From assembly GCF_020080045.1 (NCBI RefSeq), contig NZ_CP083451.1, positions 3,273,001-3,337,000 of the forward strand: 64,000 nt of DNA. Reading direction: 5' to 3'. The notes below the pieces were generated by a model that saw only the letters and a program-made list of their open reading frames with translations, had not been told where the DNA came from and did not search any database. Shown here piece by piece: positions 1 through 64,000 of the stretch (positions within the stretch are counted from its first letter, which is position 1; every line of letters starts with the position of its first letter). The DNA comes from Comamonas odontotermitis. Its GTDB lineage: Bacteria > Pseudomonadota > Gammaproteobacteria > Burkholderiales > Burkholderiaceae_C. The position numbers and the translations under genes are program-made.

Positions 1-310
1 GCACTTTCAGCACATAGGTGAGCACCCCCTTGCGGCCTACCTGCGCGGTTTGGACGTAGGAGTCGAAAGGCGCATAGCGGTTGCATGGCCGAATATCGCT
101 CCAGCTCAGCTCGTCCGCTGGCGGGGGCTTGCTCAGGTCATCCGGAACCTTGGCGCAGCGGAAGATTCGCCCACCGTAGACCCGTTCATTGCCGATGGCC
201 ACAGTCTGGCCAGAAGTCCACGCCACCTCTCCTGCCTCGGTATCGACCGCAGGAATTGTGCCCGCGAGCATCATGCTGTCAGTGATGGTTTTAGGCACTA
301 GGACATACAT
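1..310 (-). CDS. Phage tail-associated protein, partial (runs off left edge)
   Basis: An open frame starts at ATG 308-310 and is still open at base 1, so only the N-terminal 103 residues are visible. The start is supported by a GAAAGG ribosome site a few bases upstream. The segment WSDIRPCNRYAPFD resembles a W-x-D-x-(G/R)-P-(T/C)-N-R-(W/Y) pattern I recall from proteins encoded just after the tape measure gene in several siphovirus prophages of Burkholderia and Bordetella type. It lies directly downstream of the tape measure gene on the same strand, as expected for a distal tail or tail-tip protein. No enzymatic motif is visible. The specific role is inferred from position only. Confidence 0.55.
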   Translation of the reverse strand, partial: MYVLVPKTITDSMMLAGTIPAVDTEAGEVAWTSGQTVAIGNERVYGGRIFRCAKVPDDLSKPPPADELSWSDIRPCNRYAPFDSYVQTAQVGRKGVLTYVLKV

Positions 311-333
311 TGCAGCCCTTTCAAAATAGAGAT

Positions 334-388
334 GCCCGCATGGGGGTTAGCCATGCGGGCAAAGAAAAGCCGCCTCAGGGGCGGTTAA
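334..388 (-). terminator. Two intergenic hairpins between tape measure and next tail gene
   Basis: Bases 369-384 form a CCGCC/GGCGG hairpin followed on the minus strand by a T-rich run (TTTTCTTT), which looks like a weak intrinsic terminator. Just downstream a perfect 10-bp stem (334-343 with 351-360, GCCCGCATGG and its complement) lies immediately before the ribosome site of the next gene. The second hairpin lacks a clear T run and may instead stabilise or process the mRNA. Confidence 0.4.
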
Positions 389-399
389 AGACAGTCAGC

Positions 400-3300
400 T
401 CAGCGGGCAGGCTCGGCGTCCGCCATATCGAGGGTGCGCATGGCGTTTCCGCCCTCGGTCACCTCTTTGAGGATCTCCGCCGTCTGGTTGCCAAAGGATG
501 CGCCCGCTCCGGTGTTCTCCTCGATGGCTGCCAGCTTTGCCTTGACTTCGCGCAGCTCGGCCACAACCTCGGCCAGTTGAGCAGCGTTACCGCCACCCTC
601 CAAAGCCGCGATCAGGGCCTTGTTGTCGGCCCGAGGAATCACCCGCTCACCGGCATGCAAGTTCGCCTTCATGTCGTAGGGCACGAAGTTCGTGCCAACA
701 TCGAATGAAGGGCGCTTCACATACATCTGCTTGGACGGGTCCCAGTCGTACATCTCCAGGCCGTACTGCTTGCCACCCAGCCAGTAGCCGTCATAGACAG
801 ACTGACCAGCTTTCAAGCGCTCCCACTGGTCCTCAGACAAGGCCGCGTTCTTGCTGACCCCGCTGGCGTCGTACTCGCCAGGCTTGACGCCCCTGGAGCC
901 GTCGCTGTAGTACGCACGGCCCTCGGCATCAAAGCCGATGATCGTGGGGTACTTCGAGGAGCCCGCCACCGAGCCGCCCAGCGATGCGCCGCCAGAGGAT
1001 GAACCACCGGAGGAGCCGCCAGAACTGCCCGAGCTGCCGCCACTGGAGCCGGAGCCCACAGAGCCGCCGCCCGTGGAGGTGGAGCCACCTCCGACCAACT
1101 TGGCCATTGCGTTGACCGCATCTGCAACCGACAGCGTTGCGTCTATCGATTCCTGGCCATAGTTGTTCCAGAAGTCCAGAATGCCATCGAGCCGCTCAAT
1201 CTGGGCATTGCCCGCGTCGATCAGCTTTTCTGCATCGGTCTTCTGGGTGTCGGCGTACTTGCCCAACTCGTCCAGCTGCCCGGCCAGCACCTTCTTTTCA
1301 TAGTCCAGTTCGACCTGTGAGCCGAAGTAGTCCATGACGAGGCCGGAGCTGGCCGCGTTGATCGCCTTGTCGGTCTGGTCGTAGTCAGGCAGGCCCAGGC
1401 CCTGCCGCGCCCGCTCCAGCGCGTTCTCGATGTAGACCATGCCAGCCGCAGCCTGCATAGCCAGAACATCTTCGATTGGATCGCGCAAAGAGGCTGCGGC
1501 ATTCGTCACCAGGGTAAAGAAGCTGGCCGCCTTCTCCAGCGATGTTTTTGCATCGCTGACGAACTTGTCCCAGTATTCCTTTTCCCGGCCAACCGCGCCC
1601 TGCAGGTTCTTCATGGCCATCGCATAGGCCGCGTCGTAGGCCTTCTGCGCTGCAGCCTCTGCGGCATCCCGGGCCTTTTGAGCCTCTTCGTCCGCCTTGG
1701 CCTTGTCCTGCGCCGCCCATACGTCCTTTTGCAGCTGGATTACGGAAGGGTCCTTGTACTTCTCCAGCTCAGCCAGCTTCTTCTCGCGCTCGCGCCTGGT
1801 GGCCTCAGCATCGTTACCCTGTGCTCTGAGCAGGTCCAGGGTCAGATCGTCTTTGATACCAGCAATTTCTGCCAGCATGTCAACCATCTGCTGCATGGCA
1901 TTGTCCGAAGCGGTGTAAAGCTCATCGAACACGCCCGACATATCGAGCAGCATCTTGTAGAGCTTTTGGCCCGCCTCGGTGCTGCGGTCGATGCCATCGA
2001 CCATCTTGCGGAACTCTTCGCGCGAGCGGGGGACGGTCAAGCCAAGGCCCTCAAAGGTCTTGTTCACCTCCTCCATCTTGCGCTGCTGGTTCTCCGCGTC
2101 AGAGTAGAACTTGTCGTAGTAGGCTTCCTGCGAGGACCTGAGCGCCGCTTCCGCCTGCTCTGCAGCCGAATAGACCACATCGAAGGCATCAGCCATGCCA
2201 ATCAAGGCCGCGTAGAGCTTGCGCCCGGCTTCGGTCGACACGTCGATGCTGTTGATGTAGTCCCGCAGGGCTTGGCGGCTCATCGGCATAGCATCAACAC
2301 CAAGTTTCTTCAAAGCGTCTTGGAGCAGGCGCGTTTGGTTCGCCACCTTCTCTTCATCGCTGAAAAACTTGTCGTAATACTTGCTGGTTGCCGACAGGAA
2401 CTTATCAGCCCCGCCAAAGGCATCAATCAGCTCAGACGCCATATCAGCGCCAGCCAAGCCCACGGTAAACAGCGTGTCGCCGACGGCTTTGAACCACTCA
2501 TTTGCCAGCGTGATAGAGCCTGACAAGCGGGTGAGTGCTTCGAGCTGGGTTTCCCCTGCCCGGGTGTACTCCTCGCTGGTTAGCACCAGACCACCCATCT
2601 GCTCGGCGATCTTCTGGAATTCCTCCTGCAGCTTCTTCGTGGCTTCTTCTGGGCTCAGGTCCTTGAGGTCAACCTTGAACTTGGCGGTAAAGCCATCCAA
2701 GGCCTCACCACTCAGGCCCACGGCCCCAGCCATGTCGCGGATCGCCTTGTCCATCGTCAGGAACTGGTCGCCCAGGCCCTTACGCATTTCCTCGGGCATG
2801 TCTTCGTAGGTCGTTTTGTTCGACCGGAAGAGTCCGCCCTTGTAATACTTGTACAGACGCCCCTCGAAACCGGACTCTCCGCCAAACTCGCCCTCGATGC
2901 CCGACTCTTTGAGCTTGCGCCCAAAAAGCCCGCCAATCGCGCTGCCCAGCCAAGAGCCGATCATTGTGCCGATGCCCGGCAGGATGTACGTGCCAATGGC
3001 AGAGCCGATGGCCGCGCCATAGTCACCCTTGGCAAGCGCCACCACCGAGCCAAGATAGCCCACGGCAGAGCCCAGACCGCCCTCCAGGCCGATCCCCTTG
3101 AACCAGGTATCAACATTGGAGATGGTGCTGCTGAAGTCCATCATGGCGCCACCAACGGAGGTGAAGCCGTTGTTCACCATGGAGATGCCGTTGTTCCACA
3201 TCCAGTCGGCTGCCGCCGTGCCCATGTTGGTCCAGTTGGTCATCCCTCCATTCATCATGTTGGATGCACTGCTGGCCATCTGGCCTACCGCGCCACCTCC

Positions 3301-6300
3301 GCTGCCACCTGTCATACCCATCAAGTTGCCCACCAGATTGACCACGATGGGCTTGATGAACATCCTGTAGATTTGATCGGCGACTGTGGTCTTGAAGGTG
3401 GTTGTCAGACTCTTGGTGAAGCTCTTCCAGCCGTCTTTGCCGTTGTTGAGCATGTCAGCAAAGCCCTGAGAGAAGATCTGGTCGTACTGGTCAACCGTCT
3501 TCTTCCATTCGTCCACCATTGCTTGCTGCACTTTGGCCTGGGCTTCTTCCAGAGCTGCTGTCTTTGCCGCTTCGCTAGCAGTTGCCAACTCGGCGCCTTG
3601 CAACCCCTTGCGCTCCAGCTCGGCTATATCCTTTCTGATCCGAAGTTGCGCCTCTAACTGCGCAATAGCCTTTGCCCGCTCAATCCCAGACAGGCCCATC
3701 AATTGAAGCTCTTGCTCTGATACGGCCATCGACTCGCGGGCAGCGCGGGTGCGCTCCTTGAAGGTATCAAGGGCCTTGTTCAACTCGGCCTTTGACATTG
3801 CGGCATTGACGCGCTGCTGCTGAGTAACTTGAGCTTCGAGCTTCTTCGCCAAATCGGAATATCCATTGGCCTGCACTTCCGCCGCCAGAGCATCTTTCAA
3901 GCGCTGGGCAGTCATCTCGCCAATAACGATTGCCGACTTACCGTAGTGCTTGTTGGTCTCTTCGAGTTGATCTGCCTGGCGTGCTAGAGATGCCGCACTC
4001 GATCCAGCCTCCTTCTCTCGCAGTGCAGTTAAGGTGCGCAGATGCTCTTCCTTGGATTTGAGCTGCGTCTCTTCACTCAGACCATTTTTGGCGGCATCAG
4101 CCATCACCTTGTCATAGCGTGCCTGCTCAGCCGCCATCTCCTTGGTGTATCCCACCACTCCAGAGATTGCCGCCCCGTAGTCTTGCCACGCAGCATCAGC
4201 ACCCTTCAAGGCATCTTCCAATGCTTGATGCGACTGCATCAATGCATCTGCGTTCGACTTTGCAATGGCATCCTGCTCCAGCGCCTTTTGCTCAGCTTCT
4301 GAAAGAGTCTTCCAATGCTCCGTCGCCTTCATGCCGATGAAGTCGGCCATGATCTTGTTGTAGCCCGCTTGCTGCGCTGCCATAGATGCCGTGGCCGCAG
4401 CCGTGGCGTCTTGCATCTCCCGGATTTTTTGCTGAGTGGCAATGGCCTCCTTGTTGAGTGCCACGCCGGGAACAAGGCCGTTGTAGTTCCCCTGCGCATC
4501 AGTGGTGAACTGGCCCAGCACCTTGCCTGCATACTTTTGGCCTTCAGGACCCATGTTCTGCAGCCAATCGCCACCAACACCGGCCTTGGCAATGGCCTTG
4601 TCGACATTGCCCTTACCCGAGTGGTAGGCGGTGAGCGCTTTGACAGCATCACCGTCAAAGCTGCGCATCAGGTACTCGATGTAGGCAGAGGCAAGTGTTC
4701 GCCCATAGTTGGCACCCTGCTCCAGACGGGCTTTGCTCCACTCCACCCCAGCCAACTGGGCCATGTGTGGGCCACTGGCGGGCATGATTTGGTACATGCC
4801 CAAAGCGCCGACGCTACTGGTGACGACGTTGCCGCTACGGTCAGTTTGGCGCCCACCGGACTCCACGCGCGCCACAGCATCAAGCATCGCATCACGATCA
4901 ATGCTCCGCTGGTTGGCGGCATTGTTGGCGCGAGACGCACGAGCATAGTCGGCCTCAACCTTTCCGAGGTCCATGCCGCCCAGGCGTTTTGCCGCTTCCA
5001 CAGCCTTCTTGTACTCTTCGGCCAGTTGCCGCGCGACTTCCAGCCGCTTTTCCTCTACGGTCTGCCCCTGCTTTGCCGCCTGGGCCAGAGCATCAGATGC
5101 ATCGATGTAGCTTTTGTTGTCCGCCGCCATGCGAGCAGTGACGCTATCGACCGACTGCATTTGCGACAGGAGCGCCTTCGTCGCCTCTATCTGCTTCTTG
5201 AGGTTCTCAAGGCTTTTCTCCCTTGAGGATCGCATTGCCGCAGAGTCCACTGCAAGAGGAGCCGATTGCTTTTGCTCCAGCTCTTCCTGCAGCCTGGTGA
5301 GGTTCTCTTGTGCCTTCTGCAATGGCGATTCTGGACGGCCAACGTCCAGCATCTTGTCCCAGGCCTTCTTTGCGGTATCGCCGACGCTTTTCCACCCACG
5401 CTCCAGAACACCCAGATTTGCAGTGATCTCGGCTTGGCGTGCCTTCATCGTATTGGAGTAGGCGCGCTGCGCAACTTCCGCAGCCTCCTGTGTTTTGCCT
5501 TGCTCGTCCAGCGCCCGAATCTGCTTGTAAACGTCAGCAGTCAAGAAATTCATCTGCTCGTTGAGCGCCATGGACGCTTTGAGCGGATCTTTGGCAAGTT
5601 CAGCAAATTGCTTGGCAGTTTCCGCCACTGCCTGCCCCGTGGCCTTCTCCCACAGAATTGCCGATGCTGTGAATTCCTGAAGGTTCTTGGAACCTACCTT
5701 GCTCTTTTGAGCCATTTCGGCCAACCCAGCCGCAGCAGCCCCTTGCGTGCCAACCACGGCGGCCATGGACTTGGCCATGGAGCTAAGTTGGTCGACGGAG
5801 GTTCCCGCCTGGTTGCCCGTAAGAACCAGTATCTTGCGGAAGTTGTCGGCCTCCTGACTGCCTTGGTAGTAGGCCAGCCCGAGCACACCAACCGCAGCGC
5901 CAGCAACAGTGAACGGGTTGACCAGACCCAGGATGTAGCCGCTCATGGCCTTGGCCGCAGCGCCAACCCCGCCAAAGGAGCCCACAATCTGCGAACCCTG
6001 CTGCAACAGCACGGTTAGCGGTGCCTGACCACCTTGGAGGGACACAAAAATGTCCTGAAACTGCAGGGGCAGCTGTTGCAGCGCCATTCGGGTCTGGCCC
6101 GCAGCAATTCCCACTTTGCCAAAGCCAGACTCAGCCGCGCGGAGCCTTGCGAGCATTGGCGCAGCTTCGTTGGTGAGTCCCATTTCTGCGGCTTGCAACT
6201 CCAGCAGTTGAGTGCGCGTTTTGCCGATGGCATTGGACTGCTCACGCAAAGAACTCAAAAAGCTATCGTTGCGCGCCGAAGTCGCTTGTTGTGCCTTTAC

Positions 6301-6672
6301 CGCAGCAAGCGCAGCCTCGGCCTCGCGCGCCTTATGAATAAGCGGGTCAAATTTCGCAGCATCAAGGCCGCGCAATTCGATTTTTTGCGAAAATGCGCTA
6401 GAAAGGCTCTCTCCAGCCTTGGCTGCAATCGTGGTCTTTTCAATGTATTTTTGAAGCGCCGTGGCAATAACAGATTCACCCTTGGTGAACTTCTGCGCCA
6501 CAGTGGACATGCCGTCGCCAATTCCGTCGACGCCCTTTGCGGCGCGTTTCCCCGACTGCTCCACGGATGCCGCCATGCTGGCTGCATCGTCCTTGACCTC
6601 CTGAAACGCGCCCTTGGCACTGTTCTTGGCAACAATGTCAATTTCCGCTTTGCGGCTATCGCCTTCTGCCAT
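400..6672 (-). CDS. Tail tape measure protein with embedded lytic transglycosylase domain
   Basis: A protein of 2090 residues; tail length in siphoviruses scales with this protein. I chose ATG 6672 (MAEGDSRKAEID) over the longer frame from 6738 because the extra 22 residues are hydrophobic and overlap a hairpin. Residues about 190-230 resemble the TMP_2/lambda gpH N-terminal region. Residues about 595-705 form a soluble lytic transglycosylase (SLT) domain: catalytic Glu near residue 604 in VESGG, then GALGMYQIMP, then AYHSGKGN. This domain would cut peptidoglycan during DNA injection. Hydrophobic glycine-rich segments follow (near residues 1130-1270). Two tandem copies of an 86-residue unit start with YYDKF(F/Y)SD near residues 1432 and 1518. 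A Gly/Ser-rich linker lies near residues 1860-1905. Confidence 0.93.
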   Translation of the reverse strand: MAEGDSRKAEIDIVAKNSAKGAFQEVKDDAASMAASVEQSGKRAAKGVDGIGDGMSTVAQKFTKGESVIATALQKYIEKTTIAAKAGESLSSAFSQKIELRGLDAAKFDPLIHKAREAEAALAAVKAQQATSARNDSFLSSLREQSNAIGKTRTQLLELQAAEMGLTNEAAPMLARLRAAESGFGKVGIAAGQTRMALQQLPLQFQDIFVSLQGGQAPLTVLLQQGSQIVGSFGGVGAAAKAMSGYILGLVNPFTVAGAAVGVLGLAYYQGSQEADNFRKILVLTGNQAGTSVDQLSSMAKSMAAVVGTQGAAAAGLAEMAQKSKVGSKNLQEFTASAILWEKATGQAVAETAKQFAELAKDPLKASMALNEQMNFLTADVYKQIRALDEQGKTQEAAEVAQRAYSNTMKARQAEITANLGVLERGWKSVGDTAKKAWDKMLDVGRPESPLQKAQENLTRLQEELEQKQSAPLAVDSAAMRSSREKSLENLKKQIEATKALLSQMQSVDSVTARMAADNKSYIDASDALAQAAKQGQTVEEKRLEVARQLAEEYKKAVEAAKRLGGMDLGKVEADYARASRANNAANQRSIDRDAMLDAVARVESGGRQTDRSGNVVTSSVGALGMYQIMPASGPHMAQLAGVEWSKARLEQGANYGRTLASAYIEYLMRSFDGDAVKALTAYHSGKGNVDKAIAKAGVGGDWLQNMGPEGQKYAGKVLGQFTTDAQGNYNGLVPGVALNKEAIATQQKIREMQDATAAATASMAAQQAGYNKIMADFIGMKATEHWKTLSEAEQKALEQDAIAKSNADALMQSHQALEDALKGADAAWQDYGAAISGVVGYTKEMAAEQARYDKVMADAAKNGLSEETQLKSKEEHLRTLTALREKEAGSSAASLARQADQLEETNKHYGKSAIVIGEMTAQRLKDALAAEVQANGYSDLAKKLEAQVTQQQRVNAAMSKAELNKALDTFKERTRAARESMAVSEQELQLMGLSGIERAKAIAQLEAQLRIRKDIAELERKGLQGAELATASEAAKTAALEEAQAKVQQAMVDEWKKTVDQYDQIFSQGFADMLNNGKDGWKSFTKSLTTTFKTTVADQIYRMFIKPIVVNLVGNLMGMTGGSGGGAVGQMASSASNMMNGGMTNWTNMGTAAADWMWNNGISMVNNGFTSVGGAMMDFSSTISNVDTWFKGIGLEGGLGSAVGYLGSVVALAKGDYGAAIGSAIGTYILPGIGTMIGSWLGSAIGGLFGRKLKESGIEGEFGGESGFEGRLYKYYKGGLFRSNKTTYEDMPEEMRKGLGDQFLTMDKAIRDMAGAVGLSGEALDGFTAKFKVDLKDLSPEEATKKLQEEFQKIAEQMGGLVLTSEEYTRAGETQLEALTRLSGSITLANEWFKAVGDTLFTVGLAGADMASELIDAFGGADKFLSATSKYYDKFFSDEEKVANQTRLLQDALKKLGVDAMPMSRQALRDYINSIDVSTEAGRKLYAALIGMADAFDVVYSAAEQAEAALRSSQEAYYDKFYSDAENQQRKMEEVNKTFEGLGLTVPRSREEFRKMVDGIDRSTEAGQKLYKMLLDMSGVFDELYTASDNAMQQMVDMLAEIAGIKDDLTLDLLRAQGNDAEATRREREKKLAELEKYKDPSVIQLQKDVWAAQDKAKADEEAQKARDAAEAAAQKAYDAAYAMAMKNLQGAVGREKEYWDKFVSDAKTSLEKAASFFTLVTNAAASLRDPIEDVLAMQAAAGMVYIENALERARQGLGLPDYDQTDKAINAASSGLVMDYFGSQVELDYEKKVLAGQLDELGKYADTQKTDAEKLIDAGNAQIERLDGILDFWNNYGQESIDATLSVADAVNAMAKLVGGGSTSTGGGSVGSGSSGGSSGSSGGSSGGSSSGGASLGGSVAGSSKYPTIIGFDAEGRAYYSDGSRGVKPGEYDASGVSKNAALSEDQWERLKAGQSVYDGYWLGGKQYGLEMYDWDPSKQMYVKRPSFDVGTNFVPYDMKANLHAGERVIPRADNKALIAALEGGGNAAQLAEVVAELREVKAKLAAIEENTGAGASFGNQTAEILKEVTEGGNAMRTLDMADAEPAR

Positions 6673-6681
6673 TTTGAACCC

Positions 6682-6721
6682 CGCAAAAAGAAATGGCCCG
6701 ACCAGAATTGGCCGAGCCATT
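6682..6721 (-). terminator. Hairpin with T-rich tail before the tape measure start
   Basis: AATGGC at 6692-6697 pairs with GCCATT at 6716-6721, with additional CG pairs inside. On the minus strand the stem is followed by TTTCTTTTT. It lies between the chaperone extension and the tape measure start and resembles an intrinsic terminator or attenuator. Confidence 0.4.
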
Positions 6722-6755
6722 GATAAATAGACCTGCATGAAGCAGGCCCGCGCCC

Positions 6756-7091
6756 CTACTTCACATCGATTGCAAGAACCACTCTCTCCAGGGCGCGCAT
6801 TTCAGCGAAGAGGTGATCCCATTCTTCTTGATCGCCCGCAGCAATCCGATCCAGCAGCGGGTACAGGGATGCGTACCACATCCCTGTTCTGCCGCCTCCG
6901 CCCACTCCGACCGCAATGCTCCATTGCGTCTGCATGCTCACAAAGAGCAGCAGCGTCTCCCAGTTTTCGGGCCAGACTTCTACCGGGTCTTCCCAGTAGT
7001 CCTCTGGCTCACAACCTTCAGCCACTTCTGGGGCGGGCTTGAAATACGAAATTACTGCGGCTTCAAGTTTCCCAGGCGGCCTTCCGTACAC
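6756..7091 (-). CDS. DUF1799-like tail assembly chaperone extension (T-part of a G-T pair)
   Basis: An open frame of 111 codons directly downstream of, and overlapping, the tail assembly chaperone gene in the -1 frame. The translation (WPENWETLLLFVSMQTQW, then WYASLYPLLDRI) resembles the DUF1799 family, which I know from siphovirus prophages at this position between chaperone and tape measure. The ATG at 7091 has no good ribosome site, and a canonical slippery heptamer GGGAAAC sits in the overlap. I therefore infer that it is mainly translated as the C-terminal part of a frameshift fusion, like lambda gpG-gpT. The fusion would be 238 residues long. Confidence 0.75.
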   Translation of the reverse strand: MYGRPPGKLEAAVISYFKPAPEVAEGCEPEDYWEDPVEVWPENWETLLLFVSMQTQWSIAVGVGGGGRTGMWYASLYPLLDRIAAGDQEEWDHLFAEMRALERVVLAIDVK

Positions 7092-7471
7092 ATGGCACGG
7101 TACTTCTCCCAGAACGCGCTTGGAGCCTCAGGCTCTTCGTCAAAGAGCTGCTCCAGGTTCTTCTGGCTCAGCTCCAGATCCAGCGGCCAGGACTTCACAA
7201 ACTGCATGGTGCGTTTTGCGTTGGCCTCGATCCCCTGGTCTGCCAGCTTGGCAAAGCTGAATTTCTCGCCTTCTTCAAAGCCGTTGACCTTGGCTTCGGC
7301 AAGTTGGTCCCAGAATTGCGCAAACTCCTTGCGGGTGCGATAAATGAACTGGCATTCGAGCTTCACCTCTTGGCCGGTCACGCTGGTGAATTCGACAGTG
7401 CCGGGGATGCTCTCAGGGCGCGCGCCGAAGATGAACGCTGCAGGTTTTTGCTTCTTGGTTTCGGTGGTCAT
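7052..7471 (-). CDS. Phage tail assembly chaperone (gpG-like)
   Basis: A protein of 139 residues starting MTTETKKQKPAAFIFGARP. It lies between the major tail protein gene and the tape measure gene, where siphoviruses encode the chaperone that coats the tape measure before tail tube assembly. The sequence is soluble, mixed alpha/beta and acidic toward the C terminus, as in tail assembly chaperone families. Near its 3' end it carries the GGGAAAC slippery heptamer leading into the next frame, which strongly supports the assignment. The zero-frame product ends NLKPQ at 7052. Confidence 0.8.
   Translation of the reverse strand: MTTETKKQKPAAFIFGARPESIPGTVEFTSVTGQEVKLECQFIYRTRKEFAQFWDQLAEAKVNGFEEGEKFSFAKLADQGIEANAKRTMQFVKSWPLDLELSQKNLEQLFDEEPEAPSAFWEKYRAMCTEGRLGNLKPQ
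7067..7073 (-). promoter_or_regulatory. -1 programmed ribosomal frameshift slippery site GGGAAAC
   Basis: On the minus strand the chaperone frame reads CTG GGA AAC TTG, placing G GGA AAC in the X-XXY-YYZ register. A -1 shift gives GGG AAA CTT GAA, which is exactly the frame of the downstream DUF1799-like region. The zero-frame stop TAA follows four codons later (7052-7054). Lambda uses GGGAAAG at the equivalent place. Confidence 0.8.
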
Positions 7472-7588
7472 AACGATTTTCTTTCAGTGGAGGGAAACAG
7501 ATAAGCCCGTGCGCAGCCGCCCGCCCCACTGAAAGGAGCGAAGCGGCTGCGTCGGTGCATGGGTGATGGGCGAAATGCCCGGGAGTGC

Positions 7589-8251
7589 TTACACGCTGTT
7601 GCTGTAGCGGGTGGACTTGGACTTGCCCGAGAAGTCAGCCTTGCATCGGTTGACTTGGCCGTCCTGCATCGTCACTTCTTCGTTGAAGGCAACAGTGCAG
7701 GCCAGGTACGACACAGCGCCCTTCTTCATGGTCAGGCGCTGGATCGTGTCCGCGCCAGTGGCCGACAGGTCCACCAGTGCGTCATAGCCGGGGGTTTCGA
7801 TGGCGTCCGCGTCGATTTCGATGGAGCGCGAGACGGGCGTGAAACCATCATTGATTTCCTGCTCGTTTTCGCTCTCCAGGTAGCGATAGGTCACCTTCTT
7901 GGCATCACCGCCCGAGCTGGTGTTGTTCAGGATCTGAACCACATCAACCCAGGTCAGGGCCTTGACGAAGCCACCCGCGCCGCCGCCAGGGCTGAACAGG
8001 TTGGTGTTGGTCGTGTTGGCATTGCGACCTTCCAGCGTGAAGGTGTCCGGCGTCGGTACAGCCTTGATGCGGTACACGCGGCCATTGAGCTGACCCCAGC
8101 CGGAGAACACAATCACAATGTCGCCAACCTGCAGGCCGTGGGCTGCAGAGGTGCAGACCGCTTCAGCAGCATTGGTAACAGCAGAGATCGTCTTTTTTGC
8201 AGACAGCGAAGTGGCGACAGCAATACGCGCGCCGGTAGGTAGAGAAGCCAT
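7589..8251 (-). CDS. Major tail tube protein
   Basis: A protein of 220 residues starting MASLPTGARIAVATS. The start at 8251 is set by an AGAAAGGG ribosome site; the longer frame upstream reads through hairpins and is not expected to be translated. It forms the stacked hexameric rings of the tail tube in lambda-type tails. The segment HGLQVGDIVIVFSG, followed by TFTLEG, is a small beta-barrel type element common in phage tail tube proteins. The ending (KADFSGKSKSTRYSNSV) and position between tail completion proteins and chaperone fit. It is preceded by two terminator-like hairpins, so its expression may be set separately from the head genes. Confidence 0.8.
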   Translation of the reverse strand: MASLPTGARIAVATSLSAKKTISAVTNAAEAVCTSAAHGLQVGDIVIVFSGWGQLNGRVYRIKAVPTPDTFTLEGRNANTTNTNLFSPGGGAGGFVKALTWVDVVQILNNTSSGGDAKKVTYRYLESENEQEINDGFTPVSRSIEIDADAIETPGYDALVDLSATGADTIQRLTMKKGAVSYLACTVAFNEEVTMQDGQVNRCKADFSGKSKSTRYSNSV

Positions 8252-8269
8252 TTTTGGCCCTTTCTGAAA

Positions 8270-8345
8270 CAAAAAACCCGCTCGGCGCGTGCTTTGCGGG
8301 TGGGAACAGCCCTCGTCGGGCACAAAAAAACCGGCCTAAGCCGGT
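8270..8345 (-). terminator. Two tandem intrinsic-terminator-like hairpins before the tail tube gene
   Basis: Stem one is ACCGGC (8330-8335) with GCCGGT (8340-8345), loop CTAA, followed on the minus strand by a run of T residues (complement of 8323-8330). Stem two is ACCCGC (8276-8281) with GCGGGT (8296-8301), followed by a further T run (8270-8276). Both point in the direction of late transcription and lie between the DUF3168 gene and the tail tube gene. They would require antitermination or a new promoter for full tail gene expression. Confidence 0.7.
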
Positions 8346-8363
8346 GTCTGGTGGTCGGGGCGG

Positions 8364-8717
8364 TTAGCGCGCTCCGGTGATAGAGAAGGTCATCAAGTAG
8401 CCTTTGGCTATGTCTGCGTCGTCATAGGACAGGACAGGCTGGCCATAAGCCTCTGCTTGGAACTGAGGTGCCTTGCAAATGGCCTCCTCCAGCCGCAGGA
8501 TCAGCGCCAGCGCATCGAGCGCCGTTGCGTCCCAGGTATTGATCTGTATCTGCGCATTGCGTTTGTCTGCCGCCTCGCTGTCCAAGTAGCGCAGCGGATC
8601 GCCTCCGATGTGCTGCCAGGTGACATAGGGTGTTTTGGTGTTGTAGGGAGCAGTCCCCACAAACACCCGAGGACAGTGCGCGCCGATCACAGCAAGTAGA
8701 TCGCTCTCAAGTGACAT
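8364..8717 (-). CDS. Tail completion protein (DUF3168, gp17-like)
   Basis: A protein of 117 residues starting MSLESDLLAVIG. The pattern (L...V..RVF.G.AP......PYVTWQ, then QI.TWD, then LEEAI) is that of the DUF3168 family, structurally related to SPP1 gp17 and lambda gpU at the head-proximal end of the tail. It starts one base from the end of the gp10-like gene, indicating translational coupling, and is followed by two terminator hairpins. Confidence 0.85.
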   Translation of the reverse strand: MSLESDLLAVIGAHCPRVFVGTAPYNTKTPYVTWQHIGGDPLRYLDSEAADKRNAQIQINTWDATALDALALILRLEEAICKAPQFQAEAYGQPVLSYDDADIAKGYLMTFSITGAR

Positions 8718-8718
8718 A

Positions 8719-9309
8719 TCAACCTTTCAGGCCCAGCCGCCTCCAAAGCTCATCGCGCGCCGCGTCCTGAGCTGCAGTGATCGAACTCGAAGCACTGCGC
8801 ACGAATGCAAAGCCGGGGATCTGCTTGGGCGTGGGCAGCGGCACGTAATAGGCATCCTTCTCGGCCTGGGAAGCACGTCGCCCCGGTTTCTTGGTGCCGT
8901 CCATTCCAGGCCGCACCATTGGCCCCATGCCGTCCGGGCGCATGCGATAGCGCTGCATCCAGCCAAATTCAAGCAAATGCCCGTGGGGGGCCTTCTTGTG
9001 GTTCCAGCTAACGTGATACTCGACCCGCAGGCCCTCAACCGAGTTTTCCGGGCTGTATGCCTGGTAGATCGATCGGTCCAGATTGCCTGTAACCCTGCCC
9101 ATGGTCGACACGTTGAGCTTTACCCGGTCATACAGAACCTGCGCGCCCGCCTGGGCGGCTGGCCGGATTGCCTGCTCAATGTCCTCCTCCAGCGCGTCCA
9201 GGCCATCAAACATGCCGCCAAGGTCCGCATCAATGCCGAAGCTGCTGTTGCCCTTGAGCACTTTGGATCGGCCATTGCCGCCCTTCGTTGACAGCGTGCG
9301 CCGGGCCAT
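8719..9309 (-). CDS. HK97 gp10-like tail component
   Basis: A protein of 196 residues starting MARRTLSTKGGNGRSK. The middle (residues about 28-100) has the HK97-gp10-like pattern: FDGLDALEEDIEQAIRPAAQAGAQVLYDRV, then a region ending GHLLEFG. This family makes a head-tail junction or tail terminator component of siphoviruses. The C-terminal part (FAFVRSA...DELWRRLGLKG) is helical. It sits between the connector genes and DUF3168, the standard order. Confidence 0.85.
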   Translation of the reverse strand: MARRTLSTKGGNGRSKVLKGNSSFGIDADLGGMFDGLDALEEDIEQAIRPAAQAGAQVLYDRVKLNVSTMGRVTGNLDRSIYQAYSPENSVEGLRVEYHVSWNHKKAPHGHLLEFGWMQRYRMRPDGMGPMVRPGMDGTKKPGRRASQAEKDAYYVPLPTPKQIPGFAFVRSASSSITAAQDAARDELWRRLGLKG

Positions 9310-9311
9310 GG

Positions 9312-9566
9312 TCAGCTCTTGAACAGCACAGCGTCAGTGCCAGCAGCCATTGCGGCCTCGACCGCAGCCGGGTCAGACTTCAGCCACGCCTTGTTGGCCT
9401 TGGCAACATCGGCAGGTACGCCAATGATCAGCAGCCCAGCGGCATAGCCATATGGGCCAAAACTGCCCCGCGCAGTGGAGAGGACCGTAATCGGGTCGTT
9501 GCCTGCTGCTTCTGGCTTGGCCGTGACAGGCTTGGCCTGATTCGGCGTATCTCGGGATTTCGTCAT
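9312..9566 (-). CDS. Small hypothetical phage head-tail region protein
   Basis: An 84-residue protein starting MTKSRDTPNQAKPVTAKPEAAG, with a Lys/Pro/Ala-rich N terminus and a compact remainder (GPYGYAAGLLIIGVPADVAKANKAWLKSDPAAVEAAMAAGT). The start overlaps the end of the head-tail adaptor by four bases, so it is translated with the morphogenesis genes. I do not recognise a family. The position suggests a minor structural or assembly role. Confidence 0.7.
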   Translation of the reverse strand: MTKSRDTPNQAKPVTAKPEAAGNDPITVLSTARGSFGPYGYAAGLLIIGVPADVAKANKAWLKSDPAAVEAAMAAGTDAVLFKS

Positions 9567-9889
9567 GTCTTTTCCTCACAAACGAGGTCTATAAATTCGC
9601 GCTTTCCATCAACCGAAAGCGGACCGGCCTTGATTTCGTAGACGCGCGCGCCATGCACAACCCGCATGCCTGGGGCAACATCGGTGCGGTAACGGATGCG
9701 AATAGAGGTGCGAATCACCGAGGTTTGTGCGCCCGCCTTGATCGTGGCTAGGCCCGAAGGCTGGCGAATGTCGGCCCAGGGCTCGCACACCAACACCCAT
9801 TGATCTGGAAGCGGCTCATGCCATTCGTTCTCAGCGGGGCCTTGCTTCTCGACCCGCACCTTGTTTCGCAGTTGGCCAGCAGTGGTCAT
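9563..9889 (-). CDS. Phage head-tail adaptor (head closure protein)
   Basis: A protein of 108 residues starting MTTAGQLRNKVRVEKQGP. The pattern (A..LR..V.....G....W......W.......WADI...SG......G.....V....IRIRYRTDVAPGMRVVHGARVYEIKA) is typical of the Phage_H_T_join family (SPP1 gp16-like), which closes the head after packaging. It ends in IDLVCEE. It directly follows the gp6-like connector with a 2-base gap. Confidence 0.87.
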   Translation of the reverse strand: MTTAGQLRNKVRVEKQGPAENEWHEPLPDQWVLVCEPWADIRQPSGLATIKAGAQTSVIRTSIRIRYRTDVAPGMRVVHGARVYEIKAGPLSVDGKREFIDLVCEEKT

Positions 9890-9891
9890 AC

Positions 9892-10233
9892 TCAGACTCC
9901 ATTGATGATGCGGTGAGGCCGCAGAAGCGACCGCGCACCCAGAGGCAGCCGCGCGACCGAAAGGCCCGTCACCACATCCTCGCGGTTGGCGTACAGGTGG
10001 CCCAGCGTCAGCAGAATTGCTGCTTTGATGGCGTCGTTGACCACCATCGGGCTAGCTCCGGCAGCGCCAGCAGCCACAGCCGCGTCAAGCGCCGCCTGAT
10101 CTGCGAACACCTTGCGGTTGAGGTAGTCCATGGCGGATTGCTCCGCTGCGCCCTGGTACAGGGTAATCAGAGCATCCTCCTGACCGGCCTCTACTCGCAG
10201 ATGGGCGAGCACTTCGGGGGTGGTCAGGAACAT
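9892..10233 (-). CDS. Phage head-tail connector, gp6-like
   Basis: A protein of 113 residues starting MFLTTPEVLAHLRVEAGQEDALITLYQGAAEQSAMDYLN. This matches the phage gp6-like head-tail connector family (HK97 gp6, SPP1 gp15), which forms a ring below the portal. The C-terminal half (DAIKAAILLTLGHLYANRED) is the conserved helical part. It sits between the capsid and head closure genes as expected. Confidence 0.88.
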   Translation of the reverse strand: MFLTTPEVLAHLRVEAGQEDALITLYQGAAEQSAMDYLNRKVFADQAALDAAVAAGAAGASPMVVNDAIKAAILLTLGHLYANREDVVTGLSVARLPLGARSLLRPHRIINGV

Positions 10234-10236
10234 GGT

Positions 10237-10401
10237 TTAGGCCTCCGGCTTGGCGGGCTTCTGCGCAGCGGGCTTGGCGTCCACTGCCTTCAGCTCAATA
10301 GCCGCGGCTTCCAGCTCAGGCGGGATTTCGTCGCCAGGGTTGAATGTGGTCGGGTAGATTTCGCCGCTCTTGACGCCATCGAATTGCTTGGTTGCTTTCA
10401 T
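10237..10401 (-). CDS. Small hypothetical protein after the capsid gene
   Basis: A 54-residue protein, MKATKQFDGVKSGEIYPTTFNPGD with an Ala/Lys/Pro-rich tail. Start at 10401 follows an AGGAG ribosome site; the longer upstream frame is not supported. The gene is 3 bases from the gp6-like connector. Small proteins of this kind often follow HK97-type capsid genes and may be a head decoration or connector accessory. I do not recognise the family with certainty. Confidence 0.7.
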   Translation of the reverse strand: MKATKQFDGVKSGEIYPTTFNPGDEIPPELEAAAIELKAVDAKPAAQKPAKPEA

Positions 10402-10424
10402 TGCTTGCTCCTGAAATGAAGAGG

Positions 10425-10442
10425 GAGGCCGAAGCCCCCCCA
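10425..10442 (-). terminator. UUCG-type hairpin after the capsid gene
   Basis: On the minus strand a GC-rich stem (GGGGGGC with GCCTCCC) closes a TTCG tetraloop and is followed by a T-containing stretch. It lies between the capsid stop and the next start. It may dampen read-through or protect the capsid mRNA 3' end. Confidence 0.4.
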
Positions 10443-10457
10443 GGGTTACACCGTGGC

Positions 10458-11630
10458 TTACGCAGCGACCTTCAGAGCGCGCAGGCACTCTGGGTTTTGC
10501 ACGCCGCCGCCCACACGCTTAGTGGTGTAGAACAGCACATAGGGCTTCTTCGTGTACGGATCGCGCAGCACGCGGATGCCCATGCGGTCGATGATCAGAT
10601 AGCCGCGCTTGAAGTCGCCAAACAGGATGGGCAGCGAATTTGCGGCCACATCAGGCATGTTTTCGTCCTCAGCCAAGCCATAGCCGTGCAGGGTTGCAGG
10701 CTGGCCAGCCTGGGCAGAGGGCTGCCACAGGTAGTTGCCTTGTCCGTCCTTCAACTTGCGCAGCTTGGCGATGGTCAGGTTGTTGGTCAGGAACTGGGCG
10801 TTCTGGCGGTACTTCTTGGGCAGGCCATAGATCAGATCCAGCACAGCATCAGAGCCAATATCGGCTGCTGCACCACTGTTGATCGCCTTGATGGCGCCAA
10901 ATGGGTGCTTGGCCGCGTTGGAGCCGCCCGTCACGTAGGTCAGGATGCCAGCGGGCTTCTTGACGCCATCGCCGCTGATGAAAGCCACGCCCTCTTGCTC
11001 AGCGAATTCAGCCTGCACCTCCGATGCCAGCCAGGCCTCGATGTTGATTTCTGCATCGTCCAGAATCTGCTGGGTGGCAGCAGGGTTGGCGTAGATTTCA
11101 CCGTGCCCGAAGCCCAGCTCAGCCAGCACAGGGGTGGCGGTCTCGGGGCGCACGTCCGTTTCGCCCACCCAGCCGGAGCCAGTGCCGCCCATGTTGAACA
11201 GCTTCTTCCAACCTGCTTTGCTGGTGACCTGCACCTGGGCGAGTTGGCGCATGGGCGATTCTTCGCGCAGCTTGTCAGTGATGGTGCCATCCCATTCCAC
11301 GGGGGTCAGGTAGCCGCCTTCTTCCGCCGTGCCCTTGTTGAGGGCAGCTTGCACGTCGCCCTTGCGCATGTGAGCCTCGAAGGAGCTGGTGTACTCCTTG
11401 TCGCGCAGCGCCTTGGTGCCGGTGCCCATCTGGGCAGATGCGATCTTGGTATGGGCGTCTTCCACTTCCTTTTGCAGGCGATCAATGTTGGCATTGATCT
11501 TGTCCTGCTTGGCCAGGAAGTCGGCGGTGCTATTGCCGTCTTTCAGAGCCTTCAGCTCTTGCGTGTGGGTGCTCTTGAACTCTTCGAACGAGCGGCCCAG
11601 GTCTTCAATGGTCTTGTTGATGTCGGTCAT
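10458..11630 (-). CDS. Major capsid protein, HK97 family
   Basis: A protein of 390 residues. The first about 60 residues (MTDINKTIEDLGRSFEEFK, DRLQKEVEDAHTKI) are a coiled coil, the delta or scaffolding domain that the prohead protease removes. The mature HK97 fold begins near residue 95 (GTAEEGGYLTPVEW) and includes WVGET, DAEINIEAWLASEVQAEFAEQEG and PAGILTYV, all typical of the HK97 major capsid family. Its start overlaps the stop of the protease gene by four bases, coupling translation of the two. Confidence 0.97.
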   Translation of the reverse strand: MTDINKTIEDLGRSFEEFKSTHTQELKALKDGNSTADFLAKQDKINANIDRLQKEVEDAHTKIASAQMGTGTKALRDKEYTSSFEAHMRKGDVQAALNKGTAEEGGYLTPVEWDGTITDKLREESPMRQLAQVQVTSKAGWKKLFNMGGTGSGWVGETDVRPETATPVLAELGFGHGEIYANPAATQQILDDAEINIEAWLASEVQAEFAEQEGVAFISGDGVKKPAGILTYVTGGSNAAKHPFGAIKAINSGAAADIGSDAVLDLIYGLPKKYRQNAQFLTNNLTIAKLRKLKDGQGNYLWQPSAQAGQPATLHGYGLAEDENMPDVAANSLPILFGDFKRGYLIIDRMGIRVLRDPYTKKPYVLFYTTKRVGGGVQNPECLRALKVAA

Positions 11631-12490
11631 TTTGTGCCTTTCATGGTGGCAATGAGGTCTTGCAGCGCTTGCGCTGCTACGGGTTTTGCTGCCGAGTCAC
11701 TCAGGCCGCCATTGCCAGCCGAATCGCTCAGGCTGGACTTGAAATCAGATAGAACGCGCTGCGCCTCGCTACGAGGCAAGCCGCTTGCGCGCAATGCGGC
11801 CTCGATGCGGCGGACCGCTGAGGCCTGGGTGTCAGCGCCGTGCTTGATGGCGGCATCCTCTAGCAGGGAGTCGGCCCAGCCGTCCGCCACTGCTGCAGAG
11901 CCGCCAATCCAGCTCTCTTTGTCCATCAGGGTTGTGATGCGCTTGAGGTCTACGCCCGTGCGCTCCTGGTACACATCAGCCATGGCCGCATCAAAGGGCG
12001 CCATCTGCTCACTCAGCGCGGCAAAGTCGTGGCGGTTGCCAGCGGCCAAGCACCAGCAGTTGTGAATCATCAGGAACGATGGGCGCCCTATGCGGATCTC
12101 GTCGCCCGCCATGGCGATCACAGAGGCCGCGCTGGCAGCAATGCCCAGAATGTTCACCGTGACGCGGCCCGGATGCATGCGCAGCTGGTTGTAGATGGCG
12201 ATCCCCTCGAACATGTCGCCGCCTGGGCTGTTCATGTTCACGGTTACGTCCCGGTCGCCAATGGCGCGCAAGGCGCCAGCAATCCGGTTCGCTGTGACGC
12301 CCTCCCCAGTCCACCAGTCCTCGCCGATCACATCCAGAATGCTGATCACGTTGTCTGGCGAGTCGCCTGCTGCAGCCTGTATGCCCGGCGTCCAGCGCGA
12401 CATGGCGCTGGGCAAGACATAGGACTGGATGTGCCCACGAATGCCCGCGTATGCGCTCGCATTCAGCTCAGGTAGTTTCTTTAGGCTCAT
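11627..12490 (-). CDS. Prohead maturation protease, ClpP/S14 family
   Basis: A protein of 287 residues. It contains a ClpP-like core: NSPGGDMFEGIAIYNQL, the nucleophile region GIAASAASVIAMAGDEI (Ser of the second S) and the catalytic His in FLMIHNCW. It cleaves the capsid scaffold domain and itself during head maturation. The C-terminal 90 residues are Ala/Ser/Asp-rich and likely a disposable scaffold-type tail. It lies between portal and capsid genes with four-base overlaps at both ends. Confidence 0.93.
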   Translation of the reverse strand: MSLKKLPELNASAYAGIRGHIQSYVLPSAMSRWTPGIQAAAGDSPDNVISILDVIGEDWWTGEGVTANRIAGALRAIGDRDVTVNMNSPGGDMFEGIAIYNQLRMHPGRVTVNILGIAASAASVIAMAGDEIRIGRPSFLMIHNCWCLAAGNRHDFAALSEQMAPFDAAMADVYQERTGVDLKRITTLMDKESWIGGSAAVADGWADSLLEDAAIKHGADTQASAVRRIEAALRASGLPRSEAQRVLSDFKSSLSDSAGNGGLSDSAAKPVAAQALQDLIATMKGTK

Positions 12491-13758
12491 CTTTTTGCCT
12501 TCTTTCCCGTGGGCTCGCCCAGGGTGTTGAACTTCGGATTCGGGTCAGCGGGGTATTCCGCCAGGTCCCGGATTTCGTTGGCGTTGTGCCATGGCTGGTG
12601 CCCACCAGCGCCCAGGGCCTTGGCGAAGTAGTCCGCCTGGTCCTTGAGGGTGCCGCGCAGCAGTGCACGCACGTTGAACTTGAAATACAGGCTCTCGCGC
12701 TCCTTGTCGGTCAGGAGGGTGCGGGCCAGGGCCTCTTCCCAGGACTGAAACCGGCTGGCCAGCGTGTACTGCACAAAGAAGATGCCCAGTTGCTCGATGC
12801 CAGAGCCCCAGCTGGTGTCATCCATCATCAGGAGGGGTCGCGGCACGCCGTACAGGCGGGCAACCTCCTCAATCTGGTGGTTGCGGTTCTCAATGTTCTG
12901 GCCATCACGGGCCGTGGAGCCGAATTGCTTGGCCTTGGCGCCATCTTCCAGAATCATCCACTTGTTGGCGTTTTCGGCCCCCGTGTAGTCCTCGTCCATG
13001 GATTGCTTCATGCGCTTGAAAGCTGGCTCGGATAGCTCGCCCTCAACCTCGATTGCGCCACCAGCCATCACGCCAGTGCGGAACACGTTAGAGGCCGCAC
13101 GCTGCGCACCGGCTGCCAGGTCGAACACCTCAGAGGACAGTTTTCGGCGCGAGAGGCCCTCGATGCCATCCAGCGACAGGTCGCGGATATGCAAGATTTC
13201 CTCTTGGTCCAGGGTGAGCTGGCCGCCGTTCTCCGTTGTGCATTGGTACTGCATGCGCCAGCCCGGGCCCAGCTTCCCAGTTACCCGCCCCTTCTCGAAG
13301 GGGATGAGGTGAATCGGGCGGCCTCCGGAGCGGATGACGCGCGCATAGGCGTTGCCTTCCGTCTCCAGCAAAAGCTCCATCTGGCTCTTGAACTCCATGG
13401 GAGTCTGGTAGGGGTTTGGCTTGATGCGCACCAGCTTGTGGGCCGCGTGATCAGTCGCCTTTTGCTTGTCGTTTCCCTCTCGGTAGAGGCTCAAGGGCAG
13501 CATGCCCAGGCCATTGCAGATCAGGGTGAGGCAGCGCAGCGCAGCGGTGTTGCGCAGCATTTGGTTGCCCGTTGCGCTGCTGCCAGATCGCATGAATTCG
13601 AGGAAAGCCGGATCATTCAGCCCCTGAAATACCTGCCCCTCCGCCCGGTATGCAGGCGCCGAGGTGGCGTGCTGCATGACTGGCTCCAGGCGCTCCAGCG
13701 GTTCAGGCGGGCGCGACTGTGCCTCCGGATTTCTCCGGAACATGTCCAATAGTTTCAT
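12487..13758 (-). CDS. Portal protein, HK97 family
   Basis: A protein of 423 residues starting MKLLDMFRRNPEA. It has typical HK97-type portal segments: LRCLTLICNGLGMLPLSLYR, PNPYQTPMEFKSQMELLLETEGNAYA, HLIPFEKGRV, ILHIRDLSLDGIEGLS and a C-terminal crown region ending TLGEPTGKKAKR. It forms the 12-subunit ring for DNA entry and for attachment of the tail connector. It lies between TerL and the protease, the conserved order. Confidence 0.95.
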   Translation of the reverse strand: MKLLDMFRRNPEAQSRPPEPLERLEPVMQHATSAPAYRAEGQVFQGLNDPAFLEFMRSGSSATGNQMLRNTAALRCLTLICNGLGMLPLSLYREGNDKQKATDHAAHKLVRIKPNPYQTPMEFKSQMELLLETEGNAYARVIRSGGRPIHLIPFEKGRVTGKLGPGWRMQYQCTTENGGQLTLDQEEILHIRDLSLDGIEGLSRRKLSSEVFDLAAGAQRAASNVFRTGVMAGGAIEVEGELSEPAFKRMKQSMDEDYTGAENANKWMILEDGAKAKQFGSTARDGQNIENRNHQIEEVARLYGVPRPLLMMDDTSWGSGIEQLGIFFVQYTLASRFQSWEEALARTLLTDKERESLYFKFNVRALLRGTLKDQADYFAKALGAGGHQPWHNANEIRDLAEYPADPNPKFNTLGEPTGKKAKR

Positions 13759-13769
13759 TGAGTCGTACC

Positions 13770-15449
13770 CTATAAAAACCTGATGCCGCGCCGCTCGTAG
13801 ACCGATTTGCGCTTGGCTTCAGGGTTGGTCGCCATCAGCGTGACTGCATTGAGTGTTGCCATGAGCGGGTCAATCTTTGCGCTACCGCTGGCTTGCTTGG
13901 TGATCAATTGGGCATTGCCTCGCGGCTCAACCTTGGCATTGCCCACACTCCAGGCCATCAGCGGCGCGCCAGCATGGGTCAATTCACCGTCTTTCAGCGC
14001 CAGCTCAGCAACAGCAATGGCGCCGGTCAGCTTCCAGCCCTGAGAGATGCCGATAATCAGCTCCTCCGGGATGCCAGCATCCACCAGCGCCGTGAACACC
14101 ACCTTGTGCGTGCGCTCAGGGTCCAGACCGATCTTGGCGAGCAGCCCCGCGTCGTAGATCTCCTTGCACAGTGCGGCAACTTCTTCAACGTCTTGGCGCG
14201 GTCTTTCGACAATCACCAGGTCGCCGTCTTTCACGAAGTCCAGATACTTGGCCTCGTCCGACTTGCGCCGCTCGATGCCGATGGGGTGAACCCAGGCCCG
14301 ATTCCACAACAAGCAGCTTTGCTGGCCGGTCAACCTGCCCTCGACCGCGAAGCCCAGCAAGTCATCCAGGCCTCCGCCGTCGATGCCGACTGTCACCACC
14401 TCGCATTCGCGTTTGATGCGGGCCAGCGTCACGCTCCGGTCGCCGTTCTGCTCCCAGAAGTCGGCGCCGGTCCAGCGGTTGGCATGCAGGTTCTGCCCAA
14501 TCTGAACATTCAGGTGCTTGGCCCGTATGTCTCGGACGGCGTGCTCGCCGGATTCCTCCGCCTCTTGAATCTTCTGCGCGATGACCTCCGCATCAACCGA
14601 CACATTCCAATTTGGGTTGGTGATGTATGCGTTATCGAGATCCTCGTAGGCCTTGGCCTCCAGCATGTGGTCTGGAAACTCGTAGATCACAGGCAAAAAT
14701 CGCTTGTCGACTACTTTTCCGTCTCGTACCTTGCGGGCATAGGTCAGCTTGTCTAGGAACACCCCAGCAGGCGGCTCAGCCGATTGTGTGGTGCAGTAGA
14801 AAACAAAGCCCTCAGGACGCGATGCAATTCCGCCCGTCGCCTCGGTGAGCATAGCTGCAGCCTTGGCGCTCTTGCCGAACTCATGAAGCTCATCGACAAA
14901 CACCCCGGTCGCCTTCTTGCCGGTGACTGTTGCGCTATCTGCAGCAACCACTTTCAGCGTGGCATTGGTCAGCCGGTCGGTGACCGTCTTGTAATACTGT
15001 TGCTCATGGAAGCGGGCGGACAACTCCTCGTCAGCCAGGATCATTTCCCGAATAGGCTTGTACGCGTTGTCTGCCGCTTCTTTGGTTGGCGCAAGAATGA
15101 TGAACTCCGCAGCCGTCCGGGTGTTGAGAATAAGCGCCGTGAGCATTACCCCCGCCGCGATCATAGACTTCCCGTTTTTCTTGCTGACCATCAACAGATA
15201 GTTGGTGATCAGACGACGCTTGCGCTCTGGGTCGTATGAACCAAACAGCGCGGCAACAAGCTCATTTACCCACGGCAAACAAGCTTCGCCCATAGTTGGA
15301 CCACCATCAGCGTCCATCATCCGGAGGGCGCCAAACACATCCATTGCATCAGCAGCGACCTCGGGAAATAACGGCTTGACCGGCACCATGGACTGACGCG
15401 CAACAATGCGCTCCTCCCAGTCCGGGAGGCTTGTGGTCCACTCCATCAC
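13770..15449 (-). CDS. Terminase large subunit
   Basis: A protein of 559 residues. The ATPase domain shows the Walker A-like VSKKNGKS (near residue 90) and Walker B GVFVDELHEF. The C-terminal nuclease half contains VGIDGGGLDD and later acidic residues (GLDPER) suited to metal binding. It resembles the Terminase_1 (P27/HK97-like) group. It packages DNA into the prohead through the portal. The start overlaps the small subunit stop by four bases (ATGA). Confidence 0.95.
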   Translation of the reverse strand: MMEWTTSLPDWEERIVARQSMVPVKPLFPEVAADAMDVFGALRMMDADGGPTMGEACLPWVNELVAALFGSYDPERKRRLITNYLLMVSKKNGKSMIAAGVMLTALILNTRTAAEFIILAPTKEAADNAYKPIREMILADEELSARFHEQQYYKTVTDRLTNATLKVVAADSATVTGKKATGVFVDELHEFGKSAKAAAMLTEATGGIASRPEGFVFYCTTQSAEPPAGVFLDKLTYARKVRDGKVVDKRFLPVIYEFPDHMLEAKAYEDLDNAYITNPNWNVSVDAEVIAQKIQEAEESGEHAVRDIRAKHLNVQIGQNLHANRWTGADFWEQNGDRSVTLARIKRECEVVTVGIDGGGLDDLLGFAVEGRLTGQQSCLLWNRAWVHPIGIERRKSDEAKYLDFVKDGDLVIVERPRQDVEEVAALCKEIYDAGLLAKIGLDPERTHKVVFTALVDAGIPEELIIGISQGWKLTGAIAVAELALKDGELTHAGAPLMAWSVGNAKVEPRGNAQLITKQASGSAKIDPLMATLNAVTLMATNPEAKRKSVYERRGIRFL

Positions 15450-15874
15450 TTCACCGCCCTAAGGCCAAACTTGCCAGTAGCCGCCTTTTCAGCAGCCTCT
15501 TGCCTTGCGTCCTTTTTACCGCCCTCGCCCTTTTTGGCGAACTCGAATGGCATCAGGGCTTTGGCAGCATCGATACGCAGCCTGGGATCTAGGGCGACAT
15601 CATTCATTGCCGCCATCAGGAACACGCGCGGGTCCTTATGCGCCATTGCCTGGTTGAGGTCAAACGAAGGGCGATCATCCGGAGGGGCCTCGCCCGCGTC
15701 CTTGGCCTTCTTGTGCTTTTTGATGTACTCAGCCACCTCAGCATCTTTAACAAGCCTTGAGCCTGCCGCTGATGCGGTTGCTGAGCTGTAACCTGCGGCG
15801 ATTGCCGCGTCTTTATTCGACTTGCCAGCCAAAACGGCATTGGCGAACAGTCGCTTCTTGCCTGTTAAAGCCAT
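15446..15874 (-). CDS. Terminase small subunit
   Basis: A protein of 142 residues starting MALTGKKRLFANAVLAGKSNKDAAIAAGYS. This is the helix-turn-helix of the Terminase_2 type small subunit, which binds the packaging site. I prefer ATG 15874 over 15889 because a GGAGGA ribosome site fits it. A Pro/Asp-rich linker separates the N-terminal domain from the C-terminal helix. It is encoded directly before TerL. Confidence 0.88.
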   Translation of the reverse strand: MALTGKKRLFANAVLAGKSNKDAAIAAGYSSATASAAGSRLVKDAEVAEYIKKHKKAKDAGEAPPDDRPSFDLNQAMAHKDPRVFLMAAMNDVALDPRLRIDAAKALMPFEFAKKGEGGKKDARQEAAEKAATGKFGLRAVK

Positions 15875-15899
15875 TAACAAATCCTCCAATAGGGGAAAT

Positions 15900-15990
15900 T
15901 TTCCGCGCGTGCGGAACAGGTCGGTTTCCAGGGAGGCCGCCCCTCAGGACTTATCACACCCCCGGGGGGTATCGATGCCGCTGCGGCTTG
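15900..15990. other. Non-coding GC-rich gap between HNH nuclease and TerS; candidate cos region
   Basis: The stretch between the HNH stop and TerS start has no convincing gene. It contains a near-palindrome CACCCCCGGGGGG at about 15957-15969, and a second inverted element CCGCGCGTGCGG at 15902-15913. Cohesive-end phages with an HNH protein often carry cos close to the HNH-TerS junction. The identification as cos is only positional. Confidence 0.25.
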
Positions 15991-16030
15991 CCAGATCGCG
16001 CCAGGAGCATCGATCCTCTTGCACCTAGGG

Positions 16031-16351
16031 TCAACGCCCTGCGCTCCCTCTCGCCCTTGCCTGGGCTTCTCGCCTGGTCTTGTCCGCATGGCATGGGGTC
16101 TTGTGCAATGGCTGCAGGTTCGATTCATCGTTGCTGCCGCCCTGCTCCCGTGGGACGATGTGATCTATCTCATCTCGCCAGGGCAACCAGAGCAGCCCGC
16201 AGGCCGCGCACATGTAGTTGTACCGCTTGGCTACCCGCTCCCGCTTCGCCATCCATGAGCTGCCTCGCTCCATCTCTGTAGCGCCTGCCTTGGTGTCCAG
16301 CACAGGAACAGTGGAGCCCAACATGGGCAGGGTTGTCTTGAGCGTCTTCAT
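16031..16351 (-). CDS. HNH endonuclease associated with terminase
   Basis: A protein of 106 residues. The HNH motif is clear: CAACG, then DEIDHIVPREQGGSNDESNLQPLHKTPCHADKT, with paired cysteines and the DH...N...H catalytic core. In HK97-like phages a small HNH protein encoded beside the terminase is needed for specific cos cleavage and packaging. The start overlaps the stop of an upstream 57-residue zinc-finger-like gene by four bases. Confidence 0.92.
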   Translation of the reverse strand: MKTLKTTLPMLGSTVPVLDTKAGATEMERGSSWMAKRERVAKRYNYMCAACGLLWLPWRDEIDHIVPREQGGSNDESNLQPLHKTPCHADKTRREAQARARGSAGR

Positions 16352-16521
16352 TCAAGATACTCCTGCAAGAGGTCACTGACTGCTGGCCGATTGCAGTATT
16401 CGCAATGCTCAGGGCCAGGTTTGAGCAGTGCACCACATCCTTTGCAGCGCTCTCCCTCTGGGTCGATGATGATGTGGCGAGGATGCGCATCACACAGAAA
16501 CTGATAGCTTAATGTCTGCAT
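16348..16521 (-). CDS. Small zinc-finger-like phage protein (57 aa)
   Basis: A short open frame, MQTLSYQFLCDAHPRHIIID followed by CKGCG and CEYC, ending QEYLE. Two CxxC pairs separated by about 12 residues suggest a zinc ribbon. Its stop overlaps the HNH start by four bases (ATGA), which indicates translational coupling. It may assist terminase or HNH function, but this is inferred from position only. Confidence 0.7.
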   Translation of the reverse strand: MQTLSYQFLCDAHPRHIIIDPEGERCKGCGALLKPGPEHCEYCNRPAVSDLLQEYLE

Positions 16522-16750
16522 GGCTCTCTCCTATCGGGTGCAGGGGCTAGGCTCCAAGTGTGTAGGTCGCGTGTGCGGAGAGCCTGCCCTGCGGAAAAGA
16601 AACCGTCTTGGAATACGATGGGAGCTCTCACACAACCATCAATTTGACTAGGAAACGGCCTACATGCCCGTACTCCACACTCCTACAACAAGAACTTTTA
16701 GCATGTAGAAAATTACGGCTGTTTGGTGAAAAACTTGGGAGTAAACAACT
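16522..16750. other. Intergenic region without a clear gene
   Basis: About 230 bases between the divergent 57-aa gene and the plus-strand gene at 16751. I see a GGCTCTC/GAGAGCC inverted pair (about 16521-16583). I see no gene. It likely holds the promoter of the plus-strand cargo gene, and possibly packaging-site sequences. Confidence 0.35.
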
Positions 16751-17005
16751 GTGGAGATAGTCGATATTCACAGCATCAGTCCAGCCAACAAATGCTTGTT
16801 TGCCGACGGCACGAGCGTGGCTTGCTTTGCCTTGGTCTCATTGAGTGATCGAAGCACTGGAGGCAAGCATGTTGAGAAGCGAATCATTCCAATCAGGGAA
16901 GAAGACATTGGCTCCAATCTTTTGGGCCGGGATGTCCGCGACTTTGAAATAGCCATTGCCTTTATAGACACCTTCACTCAGCAAGGAAACTTTCATACGC
17001 ACTAA
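16751..17005 (+). CDS. Hypothetical cargo protein (84 aa) in reverse orientation to late genes
   Basis: An 84-residue frame starting with GTG (MEIVDIHSISPANKCLFADG) and ending GNFHTH. It is on the strand opposite to the late operon and its base composition is clearly more AT-rich than the neighbouring structural genes, which suggests a moron-type insertion. GGGAG lies about ten bases upstream. No family recognised and no membrane segment. The protein looks foldable (alternating hydrophobic strands), so I think it is real. Confidence 0.5.
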   Translation: MEIVDIHSISPANKCLFADGTSVACFALVSLSDRSTGGKHVEKRIIPIREEDIGSNLLGRDVRDFEIAIAFIDTFTQQGNFHTH

Positions 17006-17014
17006 GAGGGAGAG

Positions 17015-17293
17015 ATGTTAGACAAAAAGCTGATCAGTGGCCTAGTTCTCGCTGCAGCAACAAGCCACACTTTAAGTACATCAGTTAGGGATCAATTTTT
17101 CAGTGATCAGAGCTATGCGGCAACGTTAACTTGCACTGCCTCAAATTTACAAGCACTCCCTTGGTGCCAACTCACTTCGATGTCGTTTCTTCAGATTCAG
17201 GAACCGCAAACTGGAAACGAAAAAGCCCGCACTAGGCAAGGCTCGGTGTTGGTGGGCCCGGAAGGAATCGAACCCTCATCCTCCGGTTCGTAG
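17015..17293 (+). CDS. Doubtful small ORF running into an antisense tRNA
   Basis: ATG 17015 has a good GAGGGAGAG ribosome site and follows the 84-aa gene by nine bases. The N terminus (MLDKKLISGLVLAAATSHTL) is hydrophobic. The last 15 residues are the antisense translation of the tRNA-Arg gene (GPEGIEPSSS), so the present 92-aa end is probably artificial. It may be a gene truncated by recombination at the tRNA. Confidence 0.3.
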   Translation: MLDKKLISGLVLAAATSHTLSTSVRDQFFSDQSYAATLTCTASNLQALPWCQLTSMSFLQIQEPQTGNEKARTRQGSVLVGPEGIEPSSSGS

Positions 17294-17324
17294 CCGGAAG
17301 TCCTGTCCATTGAACGACAGGCCC
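17250..17324 (-). tRNA. tRNA-Arg(ACG), prophage-borne
   Basis: Full cloverleaf on the minus strand: acceptor GGGCCTG/CGGGCCC, anticodon loop CTACGAA with anticodon ACG, T arm with GGTTCGATTCC, and an encoded CCA. It lies four bases after the tRNA-Ser gene in the same transcript direction, between the early operon end and the packaging genes. Confidence 0.93.
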
Positions 17325-17328
17325 AAAT

Positions 17329-17419
17329 TGGCGGAAGCACAAGGAATCGAACCCTCACCCGCTCTTCACGGATGGCGACGGTTTTCAAGACCGTTTCCCG
17401 ACCTTCGGGGCATGCTTCC
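17329..17419 (-). tRNA. tRNA-Ser(UGA), prophage-borne
   Basis: Full cloverleaf with a long variable arm, as in class II tRNAs. Acceptor GGAAGCA pairs with TGCTTCC, the anticodon loop is CTTGAAA with anticodon TGA, there is a GGTTCGATTCC T arm and an encoded CCA. It forms a tandem with tRNA-Arg(ACG) in the late-gene orientation. Confidence 0.92.
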
Positions 17420-17565
17420 TAAAACGATGAGACAGAAACAAAAAAGCGCCCCCTGTCGGAGCGCTCTATCACCGAGCTTTGCAGACACCGCCGCCTCCGT
17501 CCAGGGATGCTGCGATTCTTATGCGTCTGCGCTCAATCGATAGGCTGAACGATACCATATAAATC

Positions 17566-17976
17566 TCATTTGTGCCAGCCCTTGCGAATTATTTGTGCAG
17601 CGACTTGAACAACTGCCTCAGATCGTGAGCTGCACACATCGGAATGCAGTCGCTGCCCTCCTCTGCCAGCTTCACACCGGTAGCTGCAGCGATCCCTCTG
17701 GAAAACCGTCACCACCCACCCCGCAAGGCTCAGTTTGCGCTCTACCTGGGCGGCATTGATCGGGTTGTGGGCTGGCCGAATCAGTTTGCTGCGCCACAGA
17801 TCGCTTACTTCAGCATTGGTCGGGCGACCTTCGAGCTCTTCTTGCGCTTGGCACTTCTGGCACTTGGTGAACAACCTCAGGAAGCCGCGAATGACCTTGA
17901 AATCCTCATGCAAGCATTGGCCCAACAAGTGCTGATTCACCAACATCTCATCTGCTGTAGGGTAGGTACGCTTCAT
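17566..17976 (-). CDS. Hypothetical phage protein with a CxxC pair (136 aa)
   Basis: Starts MKRTYPTADEMLVNQHLLGQ; the ATG at 17976 overlaps or abuts the stop of the upstream antiterminator-like gene and has an AAGGGGGG ribosome site. It contains FTKCQKCQAQ and three further cysteines downstream. It is the last gene of the early operon before the tRNAs. No family recognised. Confidence 0.6.
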   Translation of the reverse strand: MKRTYPTADEMLVNQHLLGQCLHEDFKVIRGFLRLFTKCQKCQAQEELEGRPTNAEVSDLWRSKLIRPAHNPINAAQVERKLSLAGWVVTVFQRDRCSYRCEAGRGGQRLHSDVCSSRSEAVVQVAAQIIRKGWHK

Positions 17977-17977
17977 C

Positions 17978-18403
17978 TCACCCCCCCTTGGACAGCAGCA
18001 TGTTGCGGCTGTCGGTCAGCAAACGGCCCAGCTCAACCAGACTGGTTCCAATGATCTGGCATGCCTTCTTTGGTGCCATCCATGGCTTCACATATACCCA
18101 GTTGAGAACGCCACGGTGCGGTAGTGGAAGATGGATTACCGCAGCATGAATCTTGGCAGCGTCCAGGTGATCAATCCTCTCCTGCGTCTCGGCCCGGGCT
18201 TGAGCATGATCCCTGGGCTCCGGCGGCACCATGCGAAACATGGGCGATATTTGGCGCGCTACCGACCCGTGACACCAGCGGCCCCAGTTCACCAGCCGTG
18301 CATCAATCTCTCTGTGCGCCTCTGGCACAGTGTTGAAGTCCACATAGCCGCGACCGCTGCGGCGCGCTTGTGTGGAAAGTGCTGCTGTCTCTGCAAAGTT
18401 CAT
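17978..18403 (-). CDS. Candidate late-gene antiterminator (Q-like)
   Basis: A 141-residue protein starting MNFAETAALSTQARRSGRGYVDF. The start at 18403 has a GGAGG ribosome site; the longer frame is not supported. The segment EIDARLVNWGRWCHG and the C-terminal helix-turn-helix-like end (VLNWVYVKPWMAPKKACQIIGTSLVELGRLLTDSRNML) resemble phage Q or DUF1133-type late regulators with a sigma-region-4-like fold. Position at the end of the early operon, upstream of the late genes, fits a Q role. Two terminator hairpins inside the late operon give such a factor a purpose. Family membership is inferred by eye. Confidence 0.5.
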   Translation of the reverse strand: MNFAETAALSTQARRSGRGYVDFNTVPEAHREIDARLVNWGRWCHGSVARQISPMFRMVPPEPRDHAQARAETQERIDHLDAAKIHAAVIHLPLPHRGVLNWVYVKPWMAPKKACQIIGTSLVELGRLLTDSRNMLLSKGG

Positions 18404-18419
18404 TGGTCCTCCGTTTTGG

Positions 18420-18758
18420 CTATTGGGGTGTTGCGCTTGAGGCCTGCTGGTTCGCCTGCACGCGCTGGGTGAGATCCGCCATGAAGGCGTCGCAAAGGTC
18501 ACCAACTCTGGTTGGCTCCCACTCTTCGATGGGCGGGGTTTTCCTCCCATACTCAGCCAAGGTGCGCCGCAAGAGGCTGCTGGCCAGCCTGCATTCGTCA
18601 TCGCCGCCGACAAAGACCGGTATGAAATCTGACGCCCGGCCTTCGACATAGCATTTGCGGTTCTTCTCCAGCATCGTGCGCAGCGGCTCTACGTGGAAGC
18701 AGCGTTGCGATCCGCTCCAGAGCAGTGCATAGGTGGGTTCAAATTGATGATTGGTCAT
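18420..18758 (-). CDS. Hypothetical early phage protein (112 aa)
   Basis: Starts MTNHQFEPTYALLWSGSQRCFHVEPLRTMLEKNRKCY. The start overlaps the primase-helicase stop by four bases, so it is cotranslated. The sequence reads as a small mixed alpha/beta protein (DFIPVFVGGDDECRLASSLLRRTLAEYG). No family recognised. It belongs to the replication operon by position. Confidence 0.7.
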   Translation of the reverse strand: MTNHQFEPTYALLWSGSQRCFHVEPLRTMLEKNRKCYVEGRASDFIPVFVGGDDECRLASSLLRRTLAEYGRKTPPIEEWEPTRVGDLCDAFMADLTQRVQANQQASSATPQ

Positions 18759-20560
18759 TGGGACTCCTCTGGCATGGGGTTGTTGACCTCCGGTCGACCA
18801 CTAAAGGGAACAAAAGACACCGCAGAACGGCGAGAGTTGGTGGTGAACTGCTGCGCGGCCTTATTGAACCAAAGCCACTGCGTGTAGTGCTGTACATCGC
18901 CGTTGCGTTGCTTATGCAGCTCCAGCTTTGCATCTGGCTTGTCGGGGTCTACAGACGTGTCGTTTTCGTCCTTGCGGGCGCTCCAGACTGTGAACACGTT
19001 GTCTGCCCCGTCCGTGATCTTGGAAGACCCAGCTACATCCAACTTTCCCGGTCCCTTGCTCTCATCTGCGCCTTTGCGGGGGTGGGCCACCAAGTGCAGG
19101 TGGCAGCCATTGCGGCGCGCGAAGTCACACATCTTGCGCATGGCCTCTTTCTGAGCGGTCATAGCGCCTGATCCGTCCTCTGGAACATCGGTCATCATCA
19201 AACTGTCGATCACGAAATGACGGATGCCATAGCGCTTGCTGGCGTACAGGAACACTGCCAAAAGGCGATCCAAGCCCGCACTGCCAACCACGTTGAACAA
19301 CCAGATGCGGTTATGCACCCATTGCCCAATGGCATCGAGGTATTGCATGGATGGGCGATCCAGCCCCGCCGCTTGCTTAGCCATGCGCTTCAATTGGCGC
19401 TCCGGGGTCATTTCGCCCGAGAACACCATGAAGCGCTCGCCTTGATCCACAAGGCCCAGCTCAACCTGGGAGAGCATCAAGCTCTTGCCGTGGCCGTTGT
19501 AGCCGGTCCAGACTGTTACCTCCCCGTGGCGAAACTCGAACCATTCCAGATCCTTGTCCAGGCGCAAAACCGGGTCACGGTCGTCATCATGGGCCGGGTA
19601 GAAAAGCGACTTGACCTTGGACATGAATTCGCTGGCCTGGCGCATCTCCTCAGGGTCCATCGGCTGTGCTTTGTCGATGTACTCCTGAAAATCCTGGTCG
19701 ATGGCACCCTTCTGCAGGAACTCATTGGCGTCTTTCTCGGGCAGCTTCACGCGCTTGCAGCGGTCGATGCCTAAGCGACGAACCACCTCCTGCGCGCCCT
19801 TCTCGCCCGATTCGTCTCCATCAAAGAAGATCAGGATTTCACTGAACCGCTCCAGGCGCTCCCAGTCGTTTTCCAGCCATTGGTGGTTGCCAGCTCCCGC
19901 ATTGACCGACAGCGCGGGGATACCGCACTGGTGCAGTGTCATGGCGTCGATTTCGCCCTCACAAAGCGCCACAACACGGGCCTTAGGGTCGATCAGGTGC
20001 CAGCCGAACAGGCAAGGCTCCGCCCCTCCCTCCTGGCGCATGTCGCGCTTTTCCGCAATGTTGCGGTACTTGACGTTGACCAGCTCGCCGTCTCGCAGGT
20101 ACGGGAACAGCGCATAGGTCTTGCCGCCCTTGACCTGCTCGGCGATTTTGAAGGCCGCAATGGTCTCGTCCGTTAAGCCGCGCCCTCTCAGCCACTCCAG
20201 CGCCCCAGCCTTGGCCGTCTGGCAGCTAGGCTTTTCAGGCCGCTTGAAGTTCGGCTTTTCCCGCTCTGGCATCGTGTCGCGGATACCCAGGTACTGCTTC
20301 GCATCGCGCAGGGCCTCTGCCATCGAGCAGCCCCGCACCGCCACAAACAAATCGAGCAAGTCGCCGGATTCGCCGGTGGAGAAGTCCGACCAGACACCAG
20401 CCTTTGCGCCCTTGATCCGCACCGACAGCGACTGCCCCGGCTCGCCATTCACGCTGCCAGCCTTCCACTCCTGGCCAGAGCGCTTGCCCTGCGGAAGCAG
20501 GAACGAGGCGACGTTGGCCGCGTCTTGTGCGAGTCGCTGAGAGACTTCTGCCGCGTTCAT
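18755..20560 (-). CDS. Phage primase-helicase (TOPRIM plus RecA-like DnaB-type domain)
   Basis: A protein of 601 residues. The TOPRIM domain (about residues 195-270) shows VVALCEGEIDAMTL and ILIFFDGDESGEKGA with the catalytic Glu and DxD. The RecA-like helicase domain begins near residue 345 with a P-loop GYNGHGKS and continues with HFVIDSLMMT (Walker B) and HLVAHPRKG. This layout is that of T7 gp4-type primase-helicases; the N-terminal domain lacks the cysteines of a zinc finger. It replicates phage DNA together with the O-like protein, whose stop overlaps its start by four bases. Confidence 0.92.
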   Translation of the reverse strand: MNAAEVSQRLAQDAANVASFLLPQGKRSGQEWKAGSVNGEPGQSLSVRIKGAKAGVWSDFSTGESGDLLDLFVAVRGCSMAEALRDAKQYLGIRDTMPEREKPNFKRPEKPSCQTAKAGALEWLRGRGLTDETIAAFKIAEQVKGGKTYALFPYLRDGELVNVKYRNIAEKRDMRQEGGAEPCLFGWHLIDPKARVVALCEGEIDAMTLHQCGIPALSVNAGAGNHQWLENDWERLERFSEILIFFDGDESGEKGAQEVVRRLGIDRCKRVKLPEKDANEFLQKGAIDQDFQEYIDKAQPMDPEEMRQASEFMSKVKSLFYPAHDDDRDPVLRLDKDLEWFEFRHGEVTVWTGYNGHGKSLMLSQVELGLVDQGERFMVFSGEMTPERQLKRMAKQAAGLDRPSMQYLDAIGQWVHNRIWLFNVVGSAGLDRLLAVFLYASKRYGIRHFVIDSLMMTDVPEDGSGAMTAQKEAMRKMCDFARRNGCHLHLVAHPRKGADESKGPGKLDVAGSSKITDGADNVFTVWSARKDENDTSVDPDKPDAKLELHKQRNGDVQHYTQWLWFNKAAQQFTTNSRRSAVSFVPFSGRPEVNNPMPEESQ

Positions 20561-21459
20561 AGCACCACCGCCTTTTTCTTGCCGTCACGGAATTCATGGG
20601 CGTTTCGTTCGTTGCAACCCTCGTTCTGGGCCTCCCATCGGTTGGCAAAGCCTGCACTGATCGCCCAGTCTGGCTTGTGTTCATTGCTGGTATGGGCCAT
20701 CGTTTCGCTCGGTTTCAGCCATTCAGCCTGCAAGCCCTGCGATCCGCGCATGCACCAGACCTGCAGAAACGCCTCCAAGCTCAACCCAGCCTTCTCCGCC
20801 TCTTTCCTTGCCCCGATCAAAACCGTGTGGGTGACATTCGCCTTTTTTTGCTTCCGCAGCGCCAACCAGTCCTTCCAGGTTTGGGGCTGCACATCTGCCG
20901 GGCATTCCATCGGTGGAGTAGCCGTGCGTTTGCGCGCGGCGGTGCTCTCTCCCTGTCTTACTGATGTATTAATGGTGTCTATGGATGTATCAGGTGCACG
21001 TCGTGCCCCCCCGGGTGCATGTGGTGCACGGGTACTGGTGCACGTCGTGCCTGGGTGGTGGTGCACGTCCTGCACGGGTGCATCTGGTGCACGGGTGCAT
21101 GTGGTGCCTTGGTCTTGGTCAAAATCTAGGTCATCAACCCGTGCACCTGGTGCCTGGGTACTGGTGCACGTCGTGCCTGGGTTAGCAGCCTCTTCACGCA
21201 GCTTTTCCAGATCGATTTCGCACCGGCTGTTCTTTCCAGCAATCTTGTTTACCTGAACAATTCCAGCTTGAGCCAGATCATCAAGCGCATTCATGACGGC
21301 ACGCCGACTAAAGCACGTCCATTCGCACAGCCATGCCAAGGATGGCCAAGCTATGCCGTTGTCATCGGCGCGATCAGCCAGGGCCATCAGAACGCATTTA
21401 CGCACTGGCTGAAGGCGTAGAGGTCTGCAGAGATTGGTAATGATGTTGCTCATTCCCAC
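20557..21459 (-). CDS. Phage replication initiator, O-like, with internal iteron-like repeats
   Basis: A protein of 300 residues. The N-terminal about 90 residues form a winged helix-turn-helix (CVLMALADRADDNGIAWPSLAWLCEWTCFSRRAVMNALDDLAQAGIV), as in phage O-like replication proteins. The middle (residues about 93-155) is low complexity with repeated GTTCT(S/R)T(Q/R)AP units, encoded by an array of GTGCAC-containing repeats. The C-terminal part (TWKDWLALRKQKK, LEAFLQVWCMRGSQGLQAEWL) resembles the primase- or helicase-interaction end of similar proteins. By analogy with lambda O, the repeats may be the replication origin. Confidence 0.8.
   Translation of the reverse strand: MGMSNIITNLCRPLRLQPVRKCVLMALADRADDNGIAWPSLAWLCEWTCFSRRAVMNALDDLAQAGIVQVNKIAGKNSRCEIDLEKLREEAANPGTTCTSTQAPGARVDDLDFDQDQGTTCTRAPDAPVQDVHHHPGTTCTSTRAPHAPGGARRAPDTSIDTINTSVRQGESTAARKRTATPPMECPADVQPQTWKDWLALRKQKKANVTHTVLIGARKEAEKAGLSLEAFLQVWCMRGSQGLQAEWLKPSETMAHTSNEHKPDWAISAGFANRWEAQNEGCNERNAHEFRDGKKKAVVL
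20993..21182. repeat. Iteron-like GTGCAC repeat array, candidate phage replication origin
   Basis: Seven copies of the palindrome GTGCAC occur at 20994, 21024, 21038, 21061, 21087, 21141 and 21164. A 26-bp unit is repeated exactly at 21031-21056 and 21157-21182. A 15-bp unit GGTGCACGTCGTGCC occurs at 20993, 21037 and 21163. CGGGTGCATGTGGTGC occurs at 21012 and 21092. The array lies in the middle of the O-like gene, as lambda ori does. Confidence 0.65.
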
Positions 21460-21463
21460 CTAC

Positions 21464-21865
21464 TCAGAACGGCACGCCGTCATCGGCCTGCAGAGCACCG
21501 CTCTGGGCGTACTCCTTGTTGATCGCATCGCATGCTGCCCGCCACTCATCCAACTCTTGCTGGCTTGGCAGCGACAAAATCCAGAGCGTCCCGTATTCAT
21601 AGACCTCGGCATACCAGCCGCGTGCTTCTAACCAGGCTTCAAAGCCGGTATGGATGAGGCCGTTGTACTCAGGCATATCCACGTAGCGATATGGCCCAAT
21701 GGGCTCGCCAGGAGCGATCTCTGCCTCTCCACAGACCACTACGCCGATGGAATCGGTATGTCCTTGCCATGTACTCAAGGAAACCGGTCTGCTGCCAGGG
21801 AAGGTTGCTTGCAGCTCTGCGATCAAAGCGATCTCGTCAGAAGCTGTTTTGACTGTTGGTTTCAT
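21464..21865 (-). CDS. Hypothetical early phage protein (133 aa)
   Basis: Starts MKPTVKTASDEIALIAELQATFPG at ATG 21865, supported by an AAGGTGGG ribosome site; the frame also extends upstream without one. It contains WLEARGWYAEVYEYGTLWILSLPSQQELDEWRAACDAI, a compact Trp-rich core. No family recognised with confidence. It lies four bases before the O-like gene and belongs to the early operon. Confidence 0.65.
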   Translation of the reverse strand: MKPTVKTASDEIALIAELQATFPGSRPVSLSTWQGHTDSIGVVVCGEAEIAPGEPIGPYRYVDMPEYNGLIHTGFEAWLEARGWYAEVYEYGTLWILSLPSQQELDEWRAACDAINKEYAQSGALQADDGVPF

Positions 21866-21959
21866 CAACCCACCTTTCAATCTTTGATTGGCACCTTTGA
21901 AAACACCATCGGCAGGCGGAAGGTGGAACCGCTTTTCGGGAGCTACCCTAGCCATGGCA

Positions 21960-22106
21960 TCAAACTTGTCTCAGCTCCTGGGGAGCCTCTTCGTATTCCT
22001 GCAGCCACTTTGCTGACTCGATTTGTTCTCGCAGGCTGGCCGCGATCCGCTCTGCCTCTGCTAACTCGGCTTCGAGCTGCTCGACAGACTTTTCTGGGGG
22101 CGTCAT
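21960..22106 (-). CDS. Small coiled-coil phage protein (48 aa)
   Basis: A short frame, MTPPEKSVEQLEAELAEAER and on to APQELRQV. It has heptad-like Leu/Ala spacing and charged residues typical of a short coiled coil. The ATG overlaps the stop of the CII-like gene by four bases (ATGA), indicating coupling. It is unrelated to the longer antisense or shifted frames in this place. Confidence 0.6.
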   Translation of the reverse strand: MTPPEKSVEQLEAELAEAERIAASLREQIESAKWLQEYEEAPQELRQV

Positions 22107-22636
22107 GCTGGCGCCTCTTCGCGCATCGTGCGCACCGGCAGATCAACATGACGGCGCTCGTCAGCTGGCTTGCCTGCTTTGTGCTTTGCCTGCAAGATGG
22201 CGAATAGCCGGGCCTGGGCGGCCATGGAATCAGCAAACTCCTTGGTGATTCGCGTCATTTCTGGGTCGGTGATCTTCTTGTCCGCGTAGCTGCTAGTGGA
22301 CTCAGCCAGGTACTCGCCAAACTCCCGCGCAGCGGCAGTGAGTTGCTCGATGTATTCCTGGTCTGTGTCGGTTCCCTCTTGGGCGATGGGAACAAGCACA
22401 TAGCCCAGTGCCTTGGCCATGGCCTGTATTGGCGCGTGATCGCCTGTGAGCTGGCAGATGGCTATCACCTCTTCCGGGCTGCAGTGCGCGCTCGGATAGG
22501 TGGGGCTGACTTTATGGCTGAGACTGGTTGAGGTCAGGCCCATGTAGCCAGACAAACCAACAGCTCCATTGGAGTCCTCGGGCTGCGGGCCGCGAAAGCA
22601 ACGTACTGCGTTGTAGAGCAATGCTCGAATGTTCAT
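22103..22636 (-). CDS. Phage regulatory protein, CII/CP76-like
   Basis: A 177-residue protein starting MNIRALLYNAVRCFRG at ATG 22636, with an AAGGAG ribosome site. The segment GLSGYMGLTSTSLSHKVSPTYPSAHCSPEEVIAICQLTGDHAPIQAMAKALGYVLVPI matches the pattern of the phage regulatory CII (CP76) family. It has a DNA-binding N-terminal half and a helical C-terminal half. In the divergent early operon it follows the Cro-like gene, the place of cII in lambdoid phages. It probably activates lysogeny or early transcription. Confidence 0.78.
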   Translation of the reverse strand: MNIRALLYNAVRCFRGPQPEDSNGAVGLSGYMGLTSTSLSHKVSPTYPSAHCSPEEVIAICQLTGDHAPIQAMAKALGYVLVPIAQEGTDTDQEYIEQLTAAAREFGEYLAESTSSYADKKITDPEMTRITKEFADSMAAQARLFAILQAKHKAGKPADERRHVDLPVRTMREEAPA

Positions 22637-22936
22637 TTGTGACTCCTTGCCAGATTTCTGAATTTGTTGGCAGTGACTTTGTGCGCGGCACCGGCCAAAC
22701 TGAGAAGCATGAAAACGCAAACCACCTCCACCGCCCGCCGCCCCCAAATGCTTGGGAAGTTGATCCACCAATCGACGCAAACTCGACTTGCTGAAAATGC
22801 AGACGAATTCGGTAAGACGCACCGCACCCTGCAGACCAGTGCTCTACAAATGACTTGGATTGCTGGGGAGCTGTGCATTGCGTGCCGGGTCAGTCAGGTA
22901 GATCTGCCTGGGGCGAGGCGCTAAGTGAAGGCGATC
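22637..22936. other. Gap of 300 bases between the Cro-like and CII-like genes
   Basis: No gene is clearly supported. A plus-strand frame (22709-22924, 71 aa from MKTQTTSTARR) with a weak GAGAAG site and a minus-strand frame (22633-22878) overlap each other. The plus frame would run against the operon. Neither shows a family pattern. The stretch may hold an untranslated leader or antitermination signals. Confidence 0.3.
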
Positions 22937-23170
22937 TCACCCATGGGCCACCTCCTTTTGATTGGGGAGAGACTTAGCACCATAGATGTGGTCATAGGTC
23001 AACGCGACCCCAAGACCGGCAGCGAAAGTAATTAGGTTCTTGGCGACGTTTGGCGGCAGAGTCTGCCCGCGCTCATAGTTGCCAACATTGCCCTGCGTGC
23101 AGCCAAGACCTGAGGCTAGAGCCCGCTGGGTGACACCAAGGTAGGTTCGGATTGGCTTGAGGTTGTGCAT
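22937..23170 (-). CDS. Cro-like helix-turn-helix regulator
   Basis: A 77-residue protein, MHNLKPIRTYLGVTQRALASGLGCTQGNVGNYERGQTLPPNVAKNLITFAAGLG. The helix-turn-helix (residues about 11-32) and the NYERG motif are typical of the XRE/Cro family. It is the first gene of the rightward-type early operon and diverges from the repressor gene. Its ATG lies about seven bases from the -10 box, so its mRNA may be leaderless. Confidence 0.88.
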   Translation of the reverse strand: MHNLKPIRTYLGVTQRALASGLGCTQGNVGNYERGQTLPPNVAKNLITFAAGLGVALTYDHIYGAKSLPNQKEVAHG

Positions 23171-23253
23171 GCCTCAATTATCAGTCCGACTAATTTATAT
23201 GTCAACAGTCCGACTGTTTGATTTTTATCAGTATTACTTATAACCTCGCACCC
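23171..23253. promoter_or_regulatory. Divergent cro/cI control region with two AGTCNGACT operators
   Basis: Two AGTC-C-GACT sites lie at 23183-23191 and 23207-23215, 24 bases apart. On the minus strand TTGACA (23200-23205) and GATAAT (23177-23182) are separated by 17 bases, a strong sigma-70 promoter for the Cro-like gene. One operator fills its spacer and the other abuts its -35 box. On the plus strand TTGATT (23218-23223) and TATAAC (23239-23244), 15 bases apart, could drive the repressor gene. Confidence 0.75.
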
Positions 23254-23817
23254 ATGCCTGCCCTGCCACTCACAGACGAACAACTGGCTGATGCTTCTCG
23301 CCTCAAATCACTGTATGAACAGTGGAAGTTGCAGCGCAAGGAGGAAGGACAGCCAGCAAGTCAGATGGCACTTGGCCACGCCTTGGAAATTAACCAAAGC
23401 TCGATAAGTCAATACTTAAACGGCACGATTCCGCTCAATACTGCTGCTGCAGCAAAGTTCGCCAAAGTGTTTGGCTGTCAGATAGACGACTTTAGCCCTG
23501 CCCTTGCCAAAGAAGCCCTGGGAATCGGAGAAGCAGTCAGTGCTCTTGTTTCTGATCCAAGTCCTGTCACTCTTGACCTGACATCTTTGACGAAACTTGA
23601 AATGCAGTTGGTTTTGATGTTCAGGCAGATGCCTGATGCGTTCAAAGATGAGGTCTTACATCTAGCCCAACAGCTACACACCGAAGCCAACCCGGTGAAA
23701 TCAGCGGCCAATCCATTCCCTGCTGCTCCGCCACTTTCAAGATCAGCGCCGTCCCCAGCAAAAGAGAAAGCGCTAAAACGCACAACCAAGAAGACTGGCG
23801 AGTCTCAGTCTCATTGA
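23254..23817 (+). CDS. CI-type prophage repressor without a peptidase domain
   Basis: A 187-residue protein from ATG 23254 (MPALPLTDEQLADASRLKSLYEQWK). The helix-turn-helix region is PASQMALGHALEINQSSISQYLNGTIPLNTAAAAKFAKVFG (residues about 34-75), as in CI/XRE repressors. The C-terminal part (residues about 100-187) has no S24/LexA Ser-Lys peptidase motifs and ends in a Pro/Lys-rich tail, so RecA-driven self-cleavage is not expected. No ribosome site precedes the ATG, which lies close to the predicted transcription start, suggesting a leaderless mRNA like lambda cI from PRM. It likely binds the AGTCNGACT operators. Confidence 0.82.
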   Translation: MPALPLTDEQLADASRLKSLYEQWKLQRKEEGQPASQMALGHALEINQSSISQYLNGTIPLNTAAAAKFAKVFGCQIDDFSPALAKEALGIGEAVSALVSDPSPVTLDLTSLTKLEMQLVLMFRQMPDAFKDEVLHLAQQLHTEANPVKSAANPFPAAPPLSRSAPSPAKEKALKRTTKKTGESQSH

Positions 23818-23828
23818 ATTCGGTGTAC

Positions 23829-23850
23829 AAAAAACCGCCCTTGAGAGCGG
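23829..23850 (-). terminator. Intrinsic terminator between convergent genes
   Basis: A CCGC/GCGG stem followed on the minus strand by six T residues, directly downstream of the minus-strand gene ending at 23860 and close to the stop of the repressor gene. Confidence 0.5.
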
Positions 23851-23859
23851 CTAAATAAT

Positions 23860-24135
23860 TTAGGCGGCTGCCCTATTCGATTGGATTGGCCTACCCTCTT
23901 CCAGCTCGAAGTCAGAAATCAAGCCGCCTTCACCCACTGCACCCAGGACAGGGATCATGTACGAGCTCCTGTAGTGCACTAGGCCACCCAGCGTGATTGC
24001 CTGGGCTTGCTGTTCTGGAGTCAAGCGTTCATAGACTGTTGCCAACCAGGCTGCATAGTAGGCGCCAACGTCACGGGGCCTTGGGATTGGCAGCTCCGGC
24101 GAGCTGATCAGCTTCAAGATTTCGTCCTTGGTCAT
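23860..24135 (-). CDS. Hypothetical prophage protein (91 aa)
   Basis: Starts MTKDEILKLISSPELPIPRPRDVGAYYAAWLATVYERL at ATG 24135 with an AAGGAG ribosome site. It is helical and acidic and ends in SNRAAA. It lies 11 bases downstream of the XRE regulator on the same strand, so the two may form a regulator-partner pair. No toxin or antitoxin motif is clear. Confidence 0.65.
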   Translation of the reverse strand: MTKDEILKLISSPELPIPRPRDVGAYYAAWLATVYERLTPEQQAQAITLGGLVHYRSSYMIPVLGAVGEGGLISDFELEEGRPIQSNRAAA

Positions 24136-24146
24136 TTCCACTCCTT

Positions 24147-24425
24147 CTAGATTTTTGCGGTAGCGAATCGTCCGCCGCCAAGATAGTTGTCCAAGCGAAC
24201 CGGCTGAAAGGGCTCGCCAAACAAGAGCTTGTGCGCACAAACGCAGTACATCGCAGCCAGTTGACCTAGCTGCAGGGCTGACGGGCAACTTGCACCCGTC
24301 TCCCACGCGGACACCGATTGCCGCGTCACACCCAGAGTCTCAGCAACAAATTCTTGAGACGCTTCCGCCTCCTTCCTTGCTGCTTTGAGCCTGCTTCCAA
24401 GTAGCTGTTTTTGTTCTTTCGTCAT
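24147..24425 (-). CDS. XRE-family transcriptional regulator
   Basis: A 92-residue protein from ATG 24425: MTKEQKQLLGSRLKAARKEAEASQEFVAETLGVTRQSVSAWETGASCPSALQLGQLAAMY. The helix-turn-helix (SQEFVAETLGVTRQSVSAWETG, residues about 23-44) is unmistakable. The region upstream contains several ACTGT/ACAGT inverted sites, probably its own operator. It sits between the CI-type repressor and the second operator pair, on the opposite strand, comparable with rexAB or small-regulator positions in other temperate phages. Confidence 0.85.
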   Translation of the reverse strand: MTKEQKQLLGSRLKAARKEAEASQEFVAETLGVTRQSVSAWETGASCPSALQLGQLAAMYCVCAHKLLFGEPFQPVRLDNYLGGGRFATAKI

Positions 24426-24433
24426 CTCAAAAG

Positions 24434-24475
24434 TACTGTATGTCCTTACAGTGTTGCACAGTATTTTGAACAGTG
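24434..24475. promoter_or_regulatory. Candidate operator of the XRE regulator
   Basis: ACTGTA (24435-24440) and TACAGT (24447-24452) form a 6-6-6 inverted repeat ten bases upstream of the ATG. Further ACAGT copies follow at about 24457-24475. This arrangement suggests autoregulation by the 92-aa XRE protein. Confidence 0.5.
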
Positions 24476-24589
24476 CAACTGCAAATTGACACTGCGCAAA
24501 ACAGGTTTGCGCAAGCCAGATTTGCATCTTCGTGAAGCCTTTGCCCTGCCTCAAACCACGCTACAAGAAAAACTTTTTTGAAGAAAATA

Positions 24590-24632
24590 TTAGTCTGACT
24601 GTTAACATTAAATATCAGTCGGACTAATATTC
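24590..24632 (+). promoter_or_regulatory. PL-like promoter with a second pair of CI/Cro operators
   Basis: TTAACA (24602-24607) and TAATAT (24625-24630) are spaced by 17 bases on the plus strand. AGTCTGACT (24592-24600) abuts the -35 box and AGTCGGACT (24617-24625) lies in the spacer. This is the same geometry as the Cro promoter, with visible sequence similarity between the two. It should drive the plus-strand early genes and be silenced by the repressor. Confidence 0.72.
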
Positions 24633-25106
24633 ATCCATCGCAGCAACAAACGCGATCCAGCAACTCCGAGGCGATTGGTAAGCGCAGGGGAAGCAAAGCC
24701 GGTGAATCACCGCTGGCGGCTGGAGGGCAGGCCCGACACACAGGGATGACCTTGCAGAGGTTGCACCAGGCGATGAGTGCCAGTGATCGCGCCAGCACCC
24801 TCAAGGTCTTTAAAAGTCTGCCCTGCCGATGTTGCTTGCCCTACCTGTGGGGCATTCGTCCGGCTCAATGCATCTGCGGGCATGGCCGCAGCTCTGTGCG
24901 GTGCCCAGCCGTAACCCTGCAAGGTTGAATCTGGTGAGGGGAAGACGCCCGAGAACAGAAATGGTCACGCTGGTTGGAATCCCGGCGCGCCTGCCCGGAG
25001 CGGATCCGGGCGGGAAACCCAAGCCTTGTGACAGAGGGCTTAGGTTTACCCCGAACAGTTGCGCTAGGATGAAGTAAGCAAAAATTAAATCACCAAGGGG
25101 ATAGAT
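24633..25106 (+). other. Long leader behind the PL-like promoter
   Basis: About 470 bases with no clear gene. It holds a possible 45-codon frame (24777-24914, GTG start) encoding CPADVACPTCGAFVRLN, a zinc-knuckle-like pattern, and an overlapping 60-codon frame at 24746-24928. It also has a hairpin copy of a 30-bp repeat (25018-25047). The length and hairpins recall antitermination leaders, but no boxA is identified with confidence. Confidence 0.35.
25018..25047 (+). repeat. 30-bp hairpin repeat, copy 1
   Basis: The stem is CCCAAGCC with GGCTTAGG, the loop TTGTGACAGAG, followed by TTT. A second copy differing by one base lies at 25456-25485. The two copies bracket the Excalibur-type gene. Confidence 0.7.
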
Positions 25107-25403
25107 GTGCTCAAGTTTGTGATCTTCATGTTGATCTTGCTCACCGCATGGAACATCTACACCCACTATCCAGAGCAACAGTCCCCTGATGCTCCAAACT
25201 CCTTGCTCTCCGAAATTCAAGCGGACTCACTTGCTTCGCCGAATCCAAATTTTCAGTGTGATGGGAGAACCCAATGCTCTCAAATGACATCTTGTCAGGA
25301 AGCAACTTTCTTTCTGGAAAACTGTCCCAGTACCAAGATGGATGGCGATGGCGATGGAGTGCCGTGCGAGCGACAACTGTGTGCTGTATCAAAGCGGCCC
25401 TAG
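25107..25403 (+). CDS. Secreted or membrane-anchored protein with an Excalibur-like calcium-binding domain
   Basis: A 98-residue protein from GTG 25107 with an AAGGGG ribosome site. The N terminus (MLKFVIFMLILLTAWNIY) is a single membrane segment or signal anchor. The C-terminal about 45 residues contain six cysteines and end DGDGDGVPCERQLC, the DxDxDG calcium loop plus CE that marks Excalibur domains. It is not a structural phage gene. It is probably a lysogenic conversion (moron) gene acting at the cell envelope of the host. Function is unknown. Confidence 0.75.
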   Translation: MLKFVIFMLILLTAWNIYTHYPEQQSPDAPNSLLSEIQADSLASPNPNFQCDGRTQCSQMTSCQEATFFLENCPSTKMDGDGDGVPCERQLCAVSKRP

Positions 25404-25455
25404 TCCAAGATCTACCTTCTAAATCCCCTGGCAGCAGCTCTACCCGAGCGGGAAG

Positions 25456-25485
25456 CCCAAGCCTTGTGACAGATGGCTTAGGTTT
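25456..25485 (+). repeat. 30-bp hairpin repeat, copy 2
   Basis: Same hairpin as at 25018-25047 with a single G-to-T change in the loop, followed by TTTT. It lies about 50 bases after the stop of the Excalibur-type gene. Confidence 0.7.
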
Positions 25486-25585
25486 TCGATTCCAGGCTTG
25501 CCCTAAGGTGCCCCCTATTGCGGGAGTTAATGAACTGCGAAATACTTGTTACAAGTATTGATCAACCAGCCTTGATAGCCATCCC

Positions 25586-25858
25586 ATGACAGAAGTTTCC
25601 GACCTTAAAAAGTTATCAACTCGCACTGTGAACGCACTGGCGCAGAATGGCATTCATTCGGTTGACGAGATCATGGCGAACTATCCCATAAGACTTTTGC
25701 GCCTAACAGGATTTGGAATACATGCTCTTCGAGAGGTGGAGGCTGCATTCTTTCCAGGATTCAAGTACGAACCACGTTCCCGCAAAACAAAGAGGCGGTC
25801 TAGCGTGGAACTGCTTATTTACAAGCAATCCACTCTACCGCCTCGCTCAAAAAAGTAG
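25586..25858 (+). CDS. RNA polymerase alpha-subunit C-terminal-domain-like protein
   Basis: A 90-residue protein: MTEVSDLKKLSTRTVNALAQNGIHSVDEIMANYPIRLLRLTGFGIHALREVEAAFFPG, then a basic tail rich in Arg/Lys/Ser. The order (LST RTVNALAQNGI, then E-I, then L-L-LTGFG-ALREVE) matches the helix-hairpin-helix fold of the alpha-CTD of RNA polymerase (L..R..N.L...GI...G.L......LL...N.G.KSL.EI). A stand-alone copy in a phage early operon could bind DNA UP elements or compete for activator contacts. A helix-hairpin-helix DNA-binding role without polymerase contact is the alternative. Confidence 0.7.
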   Translation: MTEVSDLKKLSTRTVNALAQNGIHSVDEIMANYPIRLLRLTGFGIHALREVEAAFFPGFKYEPRSRKTKRRSSVELLIYKQSTLPPRSKK

Positions 25859-25988
25859 CTCGGCATTCACAACGTTTTCGCCGGTCCAAGCGTGTCCTTC
25901 TCCGCGCTTGGCTTGCCCTCACGGGACCGGCACCATTCATCCACCAGCCCGCGGCACCAGCGGGCTTTTTCTTTTCTAGGAGCCCATC
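25859..25988 (+). other. Short intergenic stretch
   Basis: About 130 bases including an inverted GCCGGTCC/GGGACCGGC pair (25881-25931) that could be a terminator or processing hairpin. No gene is visible. Confidence 0.35.
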
Positions 25989-26090
25989 ATGGCTGATCCC
26001 ACCCCTACCCCACCCAAGCGCTGCGGAAGCTGCGGCGCACCCGTAGAACGCGAACCAGAACCAGGCGAAGGCCTGCCCTGCGGTCATTGA
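25989..26090 (+). CDS. Zinc-knuckle miniprotein (33 aa)
   Basis: MADPTPTPPKRCGSCGAP followed by VEREPEPGEGLPCGH. It has one CxxC pair plus a Cys-x-His end, consistent with binding a single zinc ion. A TAGGAG ribosome site lies seven bases before the ATG. It is followed by another small gene, so it seems a true part of the plus-strand early operon. The function is unknown. Confidence 0.6.
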   Translation: MADPTPTPPKRCGSCGAPVEREPEPGEGLPCGH

Positions 26091-26120
26091 TCAACCCAAT
26101 GATACGAACGGAGGCCAAAC

Positions 26121-26300
26121 ATGGCAAAGCAACTCTCCTTCTTCCTCTGCCTGTACCGCATGCGAAGGCATTCCGCTGGCCCCATTGAAGCGGCCAAATG
26201 GGCGTTTGAACTCTGCCACCGCAACCGGCAGACCAACAAGCAGCGCGCCCGTCTAGATCGCCGCGAAGAAGTTGAGCGCGCTGCGCGCCAGCGCCTGTGA
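26121..26300 (+). CDS. Small basic phage protein (59 aa)
   Basis: MAKQLSFFLCLYRMRRHSAG and on to RAARQRL, with an excellent GGAGG ribosome site. The C-terminal half is Arg/Glu-rich and helical (NKQRARLDRREEVERAARQRL). The stop overlaps the GTG start of the next gene. No family recognised. Confidence 0.65.
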   Translation: MAKQLSFFLCLYRMRRHSAGPIEAAKWAFELCHRNRQTNKQRARLDRREEVERAARQRL

Positions 26301-26965
26301 AAGAAAACGAATTAAGTAAAACGTTTTCATTGTTCCCCTGCTCCTCATTTTCAGAAACTGCACCCATGACACTCGAAATCACAGGCGCCGAGACCGGCGA
26401 CCAACTCATCAAATTGCTAGTTAAGGTTCGCCACAATGTCCGCCTGCTCGATAAGACGCGGACGAGCTGGCGCCAGACTCAGGCGATTTGGCAAGACGCA
26501 CTCAAGAATGCTGGGGATGATTCAGAACTGAAGGATCGCATAACCCAGGGCATCGCCAGGTGCAAAGAAGCGGTCATGGAACTCCGATTTGATGAGATCG
26601 AAATTGGAAATTTCACCATGACGCTGTGCCGTCACCTGGACGAGAAGGCAGATCGTGAAAGCGTGCTGGATGCTTTGAATGTTGGCCGCGCCGCACGGAA
26701 CTCTGACGAGATCAAGAAGTACGGCAAGACAACCGCAGACCTGATCTACGTGCTGCAGCTTGAGAATTCTTCAGACAGACGCGGCGAAGACTGGTACATC
26801 CCACCTCTCGCAATGTGCTGCCATCTGGCCTTCATGAACAAGATGAAGACGAACCCAGAGTTCGACCGGGCCGCGCACGACGTGATGAACGAGGTCTTCA
26901 ATGGCTACTGGGGCGAATATCAAGAGCGGCCCTTGCTGGAGCGGCTTACTGGGGCGGCAGTTTGA
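26297..26965 (+). CDS. Hypothetical prophage protein (222 aa)
   Basis: Starts with GTG overlapping the upstream stop (MKENELSKTFSLF); an internal ATG at 26366 (MTLEITGAETG) is the alternative. The sequence is mostly helical and charged, with LLDKTRTSWRQTQAIWQDALK and DEKADRESVLDALNVGRAARNSDE. No catalytic motif is visible. It is the last gene before the convergent ribbon-helix-helix gene. The function is unknown. Confidence 0.6.
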   Translation: MKENELSKTFSLFPCSSFSETAPMTLEITGAETGDQLIKLLVKVRHNVRLLDKTRTSWRQTQAIWQDALKNAGDDSELKDRITQGIARCKEAVMELRFDEIEIGNFTMTLCRHLDEKADRESVLDALNVGRAARNSDEIKKYGKTTADLIYVLQLENSSDRRGEDWYIPPLAMCCHLAFMNKMKTNPEFDRAAHDVMNEVFNGYWGEYQERPLLERLTGAAV

Positions 26966-27014
26966 AGGGGGTAGCATTTGGCGATCCCATCCACTAGAAA
27001 GTTCTAGTGTTTGA

Positions 27015-27653
27015 TCAGGGCTGACGGTTATTTGGCGAGCGCTTCTTCATACCTTCCACTTTGGCTTCTTTTTGATCCAAATACGTACTCAAATGCCACC
27101 CAGCTTTGCAGAGCAGGTCGATTGCATCTTTAACCGCCGCAGCAGCAACAGGATGCTCTCTACCTGTTAGGAAGTGCTGAACTGCTTGCGCAACTGTGCG
27201 GTACTCACTCTGTTCTAGTAATTCAGCGATTAGCGCCACCACCTGCCGTCCTGCGCCCAAGTCTTCAGCAGTCAGCTTCCCCCCTTCAAACGCAGACTCA
27301 ATGACCGCGTAATAAGCGTTGAAAAGGGTAGCGAGCTCGTGATATCGCATTCGATACAGCTCGGCCTCCTTCCGCAGCTGGCTTGATTCATCGAGGAATG
27401 TATTCCATTGATCTGTGTCCGTTTTCTTCCGCCTGCTTAACTCATGTTGTGTGTTTTCCAGCACCTGATTGAGCACCTGCATCTGCCTATGAAGTTCACC
27501 CATTTGCTGCCGCAGATTTGCCGACTCCTCGAGCGATCCAATGATTTCAGCGTTAAGACTCTTAGAGGTTGCCTTGGCTTGCTCGGACAGCCGTTGATGC
27601 AAGCTCTTCGGGATGCGCAATGTGATTCGGGTGTAGAGGTCGTCATCTTCCAT
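27015..27653 (-). CDS. Arc-type ribbon-helix-helix regulator with coiled-coil extension
   Basis: A 212-residue protein from ATG 27653: MEDDDLYTRITLRIPKSLHQRLSEQAKATSKSLNAEIIGSLEESANLRQ. The first about 45 residues are an Arc/Mnt ribbon-helix-helix domain (TRITLRIP strand, then two helices). A coiled coil follows (LHRQMQVLNQVLENTQHEL). The C-terminal about 120 residues are helical and unassigned. Inverted GACAC-n7-GTGTC sites lie in the divergent promoter region just upstream, so it probably represses itself and the divergent genes. Confidence 0.82.
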   Translation of the reverse strand: MEDDDLYTRITLRIPKSLHQRLSEQAKATSKSLNAEIIGSLEESANLRQQMGELHRQMQVLNQVLENTQHELSRRKKTDTDQWNTFLDESSQLRKEAELYRMRYHELATLFNAYYAVIESAFEGGKLTAEDLGAGRQVVALIAELLEQSEYRTVAQAVQHFLTGREHPVAAAAVKDAIDLLCKAGWHLSTYLDQKEAKVEGMKKRSPNNRQP

Positions 27654-27672
27654 GGTCTCAATTTTCCACCAA

Positions 27673-27748
27673 AACAGTGTCACTGGCTATTGACACCATA
27701 ACAGTGTCACATTCATAATCCAAACGCGACACCATAACAGTGTCACAT
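27673..27748. promoter_or_regulatory. Arc-type operator array between divergent ribbon-helix-helix genes
   Basis: A 21-bp sequence with the inverted core GACAC-CATAACA-GTGTC is repeated exactly at 27692-27712 and 27728-27748. A further AACAGTGTCAC half lies at 27673-27683. On the plus strand TTGACA (27690-27695) and CATAAT (27714-27719), 18 bases apart, form a promoter overlapping the first site. On the minus strand TTGGAT and TATGGT, 17 bases apart, face the other way. Confidence 0.75.
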
Positions 27749-27760
27749 GAAAGGTTTGCT

Positions 27761-27916
27761 ATGAGCAGCAACCAAGATCAAGTCACCTTCACCCTGAGAG
27801 TGCCAGCCGCGTTGCAGGAGGCCGCCAAGACACATGCAAAGCAAGAGCACATCAGCCTGAATAGCCTGATCGTCCGTCTACTTGAGCGCGAAGTCGCACA
27901 GAAAGGAAAGCAATGA
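27761..27916 (+). CDS. Small Arc-like ribbon-helix-helix protein (51 aa)
   Basis: MSSNQDQVTFTLRVPAALQE followed by AAKTHAKQEHISLNSLIVRLLEREVAQ. This is the bare ribbon-helix-helix fold: a DNA-contacting strand (VTFTLRVP) and two helices. It diverges from the larger Arc-type gene across the shared operators. It recalls the arc-mnt pair of the P22 immunity I region, and a KilA-N protein gene follows two genes later. Confidence 0.8.
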   Translation: MSSNQDQVTFTLRVPAALQEAAKTHAKQEHISLNSLIVRLLEREVAQKGKQ

Positions 27917-28257
27917 GTCTCGCCACTCTCGCCGAAGTTGGCATCAAGGCCCTGCGATTGCAGGAGGCAATCGACAAGAAGCGCACCGCACGTCGCGCAC
28001 TGGATGCAGCCTATACCGCCTACAAGCAACGTCGCCACGGTGGCGGTGGCGGTATTCGCTACGACAGGGACAGTGATGAGTATTCGCTAATGCTGCTCGC
28101 CACTGATCGTGAGCATTCAGCCCTCTGTACTGCCAAATACGATTTGGGTCTTGCCCAGCGCAGCTTGGAGCGTGCATGCAAGCGTGCACATAAGGAGTTG
28201 AAAGCCGGAGCCTCTGCAGAGGCTGCTGTGCGCCGAATTATGGAGAAAGCTGTATGA
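27913..28257 (+). CDS. Hypothetical phage protein (114 aa)
   Basis: Starts MSLATLAEVGIKALRLQEAIDKKRTARRALDAAYTAYKQRRHGGGG, with a four-base overlap on the upstream stop. It has two long helices joined by a Gly-rich loop and could be a small helical hairpin protein. The stop overlaps the KilA-N gene start. No family recognised. Confidence 0.65.
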   Translation: MSLATLAEVGIKALRLQEAIDKKRTARRALDAAYTAYKQRRHGGGGGIRYDRDSDEYSLMLLATDREHSALCTAKYDLGLAQRSLERACKRAHKELKAGASAEAAVRRIMEKAV

Positions 28258-29096
28258 GCAATTCCGTCATAGTCCTCGAATACGACGGCACACCCGTGCG
28301 CTTCACGGACGAGGGCTGGTTCAACGCCACTCACGTTGCAGCCCAGTTCGACAAAGAGCCATTCGACTGGTTGCGCCAAACCGAAACCGTGAAGTACATG
28401 GTGGCGCTATGCAAGGCCATGGGCAATTCCGGTTTCGTACCGGAGTTCAACAAAATCAACGAATTAGCCGAAAAGGGGAAAGATGTTCGCCGACTATTGG
28501 TAGATCTCGGGAAGCGCACCGGTCTGGTGAAAACCAAGGCAGGAGCTCCCGAGAACGGCGGCGGTACTTGGATGCATCCAAAACTTGGCGTCCCCTACGC
28601 TCGCTGGCTCGACGTGAACTTCGCCGTGTGGTGCGATATGCAGATTGAGAACATCCTTCGCGGCGGCGCGACCTCTCCTGTAGCACTGCGGATGGAATAC
28701 ATCACTGGCTACCACGAACTTCATGACGTGATCCAGGTGAAGTCCGCGGCCTCTTCCAAGCCTTGGGCCTCACACATGAATGTGAATAAGGTCATCAACA
28801 AGACTCTTGATATTCAGCCGGGCCAACGTGACTCCTTGCCAGCTGGGAAACTTGCGCTTGCAACAGTAGCGCAGCAGATCGCTTGCGCTGCATTTGCAGT
28901 GGCCCACGATCATCACGACGGGTACGAAAACACGAAGGTGGCACTGGCAAGTCTTGGCAAGTTGCTGCCGAGTGAGGGTCCCATCGTGATCGAGCAAACC
29001 GCTCACCCGCCTACCCGGAAAAAGCGAAAGGCCAGCAGCGTCAACTGCCAGCCTTTGCCCGAAACCCGCACAGCGTCAACTGTGCAGACCTCTTAG
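28254..29096 (+). CDS. KilA-N domain protein, candidate antirepressor
   Basis: A 280-residue protein. Residues about 10-130 form a KilA-N domain: DEGWFNATHVAAQFDKEPFDWLRQTETVKYMVALC, then TWMHPKLGVPYARWLDVNFAVWCDMQIENIL. KilA-N domains bind DNA and occur in phage antirepressors such as P22 Ant-like proteins. The C-terminal part (residues about 140-280) is different from known ORF6N or AntA tails as far as I can see. Its position behind Arc-like regulators mirrors the P22 immI arrangement, so control by those repressors is likely. Confidence 0.82.
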   Translation: MSNSVIVLEYDGTPVRFTDEGWFNATHVAAQFDKEPFDWLRQTETVKYMVALCKAMGNSGFVPEFNKINELAEKGKDVRRLLVDLGKRTGLVKTKAGAPENGGGTWMHPKLGVPYARWLDVNFAVWCDMQIENILRGGATSPVALRMEYITGYHELHDVIQVKSAASSKPWASHMNVNKVINKTLDIQPGQRDSLPAGKLALATVAQQIACAAFAVAHDHHDGYENTKVALASLGKLLPSEGPIVIEQTAHPPTRKKRKASSVNCQPLPETRTASTVQTS

Positions 29097-29125
29097 CTCG
29101 AAACCCTTCTCACAAGGAACGAACC

Positions 29126-29917
29126 ATGGAAGCGATTATCGCGCACCCCGCGAAGGGTGCCAAGCGGAGCCCTGCCCGCAAGACGGCTGTAAAGCCTGCG
29201 CCAGCAACAACCAGCCCCAAAAACGAAGCTGAAGTATTGCAGGAAGCCGCACTGCAAATCCTCATGTTCATGGGGTCAGAGATCGCAAATGCTGATCTTG
29301 ATGGGCTTGGGAATGCCAAGGAGATTGCCATTGGCGTGGACGGAATTGTGTATTCCATCCTGAACCCAGATCCTGCCGACAGCCATTCCTTTGATGTGCT
29401 GGATGACCTTATCACCATACGTCATCAACTCAGCAACCTCTCTGCATGCCTTGAAGGAGCCACGGGCCTCCGGGTCGCTGCAGCAGTGTTTGCGGCTGGC
29501 CTGGTTCTGCAGGCCGACCAATACGCTGAGCGCTTGCATGCGGCAATATTCGGCCTGCCCGCCACGCTCGAAGACCTCCGCGCCTTGACTACCTTCGCCG
29601 GAGTCAGGCCATTCCGCGACCGCCCTACGCCGCCAATCCGGCGCATTCAGCCGGGAACTGGTGAGAAGACGCCAGCCCAGCTAATGCGGGTGCTGCAGTT
29701 CGCGGCGGAACAAGCCGGGAATGCAAACGACATTTTGATGATGCTCCAGGCCATTCCCAAGCTGAGCCATGAAGTTTATGTACTGATCAATTCGGCCCAG
29801 GCCATCACTCAATACGTCGGTGCAGCTGCGGATGATGCCCTGGGAGGCGACATTTCCGGAGACTTTGAGCACTGGACCTATGGACCAAATTTCGCTGACG
29901 CAGGTAAGGGAGTATGA
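29126..29917 (+). CDS. Unknown helical phage protein A (263 aa), similar in layout to the next gene
   Basis: Starts MEAIIAHPAKGAKRSPARKT with an AAGGAAC ribosome site. A basic Lys/Arg/Ala/Pro-rich N-terminal tail of about 30 residues is followed by a predicted all-helical body (DVLDDLITIRHQLSNLSACLEGA, AAVFAAGLVLQADQYAERLHAAI). The next gene shares the opening M-acidic-A-(I/V)-I, the basic Pro/Ala tail, the length and the helical layout, so the two may be paralogues. No function recognised. Confidence 0.65.
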   Translation: MEAIIAHPAKGAKRSPARKTAVKPAPATTSPKNEAEVLQEAALQILMFMGSEIANADLDGLGNAKEIAIGVDGIVYSILNPDPADSHSFDVLDDLITIRHQLSNLSACLEGATGLRVAAAVFAAGLVLQADQYAERLHAAIFGLPATLEDLRALTTFAGVRPFRDRPTPPIRRIQPGTGEKTPAQLMRVLQFAAEQAGNANDILMMLQAIPKLSHEVYVLINSAQAITQYVGAAADDALGGDISGDFEHWTYGPNFADAGKGV

Positions 29918-30732
29918 GCATGGATGCCGTAATTGAAAAGCGCACCACCAAAGCCCGCGCCCACAAAGCTGCAACACCAGAGAAAGCGCCAGCACCGGCT
30001 GTATCCAAGGTGCAAACCTTGTTCGCACAAGCAGGCGACTTTCTGGTCAAGGCCAGCGGTACTGATGAAGATCACACATTCAGCGGTGAATCCGACCGGC
30101 TACTGAGCATTGGGGCCGGGATTGCCTTGGATGCCGCACAGGGGAAGCTGTCCAACTCGACCCCGGAAAACACAGCCTACGATGTAGCAGCTTGCATCAA
30201 TGCTGCTCGGCTTGTGCCAGAAGATTCTGAGTCAGTAGATCGCACGATTTATATCGACAACGCCGCGAAGTGTTTGGAAGCCATCACTGGAACAGCGGTA
30301 CATCGCATGATCTTCACCGATGTGCCTCGGCCAGTCAGGGGCTCAGCGCTGACTCTTGAACCTGCACCAGTTGCAGGTAAGCAGTTCACAGAGGAACAGC
30401 TTAAAGAGCTGTACTGGCAAGCCTACCTCTATGCAGACTGCGCGCGCAAAGTTCTATTTCACTATGCGAGTGATGCGGCGTCTGACGAGGTTTTTGCGTT
30501 TCGTGACCTTCTGGACAAGTACCTCAGTAGAGCAGAGGCAAGACTGGATGCAGATACGGTCGGAACACTGATTGATGGCGACCTCCCAGAAATCTCTGCG
30601 GACCTGTGCAAAGTATTGTCCCTACTCGATCCATACGCTACTGAAAAAGACGACGGGGTTCTCCATGGCGTGGTCTATCAGCTCAGGAGCGCCAAGCGGA
30701 TCGCAGATGGCGATCTGGGGGTGCTGGAATGA
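29914..30732 (+). CDS. Unknown helical phage protein B (272 aa)
   Basis: Starts MSMDAVIEKRTTKARAHKAA, overlapping the stop of protein A by four bases. It has the same basic, Pro/Ala-rich tail of about 30 residues, then a helical body (ELYWQAYLYADCARKVLFHYAS, DLLDKYLSRAEARLD, ISADLCKVLSLLDPYA). No motif that points to a reaction is visible. Tight coupling with protein A suggests a joint role, possibly as a hetero-complex. Confidence 0.65.
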   Translation: MSMDAVIEKRTTKARAHKAATPEKAPAPAVSKVQTLFAQAGDFLVKASGTDEDHTFSGESDRLLSIGAGIALDAAQGKLSNSTPENTAYDVAACINAARLVPEDSESVDRTIYIDNAAKCLEAITGTAVHRMIFTDVPRPVRGSALTLEPAPVAGKQFTEEQLKELYWQAYLYADCARKVLFHYASDAASDEVFAFRDLLDKYLSRAEARLDADTVGTLIDGDLPEISADLCKVLSLLDPYATEKDDGVLHGVVYQLRSAKRIADGDLGVLE

Positions 30733-30974
30733 CTCAACAGCAAGCGAATCAAGGTGCTCCCGCAGAGAAAACGCAATTGTTGCCAAGTGCTATCAAACCA
30801 GCGTCTTCTGTACCTGCAGGAGCGATGCCGAGTGTAGATGACTTGCCGCTCAGTGTCGCAAGTGAATGCGAGGAGGCGAACATTGATTACAAACCACCCG
30901 CATCGGCGGCGCTGTTCTACGAGTGCAGGCCAGGATTGAAAAGGAATAGAGAGCATGGCAACCGCAAAGACTGA
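30729..30974 (+). CDS. Small unknown protein (81 aa) before the excisionase
   Basis: MTQQQANQGAPAEKTQLLPS and on to GNRKD. It overlaps the upstream stop by four bases and the downstream excisionase-like gene by 20 bases. It is Pro/Ala/Ser-rich and probably poorly structured. It may serve mainly for translational coupling. Confidence 0.5.
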   Translation: MTQQQANQGAPAEKTQLLPSAIKPASSVPAGAMPSVDDLPLSVASECEEANIDYKPPASAALFYECRPGLKRNREHGNRKD

Positions 30975-31179
30975 GCAGCCAGCAGTGAACGCGGCCAGGT
31001 TCGTCACTGTAGAGCTGGCCGCTACGATGACCGGCCTTTCTGCTGCGGCTATTCGCAAGCGCACCGAGCGCGGCGTGTGGCTCGAAGGGAAGGAATGGCG
31101 GCGCGGGCCTGATGGGCGCGTCTGGATAGACACAAAAGGAATTGAAGCATGGGTGCTCCAAAAATCGGGAATGGCGTAG
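30955..31179 (+). CDS. Excisionase-like DNA-binding protein
   Basis: A 74-residue protein: MATAKTEQPAVNAARFVTVELAATMTGLSAAAIRKRTERGVWLEGKEWRRGPDGRVWIDTKGIEAWV. This is a winged-helix Xis/MerR-like fold (helix-turn-helix, then a wing GRVWIDTKGIEAW), as in excisionases encoded directly before phage integrases. It overlaps the integrase start by about 30 bases, which couples the two. Confidence 0.82.
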   Translation: MATAKTEQPAVNAARFVTVELAATMTGLSAAAIRKRTERGVWLEGKEWRRGPDGRVWIDTKGIEAWVLQKSGMA

Positions 31180-32351
31180 AAATTCGGGAAAAGAGCATCC
31201 GGCTCTTTTTCGTGTGGAACGGGAAGCGATATAGGGAAACACTCACCATCGGCGGAATTGTGGCCCGCCCTACCTCCGCCAATTCCAAGCATGCACACCG
31301 GGTTGCCCAAGAGATTCGCCACCAGATCGCAATTGGCACCTTTGACTTGGCAGAGCACTTTCCAGACTCTCCAAGGGCCAAAAAGCTAGCAGGCACTTCC
31401 ACTCGCACATTTGGCCAGTGGTGCGACCTCTGGCTTGAGACAAAGGGGCGACTTGCCAAAAACACCCTCTCTCAGTACCGCAATGCCTTGCTTGTCTGGA
31501 AATCCATGTATGGCGAAGACACGCCTATGGAAGACCTCACTCATGCTGTCGTCGCAGCCAAGGTAGGCAATACGCCATGGAAATCGGCCAAACTCCTGAA
31601 TAACTACCTGATCTGCTTGCGCGGGGTCTTTGCGCTGGCAGGCCGCGAAATGAAGCTGGATGATCCCATGGAGGGCATCGAGAATAGTAAGCACCAACCT
31701 CCGACGCCCGACCCATTGACCCCTGACGAGATGGAACAGATTCTGGAGCGTATCCGCAGGAATTCGGATATTCGGGCCTGGGCCTATTTCGAGTTCGCAT
31801 TTATGACCGGCATGCGGCCAGAGGAGATTATTGAGTTGCGCTGGAGCGATGTGGATTGGCGAAACAGAACGATCCGCGTGGAAAGAGCACGCACGGCAGG
31901 GGAAGCAAAGCCCCTCAAGACCTACAACGCCCGCGATGTAGACCTTGTGACACGGGCAATAGTTGCGCTTGAAACCATGAAGCCATGGACGATGCTCGGA
32001 GGGAGCAGCGAAGGGGATGCCGAGCTGGGGCGCAGGATCTTCGAGAACCCAGGCACAAATAAGCCTTGGCACGATGAGCGCAGCCAGCGCGACACCTATT
32101 GGCGCCCCGCGCTACGGGGTGCGGGCATACGCTGGCGCAGGCCATACCAAACCCGCCACACCTACGCCACGAACGCCTTGGGGGCAGGAGTAAACCCGGC
32201 CTATATCGCTAGGCAGATGGGGCACAAGAACGCGAAGATGCTTTTCACGGTCTACGCCAAGTGGATTGATGGAGCTGACCGGGGCCGGGAGTTGGCCAAG
32301 CTGGAGCAGGTGCTCGGAAATGAAAAAACCGCCCTAAGAAAGGCGGTTTGA
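31149..32351 (+). CDS. int: Tyrosine recombinase integrase
   Basis: A 400-residue site-specific recombinase. The N terminus (VEIREKSIRLFFVWNGKRYRETLTIGG) resembles the DUF3596/Arm DNA-binding domain, followed by a SAM-like core-binding domain (about residues 85-175). The catalytic domain shows Arg in MTGMRPEE, HxxR in YQTRHTYAT, His in GHKNAKM and the nucleophile Tyr in FTVYAKW. The gene ends about 80 bases from the 3' end of a tRNA-Val gene, which is therefore the likely attachment site. A terminator overlaps the stop codon. Confidence 0.96.
   Translation: MGAPKIGNGVEIREKSIRLFFVWNGKRYRETLTIGGIVARPTSANSKHAHRVAQEIRHQIAIGTFDLAEHFPDSPRAKKLAGTSTRTFGQWCDLWLETKGRLAKNTLSQYRNALLVWKSMYGEDTPMEDLTHAVVAAKVGNTPWKSAKLLNNYLICLRGVFALAGREMKLDDPMEGIENSKHQPPTPDPLTPDEMEQILERIRRNSDIRAWAYFEFAFMTGMRPEEIIELRWSDVDWRNRTIRVERARTAGEAKPLKTYNARDVDLVTRAIVALETMKPWTMLGGSSEGDAELGRRIFENPGTNKPWHDERSQRDTYWRPALRGAGIRWRRPYQTRHTYATNALGAGVNPAYIARQMGHKNAKMLFTVYAKWIDGADRGRELAKLEQVLGNEKTALRKAV
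32322..32350 (-). terminator. Terminator hairpin overlapping the integrase stop
   Basis: AAACCGCC (32326-32333) pairs with GGCGGTTT (32342-32349). On the minus strand the stem is followed by TTTTTT, so it would stop transcription entering the prophage from the host side; on the plus strand the T run is short. It lies inside the last codons of the integrase gene. Confidence 0.6.
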
Positions 32352-32427
32352 TCAAGTAAGAACCTTGGAGAAGTTCCCCAGCAGTTCCCTGGGTGTCTGA
32401 AGTCTGGTTTCCTTCAGAGGGAAAATT

Positions 32428-32504
32428 TGGTAGGCGCGATTGGACTCGAACCAACGACCCCCACCATGTCAAGGTGGTGCTCTAACCAGCTGAGCTACGC
32501 GCCT
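32428..32504 (-). tRNA. tRNA-Val(GAC), prophage attachment locus
   Basis: Complete cloverleaf: acceptor AGGCGCG/CGCGCCT, anticodon arm CCACC-TTGACAT-GGTGG with anticodon GAC, T arm GGTTCGAGTCC, and encoded CCA. Its 3' end points toward the integrase. The attachment core is therefore probably within the T arm or anticodon arm, and the other copy should lie at the left prophage end outside this window. Confidence 0.93.
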
Positions 32505-32605
32505 GTCGTTGAAGACTTGAATTATAGACCGAAAAATTCAGCGTTCTGGTAAACATGGCTACTTTTTCCAAAATCTGCGTTTTTAGCGGCCGGACACACC
32601 CGAGG

Positions 32606-34843
32606 TTACCGCCGCCGCGCCGAACGCACGCCGGAAACCGTGGCTACTGCAGCCAGCACCTTGGCCAGCCGGCCCGAATCCGAAATCTCCACGGTGAAAG
32701 TCATCCATGCCGTTCCTTTGACAGACTGGGTCTGCACGCCGATCACATTCGTCTTGTCCCTGGCAAAGACTTCGGAAATATCGCGCAGCAGGCCCTGGCG
32801 GTCGTGCGCCTCCACCGCCACATCCACGGGATACACGGCTTCGCTGGCCGCCTGGCGTCCACCATAGCCCCACTCGACTTCGATCACGCGCTCCGGATTG
32901 CGCGCGCGCATCTCCCGGAAATTGCTGCAGTCGCAGCGGTGCACGCTCACACCCTTGCCCCGGGTGACAAAACCGCCAATCACATCCGGAGGCGCGGGCT
33001 TGCAGCATTTGGCCAGCTGGGTCATCAGTGAATCAACACCCACCACCAACACCCCGCCCTTGCCAGAGCCATCGCTCGCCTTGCGCGGGCGGTTGAGCAG
33101 TAATTCGTCCTGCGGTGCTTGTGGTTCAGGCGGGCGCAGTATGTTTTCGATGGCACGCAGCGATAGCTCGTCTTTGCCAACCACCTCGAACAACGCCTCG
33201 GCAGTCTTGAAGCCCAGTTGCTCCGCCAGGTCATCGTGCTTGAGAGACGTCTTGCCCTCCCTCTGCAGCAGTTTTTCCACCAGTTCGCGACCCCGGCTCA
33301 CGTTCTCGTGGGTGATCTGTGCATTGAACCAGGCGCGCACCTTTGCCTTGGCGCGCGAGCTGACCAGGTAACCCAGCTCGGCATTGAGCCAGTCACGCGA
33401 CGGCCGCCCTTCCTTGACAGCAACCACTTCCACCGTCTGGCCGTTCTGCAGCGCGGTGTTGAGTGGCACCATCTGCCCATCGACCTTGGCACCGCGGCAG
33501 CGGTGGCCCAGCTCGGTGTGGACGGAGTAGGCGAAATCGACCGGGGTGGCACCCTGGGGCAGCTCAATCACAGCTGCGTCCGGAGTCAGCACGTAGATAT
33601 GGTCATCAAACAGACCACTGTCCTGCGTCTGCCCGACCAGATCCTTGCGCCATGCCAGCAGCTGGCGCAGCACGGCAATCTTGGCGTCGTAATCACTGCT
33701 GGCAGTGACACCCGCATAGCCCTTGGCCCCGGCTTCCTTGTAGGCCCAGTGCGCTGCCACGCCATTTTCGGCATGGTCATGCATGGCCTGGGTGCGGATC
33801 TGGATTTCAATGGCCTTGCCATTGTCATCGCGCACCACGGTGTGCAGCGATTGGTAGCCGTTGGGCTTGGGCTTGGCAATGTAGTCGTCGAATTCAGACT
33901 CGATGGGCGCGAATGTTTCGTGCACAAACGACAAGGCTGCGTAGCAATCTTTCACCGTGGGCACCACCACACGCAAAGCGCGGATGTCAAACAATTGCTC
34001 GAAATCCAGCGACTTGCCTCGCATCTTCTTGATGATGCTGTAGATGTGCTTGGGCCTGCCCGCCACGGTGGCGCTGATGCTGTGGGAACGCAGCGCCGAT
34101 TCGAGCCGCTCGCGCAGGGTCACCATGTACAGCTCTCGCTCCACACGGGTCTCGTCCAGCAGCTTTGCTATCTTCTTGTAGGTGTCGGGCTCCAGAAAGC
34201 GGAAGGACAGGTCTTCCAGCTCCCATTTGATCTGCCAGATGCCCAGCCGGTTGGCCAGTGGCGCAAACACCTGCAGGCTCTCGCGCGCAATGGCCGGCGA
34301 CACCGGCCTTTTGCTGGCGGCGTACCAGCGCAGGGTCTGCAGGCGTGAGGTGAGCCGCAGCATCACCACCCGCAGGTCGCGCGAAAACGCCAACAGCATC
34401 TTGCGGATGTTCTCGGTCTGGGTGGCAGGGTCGTCCACCAGATGGCCGGCATCGGCCTGGCGTGCCTGAGCCTGCACCTTCATCAGCGCAACGGTCTCGA
34501 CTGCCAGCGATGCATAGCTTTCGCCAAACACCTTGCCAATGACTTCGCGCGGCTTGTTCAGCTGTTCGCTGGCGTGCACCAGGTAGGCTGCGGCCTGCAT
34601 CGCTTCGGAGCCCCCAATGTGCTTGAGGATGGCTGCCACCGCATCGGCGTGCTGCAACGCGTTTTCACCCGTATCCAGGGTTTCCTCGGCAATCAGGGGC
34701 AACGCGAAGGAGCGTGCCCGGGCCAGCACATCGTCCTGTGCAGGCAGTGCATGGGCGGTTGCAGCCACCAGAGGAGAAACCGGCTCTGCCGGAAGATGTT
34801 CTGCGCCGGGCGCAGGCTGAGCGACTGCCGTCAAACTTTTCAT
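32606..34843 (-). CDS. relA: (p)ppGpp synthetase RelA
   Basis: A 745-residue protein from ATG 34843. The N-terminal HD region is degenerate (AAYLVHASEQLN in place of an HD catalytic pair), as in synthetase-only RelA. The synthetase domain carries RGKSLDFEQLFDIRALRV and EFDDYIAKPKPNGYQSLHT; the E-F-D-D motif marks monofunctional RelA rather than Rel/SpoT. TGS (VLTPDAAVIELPQGATPVDFAY), a zinc-finger region (KCCKPAPPDVIGGFVTRGKGVSVHRCDC) and a C-terminal ACT domain (DRQGLLRDISEVFA) follow. It makes the stringent response alarmone on stalled ribosomes. Confidence 0.96.
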   Translation of the reverse strand: MKSLTAVAQPAPGAEHLPAEPVSPLVAATAHALPAQDDVLARARSFALPLIAEETLDTGENALQHADAVAAILKHIGGSEAMQAAAYLVHASEQLNKPREVIGKVFGESYASLAVETVALMKVQAQARQADAGHLVDDPATQTENIRKMLLAFSRDLRVVMLRLTSRLQTLRWYAASKRPVSPAIARESLQVFAPLANRLGIWQIKWELEDLSFRFLEPDTYKKIAKLLDETRVERELYMVTLRERLESALRSHSISATVAGRPKHIYSIIKKMRGKSLDFEQLFDIRALRVVVPTVKDCYAALSFVHETFAPIESEFDDYIAKPKPNGYQSLHTVVRDDNGKAIEIQIRTQAMHDHAENGVAAHWAYKEAGAKGYAGVTASSDYDAKIAVLRQLLAWRKDLVGQTQDSGLFDDHIYVLTPDAAVIELPQGATPVDFAYSVHTELGHRCRGAKVDGQMVPLNTALQNGQTVEVVAVKEGRPSRDWLNAELGYLVSSRAKAKVRAWFNAQITHENVSRGRELVEKLLQREGKTSLKHDDLAEQLGFKTAEALFEVVGKDELSLRAIENILRPPEPQAPQDELLLNRPRKASDGSGKGGVLVVGVDSLMTQLAKCCKPAPPDVIGGFVTRGKGVSVHRCDCSNFREMRARNPERVIEVEWGYGGRQAASEAVYPVDVAVEAHDRQGLLRDISEVFARDKTNVIGVQTQSVKGTAWMTFTVEISDSGRLAKVLAAVATVSGVRSARRR

Positions 34844-34882
34844 GTTGTCACCACACTCTTGCACTCCCCCGCCAGGAATGCA

Positions 34883-35818
34883 CTACGAACCGCACAAAAA
34901 GGCCAGCACCGCAGCTACTTGATCAAAAGATACCAGGGTGGGCGCATGGCCGACCCCCGCAAATTCAATGACGCGGGCTCTGGGCCCGCGTTCCGCCATA
35001 GATTGGGCTGTTTTGGCAGAAAGCAAGTCCGATTCTGCACCACGCAGCACCAAGGTATCGGCACCAATGCTGTCATACAGTTGCCAGAGGAGCTGCTCGC
35101 CTGCGGCTGCCATCTCCGGTGTCATGGCCCGCATGGGCTCACCAATGGCCGGGTCGTAATGCAGGCGCACTGCCAAGCCGCTTTCAGGCCGAAGCATCGG
35201 ACGCGACAGCGCGAGCCACTCATCCGGCGTATGCGGACCAAAACCCCGGGACAGTTGCCACAGCGCCTCCACCGCCTGCGCTTCGCTGGCATATACCATG
35301 TTCTTTCCGACATAGCCACCGATACGGACGAGCGATGCCGGCTCGATAACCGGCCCCACATCGTTCAACACCAGGCGCCGGATCGGCACAGGCAGCACCG
35401 GCTGAATGCTTTTTTCTCCCGCCAGCCCCATGCCGATCAGGCCACCCATACTCGTGCCAACCCAATCGAGACTGCCAATGGGTGCCGCCTTGTGCACCTG
35501 CTGCAGCAGCGCCAGCATATCGGCCACATACAAGGGCACCTGGTAGCCCTGGGGATTGTCGAGCCAGTCGCTGTAGCCCCGCCCTACCACATCAGGGCAG
35601 ATCACCCGCGCATGCAGCGCCAGTTGGCTGGCCAGTGCATCAAAATCGCGCCCCTGCCGCGTGAGCCCATGCACGCAGACGATGACATGCGGATGCCGCA
35701 GATCGCCGGTATGGTTCCATTCCCAATAGGCCATGCGGTGGGTGGCATTGCTCCGCCCTGCCTCCGTATTGCCAGCGACCGCACAGGTGACATATTGCAA
35801 GCGTGGTTGTTCAAGCAT
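34883..35818 (-). CDS. Alpha/beta hydrolase
   Basis: A 311-residue protein starting MLEQPRLQYVTCAVAGNTEAG at ATG 35818; an upstream in-frame ATG at 35848 has no ribosome site. The alpha/beta hydrolase fold is clear: oxyanion region VHGLTRQGRDFDALA, nucleophile elbow GTSMGG (Ser), acidic residue region DTLVLRGAESDLL and a catalytic His in GVGHAPTL. The substrate is not evident. The adjacent 3-hydroxybutyrate dehydrogenase gene raises the possibility of an esterase of 3-hydroxybutyrate oligomers, but this is only neighbourhood-based. Confidence 0.88.
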   Translation of the reverse strand: MLEQPRLQYVTCAVAGNTEAGRSNATHRMAYWEWNHTGDLRHPHVIVCVHGLTRQGRDFDALASQLALHARVICPDVVGRGYSDWLDNPQGYQVPLYVADMLALLQQVHKAAPIGSLDWVGTSMGGLIGMGLAGEKSIQPVLPVPIRRLVLNDVGPVIEPASLVRIGGYVGKNMVYASEAQAVEALWQLSRGFGPHTPDEWLALSRPMLRPESGLAVRLHYDPAIGEPMRAMTPEMAAAGEQLLWQLYDSIGADTLVLRGAESDLLSAKTAQSMAERGPRARVIEFAGVGHAPTLVSFDQVAAVLAFLCGS

Positions 35819-35899
35819 GGTTTTCCAAGTGGCAGGCCACCCTTGCATTTGGTTTAGGATGGCCGGTGGGAATGAACCAATAGTAACTGGAGATACTGA

Positions 35900-36682
35900 A
35901 TGCTGAAAGGTAAAACCGCGCTGGTCACCGGATCGACAAGCGGCATCGGCCTGGGAATTGCGAAGGCACTGGCGCGCCAGGGCGCCCACACCATCCTCAA
36001 TGGCTTTGGCGACGCCGAAGGCCCGAAGGCCGAAGTACGCGACGCCACGGCCGGGTCTGGCGCTCGCATTGGCTACCATGGCGCCGACATGAGCAAGGCC
36101 GCAGACATCGAAGCCATGTTTGCCTACGCCGCGCAGGAGTTTGGCCAGGTGGACATTCTGGTCAACAACGCTGGTATCCAGCATGTGGCCAATGTGCAGG
36201 ATTTTCCTGTGGAACGCTGGGACGCCGTCATCGCCATCAACCTGACAAGCGCCTTCCACACCAGCCGGCTCGCACTGCCTGCCATGCAAAAAAGCGGCTG
36301 GGGCCGCATCATCAATGTGGCCTCGGTGCACGGCCTGGTGGGTTCTGCCGGTAAATCGGCCTACGTGGCGGCCAAGCACGGCATTGTGGGCCTGACCAAG
36401 GTGACTGCACTGGAAAACGCAGCCTCGGGCATCACCTGTAACGCCATCTGCCCCGGCTGGGTGCTGACCCCCCTGGTACAAAAGCAGGTAGACGCCAAAG
36501 CCGAACAACTCAAGATCAGCAACGAAGAAGCCAAAAAGCTGCTGCTGGGAGAGAAAGAGCCTTCGATGCAGTTCACCACCCCGGAAGAACTGGGCGAGCT
36601 TGCGGTGTTCTTCTGCTCCCCCGCTGCCAACAATGTGCGCGGCGTCGCCTGGAACATGGACGGCGGCTGGGTGGCCCAATAA
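35900..36682 (+). CDS. 3-hydroxybutyrate dehydrogenase
   Basis: A 260-residue short-chain dehydrogenase. The NAD-binding motif is TGSTSGIGLGIA, the structural motif NNAGIQH, and the catalytic residues are Ser in INVASVHG and YVAAK (Tyr-x-x-x-Lys). The sequence, including QHVANVQDFPVERWDAVIAINLTSAFHTSRLALPAMQ and the ending NVRGVAWNMDGGWVAQ, matches bacterial D-3-hydroxybutyrate dehydrogenases (BdhA/HbdH). It oxidises 3-hydroxybutyrate to acetoacetate in polyhydroxybutyrate turnover. Confidence 0.93.
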   Translation: MLKGKTALVTGSTSGIGLGIAKALARQGAHTILNGFGDAEGPKAEVRDATAGSGARIGYHGADMSKAADIEAMFAYAAQEFGQVDILVNNAGIQHVANVQDFPVERWDAVIAINLTSAFHTSRLALPAMQKSGWGRIINVASVHGLVGSAGKSAYVAAKHGIVGLTKVTALENAASGITCNAICPGWVLTPLVQKQVDAKAEQLKISNEEAKKLLLGEKEPSMQFTTPEELGELAVFFCSPAANNVRGVAWNMDGGWVAQ

Positions 36683-36705
36683 AAACGGTTTCAATCCTGC
36701 ACACC

Positions 36706-36732
36706 AACGGCGCGCATTGCGCCGTTTTTTTC
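36706..36732 (+). terminator. Intrinsic terminator after 3-hydroxybutyrate dehydrogenase
   Basis: Stem AACGGCGC with GCGCCGTT, loop GCATT, followed by a run of seven T residues. Confidence 0.9.
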
Positions 36733-36986
36733 ACCCTTTTCATGTAATGCTTTAATTGCATAACCAATGAAACATTTTTCACAGACCCATAGCAATCTAA
36801 AAAAATTAATGAAATTTCACGAAAAATAGAGATAGAAAACGGAAATTGAGAACTTGATAGCCTTTCCAGCCATGCATATGTAACGCAAATTTTGTAACTT
36901 AGCGTCAAATTTTGGTCCAAAAACGCCTTTTTTCTGAAAAAGAGGTCAAAATGTAAAAGTTACAAATCAGCTGGAGGAAATCACCC
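36733..36986. promoter_or_regulatory. AT-rich region upstream of ompR
   Basis: About 250 bases of AT-rich sequence without a gene, containing TTGTAACTT and AAAAGTTACAAAT elements with repeated GTTAC/GTAAC halves (about 36880-36965). It presumably holds the ompR promoter and OmpR or other regulator sites. The GTTAC pairs are only suggestive. Confidence 0.4.
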
Positions 36987-37718
36987 ATGGTGACTGCAAC
37001 CAACCGTGTAGACAAAATTCTGGTCGTGGATGACGACGCCCGTATCCGCGACCTGCTGCGCCGCTACCTGTCGCATGAAGGTTTCGAGGTCATGATTGCC
37101 GAAGACGGCAAGGGCCTGCAGCGCATCCTGCTGCGCGAAACCGTCGATCTGATCGTGCTGGATCTGATGATGCCCGGTGAAGACGGCCTGTCGATCTGCC
37201 GCCGCCTGCGCGCCAGCAACGACCGCACCCCCATCATCATGCTGACCGCCAAGGGCGAAGACGTGGACCGCATCGTTGGCCTGGAAGTGGGCGCAGATGA
37301 CTACATCGGCAAGCCTTTCAACCCGCGTGAACTGCTGGCCCGTATCCACGCCGTGTTGCGCCGTCGCCCACCCCAGGAAGCGCCTGGTGCGCCTTCCGGC
37401 GAAAACGAAGTGGTCAACTTCGGCCCCTTCACATTTGACATGAGCACCCGGGTGCTGACCAAGGATGGCGAAGAGCTACCCCTGACCACGGGCGAATTCG
37501 CCATGCTCAAGACCCTGGTACGCCACCCCCGCCAGCCGCTGTCGCGCGAAAAGCTGGCCCTGCTGGCACGTGGCCGTGAGTTCGAACCCTTTGACCGCAG
37601 CCTGGACGTGCAGGTCTCGCGGCTGCGCAAGCTGGTCGAAGTCGACCCCGCAGCGCCGCGCTACATCCAGACCGTGTGGGGCGTAGGCTATGTGTTCGTG
37701 CCAGACGGCGCCAACTGA
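36987..37718 (+). CDS. ompR: Response regulator OmpR
   Basis: A 243-residue OmpR/PhoB-type regulator with a GGAGG ribosome site. The receiver domain has DDD (residues 14-16), the phosphorylated Asp in LIVLDLMMPGEDGL, Thr in MLTAKGED and Lys in GKPFNPRELLARI. The winged-helix domain (FTFDMSTRVLTKDG to VWGVGYVFVPDGAN) is typical. With the downstream sensor EnvZ it responds to osmotic or envelope conditions. Confidence 0.93.
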   Translation: MVTATNRVDKILVVDDDARIRDLLRRYLSHEGFEVMIAEDGKGLQRILLRETVDLIVLDLMMPGEDGLSICRRLRASNDRTPIIMLTAKGEDVDRIVGLEVGADDYIGKPFNPRELLARIHAVLRRRPPQEAPGAPSGENEVVNFGPFTFDMSTRVLTKDGEELPLTTGEFAMLKTLVRHPRQPLSREKLALLARGREFEPFDRSLDVQVSRLRKLVEVDPAAPRYIQTVWGVGYVFVPDGAN

Positions 37719-37746
37719 TCACGCTCTTCATAGAGAACGAGTTGCC

Positions 37747-37782
37747 AACCGCCCCCAGAGCCCCTGCGGGCGGTTTTTCTTT
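37747..37782 (+). terminator. Terminator between ompR and envZ
   Basis: AACCGCCC (37747-37754) pairs with GGGCGGTT (37768-37775) and is followed by TTTTCTTT. It would partly uncouple expression of the sensor kinase gene from that of the regulator. Confidence 0.75.
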
Positions 37783-37874
37783 GCCGGTGCCCAGATTTTC
37801 AGCGTCATCTGCTCCATTTGCGCATGGCGCACAATGCTGGAAGACTGCACAGCCCTTTTGAATTGATTTCCCTC

Positions 37875-39392
37875 ATGGCATCCAACCCCGCTCACGACGC
37901 AGACCACTCCGGCCTGACACCGCTGGAAGGCACGGCCGGTGCCCGAGCACGCGCCAGCAAGCGCACCCGCGTGGGCCTCAACCTGTTCTGGCGCACTTTC
38001 TTCCTGCTGGCCATTCTGCTGACCGGCAGCATTCTGGCCTGGGTGCAGACCCTGCGCTCCCTGGAGACCGAGCCACGCGCCATTCAGACGGCGCAGCAGA
38101 TTGCCTCGCTCGTCAACCTCAGCCGAGCGGCGCTGCTGCACTCAGACGCGATTGCCCGCGTATCCCTCGTCAAGACCATGGCCGACCAGGAAGGCGTGCG
38201 CATCGTGCCGCGCGAGCCCAAGGACACCTACGAGCCCATGGATACCTCCACGCCGCTGGGCGCGCGCCTGACGCAGGAGCTGACACGTCGCCTGGGCCCG
38301 GGAACCGTGGTGGCCAGCAGCGTCAACCACGAAGAAGGCCTGTGGGTGGGCTTTACCATCGATGGCGACCAGAACTGGTTCCTCATCGAGCCCTCGCGCT
38401 TCAACCCTGCGGGCGGCAAGACCTGGCTGATCTGGGTGCTGACGGCAGCAGCCCTGTCGCTGGCGGGTGCTGCCGTGATCGCAGGCCTCATCAACCGGCC
38501 GCTCAAGCAACTGTCAAGCGCCACCAACCGCCTGCGCGAGGGCGATTTCGCCGCGCAGCTGGACGAAGACGCGGTCACCAGCGAAATCCGTGAAGTGAAC
38601 ATCGGCTTCAACCGCATGAGCGAACGCCTGGCCAAGCTGGAGCAGGACCGGGCGGTCATGCTGGCGGGTATCTCGCACGACCTGCGCACGCCGCTGGCGC
38701 GGCTGCGGCTGGAGACCGAAATGAGCGTGTTCGACGATGTGGCCCGCGAGCACATGGTGGCCGACATCGTGCAACTCGATGCCACCATCGACAAATTCCT
38801 GGATTACGCGCGGCCCGATCATGCTGCCAAGCTCACCCCCGTCAACGTCTATGGCGTCGTGTCGTCCTGCGTCTACGCCGTGCAGGACCACCAGGAGCTG
38901 CAGATCAACATGACCGTGCCAGAAGAGCTGATGGCCAGCGCCGATGAGATCGAACTCTCGCGCGTGCTCTCCAACGTGCTGGAAAATGCGCGCCGCTATG
39001 GCAAATCGCCCGGCACCAACTACACACGGGTGGACATCACCGTCAAGTTCAGCGATACCACCGTCACCATCCGCATGCGCGACCATGGCCCCGGCGTATC
39101 CGCAGACCAGCTGACCAACCTCACCAAGCCCTTCTTCCGGGGCGACACCGCCCGCACCGCTGCAGCGGGTGCTGGCCTGGGTCTTTCCATCGTCGAAAAA
39201 ACCGTGCAACGCATGGGCGGACGCCTCACCATGGCCAATGCATCCGATGGCAGCACCGGCCTGGTCACCAGCATCTATCTGCGCCGCGCACCTGACCAGC
39301 CCCAGGGCAAGGAGCCCAAGCGCCGCCTGCAACGTCCGCAGATCAAGCGCCATCTGCCCGGCCAGCCCACCAACCTGGGAGACCTGCAGTAA
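37875..39392 (+). CDS. envZ: Sensor histidine kinase EnvZ
   Basis: A 505-residue kinase from ATG 37875 (MASNPAHDADHSG). TM1 is near residues 38-56 (FWRTFFLLAILLTGSILAWV) and TM2 near 195-215 (TWLIWVLTAAALSLAGAAVIAGLI), with a periplasmic region between. A HAMP domain follows (INRPLKQLSSATNRLREGDF), then the dimerisation domain with phospho-acceptor His in GISHDLRTPLARLRLETE. The ATPase domain shows N (ELSRVLSNVLENARRYG), G1 (DHGPGV) and G2 (AGAGLGLSI). It phosphorylates OmpR. Confidence 0.92.
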   Translation: MASNPAHDADHSGLTPLEGTAGARARASKRTRVGLNLFWRTFFLLAILLTGSILAWVQTLRSLETEPRAIQTAQQIASLVNLSRAALLHSDAIARVSLVKTMADQEGVRIVPREPKDTYEPMDTSTPLGARLTQELTRRLGPGTVVASSVNHEEGLWVGFTIDGDQNWFLIEPSRFNPAGGKTWLIWVLTAAALSLAGAAVIAGLINRPLKQLSSATNRLREGDFAAQLDEDAVTSEIREVNIGFNRMSERLAKLEQDRAVMLAGISHDLRTPLARLRLETEMSVFDDVAREHMVADIVQLDATIDKFLDYARPDHAAKLTPVNVYGVVSSCVYAVQDHQELQINMTVPEELMASADEIELSRVLSNVLENARRYGKSPGTNYTRVDITVKFSDTTVTIRMRDHGPGVSADQLTNLTKPFFRGDTARTAAAGAGLGLSIVEKTVQRMGGRLTMANASDGSTGLVTSIYLRRAPDQPQGKEPKRRLQRPQIKRHLPGQPTNLGDLQ

Positions 39393-39403
39393 CAGAGGCA
39401 CAG

Positions 39404-39510
39404 CGGGTTGGAGTGAAATCGGGCGACTTCTACGCACTGGCCCTTGCTTGCCACCCCGGTGCAAGCTGCGGCCCAACGCATCGAACCCATCCCGATTGCA
39501 CTCCAACCCG
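39404..39510. repeat. 107-bp inverted-repeat element
   Basis: Arms of 20 bases at 39404-39423 and 39491-39510 are complementary except for one mismatch. A smaller GCTTGC/GCAAGC stem lies inside. It is located after envZ, within the intergenic region before the GFA-family gene, and could form a long branched hairpin. Confidence 0.7.
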
Positions 39511-39638
39511 GCTGCGCAGAGATCGCAAACACATTCTTAAGCACCGGCACTCGGGCGTCATTCTCATTTGAACAGTTGTGCCGAGCGGCCGACCATGTCT
39601 AGAATGCGGGCACACTCCCATTCTCCAAGGAAGCTGCC

Positions 39639-40040
39639 ATGCAAGCCCAGTGCCTCTGTGGCGCCGTTCATGTGACTGCGCCCACCTTTCTCCAGGTTCA
39701 TGTCTGCCATTGCACCATGTGCCAGCGCTGGAATGGAGGCCCGGGCTTCAGTCTCGAAGGCGGAACCGAAGTGGAAGTGAGCGGCCCCGTCACCCGCTAC
39801 GCCTCGTCGGAATGGGCGGAGCGCGCCTTCTGCAGCCGCTGCGGCACCCATCTGTTCTACCGCCTGGTGGAGAACAATGCGCACTACCTGTCGGCCGGCC
39901 TTTTCCAGGACGAAGACGGCTTGCAGCTCACCCAGCAGATCTACATCGACGAAAAGCCCGCCTACTATGCGCTGGCCAATGAAGTGTGCACCCTGACGGG
40001 CGCGCAGTTCATGGCCCGGCATGAGGGCGGCGAGGCTTGA
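39639..40040 (+). CDS. GFA/CENP-V family zinc protein
   Basis: A 133-residue protein starting MQAQCLCGAVHVTAP. The zinc-binding pattern CLCGAV, HVCHCTMCQRWNGGPG, then AFCSRCGTHLFYR matches the glutathione-dependent formaldehyde-activating enzyme/CENP-V family fold. Many members have no proven formaldehyde activity, so the reaction should not be assumed. It stands alone between envZ and ispF. Confidence 0.93.
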   Translation: MQAQCLCGAVHVTAPTFLQVHVCHCTMCQRWNGGPGFSLEGGTEVEVSGPVTRYASSEWAERAFCSRCGTHLFYRLVENNAHYLSAGLFQDEDGLQLTQQIYIDEKPAYYALANEVCTLTGAQFMARHEGGEA

Positions 40041-40150
40041 GCAGAACATTCAAGGAAGTGCCCCGCTCCCCACAATAGGATCAGTTGCCGCCAAACCTGA
40101 TCCACAAGCCGCCAGGGCCTTTCCGGAAAGCGCCTCCAGCCACCAAAGCC

Positions 40151-40639
40151 CTACAAACCCGCGCGCACCAGCAGCACCACGGCACGCGCTTCCATGGCGG
40201 CACCCTGCCCCACCGGCCCCATTTTCTCTGCGGTCTTGGCTTTGACGTTGACCTGTGCCTCGTCGATACCCAAGGCCCTGGCGATGCTGGCACGCATGGC
40301 GGGAATGTGTGGCGCCAGCTTAGGGGCTTGCGCAATCACCGTGCTGTCGACGTTGTTCACCACCCAGCCCTGCTCGCCCACGCGGCGCATGGCCTCGGTC
40401 AGCAACACGGCCGAATTGGCGCCGCAAAAGCGTTCATCCGTGTCCGGAAAGTGTGTACCGATATCACCCAGGCCCGCAGCGCCCACCAGCGCATCGGTAA
40501 TCGCATGCAGCAGGGCATCGGCATCCGAATGCCCCAGCAAGCCCGCCGTATGTGGAATGGTGACGCCTCCCAGCACCAGATCGCGCCCTGGTACCAGCGC
40601 ATGAATATCCCAGCCTTCACCAATCCGCATTGCCAACAT
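40151..40639 (-). CDS. ispF: 2-C-methyl-D-erythritol 2,4-cyclodiphosphate synthase
   Basis: A 162-residue protein. Signature residues are present: [11 protein letters not shown] (Asp and His zinc ligands), [41 protein letters not shown] and [19 protein letters not shown]. It converts CDP-ME 2-phosphate to the cyclodiphosphate in the methylerythritol phosphate pathway. ATG 40639 fits an AAGG site best. ispD lies just upstream on the same strand (about 125 bases apart), the usual arrangement. Confidence 0.95.
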
Positions 40640-40765
40640 CACGTACCTTTTTCATTCAAGTTTCAGTTAAACATTCCATGCATGCCCATCCCATGTGGGG
40701 CTTGCTTTCGAAGGCCTCATTGCCTGCAGCACGCCCCAGGCAACTCAGCAATTAGCCTCCAGCCC

Positions 40766-41662
40766 TTATTCATCGCGCGCCGCCTTGCCAAAAATGATAG
40801 CAATCTGGCTTTCTCCTGCGGCCATGCGCTGTGTCAACAAGGCCTCTGCCAGCGCAAAATCGTCTGGATAGGTGATCTTGAAATTGAAGCTGCTGCCCGC
40901 CACCAGGCGCGGGTGCAGGCCGGCGGCTTCAATGGCGCTTGCCTCGTCCGTTACATCCTGGCATTGCGCCAAGGCATCCAGCAAGGTGCCAATCCGGAAC
41001 ATCTGCGGCGTCTGCGCCAGCCACTTGTCGACACGCGGCAAGGTCGTGCTGACACGGCTTTGTCCATGCGCGTCAATTTTTGCGGCTTTGAGCGTGTCGG
41101 GCAACGGCAGGGCCAGCAAGCCGCCCACGGCATCTGCCGCACATTCCTGCATCAGCTGCTCGATCTGGCCGGGCTTGATGAGGCAACGCGCCGCATCGTG
41201 CACCAGAACCCAGTCATGGCGCTGTGCGCCTTGATCGAGCAGGCTGCGCAGGCCGCCCGCCACCGTATCGGCACGCGTGGGCCCTCCACAGGGGCTGATC
41301 GCAAAGCCAGCGTGCGCGTAGCGCTGCAGAAAATCATCACCACTGCTCACACCCACCAGCACGCCGGCGAGCGGCTTGACCGCCATGAAGGCAGCCAGGG
41401 TATGCAACACCAGGGGCCAGCCCGCCACCTTCTGGTATTGCTTGGGCACGTGGGCCGGACGCGTGGCATCCACCGCTCGCGCGCCCACACCGGCGCAGGG
41501 CAGAAAAGCCCAATACCGGGCAATCACGTCACGGCTTGCCTCGTCCAGCGTCTGCGTGGCCGCACCCGTGTCTGCGGGCAATGGCGCTGGCTGCGGAATC
41601 GCTGCAGCAGGTGCGGCTGCGGGCACCACAGGGATCAAATCATTGCGGACAGACTGGTTCAT
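40766..41662 (-). CDS. ispD: 2-C-methyl-D-erythritol 4-phosphate cytidylyltransferase, N-terminally extended
   Basis: A 298-residue protein. The nucleotide-binding start FLPCAGVGARAVDATRPAHVPKQYQKVAGWPLVLHT, the DAAR motif in WVLVHDAARCLIKPGQI, RVSTTLPRVDKWLAQTPQMFR and VAGSSFNFKITYPDDFALAEALL identify IspD. It differs from the usual about 230 residues by an Ala/Pro-rich N-terminal extension of about 50 residues and a small insertion after the glycine-rich loop. It makes CDP-ME for isoprenoid synthesis together with IspF. Confidence 0.92.
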   Translation of the reverse strand: MNQSVRNDLIPVVPAAAPAAAIPQPAPLPADTGAATQTLDEASRDVIARYWAFLPCAGVGARAVDATRPAHVPKQYQKVAGWPLVLHTLAAFMAVKPLAGVLVGVSSGDDFLQRYAHAGFAISPCGGPTRADTVAGGLRSLLDQGAQRHDWVLVHDAARCLIKPGQIEQLMQECAADAVGGLLALPLPDTLKAAKIDAHGQSRVSTTLPRVDKWLAQTPQMFRIGTLLDALAQCQDVTDEASAIEAAGLHPRLVAGSSFNFKITYPDDFALAEALLTQRMAAGESQIAIIFGKAARDE

Positions 41663-41909
41663 GCGTCTATTTTAGAATGGTCCGGACTTTTGATTTGACG
41701 CACGGAGCCTGGGAAGGCTCTGCAAAACCCTCACCGGATGGAATGGACGCGGATCGCCCGAGACCACGCTCAGGCCATGGCAGCGAGGTTTGCAGAGGCC
41801 CCCTTGGGCTTTCCGTGCTTTTGTTGTTCTGCTTCCCGCTGCTAGCCCGCTACCAGCGGGCTCAGTTGTTGTGAAGGTAACCCATTCGCCAAGATGGGTT
41901 GTTGATACC

Positions 41910-44900
41910 ATGGATCTCCCCAAACTCACCGCCGGCAAACGCTTCCAGTCCCCGATGCCGCCCGGCAGCGCCGACGCATTGCTGCTGGCGCGCCTGGCCG
42001 AACGCGAAGCCTCGGGCAAGCGTGTCACCGCCATCGTCACGGCCGATGCGAGCGACGCGCATCGCCTGCAGGACGAGATGGCTTTTTTTGCGCCCGAGCT
42101 GCGCACCGCCCTTTTCCCGGATTGGGAAACGCTGCCGTACGACACCTTTTCGCCGCACCAGGATCTGATCAGCGAACGCCTGGCCACGCTGTGGCGCATC
42201 AGCCAGGGCGAGGCGGACGTGGTGCTGATCCCCGCCACCACGGCCCTGTACCGCCTGGCGCCGCCATCCTTCCTGGCAAGCTATACCTTCGCCTTCCAGG
42301 CCGGGCAGAAGCTCGACGAGGCCAAGCTCAAGGCGCAGCTCACGCTGGCTGGCTACAACCATGTGTCGCAGGTGGTCAGCCATGGCGAATACTCCGTGCG
42401 GGGCGGGCTGATCGATCTGTTTCCCATGGGCTCGCTCGTGCCCTACCGGGTCGATCTGTTTGACGACGAGATCGACTCCATCCGCACTTTCGACCCCGAT
42501 ACCCAACGCAGCCTGTACCCGGTCAAGGACGTGCGCCTGCTGCCTGGGCGCGAGTTCCCCATGGATGACGAGGCGCGTGCGCGCTTTCGCAACCGCTGGC
42601 GGGAGCTGTTGGAAGGCGACCCGACCAAGAGCCGCATCTACAAGGACATGGGCAACGGCGTGGCCACGGCCGGCATCGAATACTACCTGCCGCTGTTCTT
42701 TGACAGCACCGCCACCGTGTTTGATTACCTGGGGGCGCACGCCACCTTGGTGCTGCATGGCGATCTGGAGCCCGCTTTCCAGCGCTTCTGGCAAGACACC
42801 AAGGACCGCTACCGGCTGGTGCAGGGTGACCCGGAGCGCCCGGCGCTGCCGCCTGAAACCCTGTTCCTGACCGCAGACCAGTTCTACACCACCGCCAGGG
42901 AAACAGCCCAGTTTGCGCTGCGCCCGCAGGTGGAGGATGTGGAGGACGCAGCCGTTTTCCAGAAACTGGAAGACCTGGCCGTGGTGCGCGGCGCCGAAGA
43001 CCCGCTTGCCAAACTGCAGCGGCACATTGCATCCGGCAAGGCACGCACGCTGCTCTTGGCGGAAAGCGATGGCAGGCGCGAGAGCCTGCTCGATTTCTTC
43101 CGTGCGAGCGGCCTGAACCCGCCAGCCTTTGATTCGCTGGCCGAGTTCCAGCAGACCACGGACGAGAAAATCGGCATCGCCACTGCTGCGCTTGCCAAGG
43201 GCTTTCGCTGGGCCGAGCAAGGGATCGACTTCGTCACCGAGACCGAACTGTTCGCCGCCACCGGCAGCGCACGCCGCCGCCGCAGGCAGGAACAGGCCAG
43301 CGATGTCGAGGCGCTGATCAAGGACCTGTCGGAGCTCAAGGTCGGCGACCCGGTGGTCCATGCCCAGCACGGCATTGGCCGCTACCATGGCCTCATCAAC
43401 ATGGATGTGGGCCAGAAGAACCCCGACGGCTCGCCCGCGCTGCAGGAGTTTCTGCACCTCGAATACGCAGACAAGGCGGTGCTGTATGTACCGGTAAGCC
43501 AGCTCGCGCAGATCAGCCGCTACACCGGAGTATCGGCAGACGAAGCTCCATTGCACAAACTGGGCAGCGGCCAGTGGGAAAAAGCCCGGCGCAAGGCCGC
43601 AGAACAGGTGCGCGACACGGCCGCCGAGCTGCTCAACATCTACGCCCGCCGCGCCGCGCGCGAGGGCCACGCCTTCCGCTATAGCCCGCAGGACTATGAG
43701 CAGTTCGCCAACGACTTCGGCTTTGATGAAACCGCCGACCAGCGCGCTGCCATCCACGCGGTGATTCAGGACATGATCTCGCCCCGCCCCATGGACCGGC
43801 TGGTGTGCGGCGATGTGGGCTTTGGCAAGACCGAGGTTGCGCTGCGCGCAGCCTTTGTCGCAGTGACCGGCGGCAAGCAGGTCGCACTGTTGGCGCCCAC
43901 CACCTTGCTGGCCGAGCAGCACTACCAGACGCTGGTAGACCGTTTTTCCAAGTGGCCGATCAAGGTGGCGCTGGTGTCGCGCTTCCGCTCAGGCAAGGAA
44001 GTCAATGCCACCATCAAAGGGCTGGATGACGGCACGGTCGACATCGTGGTGGGTACGCACAAGCTCCTGTCGGAGAAGACCCAGTTCAAGAACCTGGGCC
44101 TGCTCATCATCGACGAAGAGCATCGTTTCGGCGTGCGCCACAAGGAAGCCATGAAGGCCATGCGCGCCGAGGTGGACGTGCTCACGCTTACCGCCACCCC
44201 CATTCCGCGCACCATGGGCATGGCGCTCGACGGGCTGCGCGATCTGTCCGTCATTGCCACGGCGCCGCAGCGGCGCCTGGCCATCAAGACCTTTGTGCGC
44301 AACGAAGGCACCGGTGTCATCCGCGAAGCCGTGCTGCGCGAATTGAAGCGCGGCGGCCAGGTCTACTTTCTGCACAACGAGGTCGAGACCATCGAGAACC
44401 GGCGCCAGAAGCTGGAAGAAATTCTGCCCGAAGCACGCATCGCCGTGGCCCACGGCCAGATGCCCGAGCGCGAGCTCGAACGCGTGATGCGCGACTTCGT
44501 CGCCCAGCGCTACAACATCCTGCTGTGCTCGACCATCATCGAGACCGGCATCGACGTGCCCAGCGCCAACACCATCATCATCAGCCGTGCCGACAAGTTT
44601 GGCCTGGCCCAGTTGCACCAGTTGCGTGGCCGCGTAGGCCGCAGCTATCACCAGGCCTACGCCTACCTGATGGTGCCGGACATGGAAGGCCTGACCAAGC
44701 AGGCGGCGCAGCGGCTCGAAGCCATTCAGCAGATGGAAGAACTGGGCAGCGGCTTCTACCTCGCCATGCACGACCTGGAAATCCGGGGCGCGGGCGAAGT
44801 GCTGGGCGACAACCAGAGCGGCAACATGATGGAGATCGGCTACCAGCTGTACAACGAGATGCTGTCCGAAGCCGTGCGCAGCCTGAAAAACGGCAAGGAG

Positions 44901-45398
44901 CCCGATCTGCTCTCGCCGATGGCGGCCACCACCGACATCAACCTGCACGCCCCGGCCCTGCTGCCCAACGACTACTGCGGCGATGTGCACCTGCGCCTGT
45001 CGTTCTACAAGAAGCTGGCAACCGCCAAGACGGCCGACCAGATCGACGGCCTGCTCGAAGAAATCGTCGACCGCTTCGGCAAGCTGCCGGCGCAGGCGCA
45101 GACGCTCATCGACGTACACCGCCTGCGGGTGCTGTGCGAGCCGTTTGGCGTGCAGAAGGTCGATGCGGCGCCGGGTGTGATCAGCATCAGCTTCCACCCC
45201 AACCCGCCCATCGACCCGATGACCATCATCGGCCTGATCCAGAAGAACAAGGCCATCAAGCTGGCTGGCAACGACAAGCTGCGCATCGAACGCGCCCTGC
45301 CCGAGGTAAAGGACCGCGTGCAGATGGTGCGCGATGTGGTGCGCAGCCTTGGCAAGCCGCTGGCAAACACCCCCAGGACCGAAGGTGCAACGGCGTAG
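41910..45398 (+). CDS. mfd: Transcription-repair coupling factor Mfd
   Basis: A 1162-residue protein from ATG 41910 (MDLPKLTAGKRFQSP); the frame extends upstream without support. The UvrB-homology N terminus (LFPDWETLPYDTFSPHQDLISERLATL) is followed by the RNA polymerase interaction domain (GDPVVHAQHGIGRYHGL). The RecG-like translocase has Walker A GDVGFGKTEVALRAAF, DEEH in IIDEEHRFGV, TATPIPRT and the helicase C domain with GRVGRS. A C-terminal TRCF domain follows (RLSFYKKLA). It removes RNA polymerase stalled at DNA lesions and recruits UvrA. Confidence 0.97.
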   Translation: MDLPKLTAGKRFQSPMPPGSADALLLARLAEREASGKRVTAIVTADASDAHRLQDEMAFFAPELRTALFPDWETLPYDTFSPHQDLISERLATLWRISQGEADVVLIPATTALYRLAPPSFLASYTFAFQAGQKLDEAKLKAQLTLAGYNHVSQVVSHGEYSVRGGLIDLFPMGSLVPYRVDLFDDEIDSIRTFDPDTQRSLYPVKDVRLLPGREFPMDDEARARFRNRWRELLEGDPTKSRIYKDMGNGVATAGIEYYLPLFFDSTATVFDYLGAHATLVLHGDLEPAFQRFWQDTKDRYRLVQGDPERPALPPETLFLTADQFYTTARETAQFALRPQVEDVEDAAVFQKLEDLAVVRGAEDPLAKLQRHIASGKARTLLLAESDGRRESLLDFFRASGLNPPAFDSLAEFQQTTDEKIGIATAALAKGFRWAEQGIDFVTETELFAATGSARRRRRQEQASDVEALIKDLSELKVGDPVVHAQHGIGRYHGLINMDVGQKNPDGSPALQEFLHLEYADKAVLYVPVSQLAQISRYTGVSADEAPLHKLGSGQWEKARRKAAEQVRDTAAELLNIYARRAAREGHAFRYSPQDYEQFANDFGFDETADQRAAIHAVIQDMISPRPMDRLVCGDVGFGKTEVALRAAFVAVTGGKQVALLAPTTLLAEQHYQTLVDRFSKWPIKVALVSRFRSGKEVNATIKGLDDGTVDIVVGTHKLLSEKTQFKNLGLLIIDEEHRFGVRHKEAMKAMRAEVDVLTLTATPIPRTMGMALDGLRDLSVIATAPQRRLAIKTFVRNEGTGVIREAVLRELKRGGQVYFLHNEVETIENRRQKLEEILPEARIAVAHGQMPERELERVMRDFVAQRYNILLCSTIIETGIDVPSANTIIISRADKFGLAQLHQLRGRVGRSYHQAYAYLMVPDMEGLTKQAAQRLEAIQQMEELGSGFYLAMHDLEIRGAGEVLGDNQSGNMMEIGYQLYNEMLSEAVRSLKNGKEPDLLSPMAATTDINLHAPALLPNDYCGDVHLRLSFYKKLATAKTADQIDGLLEEIVDRFGKLPAQAQTLIDVHRLRVLCEPFGVQKVDAAPGVISISFHPNPPIDPMTIIGLIQKNKAIKLAGNDKLRIERALPEVKDRVQMVRDVVRSLGKPLANTPRTEGATA

Positions 45399-45603
45399 AG
45401 TTGGCACAGAAAATATAGAAATATGACCGATGGCGCGCGCCCACTGTGCGCCAGCACTCTTTTATTCATAGCAAATTCTTCCCAGTCCTGCCCCGGTGGC
45501 CTCGATCCTCGTACCGCGCCATGGACAGCGCCTCTGGGTAGAATCAGCGCCAGACGCCCGCAGCGCCCAAGCAGCGACCCCATCCACGAAAGCATCCACC
45601 CCC
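45399..45603. other. Intergenic region mfd to serB
   Basis: About 200 bases without a convincing gene. It presumably contains the serB promoter. No strong terminator hairpin is visible after mfd. Confidence 0.4.
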
Positions 45604-46311
45604 ATGACTGCCACGCCCCCGCCCACCATCGAAATCAAAGGCACGCTTCCCTTCAACAAGCTGGCTGATTACAAGCTGATCGCGTTCGACATGGATTCGA
45701 CCCTGATCACCATCGAGTGCATCGACGAGATTGCCGACATCACCGGCAAGAAGGCCGAGGTGGCAGCCATCACCGAGGCGGCGATGCGCGGCGAGATTAC
45801 CGATTACAAGGAAAGCCTGCGCCAGCGCATGGCTCTCCTCAAGGGCGTGCCGATTGCCGACATCGAGCGCGTGCTGCAGGAGCGCCTGCAGTTGACCCCA
45901 GGCGCCAAGACCTTGATCGACGCTGCCCATGCAGCAGGCCTCAAGGTGCTGCTGGTATCGGGCGGCTTCACCTTCTTTGCAGACCATGTCAAAGCCCAGT
46001 TGGGCATTGATTTTGTGCGCGCCAACATCTTTGAAGTGCAGGATGGCAAGCTCACCGGAGGCCTGGTGGAGCAAAGCTGGGGCGACATCTGCGACGGCGA
46101 GGAAAAGCGCCGCACGGTGCTGGGCCTGGCGTCGCTGATGGGCATTGCGCCTGCCCAGGTGATTGCCGTGGGCGATGGCAGCAACGACCTGCCGATGATG
46201 CGCGAGGTGGGCCTGTCCGTGGCCTACCATGCCAAGCCCCGCGTACGCGCCGAGGCCAAGGTGGCCATCAATCAGGGCGGTCTGGATCAATTGCTGGAAG
46301 TGTTTCCATAA
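45604..46311 (+). CDS. serB: Phosphoserine phosphatase
   Basis: A 235-residue HAD hydrolase from ATG 45604 (MTATPPPTIEIKGTLPFNK). Motif I is AFDMDSTLITIECIDEIAD (nucleophile Asp), motif II is VSGGFTFFADHVKAQLG, the Lys region is GEEKRRTV and motif III is IAVGDGSNDLPMMREVGLSVAYHAKP. It performs the last step of serine synthesis. Its 3' end overlaps the convergent sensor kinase gene by 44 bases. Confidence 0.95.
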   Translation: MTATPPPTIEIKGTLPFNKLADYKLIAFDMDSTLITIECIDEIADITGKKAEVAAITEAAMRGEITDYKESLRQRMALLKGVPIADIERVLQERLQLTPGAKTLIDAAHAAGLKVLLVSGGFTFFADHVKAQLGIDFVRANIFEVQDGKLTGGLVEQSWGDICDGEEKRRTVLGLASLMGIAPAQVIAVGDGSNDLPMMREVGLSVAYHAKPRVRAEAKVAINQGGLDQLLEVFP

Positions 46312-48292
46312 ACTCCTCCATGTCCAGCCGCAGGCCCAGCTCGCGGCTGAGCAGGTCATGCAGTTGGCGTGGGTCGATGGGCTTGTGCATCAGGGTGGCG
46401 CCCATGGTATTGGCCAGTTGCAACCGCCCTGGCGCGGTGTCGCCCGTCAGGATGATGTAGTGCGGCAGGTGCGTCTGCCATGGCGGGTAATGGGCAATCG
46501 CTTCGCGCATCGCCATCACCACCATGCTGCCGTCTTCGGTCTTTGACAGCCGCAAGTCGGTCAGCACCACATCGAACGGGCGGCTTGCACTGTCCTGCGC
46601 ACGCCGCAGCAGGCGCTGCACCTGGCCAACGGTTGCCGCACTCGCCACCTCGCACTGCCACTGCTCCAGCATGCTTGACAGGCCAATGCGCACCAAAGGC
46701 TCGTCGTCCACTACCAGCACCCTCATGCCGGCAAGCGGCTCATACCCCGCATTGTCGGCGTCTTCCCACAGGCCCGACACCAGGCCATAGCCACCCGCAG
46801 GCGCGGCCTCTGCCATCAACGCAACGCGGAACACCGAGCCCTTGCCCAGCCGCGATGACAGCGACACCTGCACGTTCAGGATGTCTGCCAGCTCCCGCAC
46901 GATGGCCAGCCCCAGGCCAAGCCCTTTGCCGCCGGGTCCATGGTCCTCACCGACCTGTCGGAACTCCTGAAAGATCAGCTCATGGTGGGTAGGCGCAATT
47001 CCCAGGCCTGTATCCCACACTTCAATGCAGCGCTGCAGGCCGCGCTTGCGCACTGCCAGCAGCACGCCACCCTGGTCGGTATAGCGCAGCGCGTTGGAGA
47101 CCAGATTGCGCAACAGCATGAAAAGCAGCGACTGGTCGGTGTAGACCCAGTCCTCGCTGTCCCGCACCCGGAAAAGCAGGCCCGCCGCATCGGCCTGTGG
47201 GCCAAACTCCTTCTCCAGGCGGCGCAGAATGCCGGCAATGGCCACCGGCTGGAGCTTGGCGTCCAGCACGCCGGCCTCGATGCGCGAGTAGTCCATCAGC
47301 GTATCGAGCATCTCGCGGCTTGCGGCACTGGCCGCGCGCGCGTGCTCCAGCACGCTCGCCTGCGGCGGCGTCAGGCCCGAGCCGCGCAGGGTTTCCAGAA
47401 ACAGGTTGAGTGCCTGCACCGGTTGGCGCAGGTCATGGCTCACACCGGCAAGGACACGGTTCTTGTCGTGCACCGCATTCTGCGCATGACGGGCATGGTC
47501 GCTCAGGTGCTTTTTGTACGACGCAATGGCATGCGCCAGCTGATCAATCTCATCGCCATGGAGGTCGGGCGCGGTGTGGATACCGCCGAATTCGTCATCG
47601 CGCACTTCGCGTTGCAGACTGACAATCCGCCGCGATACCGAGGCATCCATATAGATGCCGGCAGCGATCACAATCAGAATCAACGCAGTCACCAGCCAGT
47701 TGAGGCGCTCCTGCTGGTTGGCCACGTCGCGCGAGAGCTGGCGGCCTCTCTCATTGAGCTCGCGGCGCAGGTCTGCGGCCACATGGCTGGCCAGCAAGGA
47801 GAGCTTGGTGGCAAGAGCCTGGCTGCCCGCCACCAGCGCGTCGGTCTGCATCGCTGCTTCGCCATTGACCGAGGGCTCGAACACTGCGCCGCTCAACTGG
47901 CCCACCTTCACCCGAAGCGCTTCGCGCGCGGTGACCAGTTGCGGGCCCAGATCGCGCAGATCGCCACTCGCCACCAGCTCGGTCACCAGCTTGTCCAGCC
48001 ACAGCATGCGGTCGGTCAGCTCCATCATGTTCAGGCGCCGTTCGCTCTGGCTGTTGCTTTGCCCCACCAGGCGCGCGTAGCTTGCCACCATCTCGCTTTG
48101 CTGCATCAACCGGGTGCTGGCAACCAGTTGCTCCATTTCGACGTTTGCCAGGCGCCGCACTTCCTGGTCAGTCCGCTTGAGCCCCCGGATCGCAAATACA
48201 AAGACCAGGGCAATGCCCAGTGCGACTACCGTCAGGATGATCAGCAGCCTGGCAGTGACCGAAGGCCTGGCGAGCTTCAAGGAGCGGGACAT
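46268..48292 (-). CDS. Hybrid sensor histidine kinase with C-terminal receiver
   Basis: A 674-residue protein from ATG 48292 (MSRSLKLARPSVTARLL). TM1 is near residues 16-37 and TM2 near 199-219, bounding a large helical periplasmic region. The HisKA domain has GVSHDLRQPVQALNLFLETL, the HATPase domain RNLVSNALRYTDQGG, DTGLGI and GKGLGLGLAIV. The C-terminal receiver has VLVVDDEP, phospho-Asp in VVLTDLRLS, ILTGDT and MHKPI. It lies in a cluster with a solute-binding protein and a response regulator, and is likely the sensor that controls the divergent adhesin operon. Confidence 0.9.
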   Translation of the reverse strand: MSRSLKLARPSVTARLLIILTVVALGIALVFVFAIRGLKRTDQEVRRLANVEMEQLVASTRLMQQSEMVASYARLVGQSNSQSERRLNMMELTDRMLWLDKLVTELVASGDLRDLGPQLVTAREALRVKVGQLSGAVFEPSVNGEAAMQTDALVAGSQALATKLSLLASHVAADLRRELNERGRQLSRDVANQQERLNWLVTALILIVIAAGIYMDASVSRRIVSLQREVRDDEFGGIHTAPDLHGDEIDQLAHAIASYKKHLSDHARHAQNAVHDKNRVLAGVSHDLRQPVQALNLFLETLRGSGLTPPQASVLEHARAASAASREMLDTLMDYSRIEAGVLDAKLQPVAIAGILRRLEKEFGPQADAAGLLFRVRDSEDWVYTDQSLLFMLLRNLVSNALRYTDQGGVLLAVRKRGLQRCIEVWDTGLGIAPTHHELIFQEFRQVGEDHGPGGKGLGLGLAIVRELADILNVQVSLSSRLGKGSVFRVALMAEAAPAGGYGLVSGLWEDADNAGYEPLAGMRVLVVDDEPLVRIGLSSMLEQWQCEVASAATVGQVQRLLRRAQDSASRPFDVVLTDLRLSKTEDGSMVVMAMREAIAHYPPWQTHLPHYIILTGDTAPGRLQLANTMGATLMHKPIDPRQLHDLLSRELGLRLDMEEFMETLPAIDPDRPD

Positions 48293-48524
48293 GCGCCTAC
48301 GCCCATGAACACCAGACAGGAAAGACACCCTTGCGCGCGGCGGCCCGAAAGCCCCGCTTGGCAACGCCCGCCTTCATAACCTGGCTGTAGAGATGGAAAA
48401 ACATGGTGATTCGTGCTTCTGTTCATTGGATTGCATTGAAACCCGTCACACCCCGATACCCGTGAACACCAATCGCTCCATCGCTCTGTTATTGAAAGGG
48501 CTTGCAGAGACTGCATGGCTTCAC
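48293..48524. other. Gap between sensor kinase and solute-binding protein genes
   Basis: About 230 bases without a supported gene. It could contain a separate promoter for the kinase gene. No clear terminator or repeat is seen. Confidence 0.35.
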
Positions 48525-50075
48525 TCAGTTCTGCCAACGCAGGTTCTCTATCGCAAACACGGGGACCGGGCAGTGCTCCCACATACCTGTCAGCTCGCGA
48601 CGGATGAAATTTCGCTCGGGCCGCAGCTGGATGAAGAGATTGACCGCATCCTCCGTGATCTGGCGCTGGGCCTGCCCCAACTGTTCGTTGCGTTCGGCGT
48701 CGCTGCGCGCGGCGCGGACCTTCTCCCAGATTTTCTTGAAGGCGCGGTTGTCATAGTTGAAGTAGTAGCCGTTGCGGGCGTAGATGTTCAGGTCCATGGG
48801 CTCGACGTGCATGATGACGGTCATGTCGTAGTCCTTCTGCTTGAATACCTTGTCCAGCCAGGTCGGCCAGTCCATGGTCACGATTTCGACCTGAATACCG
48901 ATGGCCTCCATCTGCCGGGCCACGATCAGGCTGCCATAGCGCCCATAGTCCGTGGGCGGCAAGGCCAGCTTCAACACCGTACCCGGCGCCACCCCGGCTT
49001 CACGCAGCAATGCCTTGGCGCGTTCCACGTCATAGGGGTAGCGGTTCACCAGGTTCACGTACGCAGGGTGGAATGGCGAGAAATGCGAACCGATGGGCAC
49101 AGCCTGGATCAGCGGCCCATAGATGCCATGGTATTCACGGCGGTCGATGGCATGGCTCAGCGCCCGGCGTACACGCACGTCATTGAGCGGCGCACGGGCA
49201 TTGTTCAGCGCCACGATCTGCTTGCCCTCGACGCCGCGCGAAGTCATCACATAGTCGGACCGTCCCGCGAAGGCGCCAGTCAGCCGCGTTACGCTGCTCA
49301 GCACATCAATGCGGCCTTCGGCAAGCATGCTCTCCGTCTCGAACGAGGTGGTCATGAAAAGGAACTGCGCCTCACGTATCTGCGGTTTCTGGGAGTTCCA
49401 CCAGGAGTCATTGCGCACCAGGCTCACCGAATGGCCGCGCTTCCACGGCTGCACCCTGTACGGCCCCGTGCCCACCGGTCGTACGGCATTGGTGTCGGCC
49501 GTATCGGGATGCACCATGACGGCGCCCGGCAGCGCCAGCGCATAAGGCAACAGACTGTCAGGTGCGGAAAGGTGGATGCGCAGCATCTGTTCATCCACTG
49601 CCTCGACCGACGCGACCTTGTCGAACCATTCGAGGTAGGCATTCATGCCCGTCATCTTCATCATGCGCTGCAGGCTGAAGACTGCCGTATCTGCATTGAA
49701 TGGTTTGCCGTCGTGGTAGAGCACCTGCTTGCGCAGCTCGAAGTCGACCGTCTTTCCATCCTTGCTGACCTGCCACTGCGTTGCCAGCCGAGGCCGCACC
49801 TGACCTTCCCCGTCGATGAAGGTCAGGCCTTCATAGACGTTGGCATAGGTGATCTCACTGGCAGTCCCTGCGCTGGTCGTGGTGATGTCCAGCGATGGAG
49901 GCTCCAGTTGGATGCCGATGCGCAGGCTGTCCGAGCCAGCCCAGGCGGGCAGCAGACCCAGCCAGCACACCAGTCCCAACAACCATGACCGCCATTGCCG
50001 CAGCAGGCTGACAAGCTGCTGGCCCAACCCGCCTGCCGGGTGTCTGCGCTCAACTCCAGTGCCTTGCTCTGCCAT
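48525..50075 (-). CDS. Family-5 extracellular solute-binding protein (DppA-like), orphan
   Basis: A 516-residue protein. A signal peptide ends near residue 46 (LLGLVCWLGLLPAWAG). The mature part has typical SBP_bac_5 segments: LRIGIQLEPPSLDITTTSAGTASEITYANVYEGLTFID, RPRLATQWQVSKDGKTVDFELRKQVLYHDGKPF, VRPVGTGPYRV, LNDVRVRRALSHAIDRREY. Such proteins bind peptides, nickel or similar ligands in the periplasm. No permease or ATPase genes accompany it here; instead it sits between a response regulator and a sensor kinase gene. I infer that it may act as a ligand sensor for the kinase. Confidence 0.9.
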   Translation of the reverse strand: MAEQGTGVERRHPAGGLGQQLVSLLRQWRSWLLGLVCWLGLLPAWAGSDSLRIGIQLEPPSLDITTTSAGTASEITYANVYEGLTFIDGEGQVRPRLATQWQVSKDGKTVDFELRKQVLYHDGKPFNADTAVFSLQRMMKMTGMNAYLEWFDKVASVEAVDEQMLRIHLSAPDSLLPYALALPGAVMVHPDTADTNAVRPVGTGPYRVQPWKRGHSVSLVRNDSWWNSQKPQIREAQFLFMTTSFETESMLAEGRIDVLSSVTRLTGAFAGRSDYVMTSRGVEGKQIVALNNARAPLNDVRVRRALSHAIDRREYHGIYGPLIQAVPIGSHFSPFHPAYVNLVNRYPYDVERAKALLREAGVAPGTVLKLALPPTDYGRYGSLIVARQMEAIGIQVEIVTMDWPTWLDKVFKQKDYDMTVIMHVEPMDLNIYARNGYYFNYDNRAFKKIWEKVRAARSDAERNEQLGQAQRQITEDAVNLFIQLRPERNFIRRELTGMWEHCPVPVFAIENLRWQN

Positions 50076-50132
50076 ACTGCATTCCTCCTGCCCACCGCCC
50101 GCGCCATCTGCTGCATGGGCTGGCGCTTGTGT

Positions 50133-50789
50133 CTACTTGATCGGCATGGCCGGCAGAACGCCACTGCGCTGCGCGTTCAGCACGGCCTGGGTACGGGTTT
50201 CAGCGCCAAAATGCTTCAACACCGATGCCACCTGGTTGCGGATGGTGTGCTCGCTCAGGCCAAACTGCCTGGCAATTGCCTTGTTGCTATAACCCTTGGC
50301 CAGCATCTTGAGCACTTCGTACTGGCGCACCGGTAGTTCGCTCTCTCCTTGCGCCAGCGGTGGCACGGTACAGAGGTTCACGGGTTTGCTGCGGCTGACT
50401 GGCTCCATTCCCGGGCTCCTGCGCAACCAGTGCTGAACCTGGGCGCATATCGCATCGGGTTGCATGGATTTGGACATGAAGCCTGACGCCCCCTGGCGCA
50501 CTGCGTCCTTCATCAACTCCGGATGGTCATGGCCGGAGAGCATCACCACGAAGGCACGCGGCCAGCGCTTGCGCACATGGTCAATGCCGGCCAGTCCATC
50601 GCAGCCGGGCATGCTGATGTCCAGCAACACCAGATCTGCCCAACACTGCAGCGCAACCGCCTCCTCCACGGAACTCGCCTCATGAATATGGGCCTGCACC
50701 ATGTCGCTGGTCGACAGCATCATTCGCAGCCCCTTGCGGAACATGGGGTGGTCATCAACCAGCACAACCGATGGCAATGGAAGCGTCAT
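50133..50789 (-). CDS. NarL/FixJ-family response regulator
   Basis: A 218-residue protein from ATG 50789 with a GAGGGG ribosome site. The receiver (residues about 8-125) has VVLVDDHPMFRKGL, phospho-Asp in DLVLLDISMPGCDGL, MLSGHD and SKSMQPD. The LuxR-type helix-turn-helix (residues about 150-205) is LPVRQYEVLKMLAKGYSNKAIARQFGLSEHTIRNQVASVLKHFGAETRTQAV. It is divergent from the adhesin operon across a 376-base AT-rich gap and is its most likely direct regulator, comparable in type to CsgD or FixJ family activators. Confidence 0.92.
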   Translation of the reverse strand: MTLPLPSVVLVDDHPMFRKGLRMMLSTSDMVQAHIHEASSVEEAVALQCWADLVLLDISMPGCDGLAGIDHVRKRWPRAFVVMLSGHDHPELMKDAVRQGASGFMSKSMQPDAICAQVQHWLRRSPGMEPVSRSKPVNLCTVPPLAQGESELPVRQYEVLKMLAKGYSNKAIARQFGLSEHTIRNQVASVLKHFGAETRTQAVLNAQRSGVLPAMPIK

Positions 50790-51165
50790 GTTCACCCCTC
50801 GTCTTTCTCTTTTGATAATTTTTGGTGCAAACGCATACATGTCGTTACCTTACATCCAAAACAATCCGTAACCAATAGTTCATTTGTACTAATTCCGATA
50901 CAGCAATGACTTTGCCATCAATTTGCCCAACTATGAAAATTAACAAGCAATTGATAAATATATAAAAAACAATCAAATTGAACCATCGACCCGGCGCGGC
51001 TTAATCGATTTTTCCCGCCGTAGCCTAGTACATCTGAACTATTTACGATTGTTCACCAAAAAATGACGATGCAGCCATGCGAAGGCATTGCTGCGATGCA
51101 GTCAGTGCACTCGCACTTCCATCCGCCTGGCCTGCAGCAGGCGGATCCACCAATGCGAGGACGAC
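50790..51165. promoter_or_regulatory. AT-rich divergent promoter region
   Basis: About 376 bases, markedly richer in A/T than the flanking genes, between the response regulator and the adhesin operon. An inverted GTTAC (50844-50848)/GTAAC (50868-50872) pair and several A/T tracts (50930-50985) are visible. It likely holds promoters for both directions and regulator binding sites. No gene is supported here. Confidence 0.55.
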
Positions 51166-51741
51166 ATGAAAAAAACCACCACCTATCTGGCCGTTGGCTT
51201 GCTGACGGCGACCGCCCAGGTCCATGCACAGGGCTGGCTCGGCGAATCCGTGCCATGGCAGTTCCAGACCAGTGCCGACCGTGCCAACCGTGCCTTGGTC
51301 AACGATCTGGTAGAGAAGAAAAAAGGAGGCTACTACGACGCCTTCAAAAGCACCTACATCACCAACATCGAGCGGCAGGTCAACTGCAATTTCCAGCCCA
51401 CCTCGGCTGGCAACAGCAGCGCTGCCGACCAGGCCAACAACGTGGCATCGCCAGTGACCAATGCCTCGTCGGGCACCAGTGCCAGCAGCACCGGCAGCTC
51501 CAGCGAGAGCCGCGACAACCTCGGCCGCGGCGGGGTCTCCAACAACAACCAGAGCAACACGGGGCCCATCACCAGCGGCGTGCAGGGCAGCCCCTCGACC
51601 ACTACCACGGCGCCCATCAACAGCGATCGCTCCAATGGCCAGCAGGACATGCAGGTCGCGCAGAACAACAGCGGCAACCAGACCACGAACGTGAACGGCA
51701 GCTCCGCCTGCCAGTTCAGCTCCAGCGGTGCCATCAACTAA
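51166..51741 (+). CDS. Secreted HfaA-like minor fibre component
   Basis: A 191-residue protein from ATG 51166, GAGGA ribosome site. Signal peptide MKKTTTYLAVGLLTATAQVHA, then a short globular part (WQFQTSADRANRALVNDLVEKKKGGYYDAFK). From residue about 80 on it is low complexity, rich in Asn, Ser, Thr and Gly (DNLGRGGVSNNNQSNTGPIT, QVAQNNSGNQTTNVNGSS), ending with ACQFSSSGAIN. It is the first gene of a three-gene operon with a CsgG/HfaB-like channel and a large repeat protein. Order and composition resemble HfaA of the Caulobacter holdfast anchor. Similarity is by pattern, not by alignment. Confidence 0.6.
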   Translation: MKKTTTYLAVGLLTATAQVHAQGWLGESVPWQFQTSADRANRALVNDLVEKKKGGYYDAFKSTYITNIERQVNCNFQPTSAGNSSAADQANNVASPVTNASSGTSASSTGSSSESRDNLGRGGVSNNNQSNTGPITSGVQGSPSTTTTAPINSDRSNGQQDMQVAQNNSGNQTTNVNGSSACQFSSSGAIN

Positions 51742-51758
51742 GCGCGGCGGAGGACACC

Positions 51759-53132
51759 ATGCTCACACTCACCAAGCACACAGGTCCCGCACTGCAGGCG
51801 GGGCGCAGCAAAGTCCTGCCCCTGTCCACCCTGGCGTCCGCCTTGCTGTTGGGCGGCTGCGCGCTGCCCACCTACCAGCAGGTGCAGATGGCCGAAGGGG
51901 AAGCCGCTGTCATGCAAGGCCCCGGACCGCGCCACAACGGCACTCCGCTCGACGGCGTGCTGGCCTGCATGTCGCACCGCATCGTCGCGCAGCAGGGCGG
52001 AAGGGCCCCCCTGTCCGTGGCCGTCGGCGACATCAAGGACTACACCGGCAAGTACTCGCAGGGCGATGGCAATGTCGTCACCCAGGGCGGCGCACTGATG
52101 GTCTACTCGGCGCTGGGCAAGCTCGGCGGCGCGATTGACGTGCGGGAGCGCTTCGACACCCGCGTGGCCGAGCTGGAGCTGGCCTACACCGACCGGCGCC
52201 AGCTGGGAGACGGCAACTCGCATGCCCTTGCTGACGACAAGGGCCAGCGCGCCGTGCCCTGGCTTCCGTACTACGGTGGCTCCATCCTCAAGTCCGACTA
52301 CTACATCATCGGCGGCCTGACCGAGGTGAACTACAACATCCAGTCCGGCGGCATCGAGGCCCAGGTCAACCAGATCGGTCCACGGTACCGGGTCTTCACC
52401 ATGAATGTGGGTGCGGACCTGCGCATTGTCGAGACCCGAACCCTGCGTGTGGTGCGTGCCGTCAGCCTGCAAAAGCAGATCGTGGGCCGGGAAATCGGTG
52501 CCGGCATCTTCCGCTTCTTCGGCAGCAACCTGTTCGACATCAACGCCGGCAGCAAGGATCTGGAGCCCGTGCAGTTGGGCGTGCGCACCACGCTGGAGCA
52601 AGGCGTGATCGAGCTCATCAGCACCATCACCCAGACACCGGCAGCACCCTGCATGGAAAAACCAGGTACCGCCGAGCAGGTGAAGGCAACCGCCGCAGCA
52701 CCGGAAGAACCTCCTCCCCCCTCTACCCCGGCCCAGCCCACTGCAGTTGCTCCGCAAGCCGCAGTGGCCACCGAGCCGCTGCAGGAAAGCACAGCCGCTG
52801 CACTCACTGCACTGGATGTGGTTTTCGAGGAGAACTCCAACCGCATTGCACAGCAATCGGCTACTGCGGCTGAAACCGTCTCCACGCGCCTGCGTGCCGG
52901 CCAGGGCGTGCGCATCGCCTTGCTCGCCCGCGAGCGCGAAGCCGACCAGAACCCCACCCGCCGCGACGAATTGACCGACGCGCGCATTCAGGCCTTTCGC
53001 GGCCTGCTGGCACAGCATGGCGTACCGCCCGATCAGATACGTGTCACCTGGCGGCCATCCCCAGGCGACAACACCGTGCATCGCTACGGCGCCGGCTACC
53101 GGCTGCTGACAAAGCTGCAGGTAACACCCTGA
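51759..53132 (+). CDS. CsgG/HfaB-like outer-membrane lipoprotein with OmpA-like C-terminal domain
   Basis: A 457-residue protein from ATG 51759 with a GGAGGA ribosome site. The lipobox LLLGGC ends at Cys34. The CsgG-like core (residues about 55-300) contains LSVAVGDIKDYTGKYSQGDGNVVTQGGALMVYSALGKLGG, DRRQLGD, SDYYIIGGLTEVNYNIQSGG, LRIVETRTLRVVRAVSLQKQIVG and VRTTLEQGVIELI. CsgG and HfaB form outer-membrane export pores for curli and holdfast anchor subunits. After a Pro/Ala linker (about 305-350) a C-terminal segment (LDVVFEENSNRIAQQS, RRDELTDARIQAFRGLLAQHGVPPDQIRV) resembles an OmpA-type peptidoglycan-binding end. Confidence 0.82.
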   Translation: MLTLTKHTGPALQAGRSKVLPLSTLASALLLGGCALPTYQQVQMAEGEAAVMQGPGPRHNGTPLDGVLACMSHRIVAQQGGRAPLSVAVGDIKDYTGKYSQGDGNVVTQGGALMVYSALGKLGGAIDVRERFDTRVAELELAYTDRRQLGDGNSHALADDKGQRAVPWLPYYGGSILKSDYYIIGGLTEVNYNIQSGGIEAQVNQIGPRYRVFTMNVGADLRIVETRTLRVVRAVSLQKQIVGREIGAGIFRFFGSNLFDINAGSKDLEPVQLGVRTTLEQGVIELISTITQTPAAPCMEKPGTAEQVKATAAAPEEPPPPSTPAQPTAVAPQAAVATEPLQESTAAALTALDVVFEENSNRIAQQSATAAETVSTRLRAGQGVRIALLAREREADQNPTRRDELTDARIQAFRGLLAQHGVPPDQIRVTWRPSPGDNTVHRYGAGYRLLTKLQVTP

Positions 53133-53152
53133 GACTTCACCGCATGTGGACT

Positions 53153-53215
53153 GGTATCAAAAACATAGCTGATAGCGCCCAGGTCAAAAGCGCTTGAGGC
53201 CAATTTCATCCCTTT
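53153..53215. repeat. Short intergenic repeat of Comamonadaceae type
   Basis: The stretch containing AAACATAGCTGATAGCGC, AAAAGCGCTTGAGGCC and TTTCATCCC looks like a dispersed intergenic repeat that I recall as frequent in Acidovorax and Comamonas genomes (TAGCTGnTAGCGCTT...AGCGCTnGAGGCC). A related element with AAAAGCGCTTGC arms follows the murA homologue (60055-60091). Confidence 0.5.
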
Positions 53216-53263
53216 TTCAAGAGTTCCTCCCCCGCCACGCTCCATTTTTCCAAGGAGAGCACC

Positions 53264-56200
53264 ATGTCACGTCACACCACATCCCCATCACGCCGCCTTC
53301 CACGGCACCATCTGGCGCCCCTGGCCGCAGCCGTGGCCCTGCTGAGTGCTGCCCTCGGAGCGCAGGCACAGATCATCAGTGCTGGCCCGCCCTCGGTCAT
53401 CGGGTCCACGCCATCACAAAGCAGCAGTGGCCCCATCACTGCAAATGGCGGTGCAAACCTGGTTCTCGGTACTCTGGACCCGGTAACCACCAACAACAGC
53501 AACAACAGCATTGGCTCCAGCGCTCACGGCAATGAGCACCAGTTGGCCCCTGGAGCCACAGAAGCGCTCTCCATCACCAGCCAGGCCGGAGCGGTGAACC
53601 CCGTTGTAGCCGCAACCCAGTTGGTCACAGGCGCGGTCACTGCCAATACCACCAACTCAACCATCGGCATCGACACCACCGGCGCTGTGAATGCGCTGGC
53701 CAATGCGGGCAGCCGCATCGGCGCCACGGCCAATGTCAGCGGCAACGAGGTGTCCTCTCAGGCCACAGGCAATTCCGACGTCGCAACCATGGCCATCAGC
53801 GCCCCAACCCTGGTGCTGGCCACGCCTGCGATTGCCGGCTCCGCACAAACAGCGGCAAGCAACATATCGGCCAACACTGCGGTGCGACTGCTGGGCGCCA
53901 GCATTCAGCCCCGCAGCGGCAGCTGGACGGATCTGACGATCAACGTCTCCGGCAACGCGGCAGACACCAACGCCACGGCCAACCAATCCAAAGCCGGCAT
54001 CAGCGTCACCGCACCGGCAGATCTGACCATCTCCGCCAGCGGCGCGCTCATCAGCGGCGCGACCCAGCAGCAGGCCGGCACCACCAGAGCCATCAGCACC
54101 GTAGACACGCTCGGCACCCTGATCCAGGGCACCCTCATCTCGCCCAGCCCCTCGGACAGCAGTTTCAACACCAGCGGCAACCAGGCCACGGCATCGGCAC
54201 AGGGCAACCAGCAAAGCAACCAGATTGCGGTAGCTGCAGGCTCCGTCCAGCTTGATGGCACACTGCCTGCGTTTGCCAACACGATCCAGACAGCCAGCGG
54301 CAGCACCCAGGCGCAGAGCGTCGTAGGGACGCTGGGCGTCAGCAACGGGTCTACCAATTCGTCGGGCAACCAATACATCGTCAACGGCAATACCGCAGGC
54401 GCCAGCGCCAGCGGCAATGCAGGAAGCACTGGTGTTTCCGTTCTGGCAGACAGCAACATCTCAGGTCCTGCGGCCATGGGACCCGAAGCCATTGTGACGG
54501 TGGGTAACACCCAGACCTTTGCGGGCACGGGGGTCAGCGCCCTCACCAAGATCACACTGCTGGGCTCCTCCATGGCTCCATCGCCTCTTGGCAACTCCAG
54601 CGGCGACACCCAGACCATTTCAGGGAACAAGGTCTACGCCTCTGCCCAGGGCTCGGATGCCACCAATACCGCCACCCTGCAAGCCAGCGGCGGCATCGAC
54701 AATACCGGCGCTGCAATGACCAACCTGCAAAACCACGTAAGTGGCAATGTCAGCGCCACCACCGAGGTGACGGCACTGGGCAGCCGGGCACTCTTCTCCC
54801 AGGATGGAAGCCAGACGGTGACCGGCAACAGCCTGCAGGCCACGGCGCAAAGCACCCGGGCAAGCAATGCAGTCTCCATTACAGGCGGTGCGCTCGACTT
54901 CACCCCTGCAGCCATTGTCAATACCCAGACGCATACAGCGGGCAACACCAGCGCCACCGTGGATGTGGCGCAGTTGGGCAGCGTCCGCACCACGCTGGGC
55001 CCCTTGCCCATCAACACCTTCACCCGGGACCAGCAAACGGTGAGCGGCAACACCCTCACCGCCGTCGCCAGCAGCCAGACCGCCAGCAACCAGGCAGCGA
55101 TCAGCGGCAGCAGCCTGGACAACGCGGGCGCGCTCATCGCCAACACGCAGACCCATGTCTCGGGCAATGTCAGCGCCACGGTGGCCAACCTCAACCAGGT
55201 CAGCCCTGCCCCAGCACCAAGCCCCATCATGACAATGGTGGGCGTTGGCGCACTGTCCTTGTCTGGCGGGCAAAGCGTCGTATCGGGCAACAACGCCAGC
55301 GCCGATGCCAACATCAACCTCGCGGCCAACAGTGCTGCACTGAAAAGTGACACCAGCATGAATGGCGCTGGCAGCGGTGCCATCCTGGGCAACGTGCAGG
55401 ATGCGCAAGGCGGTAATGCAAGCTCGCTGGTACAGGTCGATTTCGGGGTGTCGGGCCTGCGCTCGGGCGGGCATGAGGCCATCGTCTCGGACAACAGCGC
55501 CAGAGCCAGCGCCAGCCAGAACCAGGCCATCAATGCCATCAGCCTGAAGGCCGGGACCAATCTGGTGGCGCCCACCCTTCAGTTGGGCAGTGACCAGAAG
55601 GCCGCTGGCAATACCAGCGCCACGGTCACCACCAACCTGCTGACCGGCACGGGCGCGGGCAACAGTGGAGCCACGACCGTCAGCGACAACCAGGCAAGCA
55701 CCAGCGCACGCGCCAACGTTGCCAACAACGTACTCGCTCTTGACTCGGTCACCGCCAGCGGCGGCCTTGCAGGCGTGCTGTCGAACGTGCAGGCCAATGG
55801 TGGCCAGGTCAATGCCAACACCACCATGACAATCGGAGTGCAGGGCGCCCTTGACACGGGAGCCGTCACCGTCTCCGGCAACGCGGTCGATGCGCTGGGA
55901 GCAGGCAATGCCGCGCTCAACAGCATCAACGCTGCGGCAGGCACCGCCTTCAACGGCAACAGTGCGAATCTGTTGAACACGCAGACCAACAACGGCGCCA
56001 TCACCGCCACTGCCGCGCTGAACGCTCCCGCAGGCCAGCCCATGGTGAGCGGCGGTGCCAGTGGCTCCAATCTGCTGAACAACACGGTCACCGCCACGGC
56101 CTATGGCAACAATGCAGTCAACCAGATCAACATTGTCGCCTTGCCCGGCCAATTGGCAGCCAGCACCAACCTGACCTCGACGCAGATCAACACCGGTGCG

Positions 56201-56332
56201 GTGACCGCCACTGCCGGTGGAAATATCAGCAGCGGCGGTGTGTCGACTGGCAACAATATCTCCGGCAACCGCATCAGCGCCGTGGCCGTGGGCAACAACT
56301 CGGTGTCGTCCATGACACTGGGCGTGAAATAA
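53264..56332 (+). CDS. Large secreted repeat adhesin, HfaD-like
   Basis: A 1022-residue protein with an AAGGAGA ribosome site. An N-terminal signal peptide ends near AALGAQA. The rest is nearly free of cysteine and poor in aromatic residues, and very rich in Ala, Asn, Ser, Thr and Gly. A motif (V/I/T)-S-(G/D)-N-x3-A-x-A, often followed by N-x-A-x-N-x3-I and by NTQTHVSGNVSATV, recurs about a dozen times at 65-100 residue intervals; examples start at about nt 53735, 53945, 54170, 54625, 54825, 55040, 55280, 55490, 55680, 55870 and 56265. This fits a beta-helical or amyloid-like surface fibre. It ends SVSSMTLGVK. It is presumably exported by the CsgG/HfaB-like channel encoded just upstream. Confidence 0.78.
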   Translation: MSRHTTSPSRRLPRHHLAPLAAAVALLSAALGAQAQIISAGPPSVIGSTPSQSSSGPITANGGANLVLGTLDPVTTNNSNNSIGSSAHGNEHQLAPGATEALSITSQAGAVNPVVAATQLVTGAVTANTTNSTIGIDTTGAVNALANAGSRIGATANVSGNEVSSQATGNSDVATMAISAPTLVLATPAIAGSAQTAASNISANTAVRLLGASIQPRSGSWTDLTINVSGNAADTNATANQSKAGISVTAPADLTISASGALISGATQQQAGTTRAISTVDTLGTLIQGTLISPSPSDSSFNTSGNQATASAQGNQQSNQIAVAAGSVQLDGTLPAFANTIQTASGSTQAQSVVGTLGVSNGSTNSSGNQYIVNGNTAGASASGNAGSTGVSVLADSNISGPAAMGPEAIVTVGNTQTFAGTGVSALTKITLLGSSMAPSPLGNSSGDTQTISGNKVYASAQGSDATNTATLQASGGIDNTGAAMTNLQNHVSGNVSATTEVTALGSRALFSQDGSQTVTGNSLQATAQSTRASNAVSITGGALDFTPAAIVNTQTHTAGNTSATVDVAQLGSVRTTLGPLPINTFTRDQQTVSGNTLTAVASSQTASNQAAISGSSLDNAGALIANTQTHVSGNVSATVANLNQVSPAPAPSPIMTMVGVGALSLSGGQSVVSGNNASADANINLAANSAALKSDTSMNGAGSGAILGNVQDAQGGNASSLVQVDFGVSGLRSGGHEAIVSDNSARASASQNQAINAISLKAGTNLVAPTLQLGSDQKAAGNTSATVTTNLLTGTGAGNSGATTVSDNQASTSARANVANNVLALDSVTASGGLAGVLSNVQANGGQVNANTTMTIGVQGALDTGAVTVSGNAVDALGAGNAALNSINAAAGTAFNGNSANLLNTQTNNGAITATAALNAPAGQPMVSGGASGSNLLNNTVTATAYGNNAVNQINIVALPGQLAASTNLTSTQINTGAVTATAGGNISSGGVSTGNNISGNRISAVAVGNNSVSSMTLGVK

Positions 56333-56353
56333 GCGGCACCCTCACTGCCGCCC

Positions 56354-56388
56354 GGGCGGACGCATCGTCCCTCGCCGTCCGCCCTTTT
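56354..56388 (+). terminator. Terminator of the adhesin operon
   Basis: GGGCGGACG (56354-56362) pairs with CGTCCGCCC (56376-56384) followed by TTTT. It lies 22 bases after the stop of the repeat adhesin. Confidence 0.85.
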
Positions 56389-56605
56389 GCCCACCACCGG
56401 TGGGCTCTTTTGCCTCTGCCTTGCTCAGGGCAGCCCGTGATTTTGCACGGCGTCCGAAGCAGCGCAGAAGCACCATGCCCTACAATCAGCTTCAGCTTGC
56501 GCTACCCAGAACGAATAACCAAAGCGCAGCCTCCTGGCCACTGTTTCTGCTTGCAACGCGCAGCTTGATATCCGCAGTGGTGGCCCTCATCTCTCCAGGG
56601 TCGGC

Positions 56606-57151
56606 ATGACACTGCATTCGCAGGCTGTCACCTGCCTTTGGCTGTTTTTCTTGAATGGGACACTTGTGAATTCTTCGTTTCGTACATCCGCCTCCGTGAT
56701 CGCTTTGACCGTTGCTGGCCTGGTGCTGCCAGGGCTGGCCCATGCCAAGCGCATGGGTGGCGGTTTCAAATCGCGCCCTGCAGCTACGCAGAAGGCCGCG
56801 CCTGCGCCTGCAGCCACGCCCGCTGCCAATACAGCAACCAAAGCAGCCCCCGCCCCTGCTGCACAAACACCCGCCGCTACCAATTCTGCAGCAGCAGCGA
56901 CGCCAGCCGCTCCTGCCGCTGCCGCCCGCCCCAGCATGATGGGCACCATGGGCGCCGCAGCCGTGGGCGCTGTTGCAGGCACCATGGCAGGCAGTGCCAT
57001 GGCCGGAGCCATGGGTGGCGACAAGGCCAAGGAAGAGGCCGCCGCCAAGCAAGCCGAAGCCAAGAAGGCAGAAGCCGAGGCAGCCGACTTGCAGAAGAAG
57101 GCCGACGAAGCCAAGGCCAAGGCAGAAGCCGCACGCGCTGCTGCCAAGTAA
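56606..57151 (+). CDS. Ala-rich exported protein of unknown function
   Basis: The open frame has 181 codons. The real start may be GTG 56666 (VNSSFRTSASVIALTVAGLVLPGLAHA), which gives a normal signal peptide cleaved before KRMGGGFKSR. An Ala/Pro-rich linker follows, then a Gly/Ala/Met segment (MMGTMGAAAVGAVAGTMAGSAMAGAMGG) and a charged Ala/Lys/Glu helix. The KRMGGGxxS start of the mature part resembles N termini of Tim44-like exported proteins of Burkholderiales, but no Tim44 domain follows. Function is unknown. Confidence 0.6.
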   Translation: MTLHSQAVTCLWLFFLNGTLVNSSFRTSASVIALTVAGLVLPGLAHAKRMGGGFKSRPAATQKAAPAPAATPAANTATKAAPAPAAQTPAATNSAAAATPAAPAAAARPSMMGTMGAAAVGAVAGTMAGSAMAGAMGGDKAKEEAAAKQAEAKKAEAEAADLQKKADEAKAKAEAARAAAK

Positions 57152-57190
57152 GCAGCCCGCTCGGGCTGTACAGCCCGGTGGTTAAAAAAC

Positions 57191-57216
57191 AAAAGCCCGC
57201 AATGCGGGCTTTTTTC
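57191..57216 (+). terminator. Bidirectional intrinsic terminator
   Basis: Stem AAAAGCCCGC with GCGGGCTTTTTT and loop AAT, between the Ala-rich protein gene and the convergent DUF3820 gene. Confidence 0.9.
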
Positions 57217-57288
57217 TCGTTATGGGGCGAGAAAAGAACCCGGTCCCCCGTGCAGTGCGGTAGCTCCCAAGGTGCTGCCAGCAACCGC

Positions 57289-57555
57289 TCAACGCTTTGG
57301 CTCTGGCAATTGCTCGGCCAGCGCTGCGCGCAAGGGCCGCAGCAGCTCGCCCAGGCCGTTGTGGTCGATTTCATGCATCAGCGCCAGCAGCCTGCCCAGA
57401 TCGCCCTTGGGAAAGCCTTCGCGGGCAAACCAGTTCAGATAGTTGCCGGGCAAATCAGCAATCGCGCGGCCCTGGTACTTGCCAAAAGGCATGGTGGTGG
57501 TCAGCAGGCGCAGCAACTGTGCAGGATCGGAGCCCAAGGCATTGGCGGAGGTCAT
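57289..57555 (-). CDS. DUF3820 family protein
   Basis: An 88-residue protein from ATG 57555 (MTSANALGSDPAQLLRLLTT). The core MPFGKYQGRAIADLPGNYLNWFAREGFPKGDLGRLLALMHEIDHNGL is the conserved DUF3820 pattern (MPFGK..G..L..LP..YL.W). Its function is not established; database names mention a quorum-sensing-regulated virulence factor, which should be treated with caution. Confidence 0.88.
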   Translation of the reverse strand: MTSANALGSDPAQLLRLLTTTMPFGKYQGRAIADLPGNYLNWFAREGFPKGDLGRLLALMHEIDHNGLGELLRPLRAALAEQLPEPKR

Positions 57556-57744
57556 GGCAGCAAGCATAGCGGAGCGAAACTGCGTCAATATCATATAAAG
57601 ACATTAATCCTTATAACCAAATCTCTTTATATTCTTTGGACGAGGCTTTTTTTGCCGCTAGACTTGGCACCCATCTTGGTTCAGTCCCATCAAGAAAGAC
57701 TTCATGTGTTGCCGGGGCTGGTCTTTTTACTATTGCAAAACACC

Positions 57745-58533
57745 ATGTTCAAAAAAACGCTTTCCGTTCTCGCCATCGCGGCTCTGGCCGTGTCTGCCCA
57801 CGCTGCCGACGTGGTTCTGAAAGTGGCTGCGACGCCCGTGCCGCACGCCGAAATTCTGAATTTCGTCAAACCCAAGCTCAAGACTGAGGGCGTGGACCTG
57901 CAGGTCAAGGAGTTCAGCGATTATGTGCAGCCCAACGCCGCCGTCGAAGACAAGCAGCTCGATGCCAACTTCTTCCAGCACCAGCCTTATCTCGACAGCT
58001 ACAACAAGGACCGCAAGAGCAGCATCGTGGCCGTCCCCAATGGCAAGGTGCACGTGGAGCCCTTTGGCGCCTACTCCAGCAAGATCAAGAACATCAAGGA
58101 TCTGAAGGACGGCGCAACCGTTGCCATCCCCAATGATCCCTCCAATGGCGGCCGCGCCCTGCTGCTGCTGCAAAAGCATGGCCTGATCGAGCTCAAGGAC
58201 GCCACCAAGCTGACCTCCACCCCGCTGGACATCGCCAAGAACCCCAAGAAGCTGAAGTTCAAGGAACTGGAAGCGCCCCTCCTGCCACGCGCACTGGCAG
58301 ACGTGGATGTGGCCCTGATCAACACCAACTACGCCATTGAGGCCAAGCTGAACCCGACCAAGGACGCGCTGTTCATCGAAAGCTCGGATTCGCCCTACAC
58401 CAACATCGTTGCCGCCCGTGCCGATCGCGCCAATGACGAAGCCATTGCCAAGCTGACCCGCGCCCTGCACAGCGAAGATGTGAAGAAATTCATCCTGGAA
58501 AAGTACAAGGGCGCCGTGGTGCCTGCCAACTGA
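57745..58533 (+). CDS. MetQ/NlpA-family methionine-type substrate-binding protein
   Basis: A 262-residue protein starting MFKKTLSVLAIAALAVSAHAADVVLKVAATPVPHAEIL. The pattern (VAATPVPHAEIL, LQVKEFSDYVQPNAAVEDKQLDANFFQHQPYLD, VAIPNDPSNGGRALLLLQKHGLIEL, INTNYAIEA) is that of the NlpA/MetQ family. Unlike classic MetQ it has no lipobox cysteine; cleavage after AHA would give a soluble periplasmic protein. No metN or metI gene lies next to it in the window. Substrate methionine or a related compound is inferred from the family. Confidence 0.9.
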   Translation: MFKKTLSVLAIAALAVSAHAADVVLKVAATPVPHAEILNFVKPKLKTEGVDLQVKEFSDYVQPNAAVEDKQLDANFFQHQPYLDSYNKDRKSSIVAVPNGKVHVEPFGAYSSKIKNIKDLKDGATVAIPNDPSNGGRALLLLQKHGLIELKDATKLTSTPLDIAKNPKKLKFKELEAPLLPRALADVDVALINTNYAIEAKLNPTKDALFIESSDSPYTNIVAARADRANDEAIAKLTRALHSEDVKKFILEKYKGAVVPAN

Positions 58534-58624
58534 ACTGACACCAGCACCTGCTTGCGGCGACAAACCTATGACCCCGACAAGGATTTAGCTGCCGTTAACA
58601 ATGCTTGCATTGACCGCTGATTAC

Positions 58625-58653
58625 AAAAGGCACTCATTGAGAGTGCCTTTTGT
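58625..58653 (+). terminator. Intrinsic terminator after the MetQ-like gene
   Basis: Stem AAAAGGCACTC with GAGTGCCTTTT. Confidence 0.88.
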
Positions 58654-58733
58654 CTTGGTGGCTCCTGTAACATGAAGGGTCTGCGAAGGGCGATGGCCCC
58701 ATTGCACCCCGATTCCGCGATTTCTCCCTCTGT

Positions 58734-60035
58734 ATGTCCAAACTCATCGTGCACGGCGGCACACCCTTGCAGGGCCGCATCATTCCCTCGTCCAACAAAA
58801 ACGCCGTGCTGCCCGTGCTATGCGCCACCCTGCTGACCAGCGAGCCGCTGGCCCTGCATGGCGTGCCTGACATCACCGACGTGCGCAAGATTCTCGATAT
58901 CTTCGAGAAGCTCGGCTCCAGCGTTGACATGGACTACCAGACGGGTGAGCTGAGGCTGCACCACCGCGACACACATTTCGACGCCTGCAAGCACCACCTG
59001 CCCGAAGAGATGCGCTCATCCATCATGCTGGTGCCGCCGCTGCTGGCCCGCTTTGGCGTGGCGCGGCTGGAGGACAACGTCAAGGGCTGCACCCTGGGCG
59101 TGCGCGAGATCGATCCGCATATCGAGGTCTTCCGCCGCTTTGGCGGGCGCGTGGAGCACGGCGAAGGCTCGCTGATCGTGCGTGCCGACGAGAAACTGCA
59201 CGCTACCCAGCACTGGCTGGATTACGCCTCCGTCACCACCACCGAGAACTTCGTGCTGTGCGCAGCCACGGCCCAGGGCACCTCAGTGCTGACCAATGCA
59301 GCCTGCGAGCCGCATGTGCAGGAGTTCTGCCGCTTCATGGCCATGCTGGGCGCGCAGATCGAAGGCATCGGCACTTCGCGTCTGACGGTGCATGGCGTGC
59401 AGAAGCTGGGCGGCGGCGATTTCCACTTCGAGGAAGACTTTCACGAAATCACCACCTTCCTGGCGCTCGGCGCCATCACCGGTGGTGACGTGCAGGTACG
59501 TAACCGCACGCCTGATAACTTTCCGCTGATCGACCGCACCTTTGCCAAGTTCGGCGTGCAGATCGAACACAAGGACGGCTGGTCGCGTGCCATCCGCACC
59601 GGCCCGCTCAAGGTCGAAACGCCCTTCACCCGCAATGTGCTCACCAAGGTCGAAGCGGCTCCCTGGCCTTACTTCCCGGTCGACCTGCTGCCGATCTTCA
59701 TCGCCCTGGGCGTGCGCGCCGAAGGCAATGCCATGTTCTGGAACAAGGTGTACGACGGCGCTCTGGGCTGGACGGGCGAGCTGTCCAAGTTTGGCGCCCA
59801 CGTCTTCTCGTCCGACCCGCACCGTATTGTGACCCTGGGCGGCAACCCGCTGAGCCCCGCCGTGGTCGAGAGCCCCTACATCATCCGCGTGGCCATCGCC
59901 CTGTTCATGGTGGCCGCCAGCATCCCCGGCCGCTCCGAGATTCGCAACGCCGCCCCCATCAAACGCGCGCATCCCCGTTTTGTTGAAAACCTGCAAAGCC
60001 TGGGCGCCAAGGTGGAATGGGCTGGCGAAAACTAA
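58734..60035 (+). CDS. UDP-N-acetylglucosamine 1-carboxyvinyltransferase (MurA) homologue
   Basis: A 433-residue EPSP-synthase-fold enzyme. Key MurA residues are in place: Lys in SSNKNAVLP, catalytic Cys in VKGCTLGVREIDPHIE, TTENFVLCAATAQGTS, Asp in APWPYFPVDLLPIF and a C-terminal Arg in HPRFVENLQSLGAKVE. It would transfer enolpyruvate to UDP-GlcNAc for peptidoglycan. However, several usual MurA signatures are altered (for example SSNKNA for SGAKNA, EIDPHIEVFRRFGG for the usual DLHL segment), so it may be a second, divergent MurA paralogue. Confidence 0.82.
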   Translation: MSKLIVHGGTPLQGRIIPSSNKNAVLPVLCATLLTSEPLALHGVPDITDVRKILDIFEKLGSSVDMDYQTGELRLHHRDTHFDACKHHLPEEMRSSIMLVPPLLARFGVARLEDNVKGCTLGVREIDPHIEVFRRFGGRVEHGEGSLIVRADEKLHATQHWLDYASVTTTENFVLCAATAQGTSVLTNAACEPHVQEFCRFMAMLGAQIEGIGTSRLTVHGVQKLGGGDFHFEEDFHEITTFLALGAITGGDVQVRNRTPDNFPLIDRTFAKFGVQIEHKDGWSRAIRTGPLKVETPFTRNVLTKVEAAPWPYFPVDLLPIFIALGVRAEGNAMFWNKVYDGALGWTGELSKFGAHVFSSDPHRIVTLGGNPLSPAVVESPYIIRVAIALFMVAASIPGRSEIRNAAPIKRAHPRFVENLQSLGAKVEWAGEN

Positions 60036-60054
60036 AGCTACACTTTAGATAGCA

Positions 60055-60091
60055 AAAAGCGCTTGCTGCATCTGCGGCAAGCGCTTTTTTA
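60055..60091 (+). terminator. Terminator after the MurA homologue
   Basis: AAAAGCGCTTGC pairs with GCAAGCGCTTTT, followed by further T residues. It resembles the AGCGCTT-armed intergenic repeats of related genomes. Confidence 0.88.
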
Positions 60092-60117
60092 TTACCCGTT
60101 TCAGCCAAGAAACGCCG

Positions 60118-61035
60118 TCAGACAACCGCCTGCGTATCTCTTGCAGCCTTCTGCGGCACGGGCGCTGTGGCAGGTGCTGGCCTTGAGGTGAGCGCGCTGC
60201 CCATGGCCGCCACCATGATGGCGCCGATGGCCGACCACTGGACCGGGCTCAGATGTTCCCCGAGCACCAGCATACCGGCAATCGCCGCAATGGCAGGTTC
60301 TGTGGCCAGCATGGTCGAGAACGTACCGGGCGACAGCCGCTTCAAGGCAAACATTTCGAGCGAATACGGGATCGCACTCGACACGGCGGCCACAGCCAGC
60401 CCGTAGAGCAGGATCGAAGGGCTCAGAAGCTTGGCGCCCGCCTCGGCAATGCCAAACGGCACCACCACAAATGCAGCGGCCAACAGCCCCAGCGACACGA
60501 CCATGCCGCCATGCATATGGCCGGCCCGCTTGCCCAGCACGATGTAGCCGGCCCAGCAGGCGGCGGCAATGCCGGCATACAGCAGGCCCAGCGGATCGAG
60601 GTGCCCCACCTGCACGCCGAACATCGGCAGAATCAGCAGCATGAACAGACCCGTGGCCGCCAGCCCCAGCCAGAAAAAGTCCAGCCAGCGCCGCGATGTG
60701 AGCACGGCCACGGACAGCGGGCCGATGAACTCGATTGCCACCGTCACCCCGAACGGCAGGCGCTTGATCGCCATGTAGAACAGCAGGTTCATCAAACCCA
60801 GCACAGCGCCGAAGATGGCAATCTGCCGCAGATTGGCACGGCTTGGCCCAAAACGCCATGGGCGCCAGATGGCCAGCAGCAGCAGCGCCGAAAAGCCCAC
60901 CCGCAGCGCCGTGGTGCCCTGCGCACCAACGACAGGAAACAAGTGCTTGGCAAAGCTAGTGCCCAGGCACAGAGATGTGACCGAAGCCAGGACCGCCACC
61001 GATGGCAGCACGCGCTGCCCCAAGGAATTTTGCAT
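60118..61035 (-). CDS. EamA/RhtA-type amino acid exporter
   Basis: A 305-residue membrane protein from ATG 61035 (MQNSLGQRVLPSVAVLASV); the frame extends upstream but without support. It has about ten membrane segments as in the drug/metabolite transporter superfamily. The segment KRLPFGVTVAIEFIGPLSVAVLTSRRWLDF is typical of RhtA, the threonine/homoserine exporter. It is divergent from an Lrp/AsnC regulator, which probably controls it in response to an amino acid. Confidence 0.87.
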   Translation of the reverse strand: MQNSLGQRVLPSVAVLASVTSLCLGTSFAKHLFPVVGAQGTTALRVGFSALLLLAIWRPWRFGPSRANLRQIAIFGAVLGLMNLLFYMAIKRLPFGVTVAIEFIGPLSVAVLTSRRWLDFFWLGLAATGLFMLLILPMFGVQVGHLDPLGLLYAGIAAACWAGYIVLGKRAGHMHGGMVVSLGLLAAAFVVVPFGIAEAGAKLLSPSILLYGLAVAAVSSAIPYSLEMFALKRLSPGTFSTMLATEPAIAAIAGMLVLGEHLSPVQWSAIGAIMVAAMGSALTSRPAPATAPVPQKAARDTQAVV

Positions 61036-61134
61036 GGACGAGATAATATTGCGAAGCTGCCAAGTAAATTGCGCAAAATTGCACTGCAACATGCAACTTC
61101 CACTCTGTCCGCCATGGCAATGTGAGCCTCGCCG

Positions 61135-61605
61135 ATGAAAGCCGATCTCGACCCCTTTGACTGGGCCATTCTGGCCATTCTGCAAAGGAACAACCTCACC
61201 CCGCAACGCGAAATTGCCGAACGGGTGCATCTGTCGCCCGCCGCCGTGCAGCGGCGCATTCGTCGCCTGCAGGACAGCGGGGTGATCGCGGCCAATACCG
61301 CCCAGCTCAACCCCGAAGCCGTCGGCCGGCCACTGACGATTCTGATCGAGGTGCAGCTGGTCAATGAGCTCGATGCACTGACCGCCGGATTTCGTACCCG
61401 CGTGGCGGCCGAGCCCGCCGTGCAGCAGTGCTACAGCACCACAGGGCACACGGATTACCTGCTCGTCGTCACGGCCGCCGACATGCAGGAGTACCAGGCC
61501 ATCACCCAGCGACTGTTCGGCGGCGACCAGAACATCCAGCGCTTCACGACCTCCATCGCCCTGGCTACTCTCAAGCGCAGCCTGCAGATGCCATTGCCAG
61601 GCTGA
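61135..61605 (+). CDS. Lrp/AsnC-family regulator
   Basis: A 156-residue protein starting MKADLDPFDWAILAILQRNNLTPQREIAERVHLSPAAVQRRIRRLQDSGVI, the typical Lrp helix-turn-helix. The RAM ligand domain follows (ILIEVQLVNE, VQQCYSTTGHTDYLLVVTAADMQEYQAITQRLF). It lies 99 bases from the divergent RhtA-type exporter start. Confidence 0.93.
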   Translation: MKADLDPFDWAILAILQRNNLTPQREIAERVHLSPAAVQRRIRRLQDSGVIAANTAQLNPEAVGRPLTILIEVQLVNELDALTAGFRTRVAAEPAVQQCYSTTGHTDYLLVVTAADMQEYQAITQRLFGGDQNIQRFTTSIALATLKRSLQMPLPG

Positions 61606-61849
61606 ACAAACCGTGTCCGCATCGGAGTCTGAATTCGCTATTCAAAATATAGCAATCCGTATTCACCGGCTGCACGGAATGGCCTGATCCATTGGTATAT
61701 CTGCAGAATTTGGGCGTCCGTTTTAGGTCCATTTGGCAGCTTTCGCCCGCACTCTACCGAGCATTGCATTTGACCTTCTCACCACCATCTACTTGCTATC
61801 TGTAGCAGGCGGGCAGAAGCCTCCTGCGCTCTCTTCAAGAGGACGCACC
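61606..61849. other. Intergenic region before the pirin gene
   Basis: About 240 bases. It contains a small inverted repeat GCTAT-TCAAAAT-ATAGC (61636-61653) of the kind found scattered in related genomes. No gene is supported. Confidence 0.4.
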
Positions 61850-62917
61850 ATGCAAGACAACCACCCCACCATCATCCTCAGCGCCCAGGCCCTGGACCAA
61901 CGCCTGCCGGGCATCGATCCGTTCATCTTCGGCATGTACCACCAGGACCGCTATCCCGCAGGCAATGGCCAGTTGGGTCCCGGGCAGGAGTTGCTGCAAG
62001 GCCGCGAGATCGGCATGGACTTCAGCGGCAAGGACGGCTTCAGCATGTACCACGGCGAGCAGGTGCCGGGTTTTCCTGCGCACCCGCACCGAGGGTTCGA
62101 GACAGTCACCATCGTGCGCAAGGGTCTGGTGGACCATGCAGACTCCCTGGGCGCCACAGCCCGCTATGGCGAAGGTGATGTGCAGTGGCTCACCACCGGC
62201 TCGGGCGTGCAGCATGGAGAGATGTTTCCCCTGGTGCACGAGGACAAGGACAACACGCTCGATCTGCTTCAGATCTGGCTGAACCTGCCCGCCAAGAACA
62301 AGATGGCGCCGCCCGATTTCACCATGTTCTGGGCGCATGACATTCCGCATGTGCGGCAATCCGATGCCCAGGGCCGCCAAAGCGAGGTGGAAGTGATTGC
62401 GGGCGATTACGTACCCGTTCATTCAGGCGCTGGCGACAGACCGACGCTGGCGAGGGCGCTGGTACCGCCCACCCATTCCTGGGCCAGCGAGCCGGGGGCT
62501 GATGTGGCGATCTGGATCATCCGCCTGGAGCCCGGTGCCAGCCTGGTGCTGCCCGCCGCCAGCAGCCAGGCGCGCCGCGCACTCTATCTGACAACAGGCT
62601 CTACCCTGACGGTGGACGGCCAGCGCTTTCACCAGCCGGTGATGGTGGAAGTGCTGCCCGATCACCCTGCGCCGCTGCGCAACGACGGCAACGAGGTGGT
62701 CGAAGTGCTAATGCTGCAAGGCAAGCCCATTGGCGAGCCCGTGGCATCTCACGGCCCGATTGTGATGAACACCCAGCAAGAGGTCATTCAGGCGGTGCAT
62801 GATTTTCAGCGCACCCAGTTTGGCGGCTGGCCCTGGCCCAGCCATGCCCATACCCATGGCACCAGGGGCCGGTTTGCCCAGCATCCCGATGGCCGGGTGG
62901 AAACGCCGCAGGCCTGA
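61850..62917 (+). CDS. Pirin family protein
   Basis: A 355-residue protein from ATG 61850 with an AGAGGA site. The N-terminal cupin shows the pirin metal motif: FPAHPHRGFETVTIVRKGLVDHADSLGATARYGEGDVQWLTTGSGVQHGEMFP, with His-x-His and a later His and Glu. The C-terminal cupin contains LVLPAASSQARRALYLTTGS. It is longer than the typical 230-290 residues because of a C-terminal extension (QRTQFGGWPWPSHAHTHGTRGRF). Some pirins oxidise quercetin; the role here is unknown. Confidence 0.92.
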   Translation: MQDNHPTIILSAQALDQRLPGIDPFIFGMYHQDRYPAGNGQLGPGQELLQGREIGMDFSGKDGFSMYHGEQVPGFPAHPHRGFETVTIVRKGLVDHADSLGATARYGEGDVQWLTTGSGVQHGEMFPLVHEDKDNTLDLLQIWLNLPAKNKMAPPDFTMFWAHDIPHVRQSDAQGRQSEVEVIAGDYVPVHSGAGDRPTLARALVPPTHSWASEPGADVAIWIIRLEPGASLVLPAASSQARRALYLTTGSTLTVDGQRFHQPVMVEVLPDHPAPLRNDGNEVVEVLMLQGKPIGEPVASHGPIVMNTQQEVIQAVHDFQRTQFGGWPWPSHAHTHGTRGRFAQHPDGRVETPQA

Positions 62918-62950
62918 CCTGCCGCTACTCGAAGAAATGCCACAAAAGCA

Positions 62951-62976
62951 GAACCCGCCAATGGCGGGTTCTCTTC
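62951..62976 (+). terminator. Intrinsic terminator after the pirin gene
   Basis: Stem GAACCCGCC with GGCGGGTTC, loop AAT, followed by a T-rich stretch. Confidence 0.75.
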
Positions 62977-63036
62977 GTATTAATCAGTGCATGGCACCCA
63001 TCCTGGGTGGAAATTGATATTCATCAAGATCGTAAA

Positions 63037-63708
63037 TTACGCAGCGATCTGATCCAGCCCGCCATACACCCACCAAGCCAGGGTCAGCATCATCACGCCG
63101 GTCAGCCCATCAAGAATGCGCCAGGAAAGCGGATTGGCAAACAGCTTCTGCATGCGCTTGCCCGCATGTGCCAGGGTGACGAACCAGGTGAGGCTGGCAC
63201 AGGCTGCGCCCAGCACAAACACCCATTTGAGCATGCCGTCCTGGCGGGCGCCGATGGAGCCGACCAGCACGACCGTATCCAGGTATACGTGCGGGTTGAA
63301 CAAGGTGATGACCACCAGCGCGCCCAGCACGCTCCAGAGGCTGCGACGGGCGGCGGCGGTGGTCTTCTCGGCAGCGTCGCCATCGGCGCTCGCGCCCAAA
63401 GAAGCATCAGGCGCCGTCACCATGCGCCACAGCGCCATCAGGCCGTAGGCGAGCAGAAAGATCGCGCCGCCCAGCGTGAGGTAATAGGCCAGCCTGGGCG
63501 AATCGCCCAGCACTTGCGCCATGCCAGCCACACCGATACCGATCAGCAGGGCATCGGCCAGCACGCACCAGGCCACGCAGGCTCGGATGTGCTGCCCATT
63601 GACGGCCTGGCGCAGCACATACAGGTTCTGCGCGCCGATCGACACGATGAGGGACAGGCAGACGGTAAAGCCTGCCAGCCAGGTAGAAGTCATTGTTGTA
63701 GTCCACAT
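63037..63708 (-). CDS. LysE/ArgO-family amino acid exporter
   Basis: A 223-residue membrane protein with about six membrane segments. SLIVSIGAQNLYVLRQAVNG is the typical ArgO/LysE start (IGAQN), and VVITLFNPHVYLDTVVLVGSIGA the second conserved region. It exports arginine and/or lysine. It is divergent from an ArgP/LysG-type LysR regulator gene, the standard arrangement for this exporter. Confidence 0.93.
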   Translation of the reverse strand: MWTTTMTSTWLAGFTVCLSLIVSIGAQNLYVLRQAVNGQHIRACVAWCVLADALLIGIGVAGMAQVLGDSPRLAYYLTLGGAIFLLAYGLMALWRMVTAPDASLGASADGDAAEKTTAAARRSLWSVLGALVVITLFNPHVYLDTVVLVGSIGARQDGMLKWVFVLGAACASLTWFVTLAHAGKRMQKLFANPLSWRILDGLTGVMMLTLAWWVYGGLDQIAA

Positions 63709-63779
63709 AGGCGGTGATTGTGCGCCGCCGCAATAATTAAGTAAAATTAAATAATCTGAATCATATGAAGCAATGCTAA
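63709..63779. promoter_or_regulatory. Divergent promoter region of exporter and LysR regulator
   Basis: Seventy-one bases with the AT-rich core TAATTAAGTAAAATTAAATAAT, presumably bound by the LysR-type regulator. Confidence 0.6.
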
Positions 63780-64000
63780 ATGCTGGACTACCTGGGATTG
63801 GCCGCTCTTGCCGCCGTGGTGCGTGAAGGCAGCTTTGAGCGCGCCGCCAAGAAATTGCATGTCACGCCTTCGGCGGTGTCGCAGCGCGTCAAGCAGCTCG
63901 AAGAGCGCACCGGCCAGGTGCTGGTGCAGCGCGGCAACCCTTGCACCGGCACCGAGGCGGGTCGGCGCCTGTGCCTGCATCTGGAGCAGGTGGCACTGCT
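63780..64000 (+). CDS. ArgP/LysG-type LysR regulator, partial (runs off right edge)
   Basis: Seventy-three residues are visible from ATG 63780: MLDYLGLAALAAVVREGSFE, RAAKKLHVTPSAVSQRVKQLEERTGQVLVQRG and on. This is a LysR N-terminal helix-turn-helix; the (V/I)TPSAVSQR(V/I)KQLEE form is characteristic of ArgP/IciA/LysG regulators. Divergence from the ArgO-type exporter supports this. Confidence 0.92.
   Translation, partial: MLDYLGLAALAAVVREGSFERAAKKLHVTPSAVSQRVKQLEERTGQVLVQRGNPCTGTEAGRRLCLHLEQVAL

Follow-up and report, generated by a model that had tools for sequence, protein, structure and literature searches.

A three-gene locus of Comamonas odontotermitis encoding a putative CsgG/HfaB-family export system related to Caulobacter HfaABD

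Three adjacent genes, here named A, B and D, were analysed in the window (the whole stretch of Comamonas odontotermitis DNA under study, 64,000 nucleotides). They probably encode a dedicated outer-membrane export system, a relative and variant form of the holdfast anchor HfaABD of Caulobacter; we give this reading a probability of about 0.6.

Operon layout and conservation of the cassette

The three-gene operon described in the first-pass annotation was recovered, with A, B and D on the + strand in that order. The features of the locus are:

50133-50840, - strand: NarL/LuxR-type response regulator, divergent (PF00072 and PF00196)
51166-51741, + strand: gene A, 191 aa, ATG start
51759-53132, + strand: gene B, 457 aa, CsgG/HfaB-family lipoprotein, putative export channel of the outer membrane
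52017-52652, + strand: CsgG domain of B, residues 87-298 (PF03783)
52794-53129, + strand: OmpA/Pal-like domain of B, approximately residues 346-457, 3' of a Pro/Ala-rich linker
53264-56332, + strand: gene D, 1022 aa giant repeat protein, predicted to be secreted, putative surface fibre or adhesin
53414-56320, + strand: repeat array in D, approximately residues 51-1019, 12-13 divergent copies (repeat HMM)
56354-56415, + strand: probable operon terminator, two hairpins each followed by a T-rich tract

A and B are separated by 17 bp, B and D by 131 bp. The terminator call rests on its position and on the perfect arms of two inverted repeats 3' of D (56354-56384 and 56389-56405), because the scan as a whole did no better than shuffles (7 terminators found, against a shuffle mean of 5.7, sd 2.3). 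The divergent regulator is a possible regulator of the operon; it is found at the same position in all five Comamonas loci L012-L016, and outside these a weaker match lies near gene A in some loci only (e.g. L051).

Among related loci, of which the best 80 of 360 were kept, a homologous gene A lies 5' of B in 80/80 (weakest phmmer E-value 2.2e-13, 81 sequences searched) and D-type repeats lie 3' of B in 72/80. Seven of the eight loci without such repeats have just 0-722 bp left after B, and of the 72 loci with at least 1.5 kb after B, 71 are linked with both A and D-type repeats. Since A and D-type repeats recur beside B, these reading frames are not due to chance. Record titles among the best loci include Comamonas, Variovorax, Alcaligenaceae, Novosphingobium, Sphingomonas, Mesorhizobium, Aureimonas, Caulobacteraceae MAGs and Halomonas.

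B in the CsgG/HfaB family

The proposal that B is a CsgG/HfaB-like lipoprotein holds: B matches PF03783 (CsgG) with 54.9 bits (cut-off 20.8), among NCBIfam models it scores best with HfaB (NF037935, 224.3 bits, E-value 1.5e-66, under the curated cut-off of 300 bits), and a lipobox, LLLGGC, was recognised by eye at residues 29-34, its Cys34 being nearly invariant in the family alignment. The two profile matches also answer the objection that B might lie outside this family. Solved CsgG structures were matched with an E-value of 1.1e-8 from the single sequence and 2.5e-14 as a profile. Three other matches to PF03783 occur in the same genome, one of which (L138) has, by eye, a peptidoglycan-binding-like C-terminus.

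The NF037935 cut-off is passed in 11 of 398 genomes, by members of families f66, f79 and f98; B of the window belongs to f1. In a tree of 67 rows, in which the bootstrap had not settled and long branches were flagged, five CsgG rows were split from the HfaB-type rows at 100/100 on a very long branch. Subject to the same two caveats, the 12 over-cut-off HfaB rows form a clade (97/83) together with L131 and L141, inside a larger branch (99/99, length 1.3) that leaves out B of the window, while the OmpA-type row L080 groups with the over-cut-off HfaB side at 89/88. Window-type B also occurs in the Caulobacteraceae MAGs L072 and L074.

The C-terminal tail of B is an OmpA/Pal-like domain. PF00691 gave an E-value of 0.06 against B of the window alone, below the cut-off, and E <= 0.01 for 12 of 15 tail domains from the B family; the profile of this tail family matches solved Pal (1oap) with an E-value of 3.4e-5. 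The tail is present in 76 of the best 80 of 360 loci, two more being cut by contig ends, and the system occurs without it in two Aureimonas loci and two further genomes. None of the 12 over-cut-off HfaB rows has it. No branch of the 67-row tree separates all OmpA-type rows from the rest (four changes). The Asp and Arg of the Pal/OmpA site presumably bind diaminopimelate: the Arg is invariant in 15/15 B tails, and the Asp aligns to Thr, a conserved Asp one position off being Glu in B of the window. Peptidoglycan binding by the tail is doubtful, because the Pal-site Asp is not at the aligned position.

Proteins A and D

Gene A agrees with its earlier description as a small Asn/Ser/Gly-rich secreted protein, having an Asn/Ser/Gly/Thr-rich composition and a predicted Sec signal peptide (by eye). 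Its N-terminal segment is conserved (invariant Asp D38, plus Cys74, in conserved columns of 51 rows) and is followed by a low-complexity Asn/Ser/Gly-rich stretch with QxNxG-like motifs; at the C-terminus, Cys182 is nearly invariant in the same 51 rows. Its position in the locus is HfaA-like. No Pfam/NCBIfam family matched A at E <= 1, in a library that may have no HfaA model, and its structure prediction is of low confidence (pLDDT 42.9).

D is built of repeats of about 65 residues, with 12-13 copies in the window and 11-29 in other loci, so that D proteins range from about 1000 to 2800 aa. Identity among 12 copies averages 31% (range 17-48%), and the last repeat bears a C-terminal signature, QxNxGxVxA ... 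SGNxxxAxAxGN. The AlphaFold2 model of D is all-beta (mean pLDDT 84.4, pTM 0.86), and Foldseek found no match to it in the PDB (best E-value 0.45, TM 0.05); according to an excerpt of PMC11795689, AlphaFold2 may be confident yet wrong for beta-solenoids of perfect repeats. D of the window matched no Pfam/NCBIfam family at E <= 1, including any autotransporter or other secretion class, which had been named as the finding that would speak against the proposal. Five other D proteins likewise have no secretion-class domain, one giving a weak unrelated Pfam/NCBIfam match (E-value 0.046). The D repeat is thus not covered by Pfam/NCBIfam in the proteins tested, and the fold predicted for it is without a PDB match.

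It could be supposed that B is an envelope lipoprotein of the wider CsgG family with no export role, A and D leaving the cell otherwise or staying periplasmic. CsgG-family paralogues without curli cargo are common, an excerpt of PMC3521004 describing many CsgG hits as likely paralogues, and the three further PF03783 matches of this genome, with the C-terminus of L138, fit such a view; the linkage of B to A and D-type repeats in 71/72 loci and the lack of a secretion-class domain in D of the window and five other D proteins make it highly improbable.

Comparison with curli

The description of the locus as curli-like stands for the channel, which is of CsgG type, and does not extend to the curli accessory and subunit genes: curlin repeat PF07012, CsgE PF10627 and CsgF PF10614 all had no match in the genome, whereas the E. 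coli control matched. A and D might still be amyloid subunits, passing through B and polymerising into fibres of many subunits each. This would suit the CsgG-family channel, the Asn/Gln/Ser/Gly-rich subunits with QxNxG-like motifs, and even the size of D, since curli too include large homologues of CsgA, with as many as 22 repeats, according to an excerpt of PMC3521004. We regard it as unlikely, given the three unmatched families and a model of D that is predicted to be self-contained, with 12-13 diverged repeats, for which a monomeric rod fits at least as well.

Kinship with HfaABD and the holdfast question

According to an excerpt of PMC6707917, HfaA and HfaD of Caulobacter need HfaB for their localisation. 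The assignment of the locus to HfaABD was sustained by its gene order and by the HfaB family of B, but not by B itself in detail (under the cut-off, off the clade and with an OmpA tail) nor by the HfaD model NF037936, which gave no match to D at E <= 1 and none in the genome; its Caulobacter control did match. The cassette is best described as a relative and variant of HfaABD and not as HfaABD proper. In 7 of 11 over-cut-off HfaB loci, both neighbours were picked out in the A-B-D order by a composition script.

Profile comparison with hhalign paired the C-terminus of D with that of HfaD (probability 86%, pairwise E-value 4.6e-6, score 32.6, where 30 column shuffles reached no more than 10.6 and the reversed control 14.2) and A with HfaA (83%, 9.3e-6, score 40.8, with no more than 18.7 for column shuffles and 13.4 for the reversed control). 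Other pairings were weak: the D C-terminus with whole HfaD (39%) and with HfaA (22%), A with the D C-terminus (18%) and A with the HfaD C-terminus (3%). A motif picked post hoc, Q-x-N-x-[GA]-x-[VIL]-x-[AS], is shared by A, D, 10/10 HfaD and 7/7 HfaA candidates at counts reached by 0-14 of 500 shuffles per protein; the simple motif QxN-x-G/A in D of the window does no better than shuffles (99/500 reach its count). The D repeat model finds 0/10 HfaD and 0/7 HfaA candidates, and the case for A and D being homologous to the Hfa proteins therefore rests on pairwise comparisons of profiles built from low-complexity sequences. The HfaD candidates are 294-487 aa long, D of the window being 2-3.5 times longer.

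The reported lack of holdfast polysaccharide genes was extended genome-wide: PF02563, which we take to be the family of the Wza-like holdfast exporter HfsD, had no match in a profile search of this genome (controls matched), nor in six further Comamonas genomes with this B. Because these seven tested genomes hold no Wza-like exporter, the Comamonas system probably works without a holdfast. All five non-Comamonas hosts tested (G283, G301, G455, G456 and G457) do have one.

These exporters, together with the shared gene order, the HfaB family and the profile-level similarity of A to HfaA and D to HfaD, could suggest an ordinary HfaABD system, acquired by a betaproteobacterium, that would still anchor an exopolysaccharide both made and exported by another route. 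It is unlikely that hfaABD was transferred recently, because B lies off the HfaB clade and the Caulobacteraceae MAGs L072 and L074 share window-type B; with PF02563 in 0/7 Comamonas genomes tested and D of about 1000-2800 aa against 294-487 aa for HfaD candidates, we consider this explanation quite improbable.

Proposed mechanism and significance

Returning to an export system related to HfaABD, the parts suggest that A and D would reach the periplasm by Sec, that lipoprotein B would assemble in the manner of CsgG into an outer-membrane pore, and that A and D would cross this pore unfolded. Outside the cell, D may fold into a long all-beta rod of Asn/Gln-rich repeats that stays cell-bound, with A as a small partner nucleating or holding the rod, and the OmpA-like tail of B might fasten the pore to peptidoglycan, so that a large surface fibre stays in place under load. 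Since the host is without a Wza-like exporter match, the likely adhesin would be the protein rod itself and not a holdfast sugar. The sequence analysis itself establishes which genes are there, their order and conservation, their domains, the clade structure, the repeat architecture and a predicted fold for D. Secretion, fibre formation, amyloid nature and adhesion are properties that we infer for A and D, as are pore formation and peptidoglycan binding for B.

More tentatively, and at somewhat under even odds, the locus may represent an undescribed secretion branch of the CsgG family, in which a wall-tethered pore exports giant beta-solenoid rods of about 1000-2800 aa, in which every 65-residue repeat (approximate length) would make up a single, very wide coil bearing Asn/Gln ladders, as a holdfast-free adhesin in scattered beta-, alpha- and gammaproteobacteria. 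E. coli CsgA is far smaller than D, and if this reading were true the fold of D would be new in a protein well beyond that size. In Caulobacter, the known role of HfaABD is to anchor a polysaccharide; a relative working in hosts that have no Wza-like exporter match would point to protein-fibre export, rather than the anchoring of a sugar, as the older or more general task of HfaB. The three genes would also offer a simple system for asking how large a protein can pass a CsgG-type pore and how such a pore is attached to the wall.

Relation to known systems

The locus resembles HfaABD in its gene order (hfaA-hfaB-hfaD), in the position of B on the HfaB side of the CsgG family, and in having two Asn/Ser/Gly/Thr/Ala-rich subunits, secreted by prediction for the window proteins. 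It differs in the OmpA-like tail of B and its place outside the over-cut-off HfaB clade, in a D protein with a defined repeat of about 65 residues, at least twice the length and missed by NF037936, and in a host without a Wza-like exporter match. With curli it shares a CsgG-type lipoprotein channel, but its genome has no match to curlin repeat, CsgE or CsgF, and the HfaB-type rows stand 100/100 apart from CsgG in the unsettled tree. The C-terminal domain of B is similar to Pal/OmpA proteins by family profile (E-value 3.4e-5), but is fused to a putative secretion channel, with the site Arg aligned and the site Asp not. Compared with autotransporter beta-helix passengers (e.g. Vag8, 7akv), D has no Foldseek match and no translocator domain was found in it, and its aligned coils would take about 60-65 residues each, against 20-25 in autotransporter passengers.

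Operon organization and host genome

Genes A, B and D lie in a host genome of 4.83 Mb (3 contigs, completeness 100), next to a divergent regulator cluster:

46268-50840, minus strand: response regulator, family-5 solute-binding protein and hybrid histidine kinase, divergent from gene A
51166-51741, same direction as B and D: gene A (191 aa)
51759-53132, same direction as A and D: gene B (457 aa)
53264-56332, same direction as A and B: gene D (1022 aa)

The intergenic gaps measure 17 bp (A-B) and 131 bp (B-D), the ribosome-binding sites look plausible by eye, and D is followed by two perfect hairpins, each with a T-rich tail. The three-gene operon proposed by the first-pass annotation is confirmed. 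The single promoter-like site was not above shuffle expectation. Directly past the terminator, an Ala/Lys-rich protein of 181 aa is encoded (56606-57151, plus strand), which among the 80 loci compared (the best of 360 related loci) has a match only at a C. odontotermitis locus (L012).

The divergent response regulator is of the NarL/LuxR type and the hybrid histidine kinase is NahK/ErcS-like. This cluster is kept in 5/5 Comamonas loci, not generally elsewhere, and is perhaps a ligand-sensing circuit serving the operon.

Putative channel protein B and the CsgG/HfaB family

The assignment of B to the CsgG/HfaB family was supported by a CsgG domain (54.9 bits), sequence matches to solved CsgG structures, and HfaB as its best NCBIfam match, at 224 bits and thus below the cut-off of 300 bits. 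The nearest named relatives of the host genome are Comamonas, the B of C. odontotermitis being 92% identical to that of the window. Canonical HfaB was represented by 12 proteins from 11 loci, all over the cut-off, as was the Caulobacter control genome.

The phylogeny included 67 rows (the window, 42 hand-picked loci of the 80, 12 canonical, 7 intermediate and 5 CsgG) and is to be read with an unsettled bootstrap and flagged long branches; it split the HfaB side from CsgG at 100/100. The canonical rows formed a clade with L131 and L141 (97/83). This clade shares with L134-L136 a long branch, of length 1.3 and at 99/99, that leaves the window outside. The rows with an OmpA-type B did not fall on one side of any branch in this tree, requiring 4 changes, and one of them, from Halomonas (L080), grouped with the canonical side (89/88). 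Two Caulobacteraceae MAGs (L072 and L074) carry a B of the window's type.

Further CsgG-family loci were noted. In the host genome, a 230-aa lipoprotein of the family adjoins what by eye are two other small lipoproteins (L137, 6513-8255, contig 2), a CsgG trio that lacks curli genes. A 363-aa member has a C-terminus resembling by eye a peptidoglycan-binding domain (L138, 4115-5206, contig 1) and may be a second case of CsgG fused to a wall-binding module. In another genome of the window's taxonomic order (G039), L141 (6468-8713) encodes an HfaB-type protein barely under the cut-off (297 bits), with a 139-aa HfaA-like protein and a 195-aa protein that by eye ends in an HfaD-like AIGN signature, in the order D-like, A-like, B; this is a short Hfa-like operon outside the over-cut-off HfaB families.

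OmpA/Pal-like domain of B

Residues ~346-457 of B, C-terminal to a Pro/Ala-rich linker, resemble an OmpA/Pal domain. The Pfam match of the window protein alone is limited to E 0.06; at E <= 0.01 the OmpA domain was matched by 12/15 tails excised across the family and by 11/23 full-length members, and the family profile of the tail matched Pal (E 3.4e-5). The tail is present in 76/80 loci, a frequency biased upward since these loci were ranked against a query that itself holds the domain; two more are lost at contig ends, and it is absent in two Aureimonas loci and from all 12 canonical HfaB rows. In two genomes (L132, L133) a B without tail occurs with a gene A of the window's type and with a D that, judged by eye, is large and of that type too. 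Of the peptidoglycan-site residues of Pal, the Arg is invariant in the tail alignment and the Asp is missing from its aligned position, so that peptidoglycan binding by the tail is doubtful. The tail may brace the pore.

Relationship of A and D to HfaA and HfaD

A homologue of gene A lies immediately 5' of B in 80/80 loci; the weakest phmmer hit, searched among 81 sequences, has E 2.2e-13. A stretch close to GExxxWQFxTxxDxxNxAxxxDxIEKKKxGYY is conserved in the protein, as are the signal peptide, two Cys and QxN motifs. Neither Pfam nor NCBIfam gave it a family at E <= 1, and its AlphaFold2 model has a mean pLDDT of 42.9, with only helix 36-53 reaching ~70-80. The giant repeat protein D has no name in the databases used.

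Comparison was made with 7 candidates for canonical HfaA and 10 for canonical HfaD, chosen from HfaB loci by position, composition and motif. The D repeat profile matched 0/10 HfaD and 0/7 HfaA. In profile-profile comparison, the C-termini of D and HfaD scored 32.6 (probability 86%, E 4.6e-6 for a single comparison), while 30 column shuffles reached no more than 10.6 and the reversed control 14.2; A and HfaA scored 40.8 (probability 83%), partly on account of the signal peptide, with controls of at most 18.7 (shuffles) and 13.4 (reversed). Weak pairings were obtained for the D C-terminus with whole HfaD (39%), HfaA (22%) and A (18%), and for the HfaD C-terminus with HfaA (29%) and A (3%). Q-x-N-x-[GA]-x-[VIL]-x-[AS], a motif picked after inspecting the sequences, occurs in D, A, 10/10 HfaD and 7/7 HfaA; of 500 shuffles, 0-14 reach its counts. 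In the window D, the shortened QxN version does not exceed chance. These sequence comparisons make distant homology of A and D to HfaA and HfaD likely, short of proof.

Elsewhere, in an Allopusillimonas locus (L017, 10579-18513), a single B precedes two large D proteins, of 1282 aa and 1074 aa, which flank a 202-aa protein bearing one D repeat; L067 has a second D array too. At L034, L035 and L036 the array 3' of B is split across two or three open stretches, which may reflect broken genes or sequencing errors within the repeats.

Distribution and proposed function

An HfaB-type gene was found in 6/37 genomes of the genus, own genome counted, so that the system is accessory; the gene A profile, run against 399 evenly sampled genomes of the order, matched the own genome only. 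No description of this A-B-D variant was found in the literature searched.

The first-pass annotation saw no holdfast polysaccharide genes in the window; the host genome as a whole has no match to the Wza-like exporter (PF02563; control positive). PF02563 was likewise missing from 6 further Comamonas genomes carrying B, and present in 5/5 tested non-Comamonas hosts. With no match to the exporter in Comamonas, D itself is likely the adhesin or fibre there. No curlin repeat, CsgE or CsgF was matched in the host genome either (controls positive for each).

In curli, CsgG is constant in size and CsgA homologues vary greatly, from which export of the cargo as unfolded chains was deduced (PMC3521004). 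By analogy, A and D would exit unfolded via B, and D would fold outside the cell. In Caulobacter, HfaA and HfaD depend on HfaB to reach the outer membrane, HfaA multimers need HfaD, and the holdfast is shed once any anchor protein is deleted (PMC6707917). The initial HfaABD reading is partly right: the operon is real, and it is a conserved relative of HfaABD in variant form, distinguished by a giant repeat protein and a domain that may serve for bracing; its function we infer.
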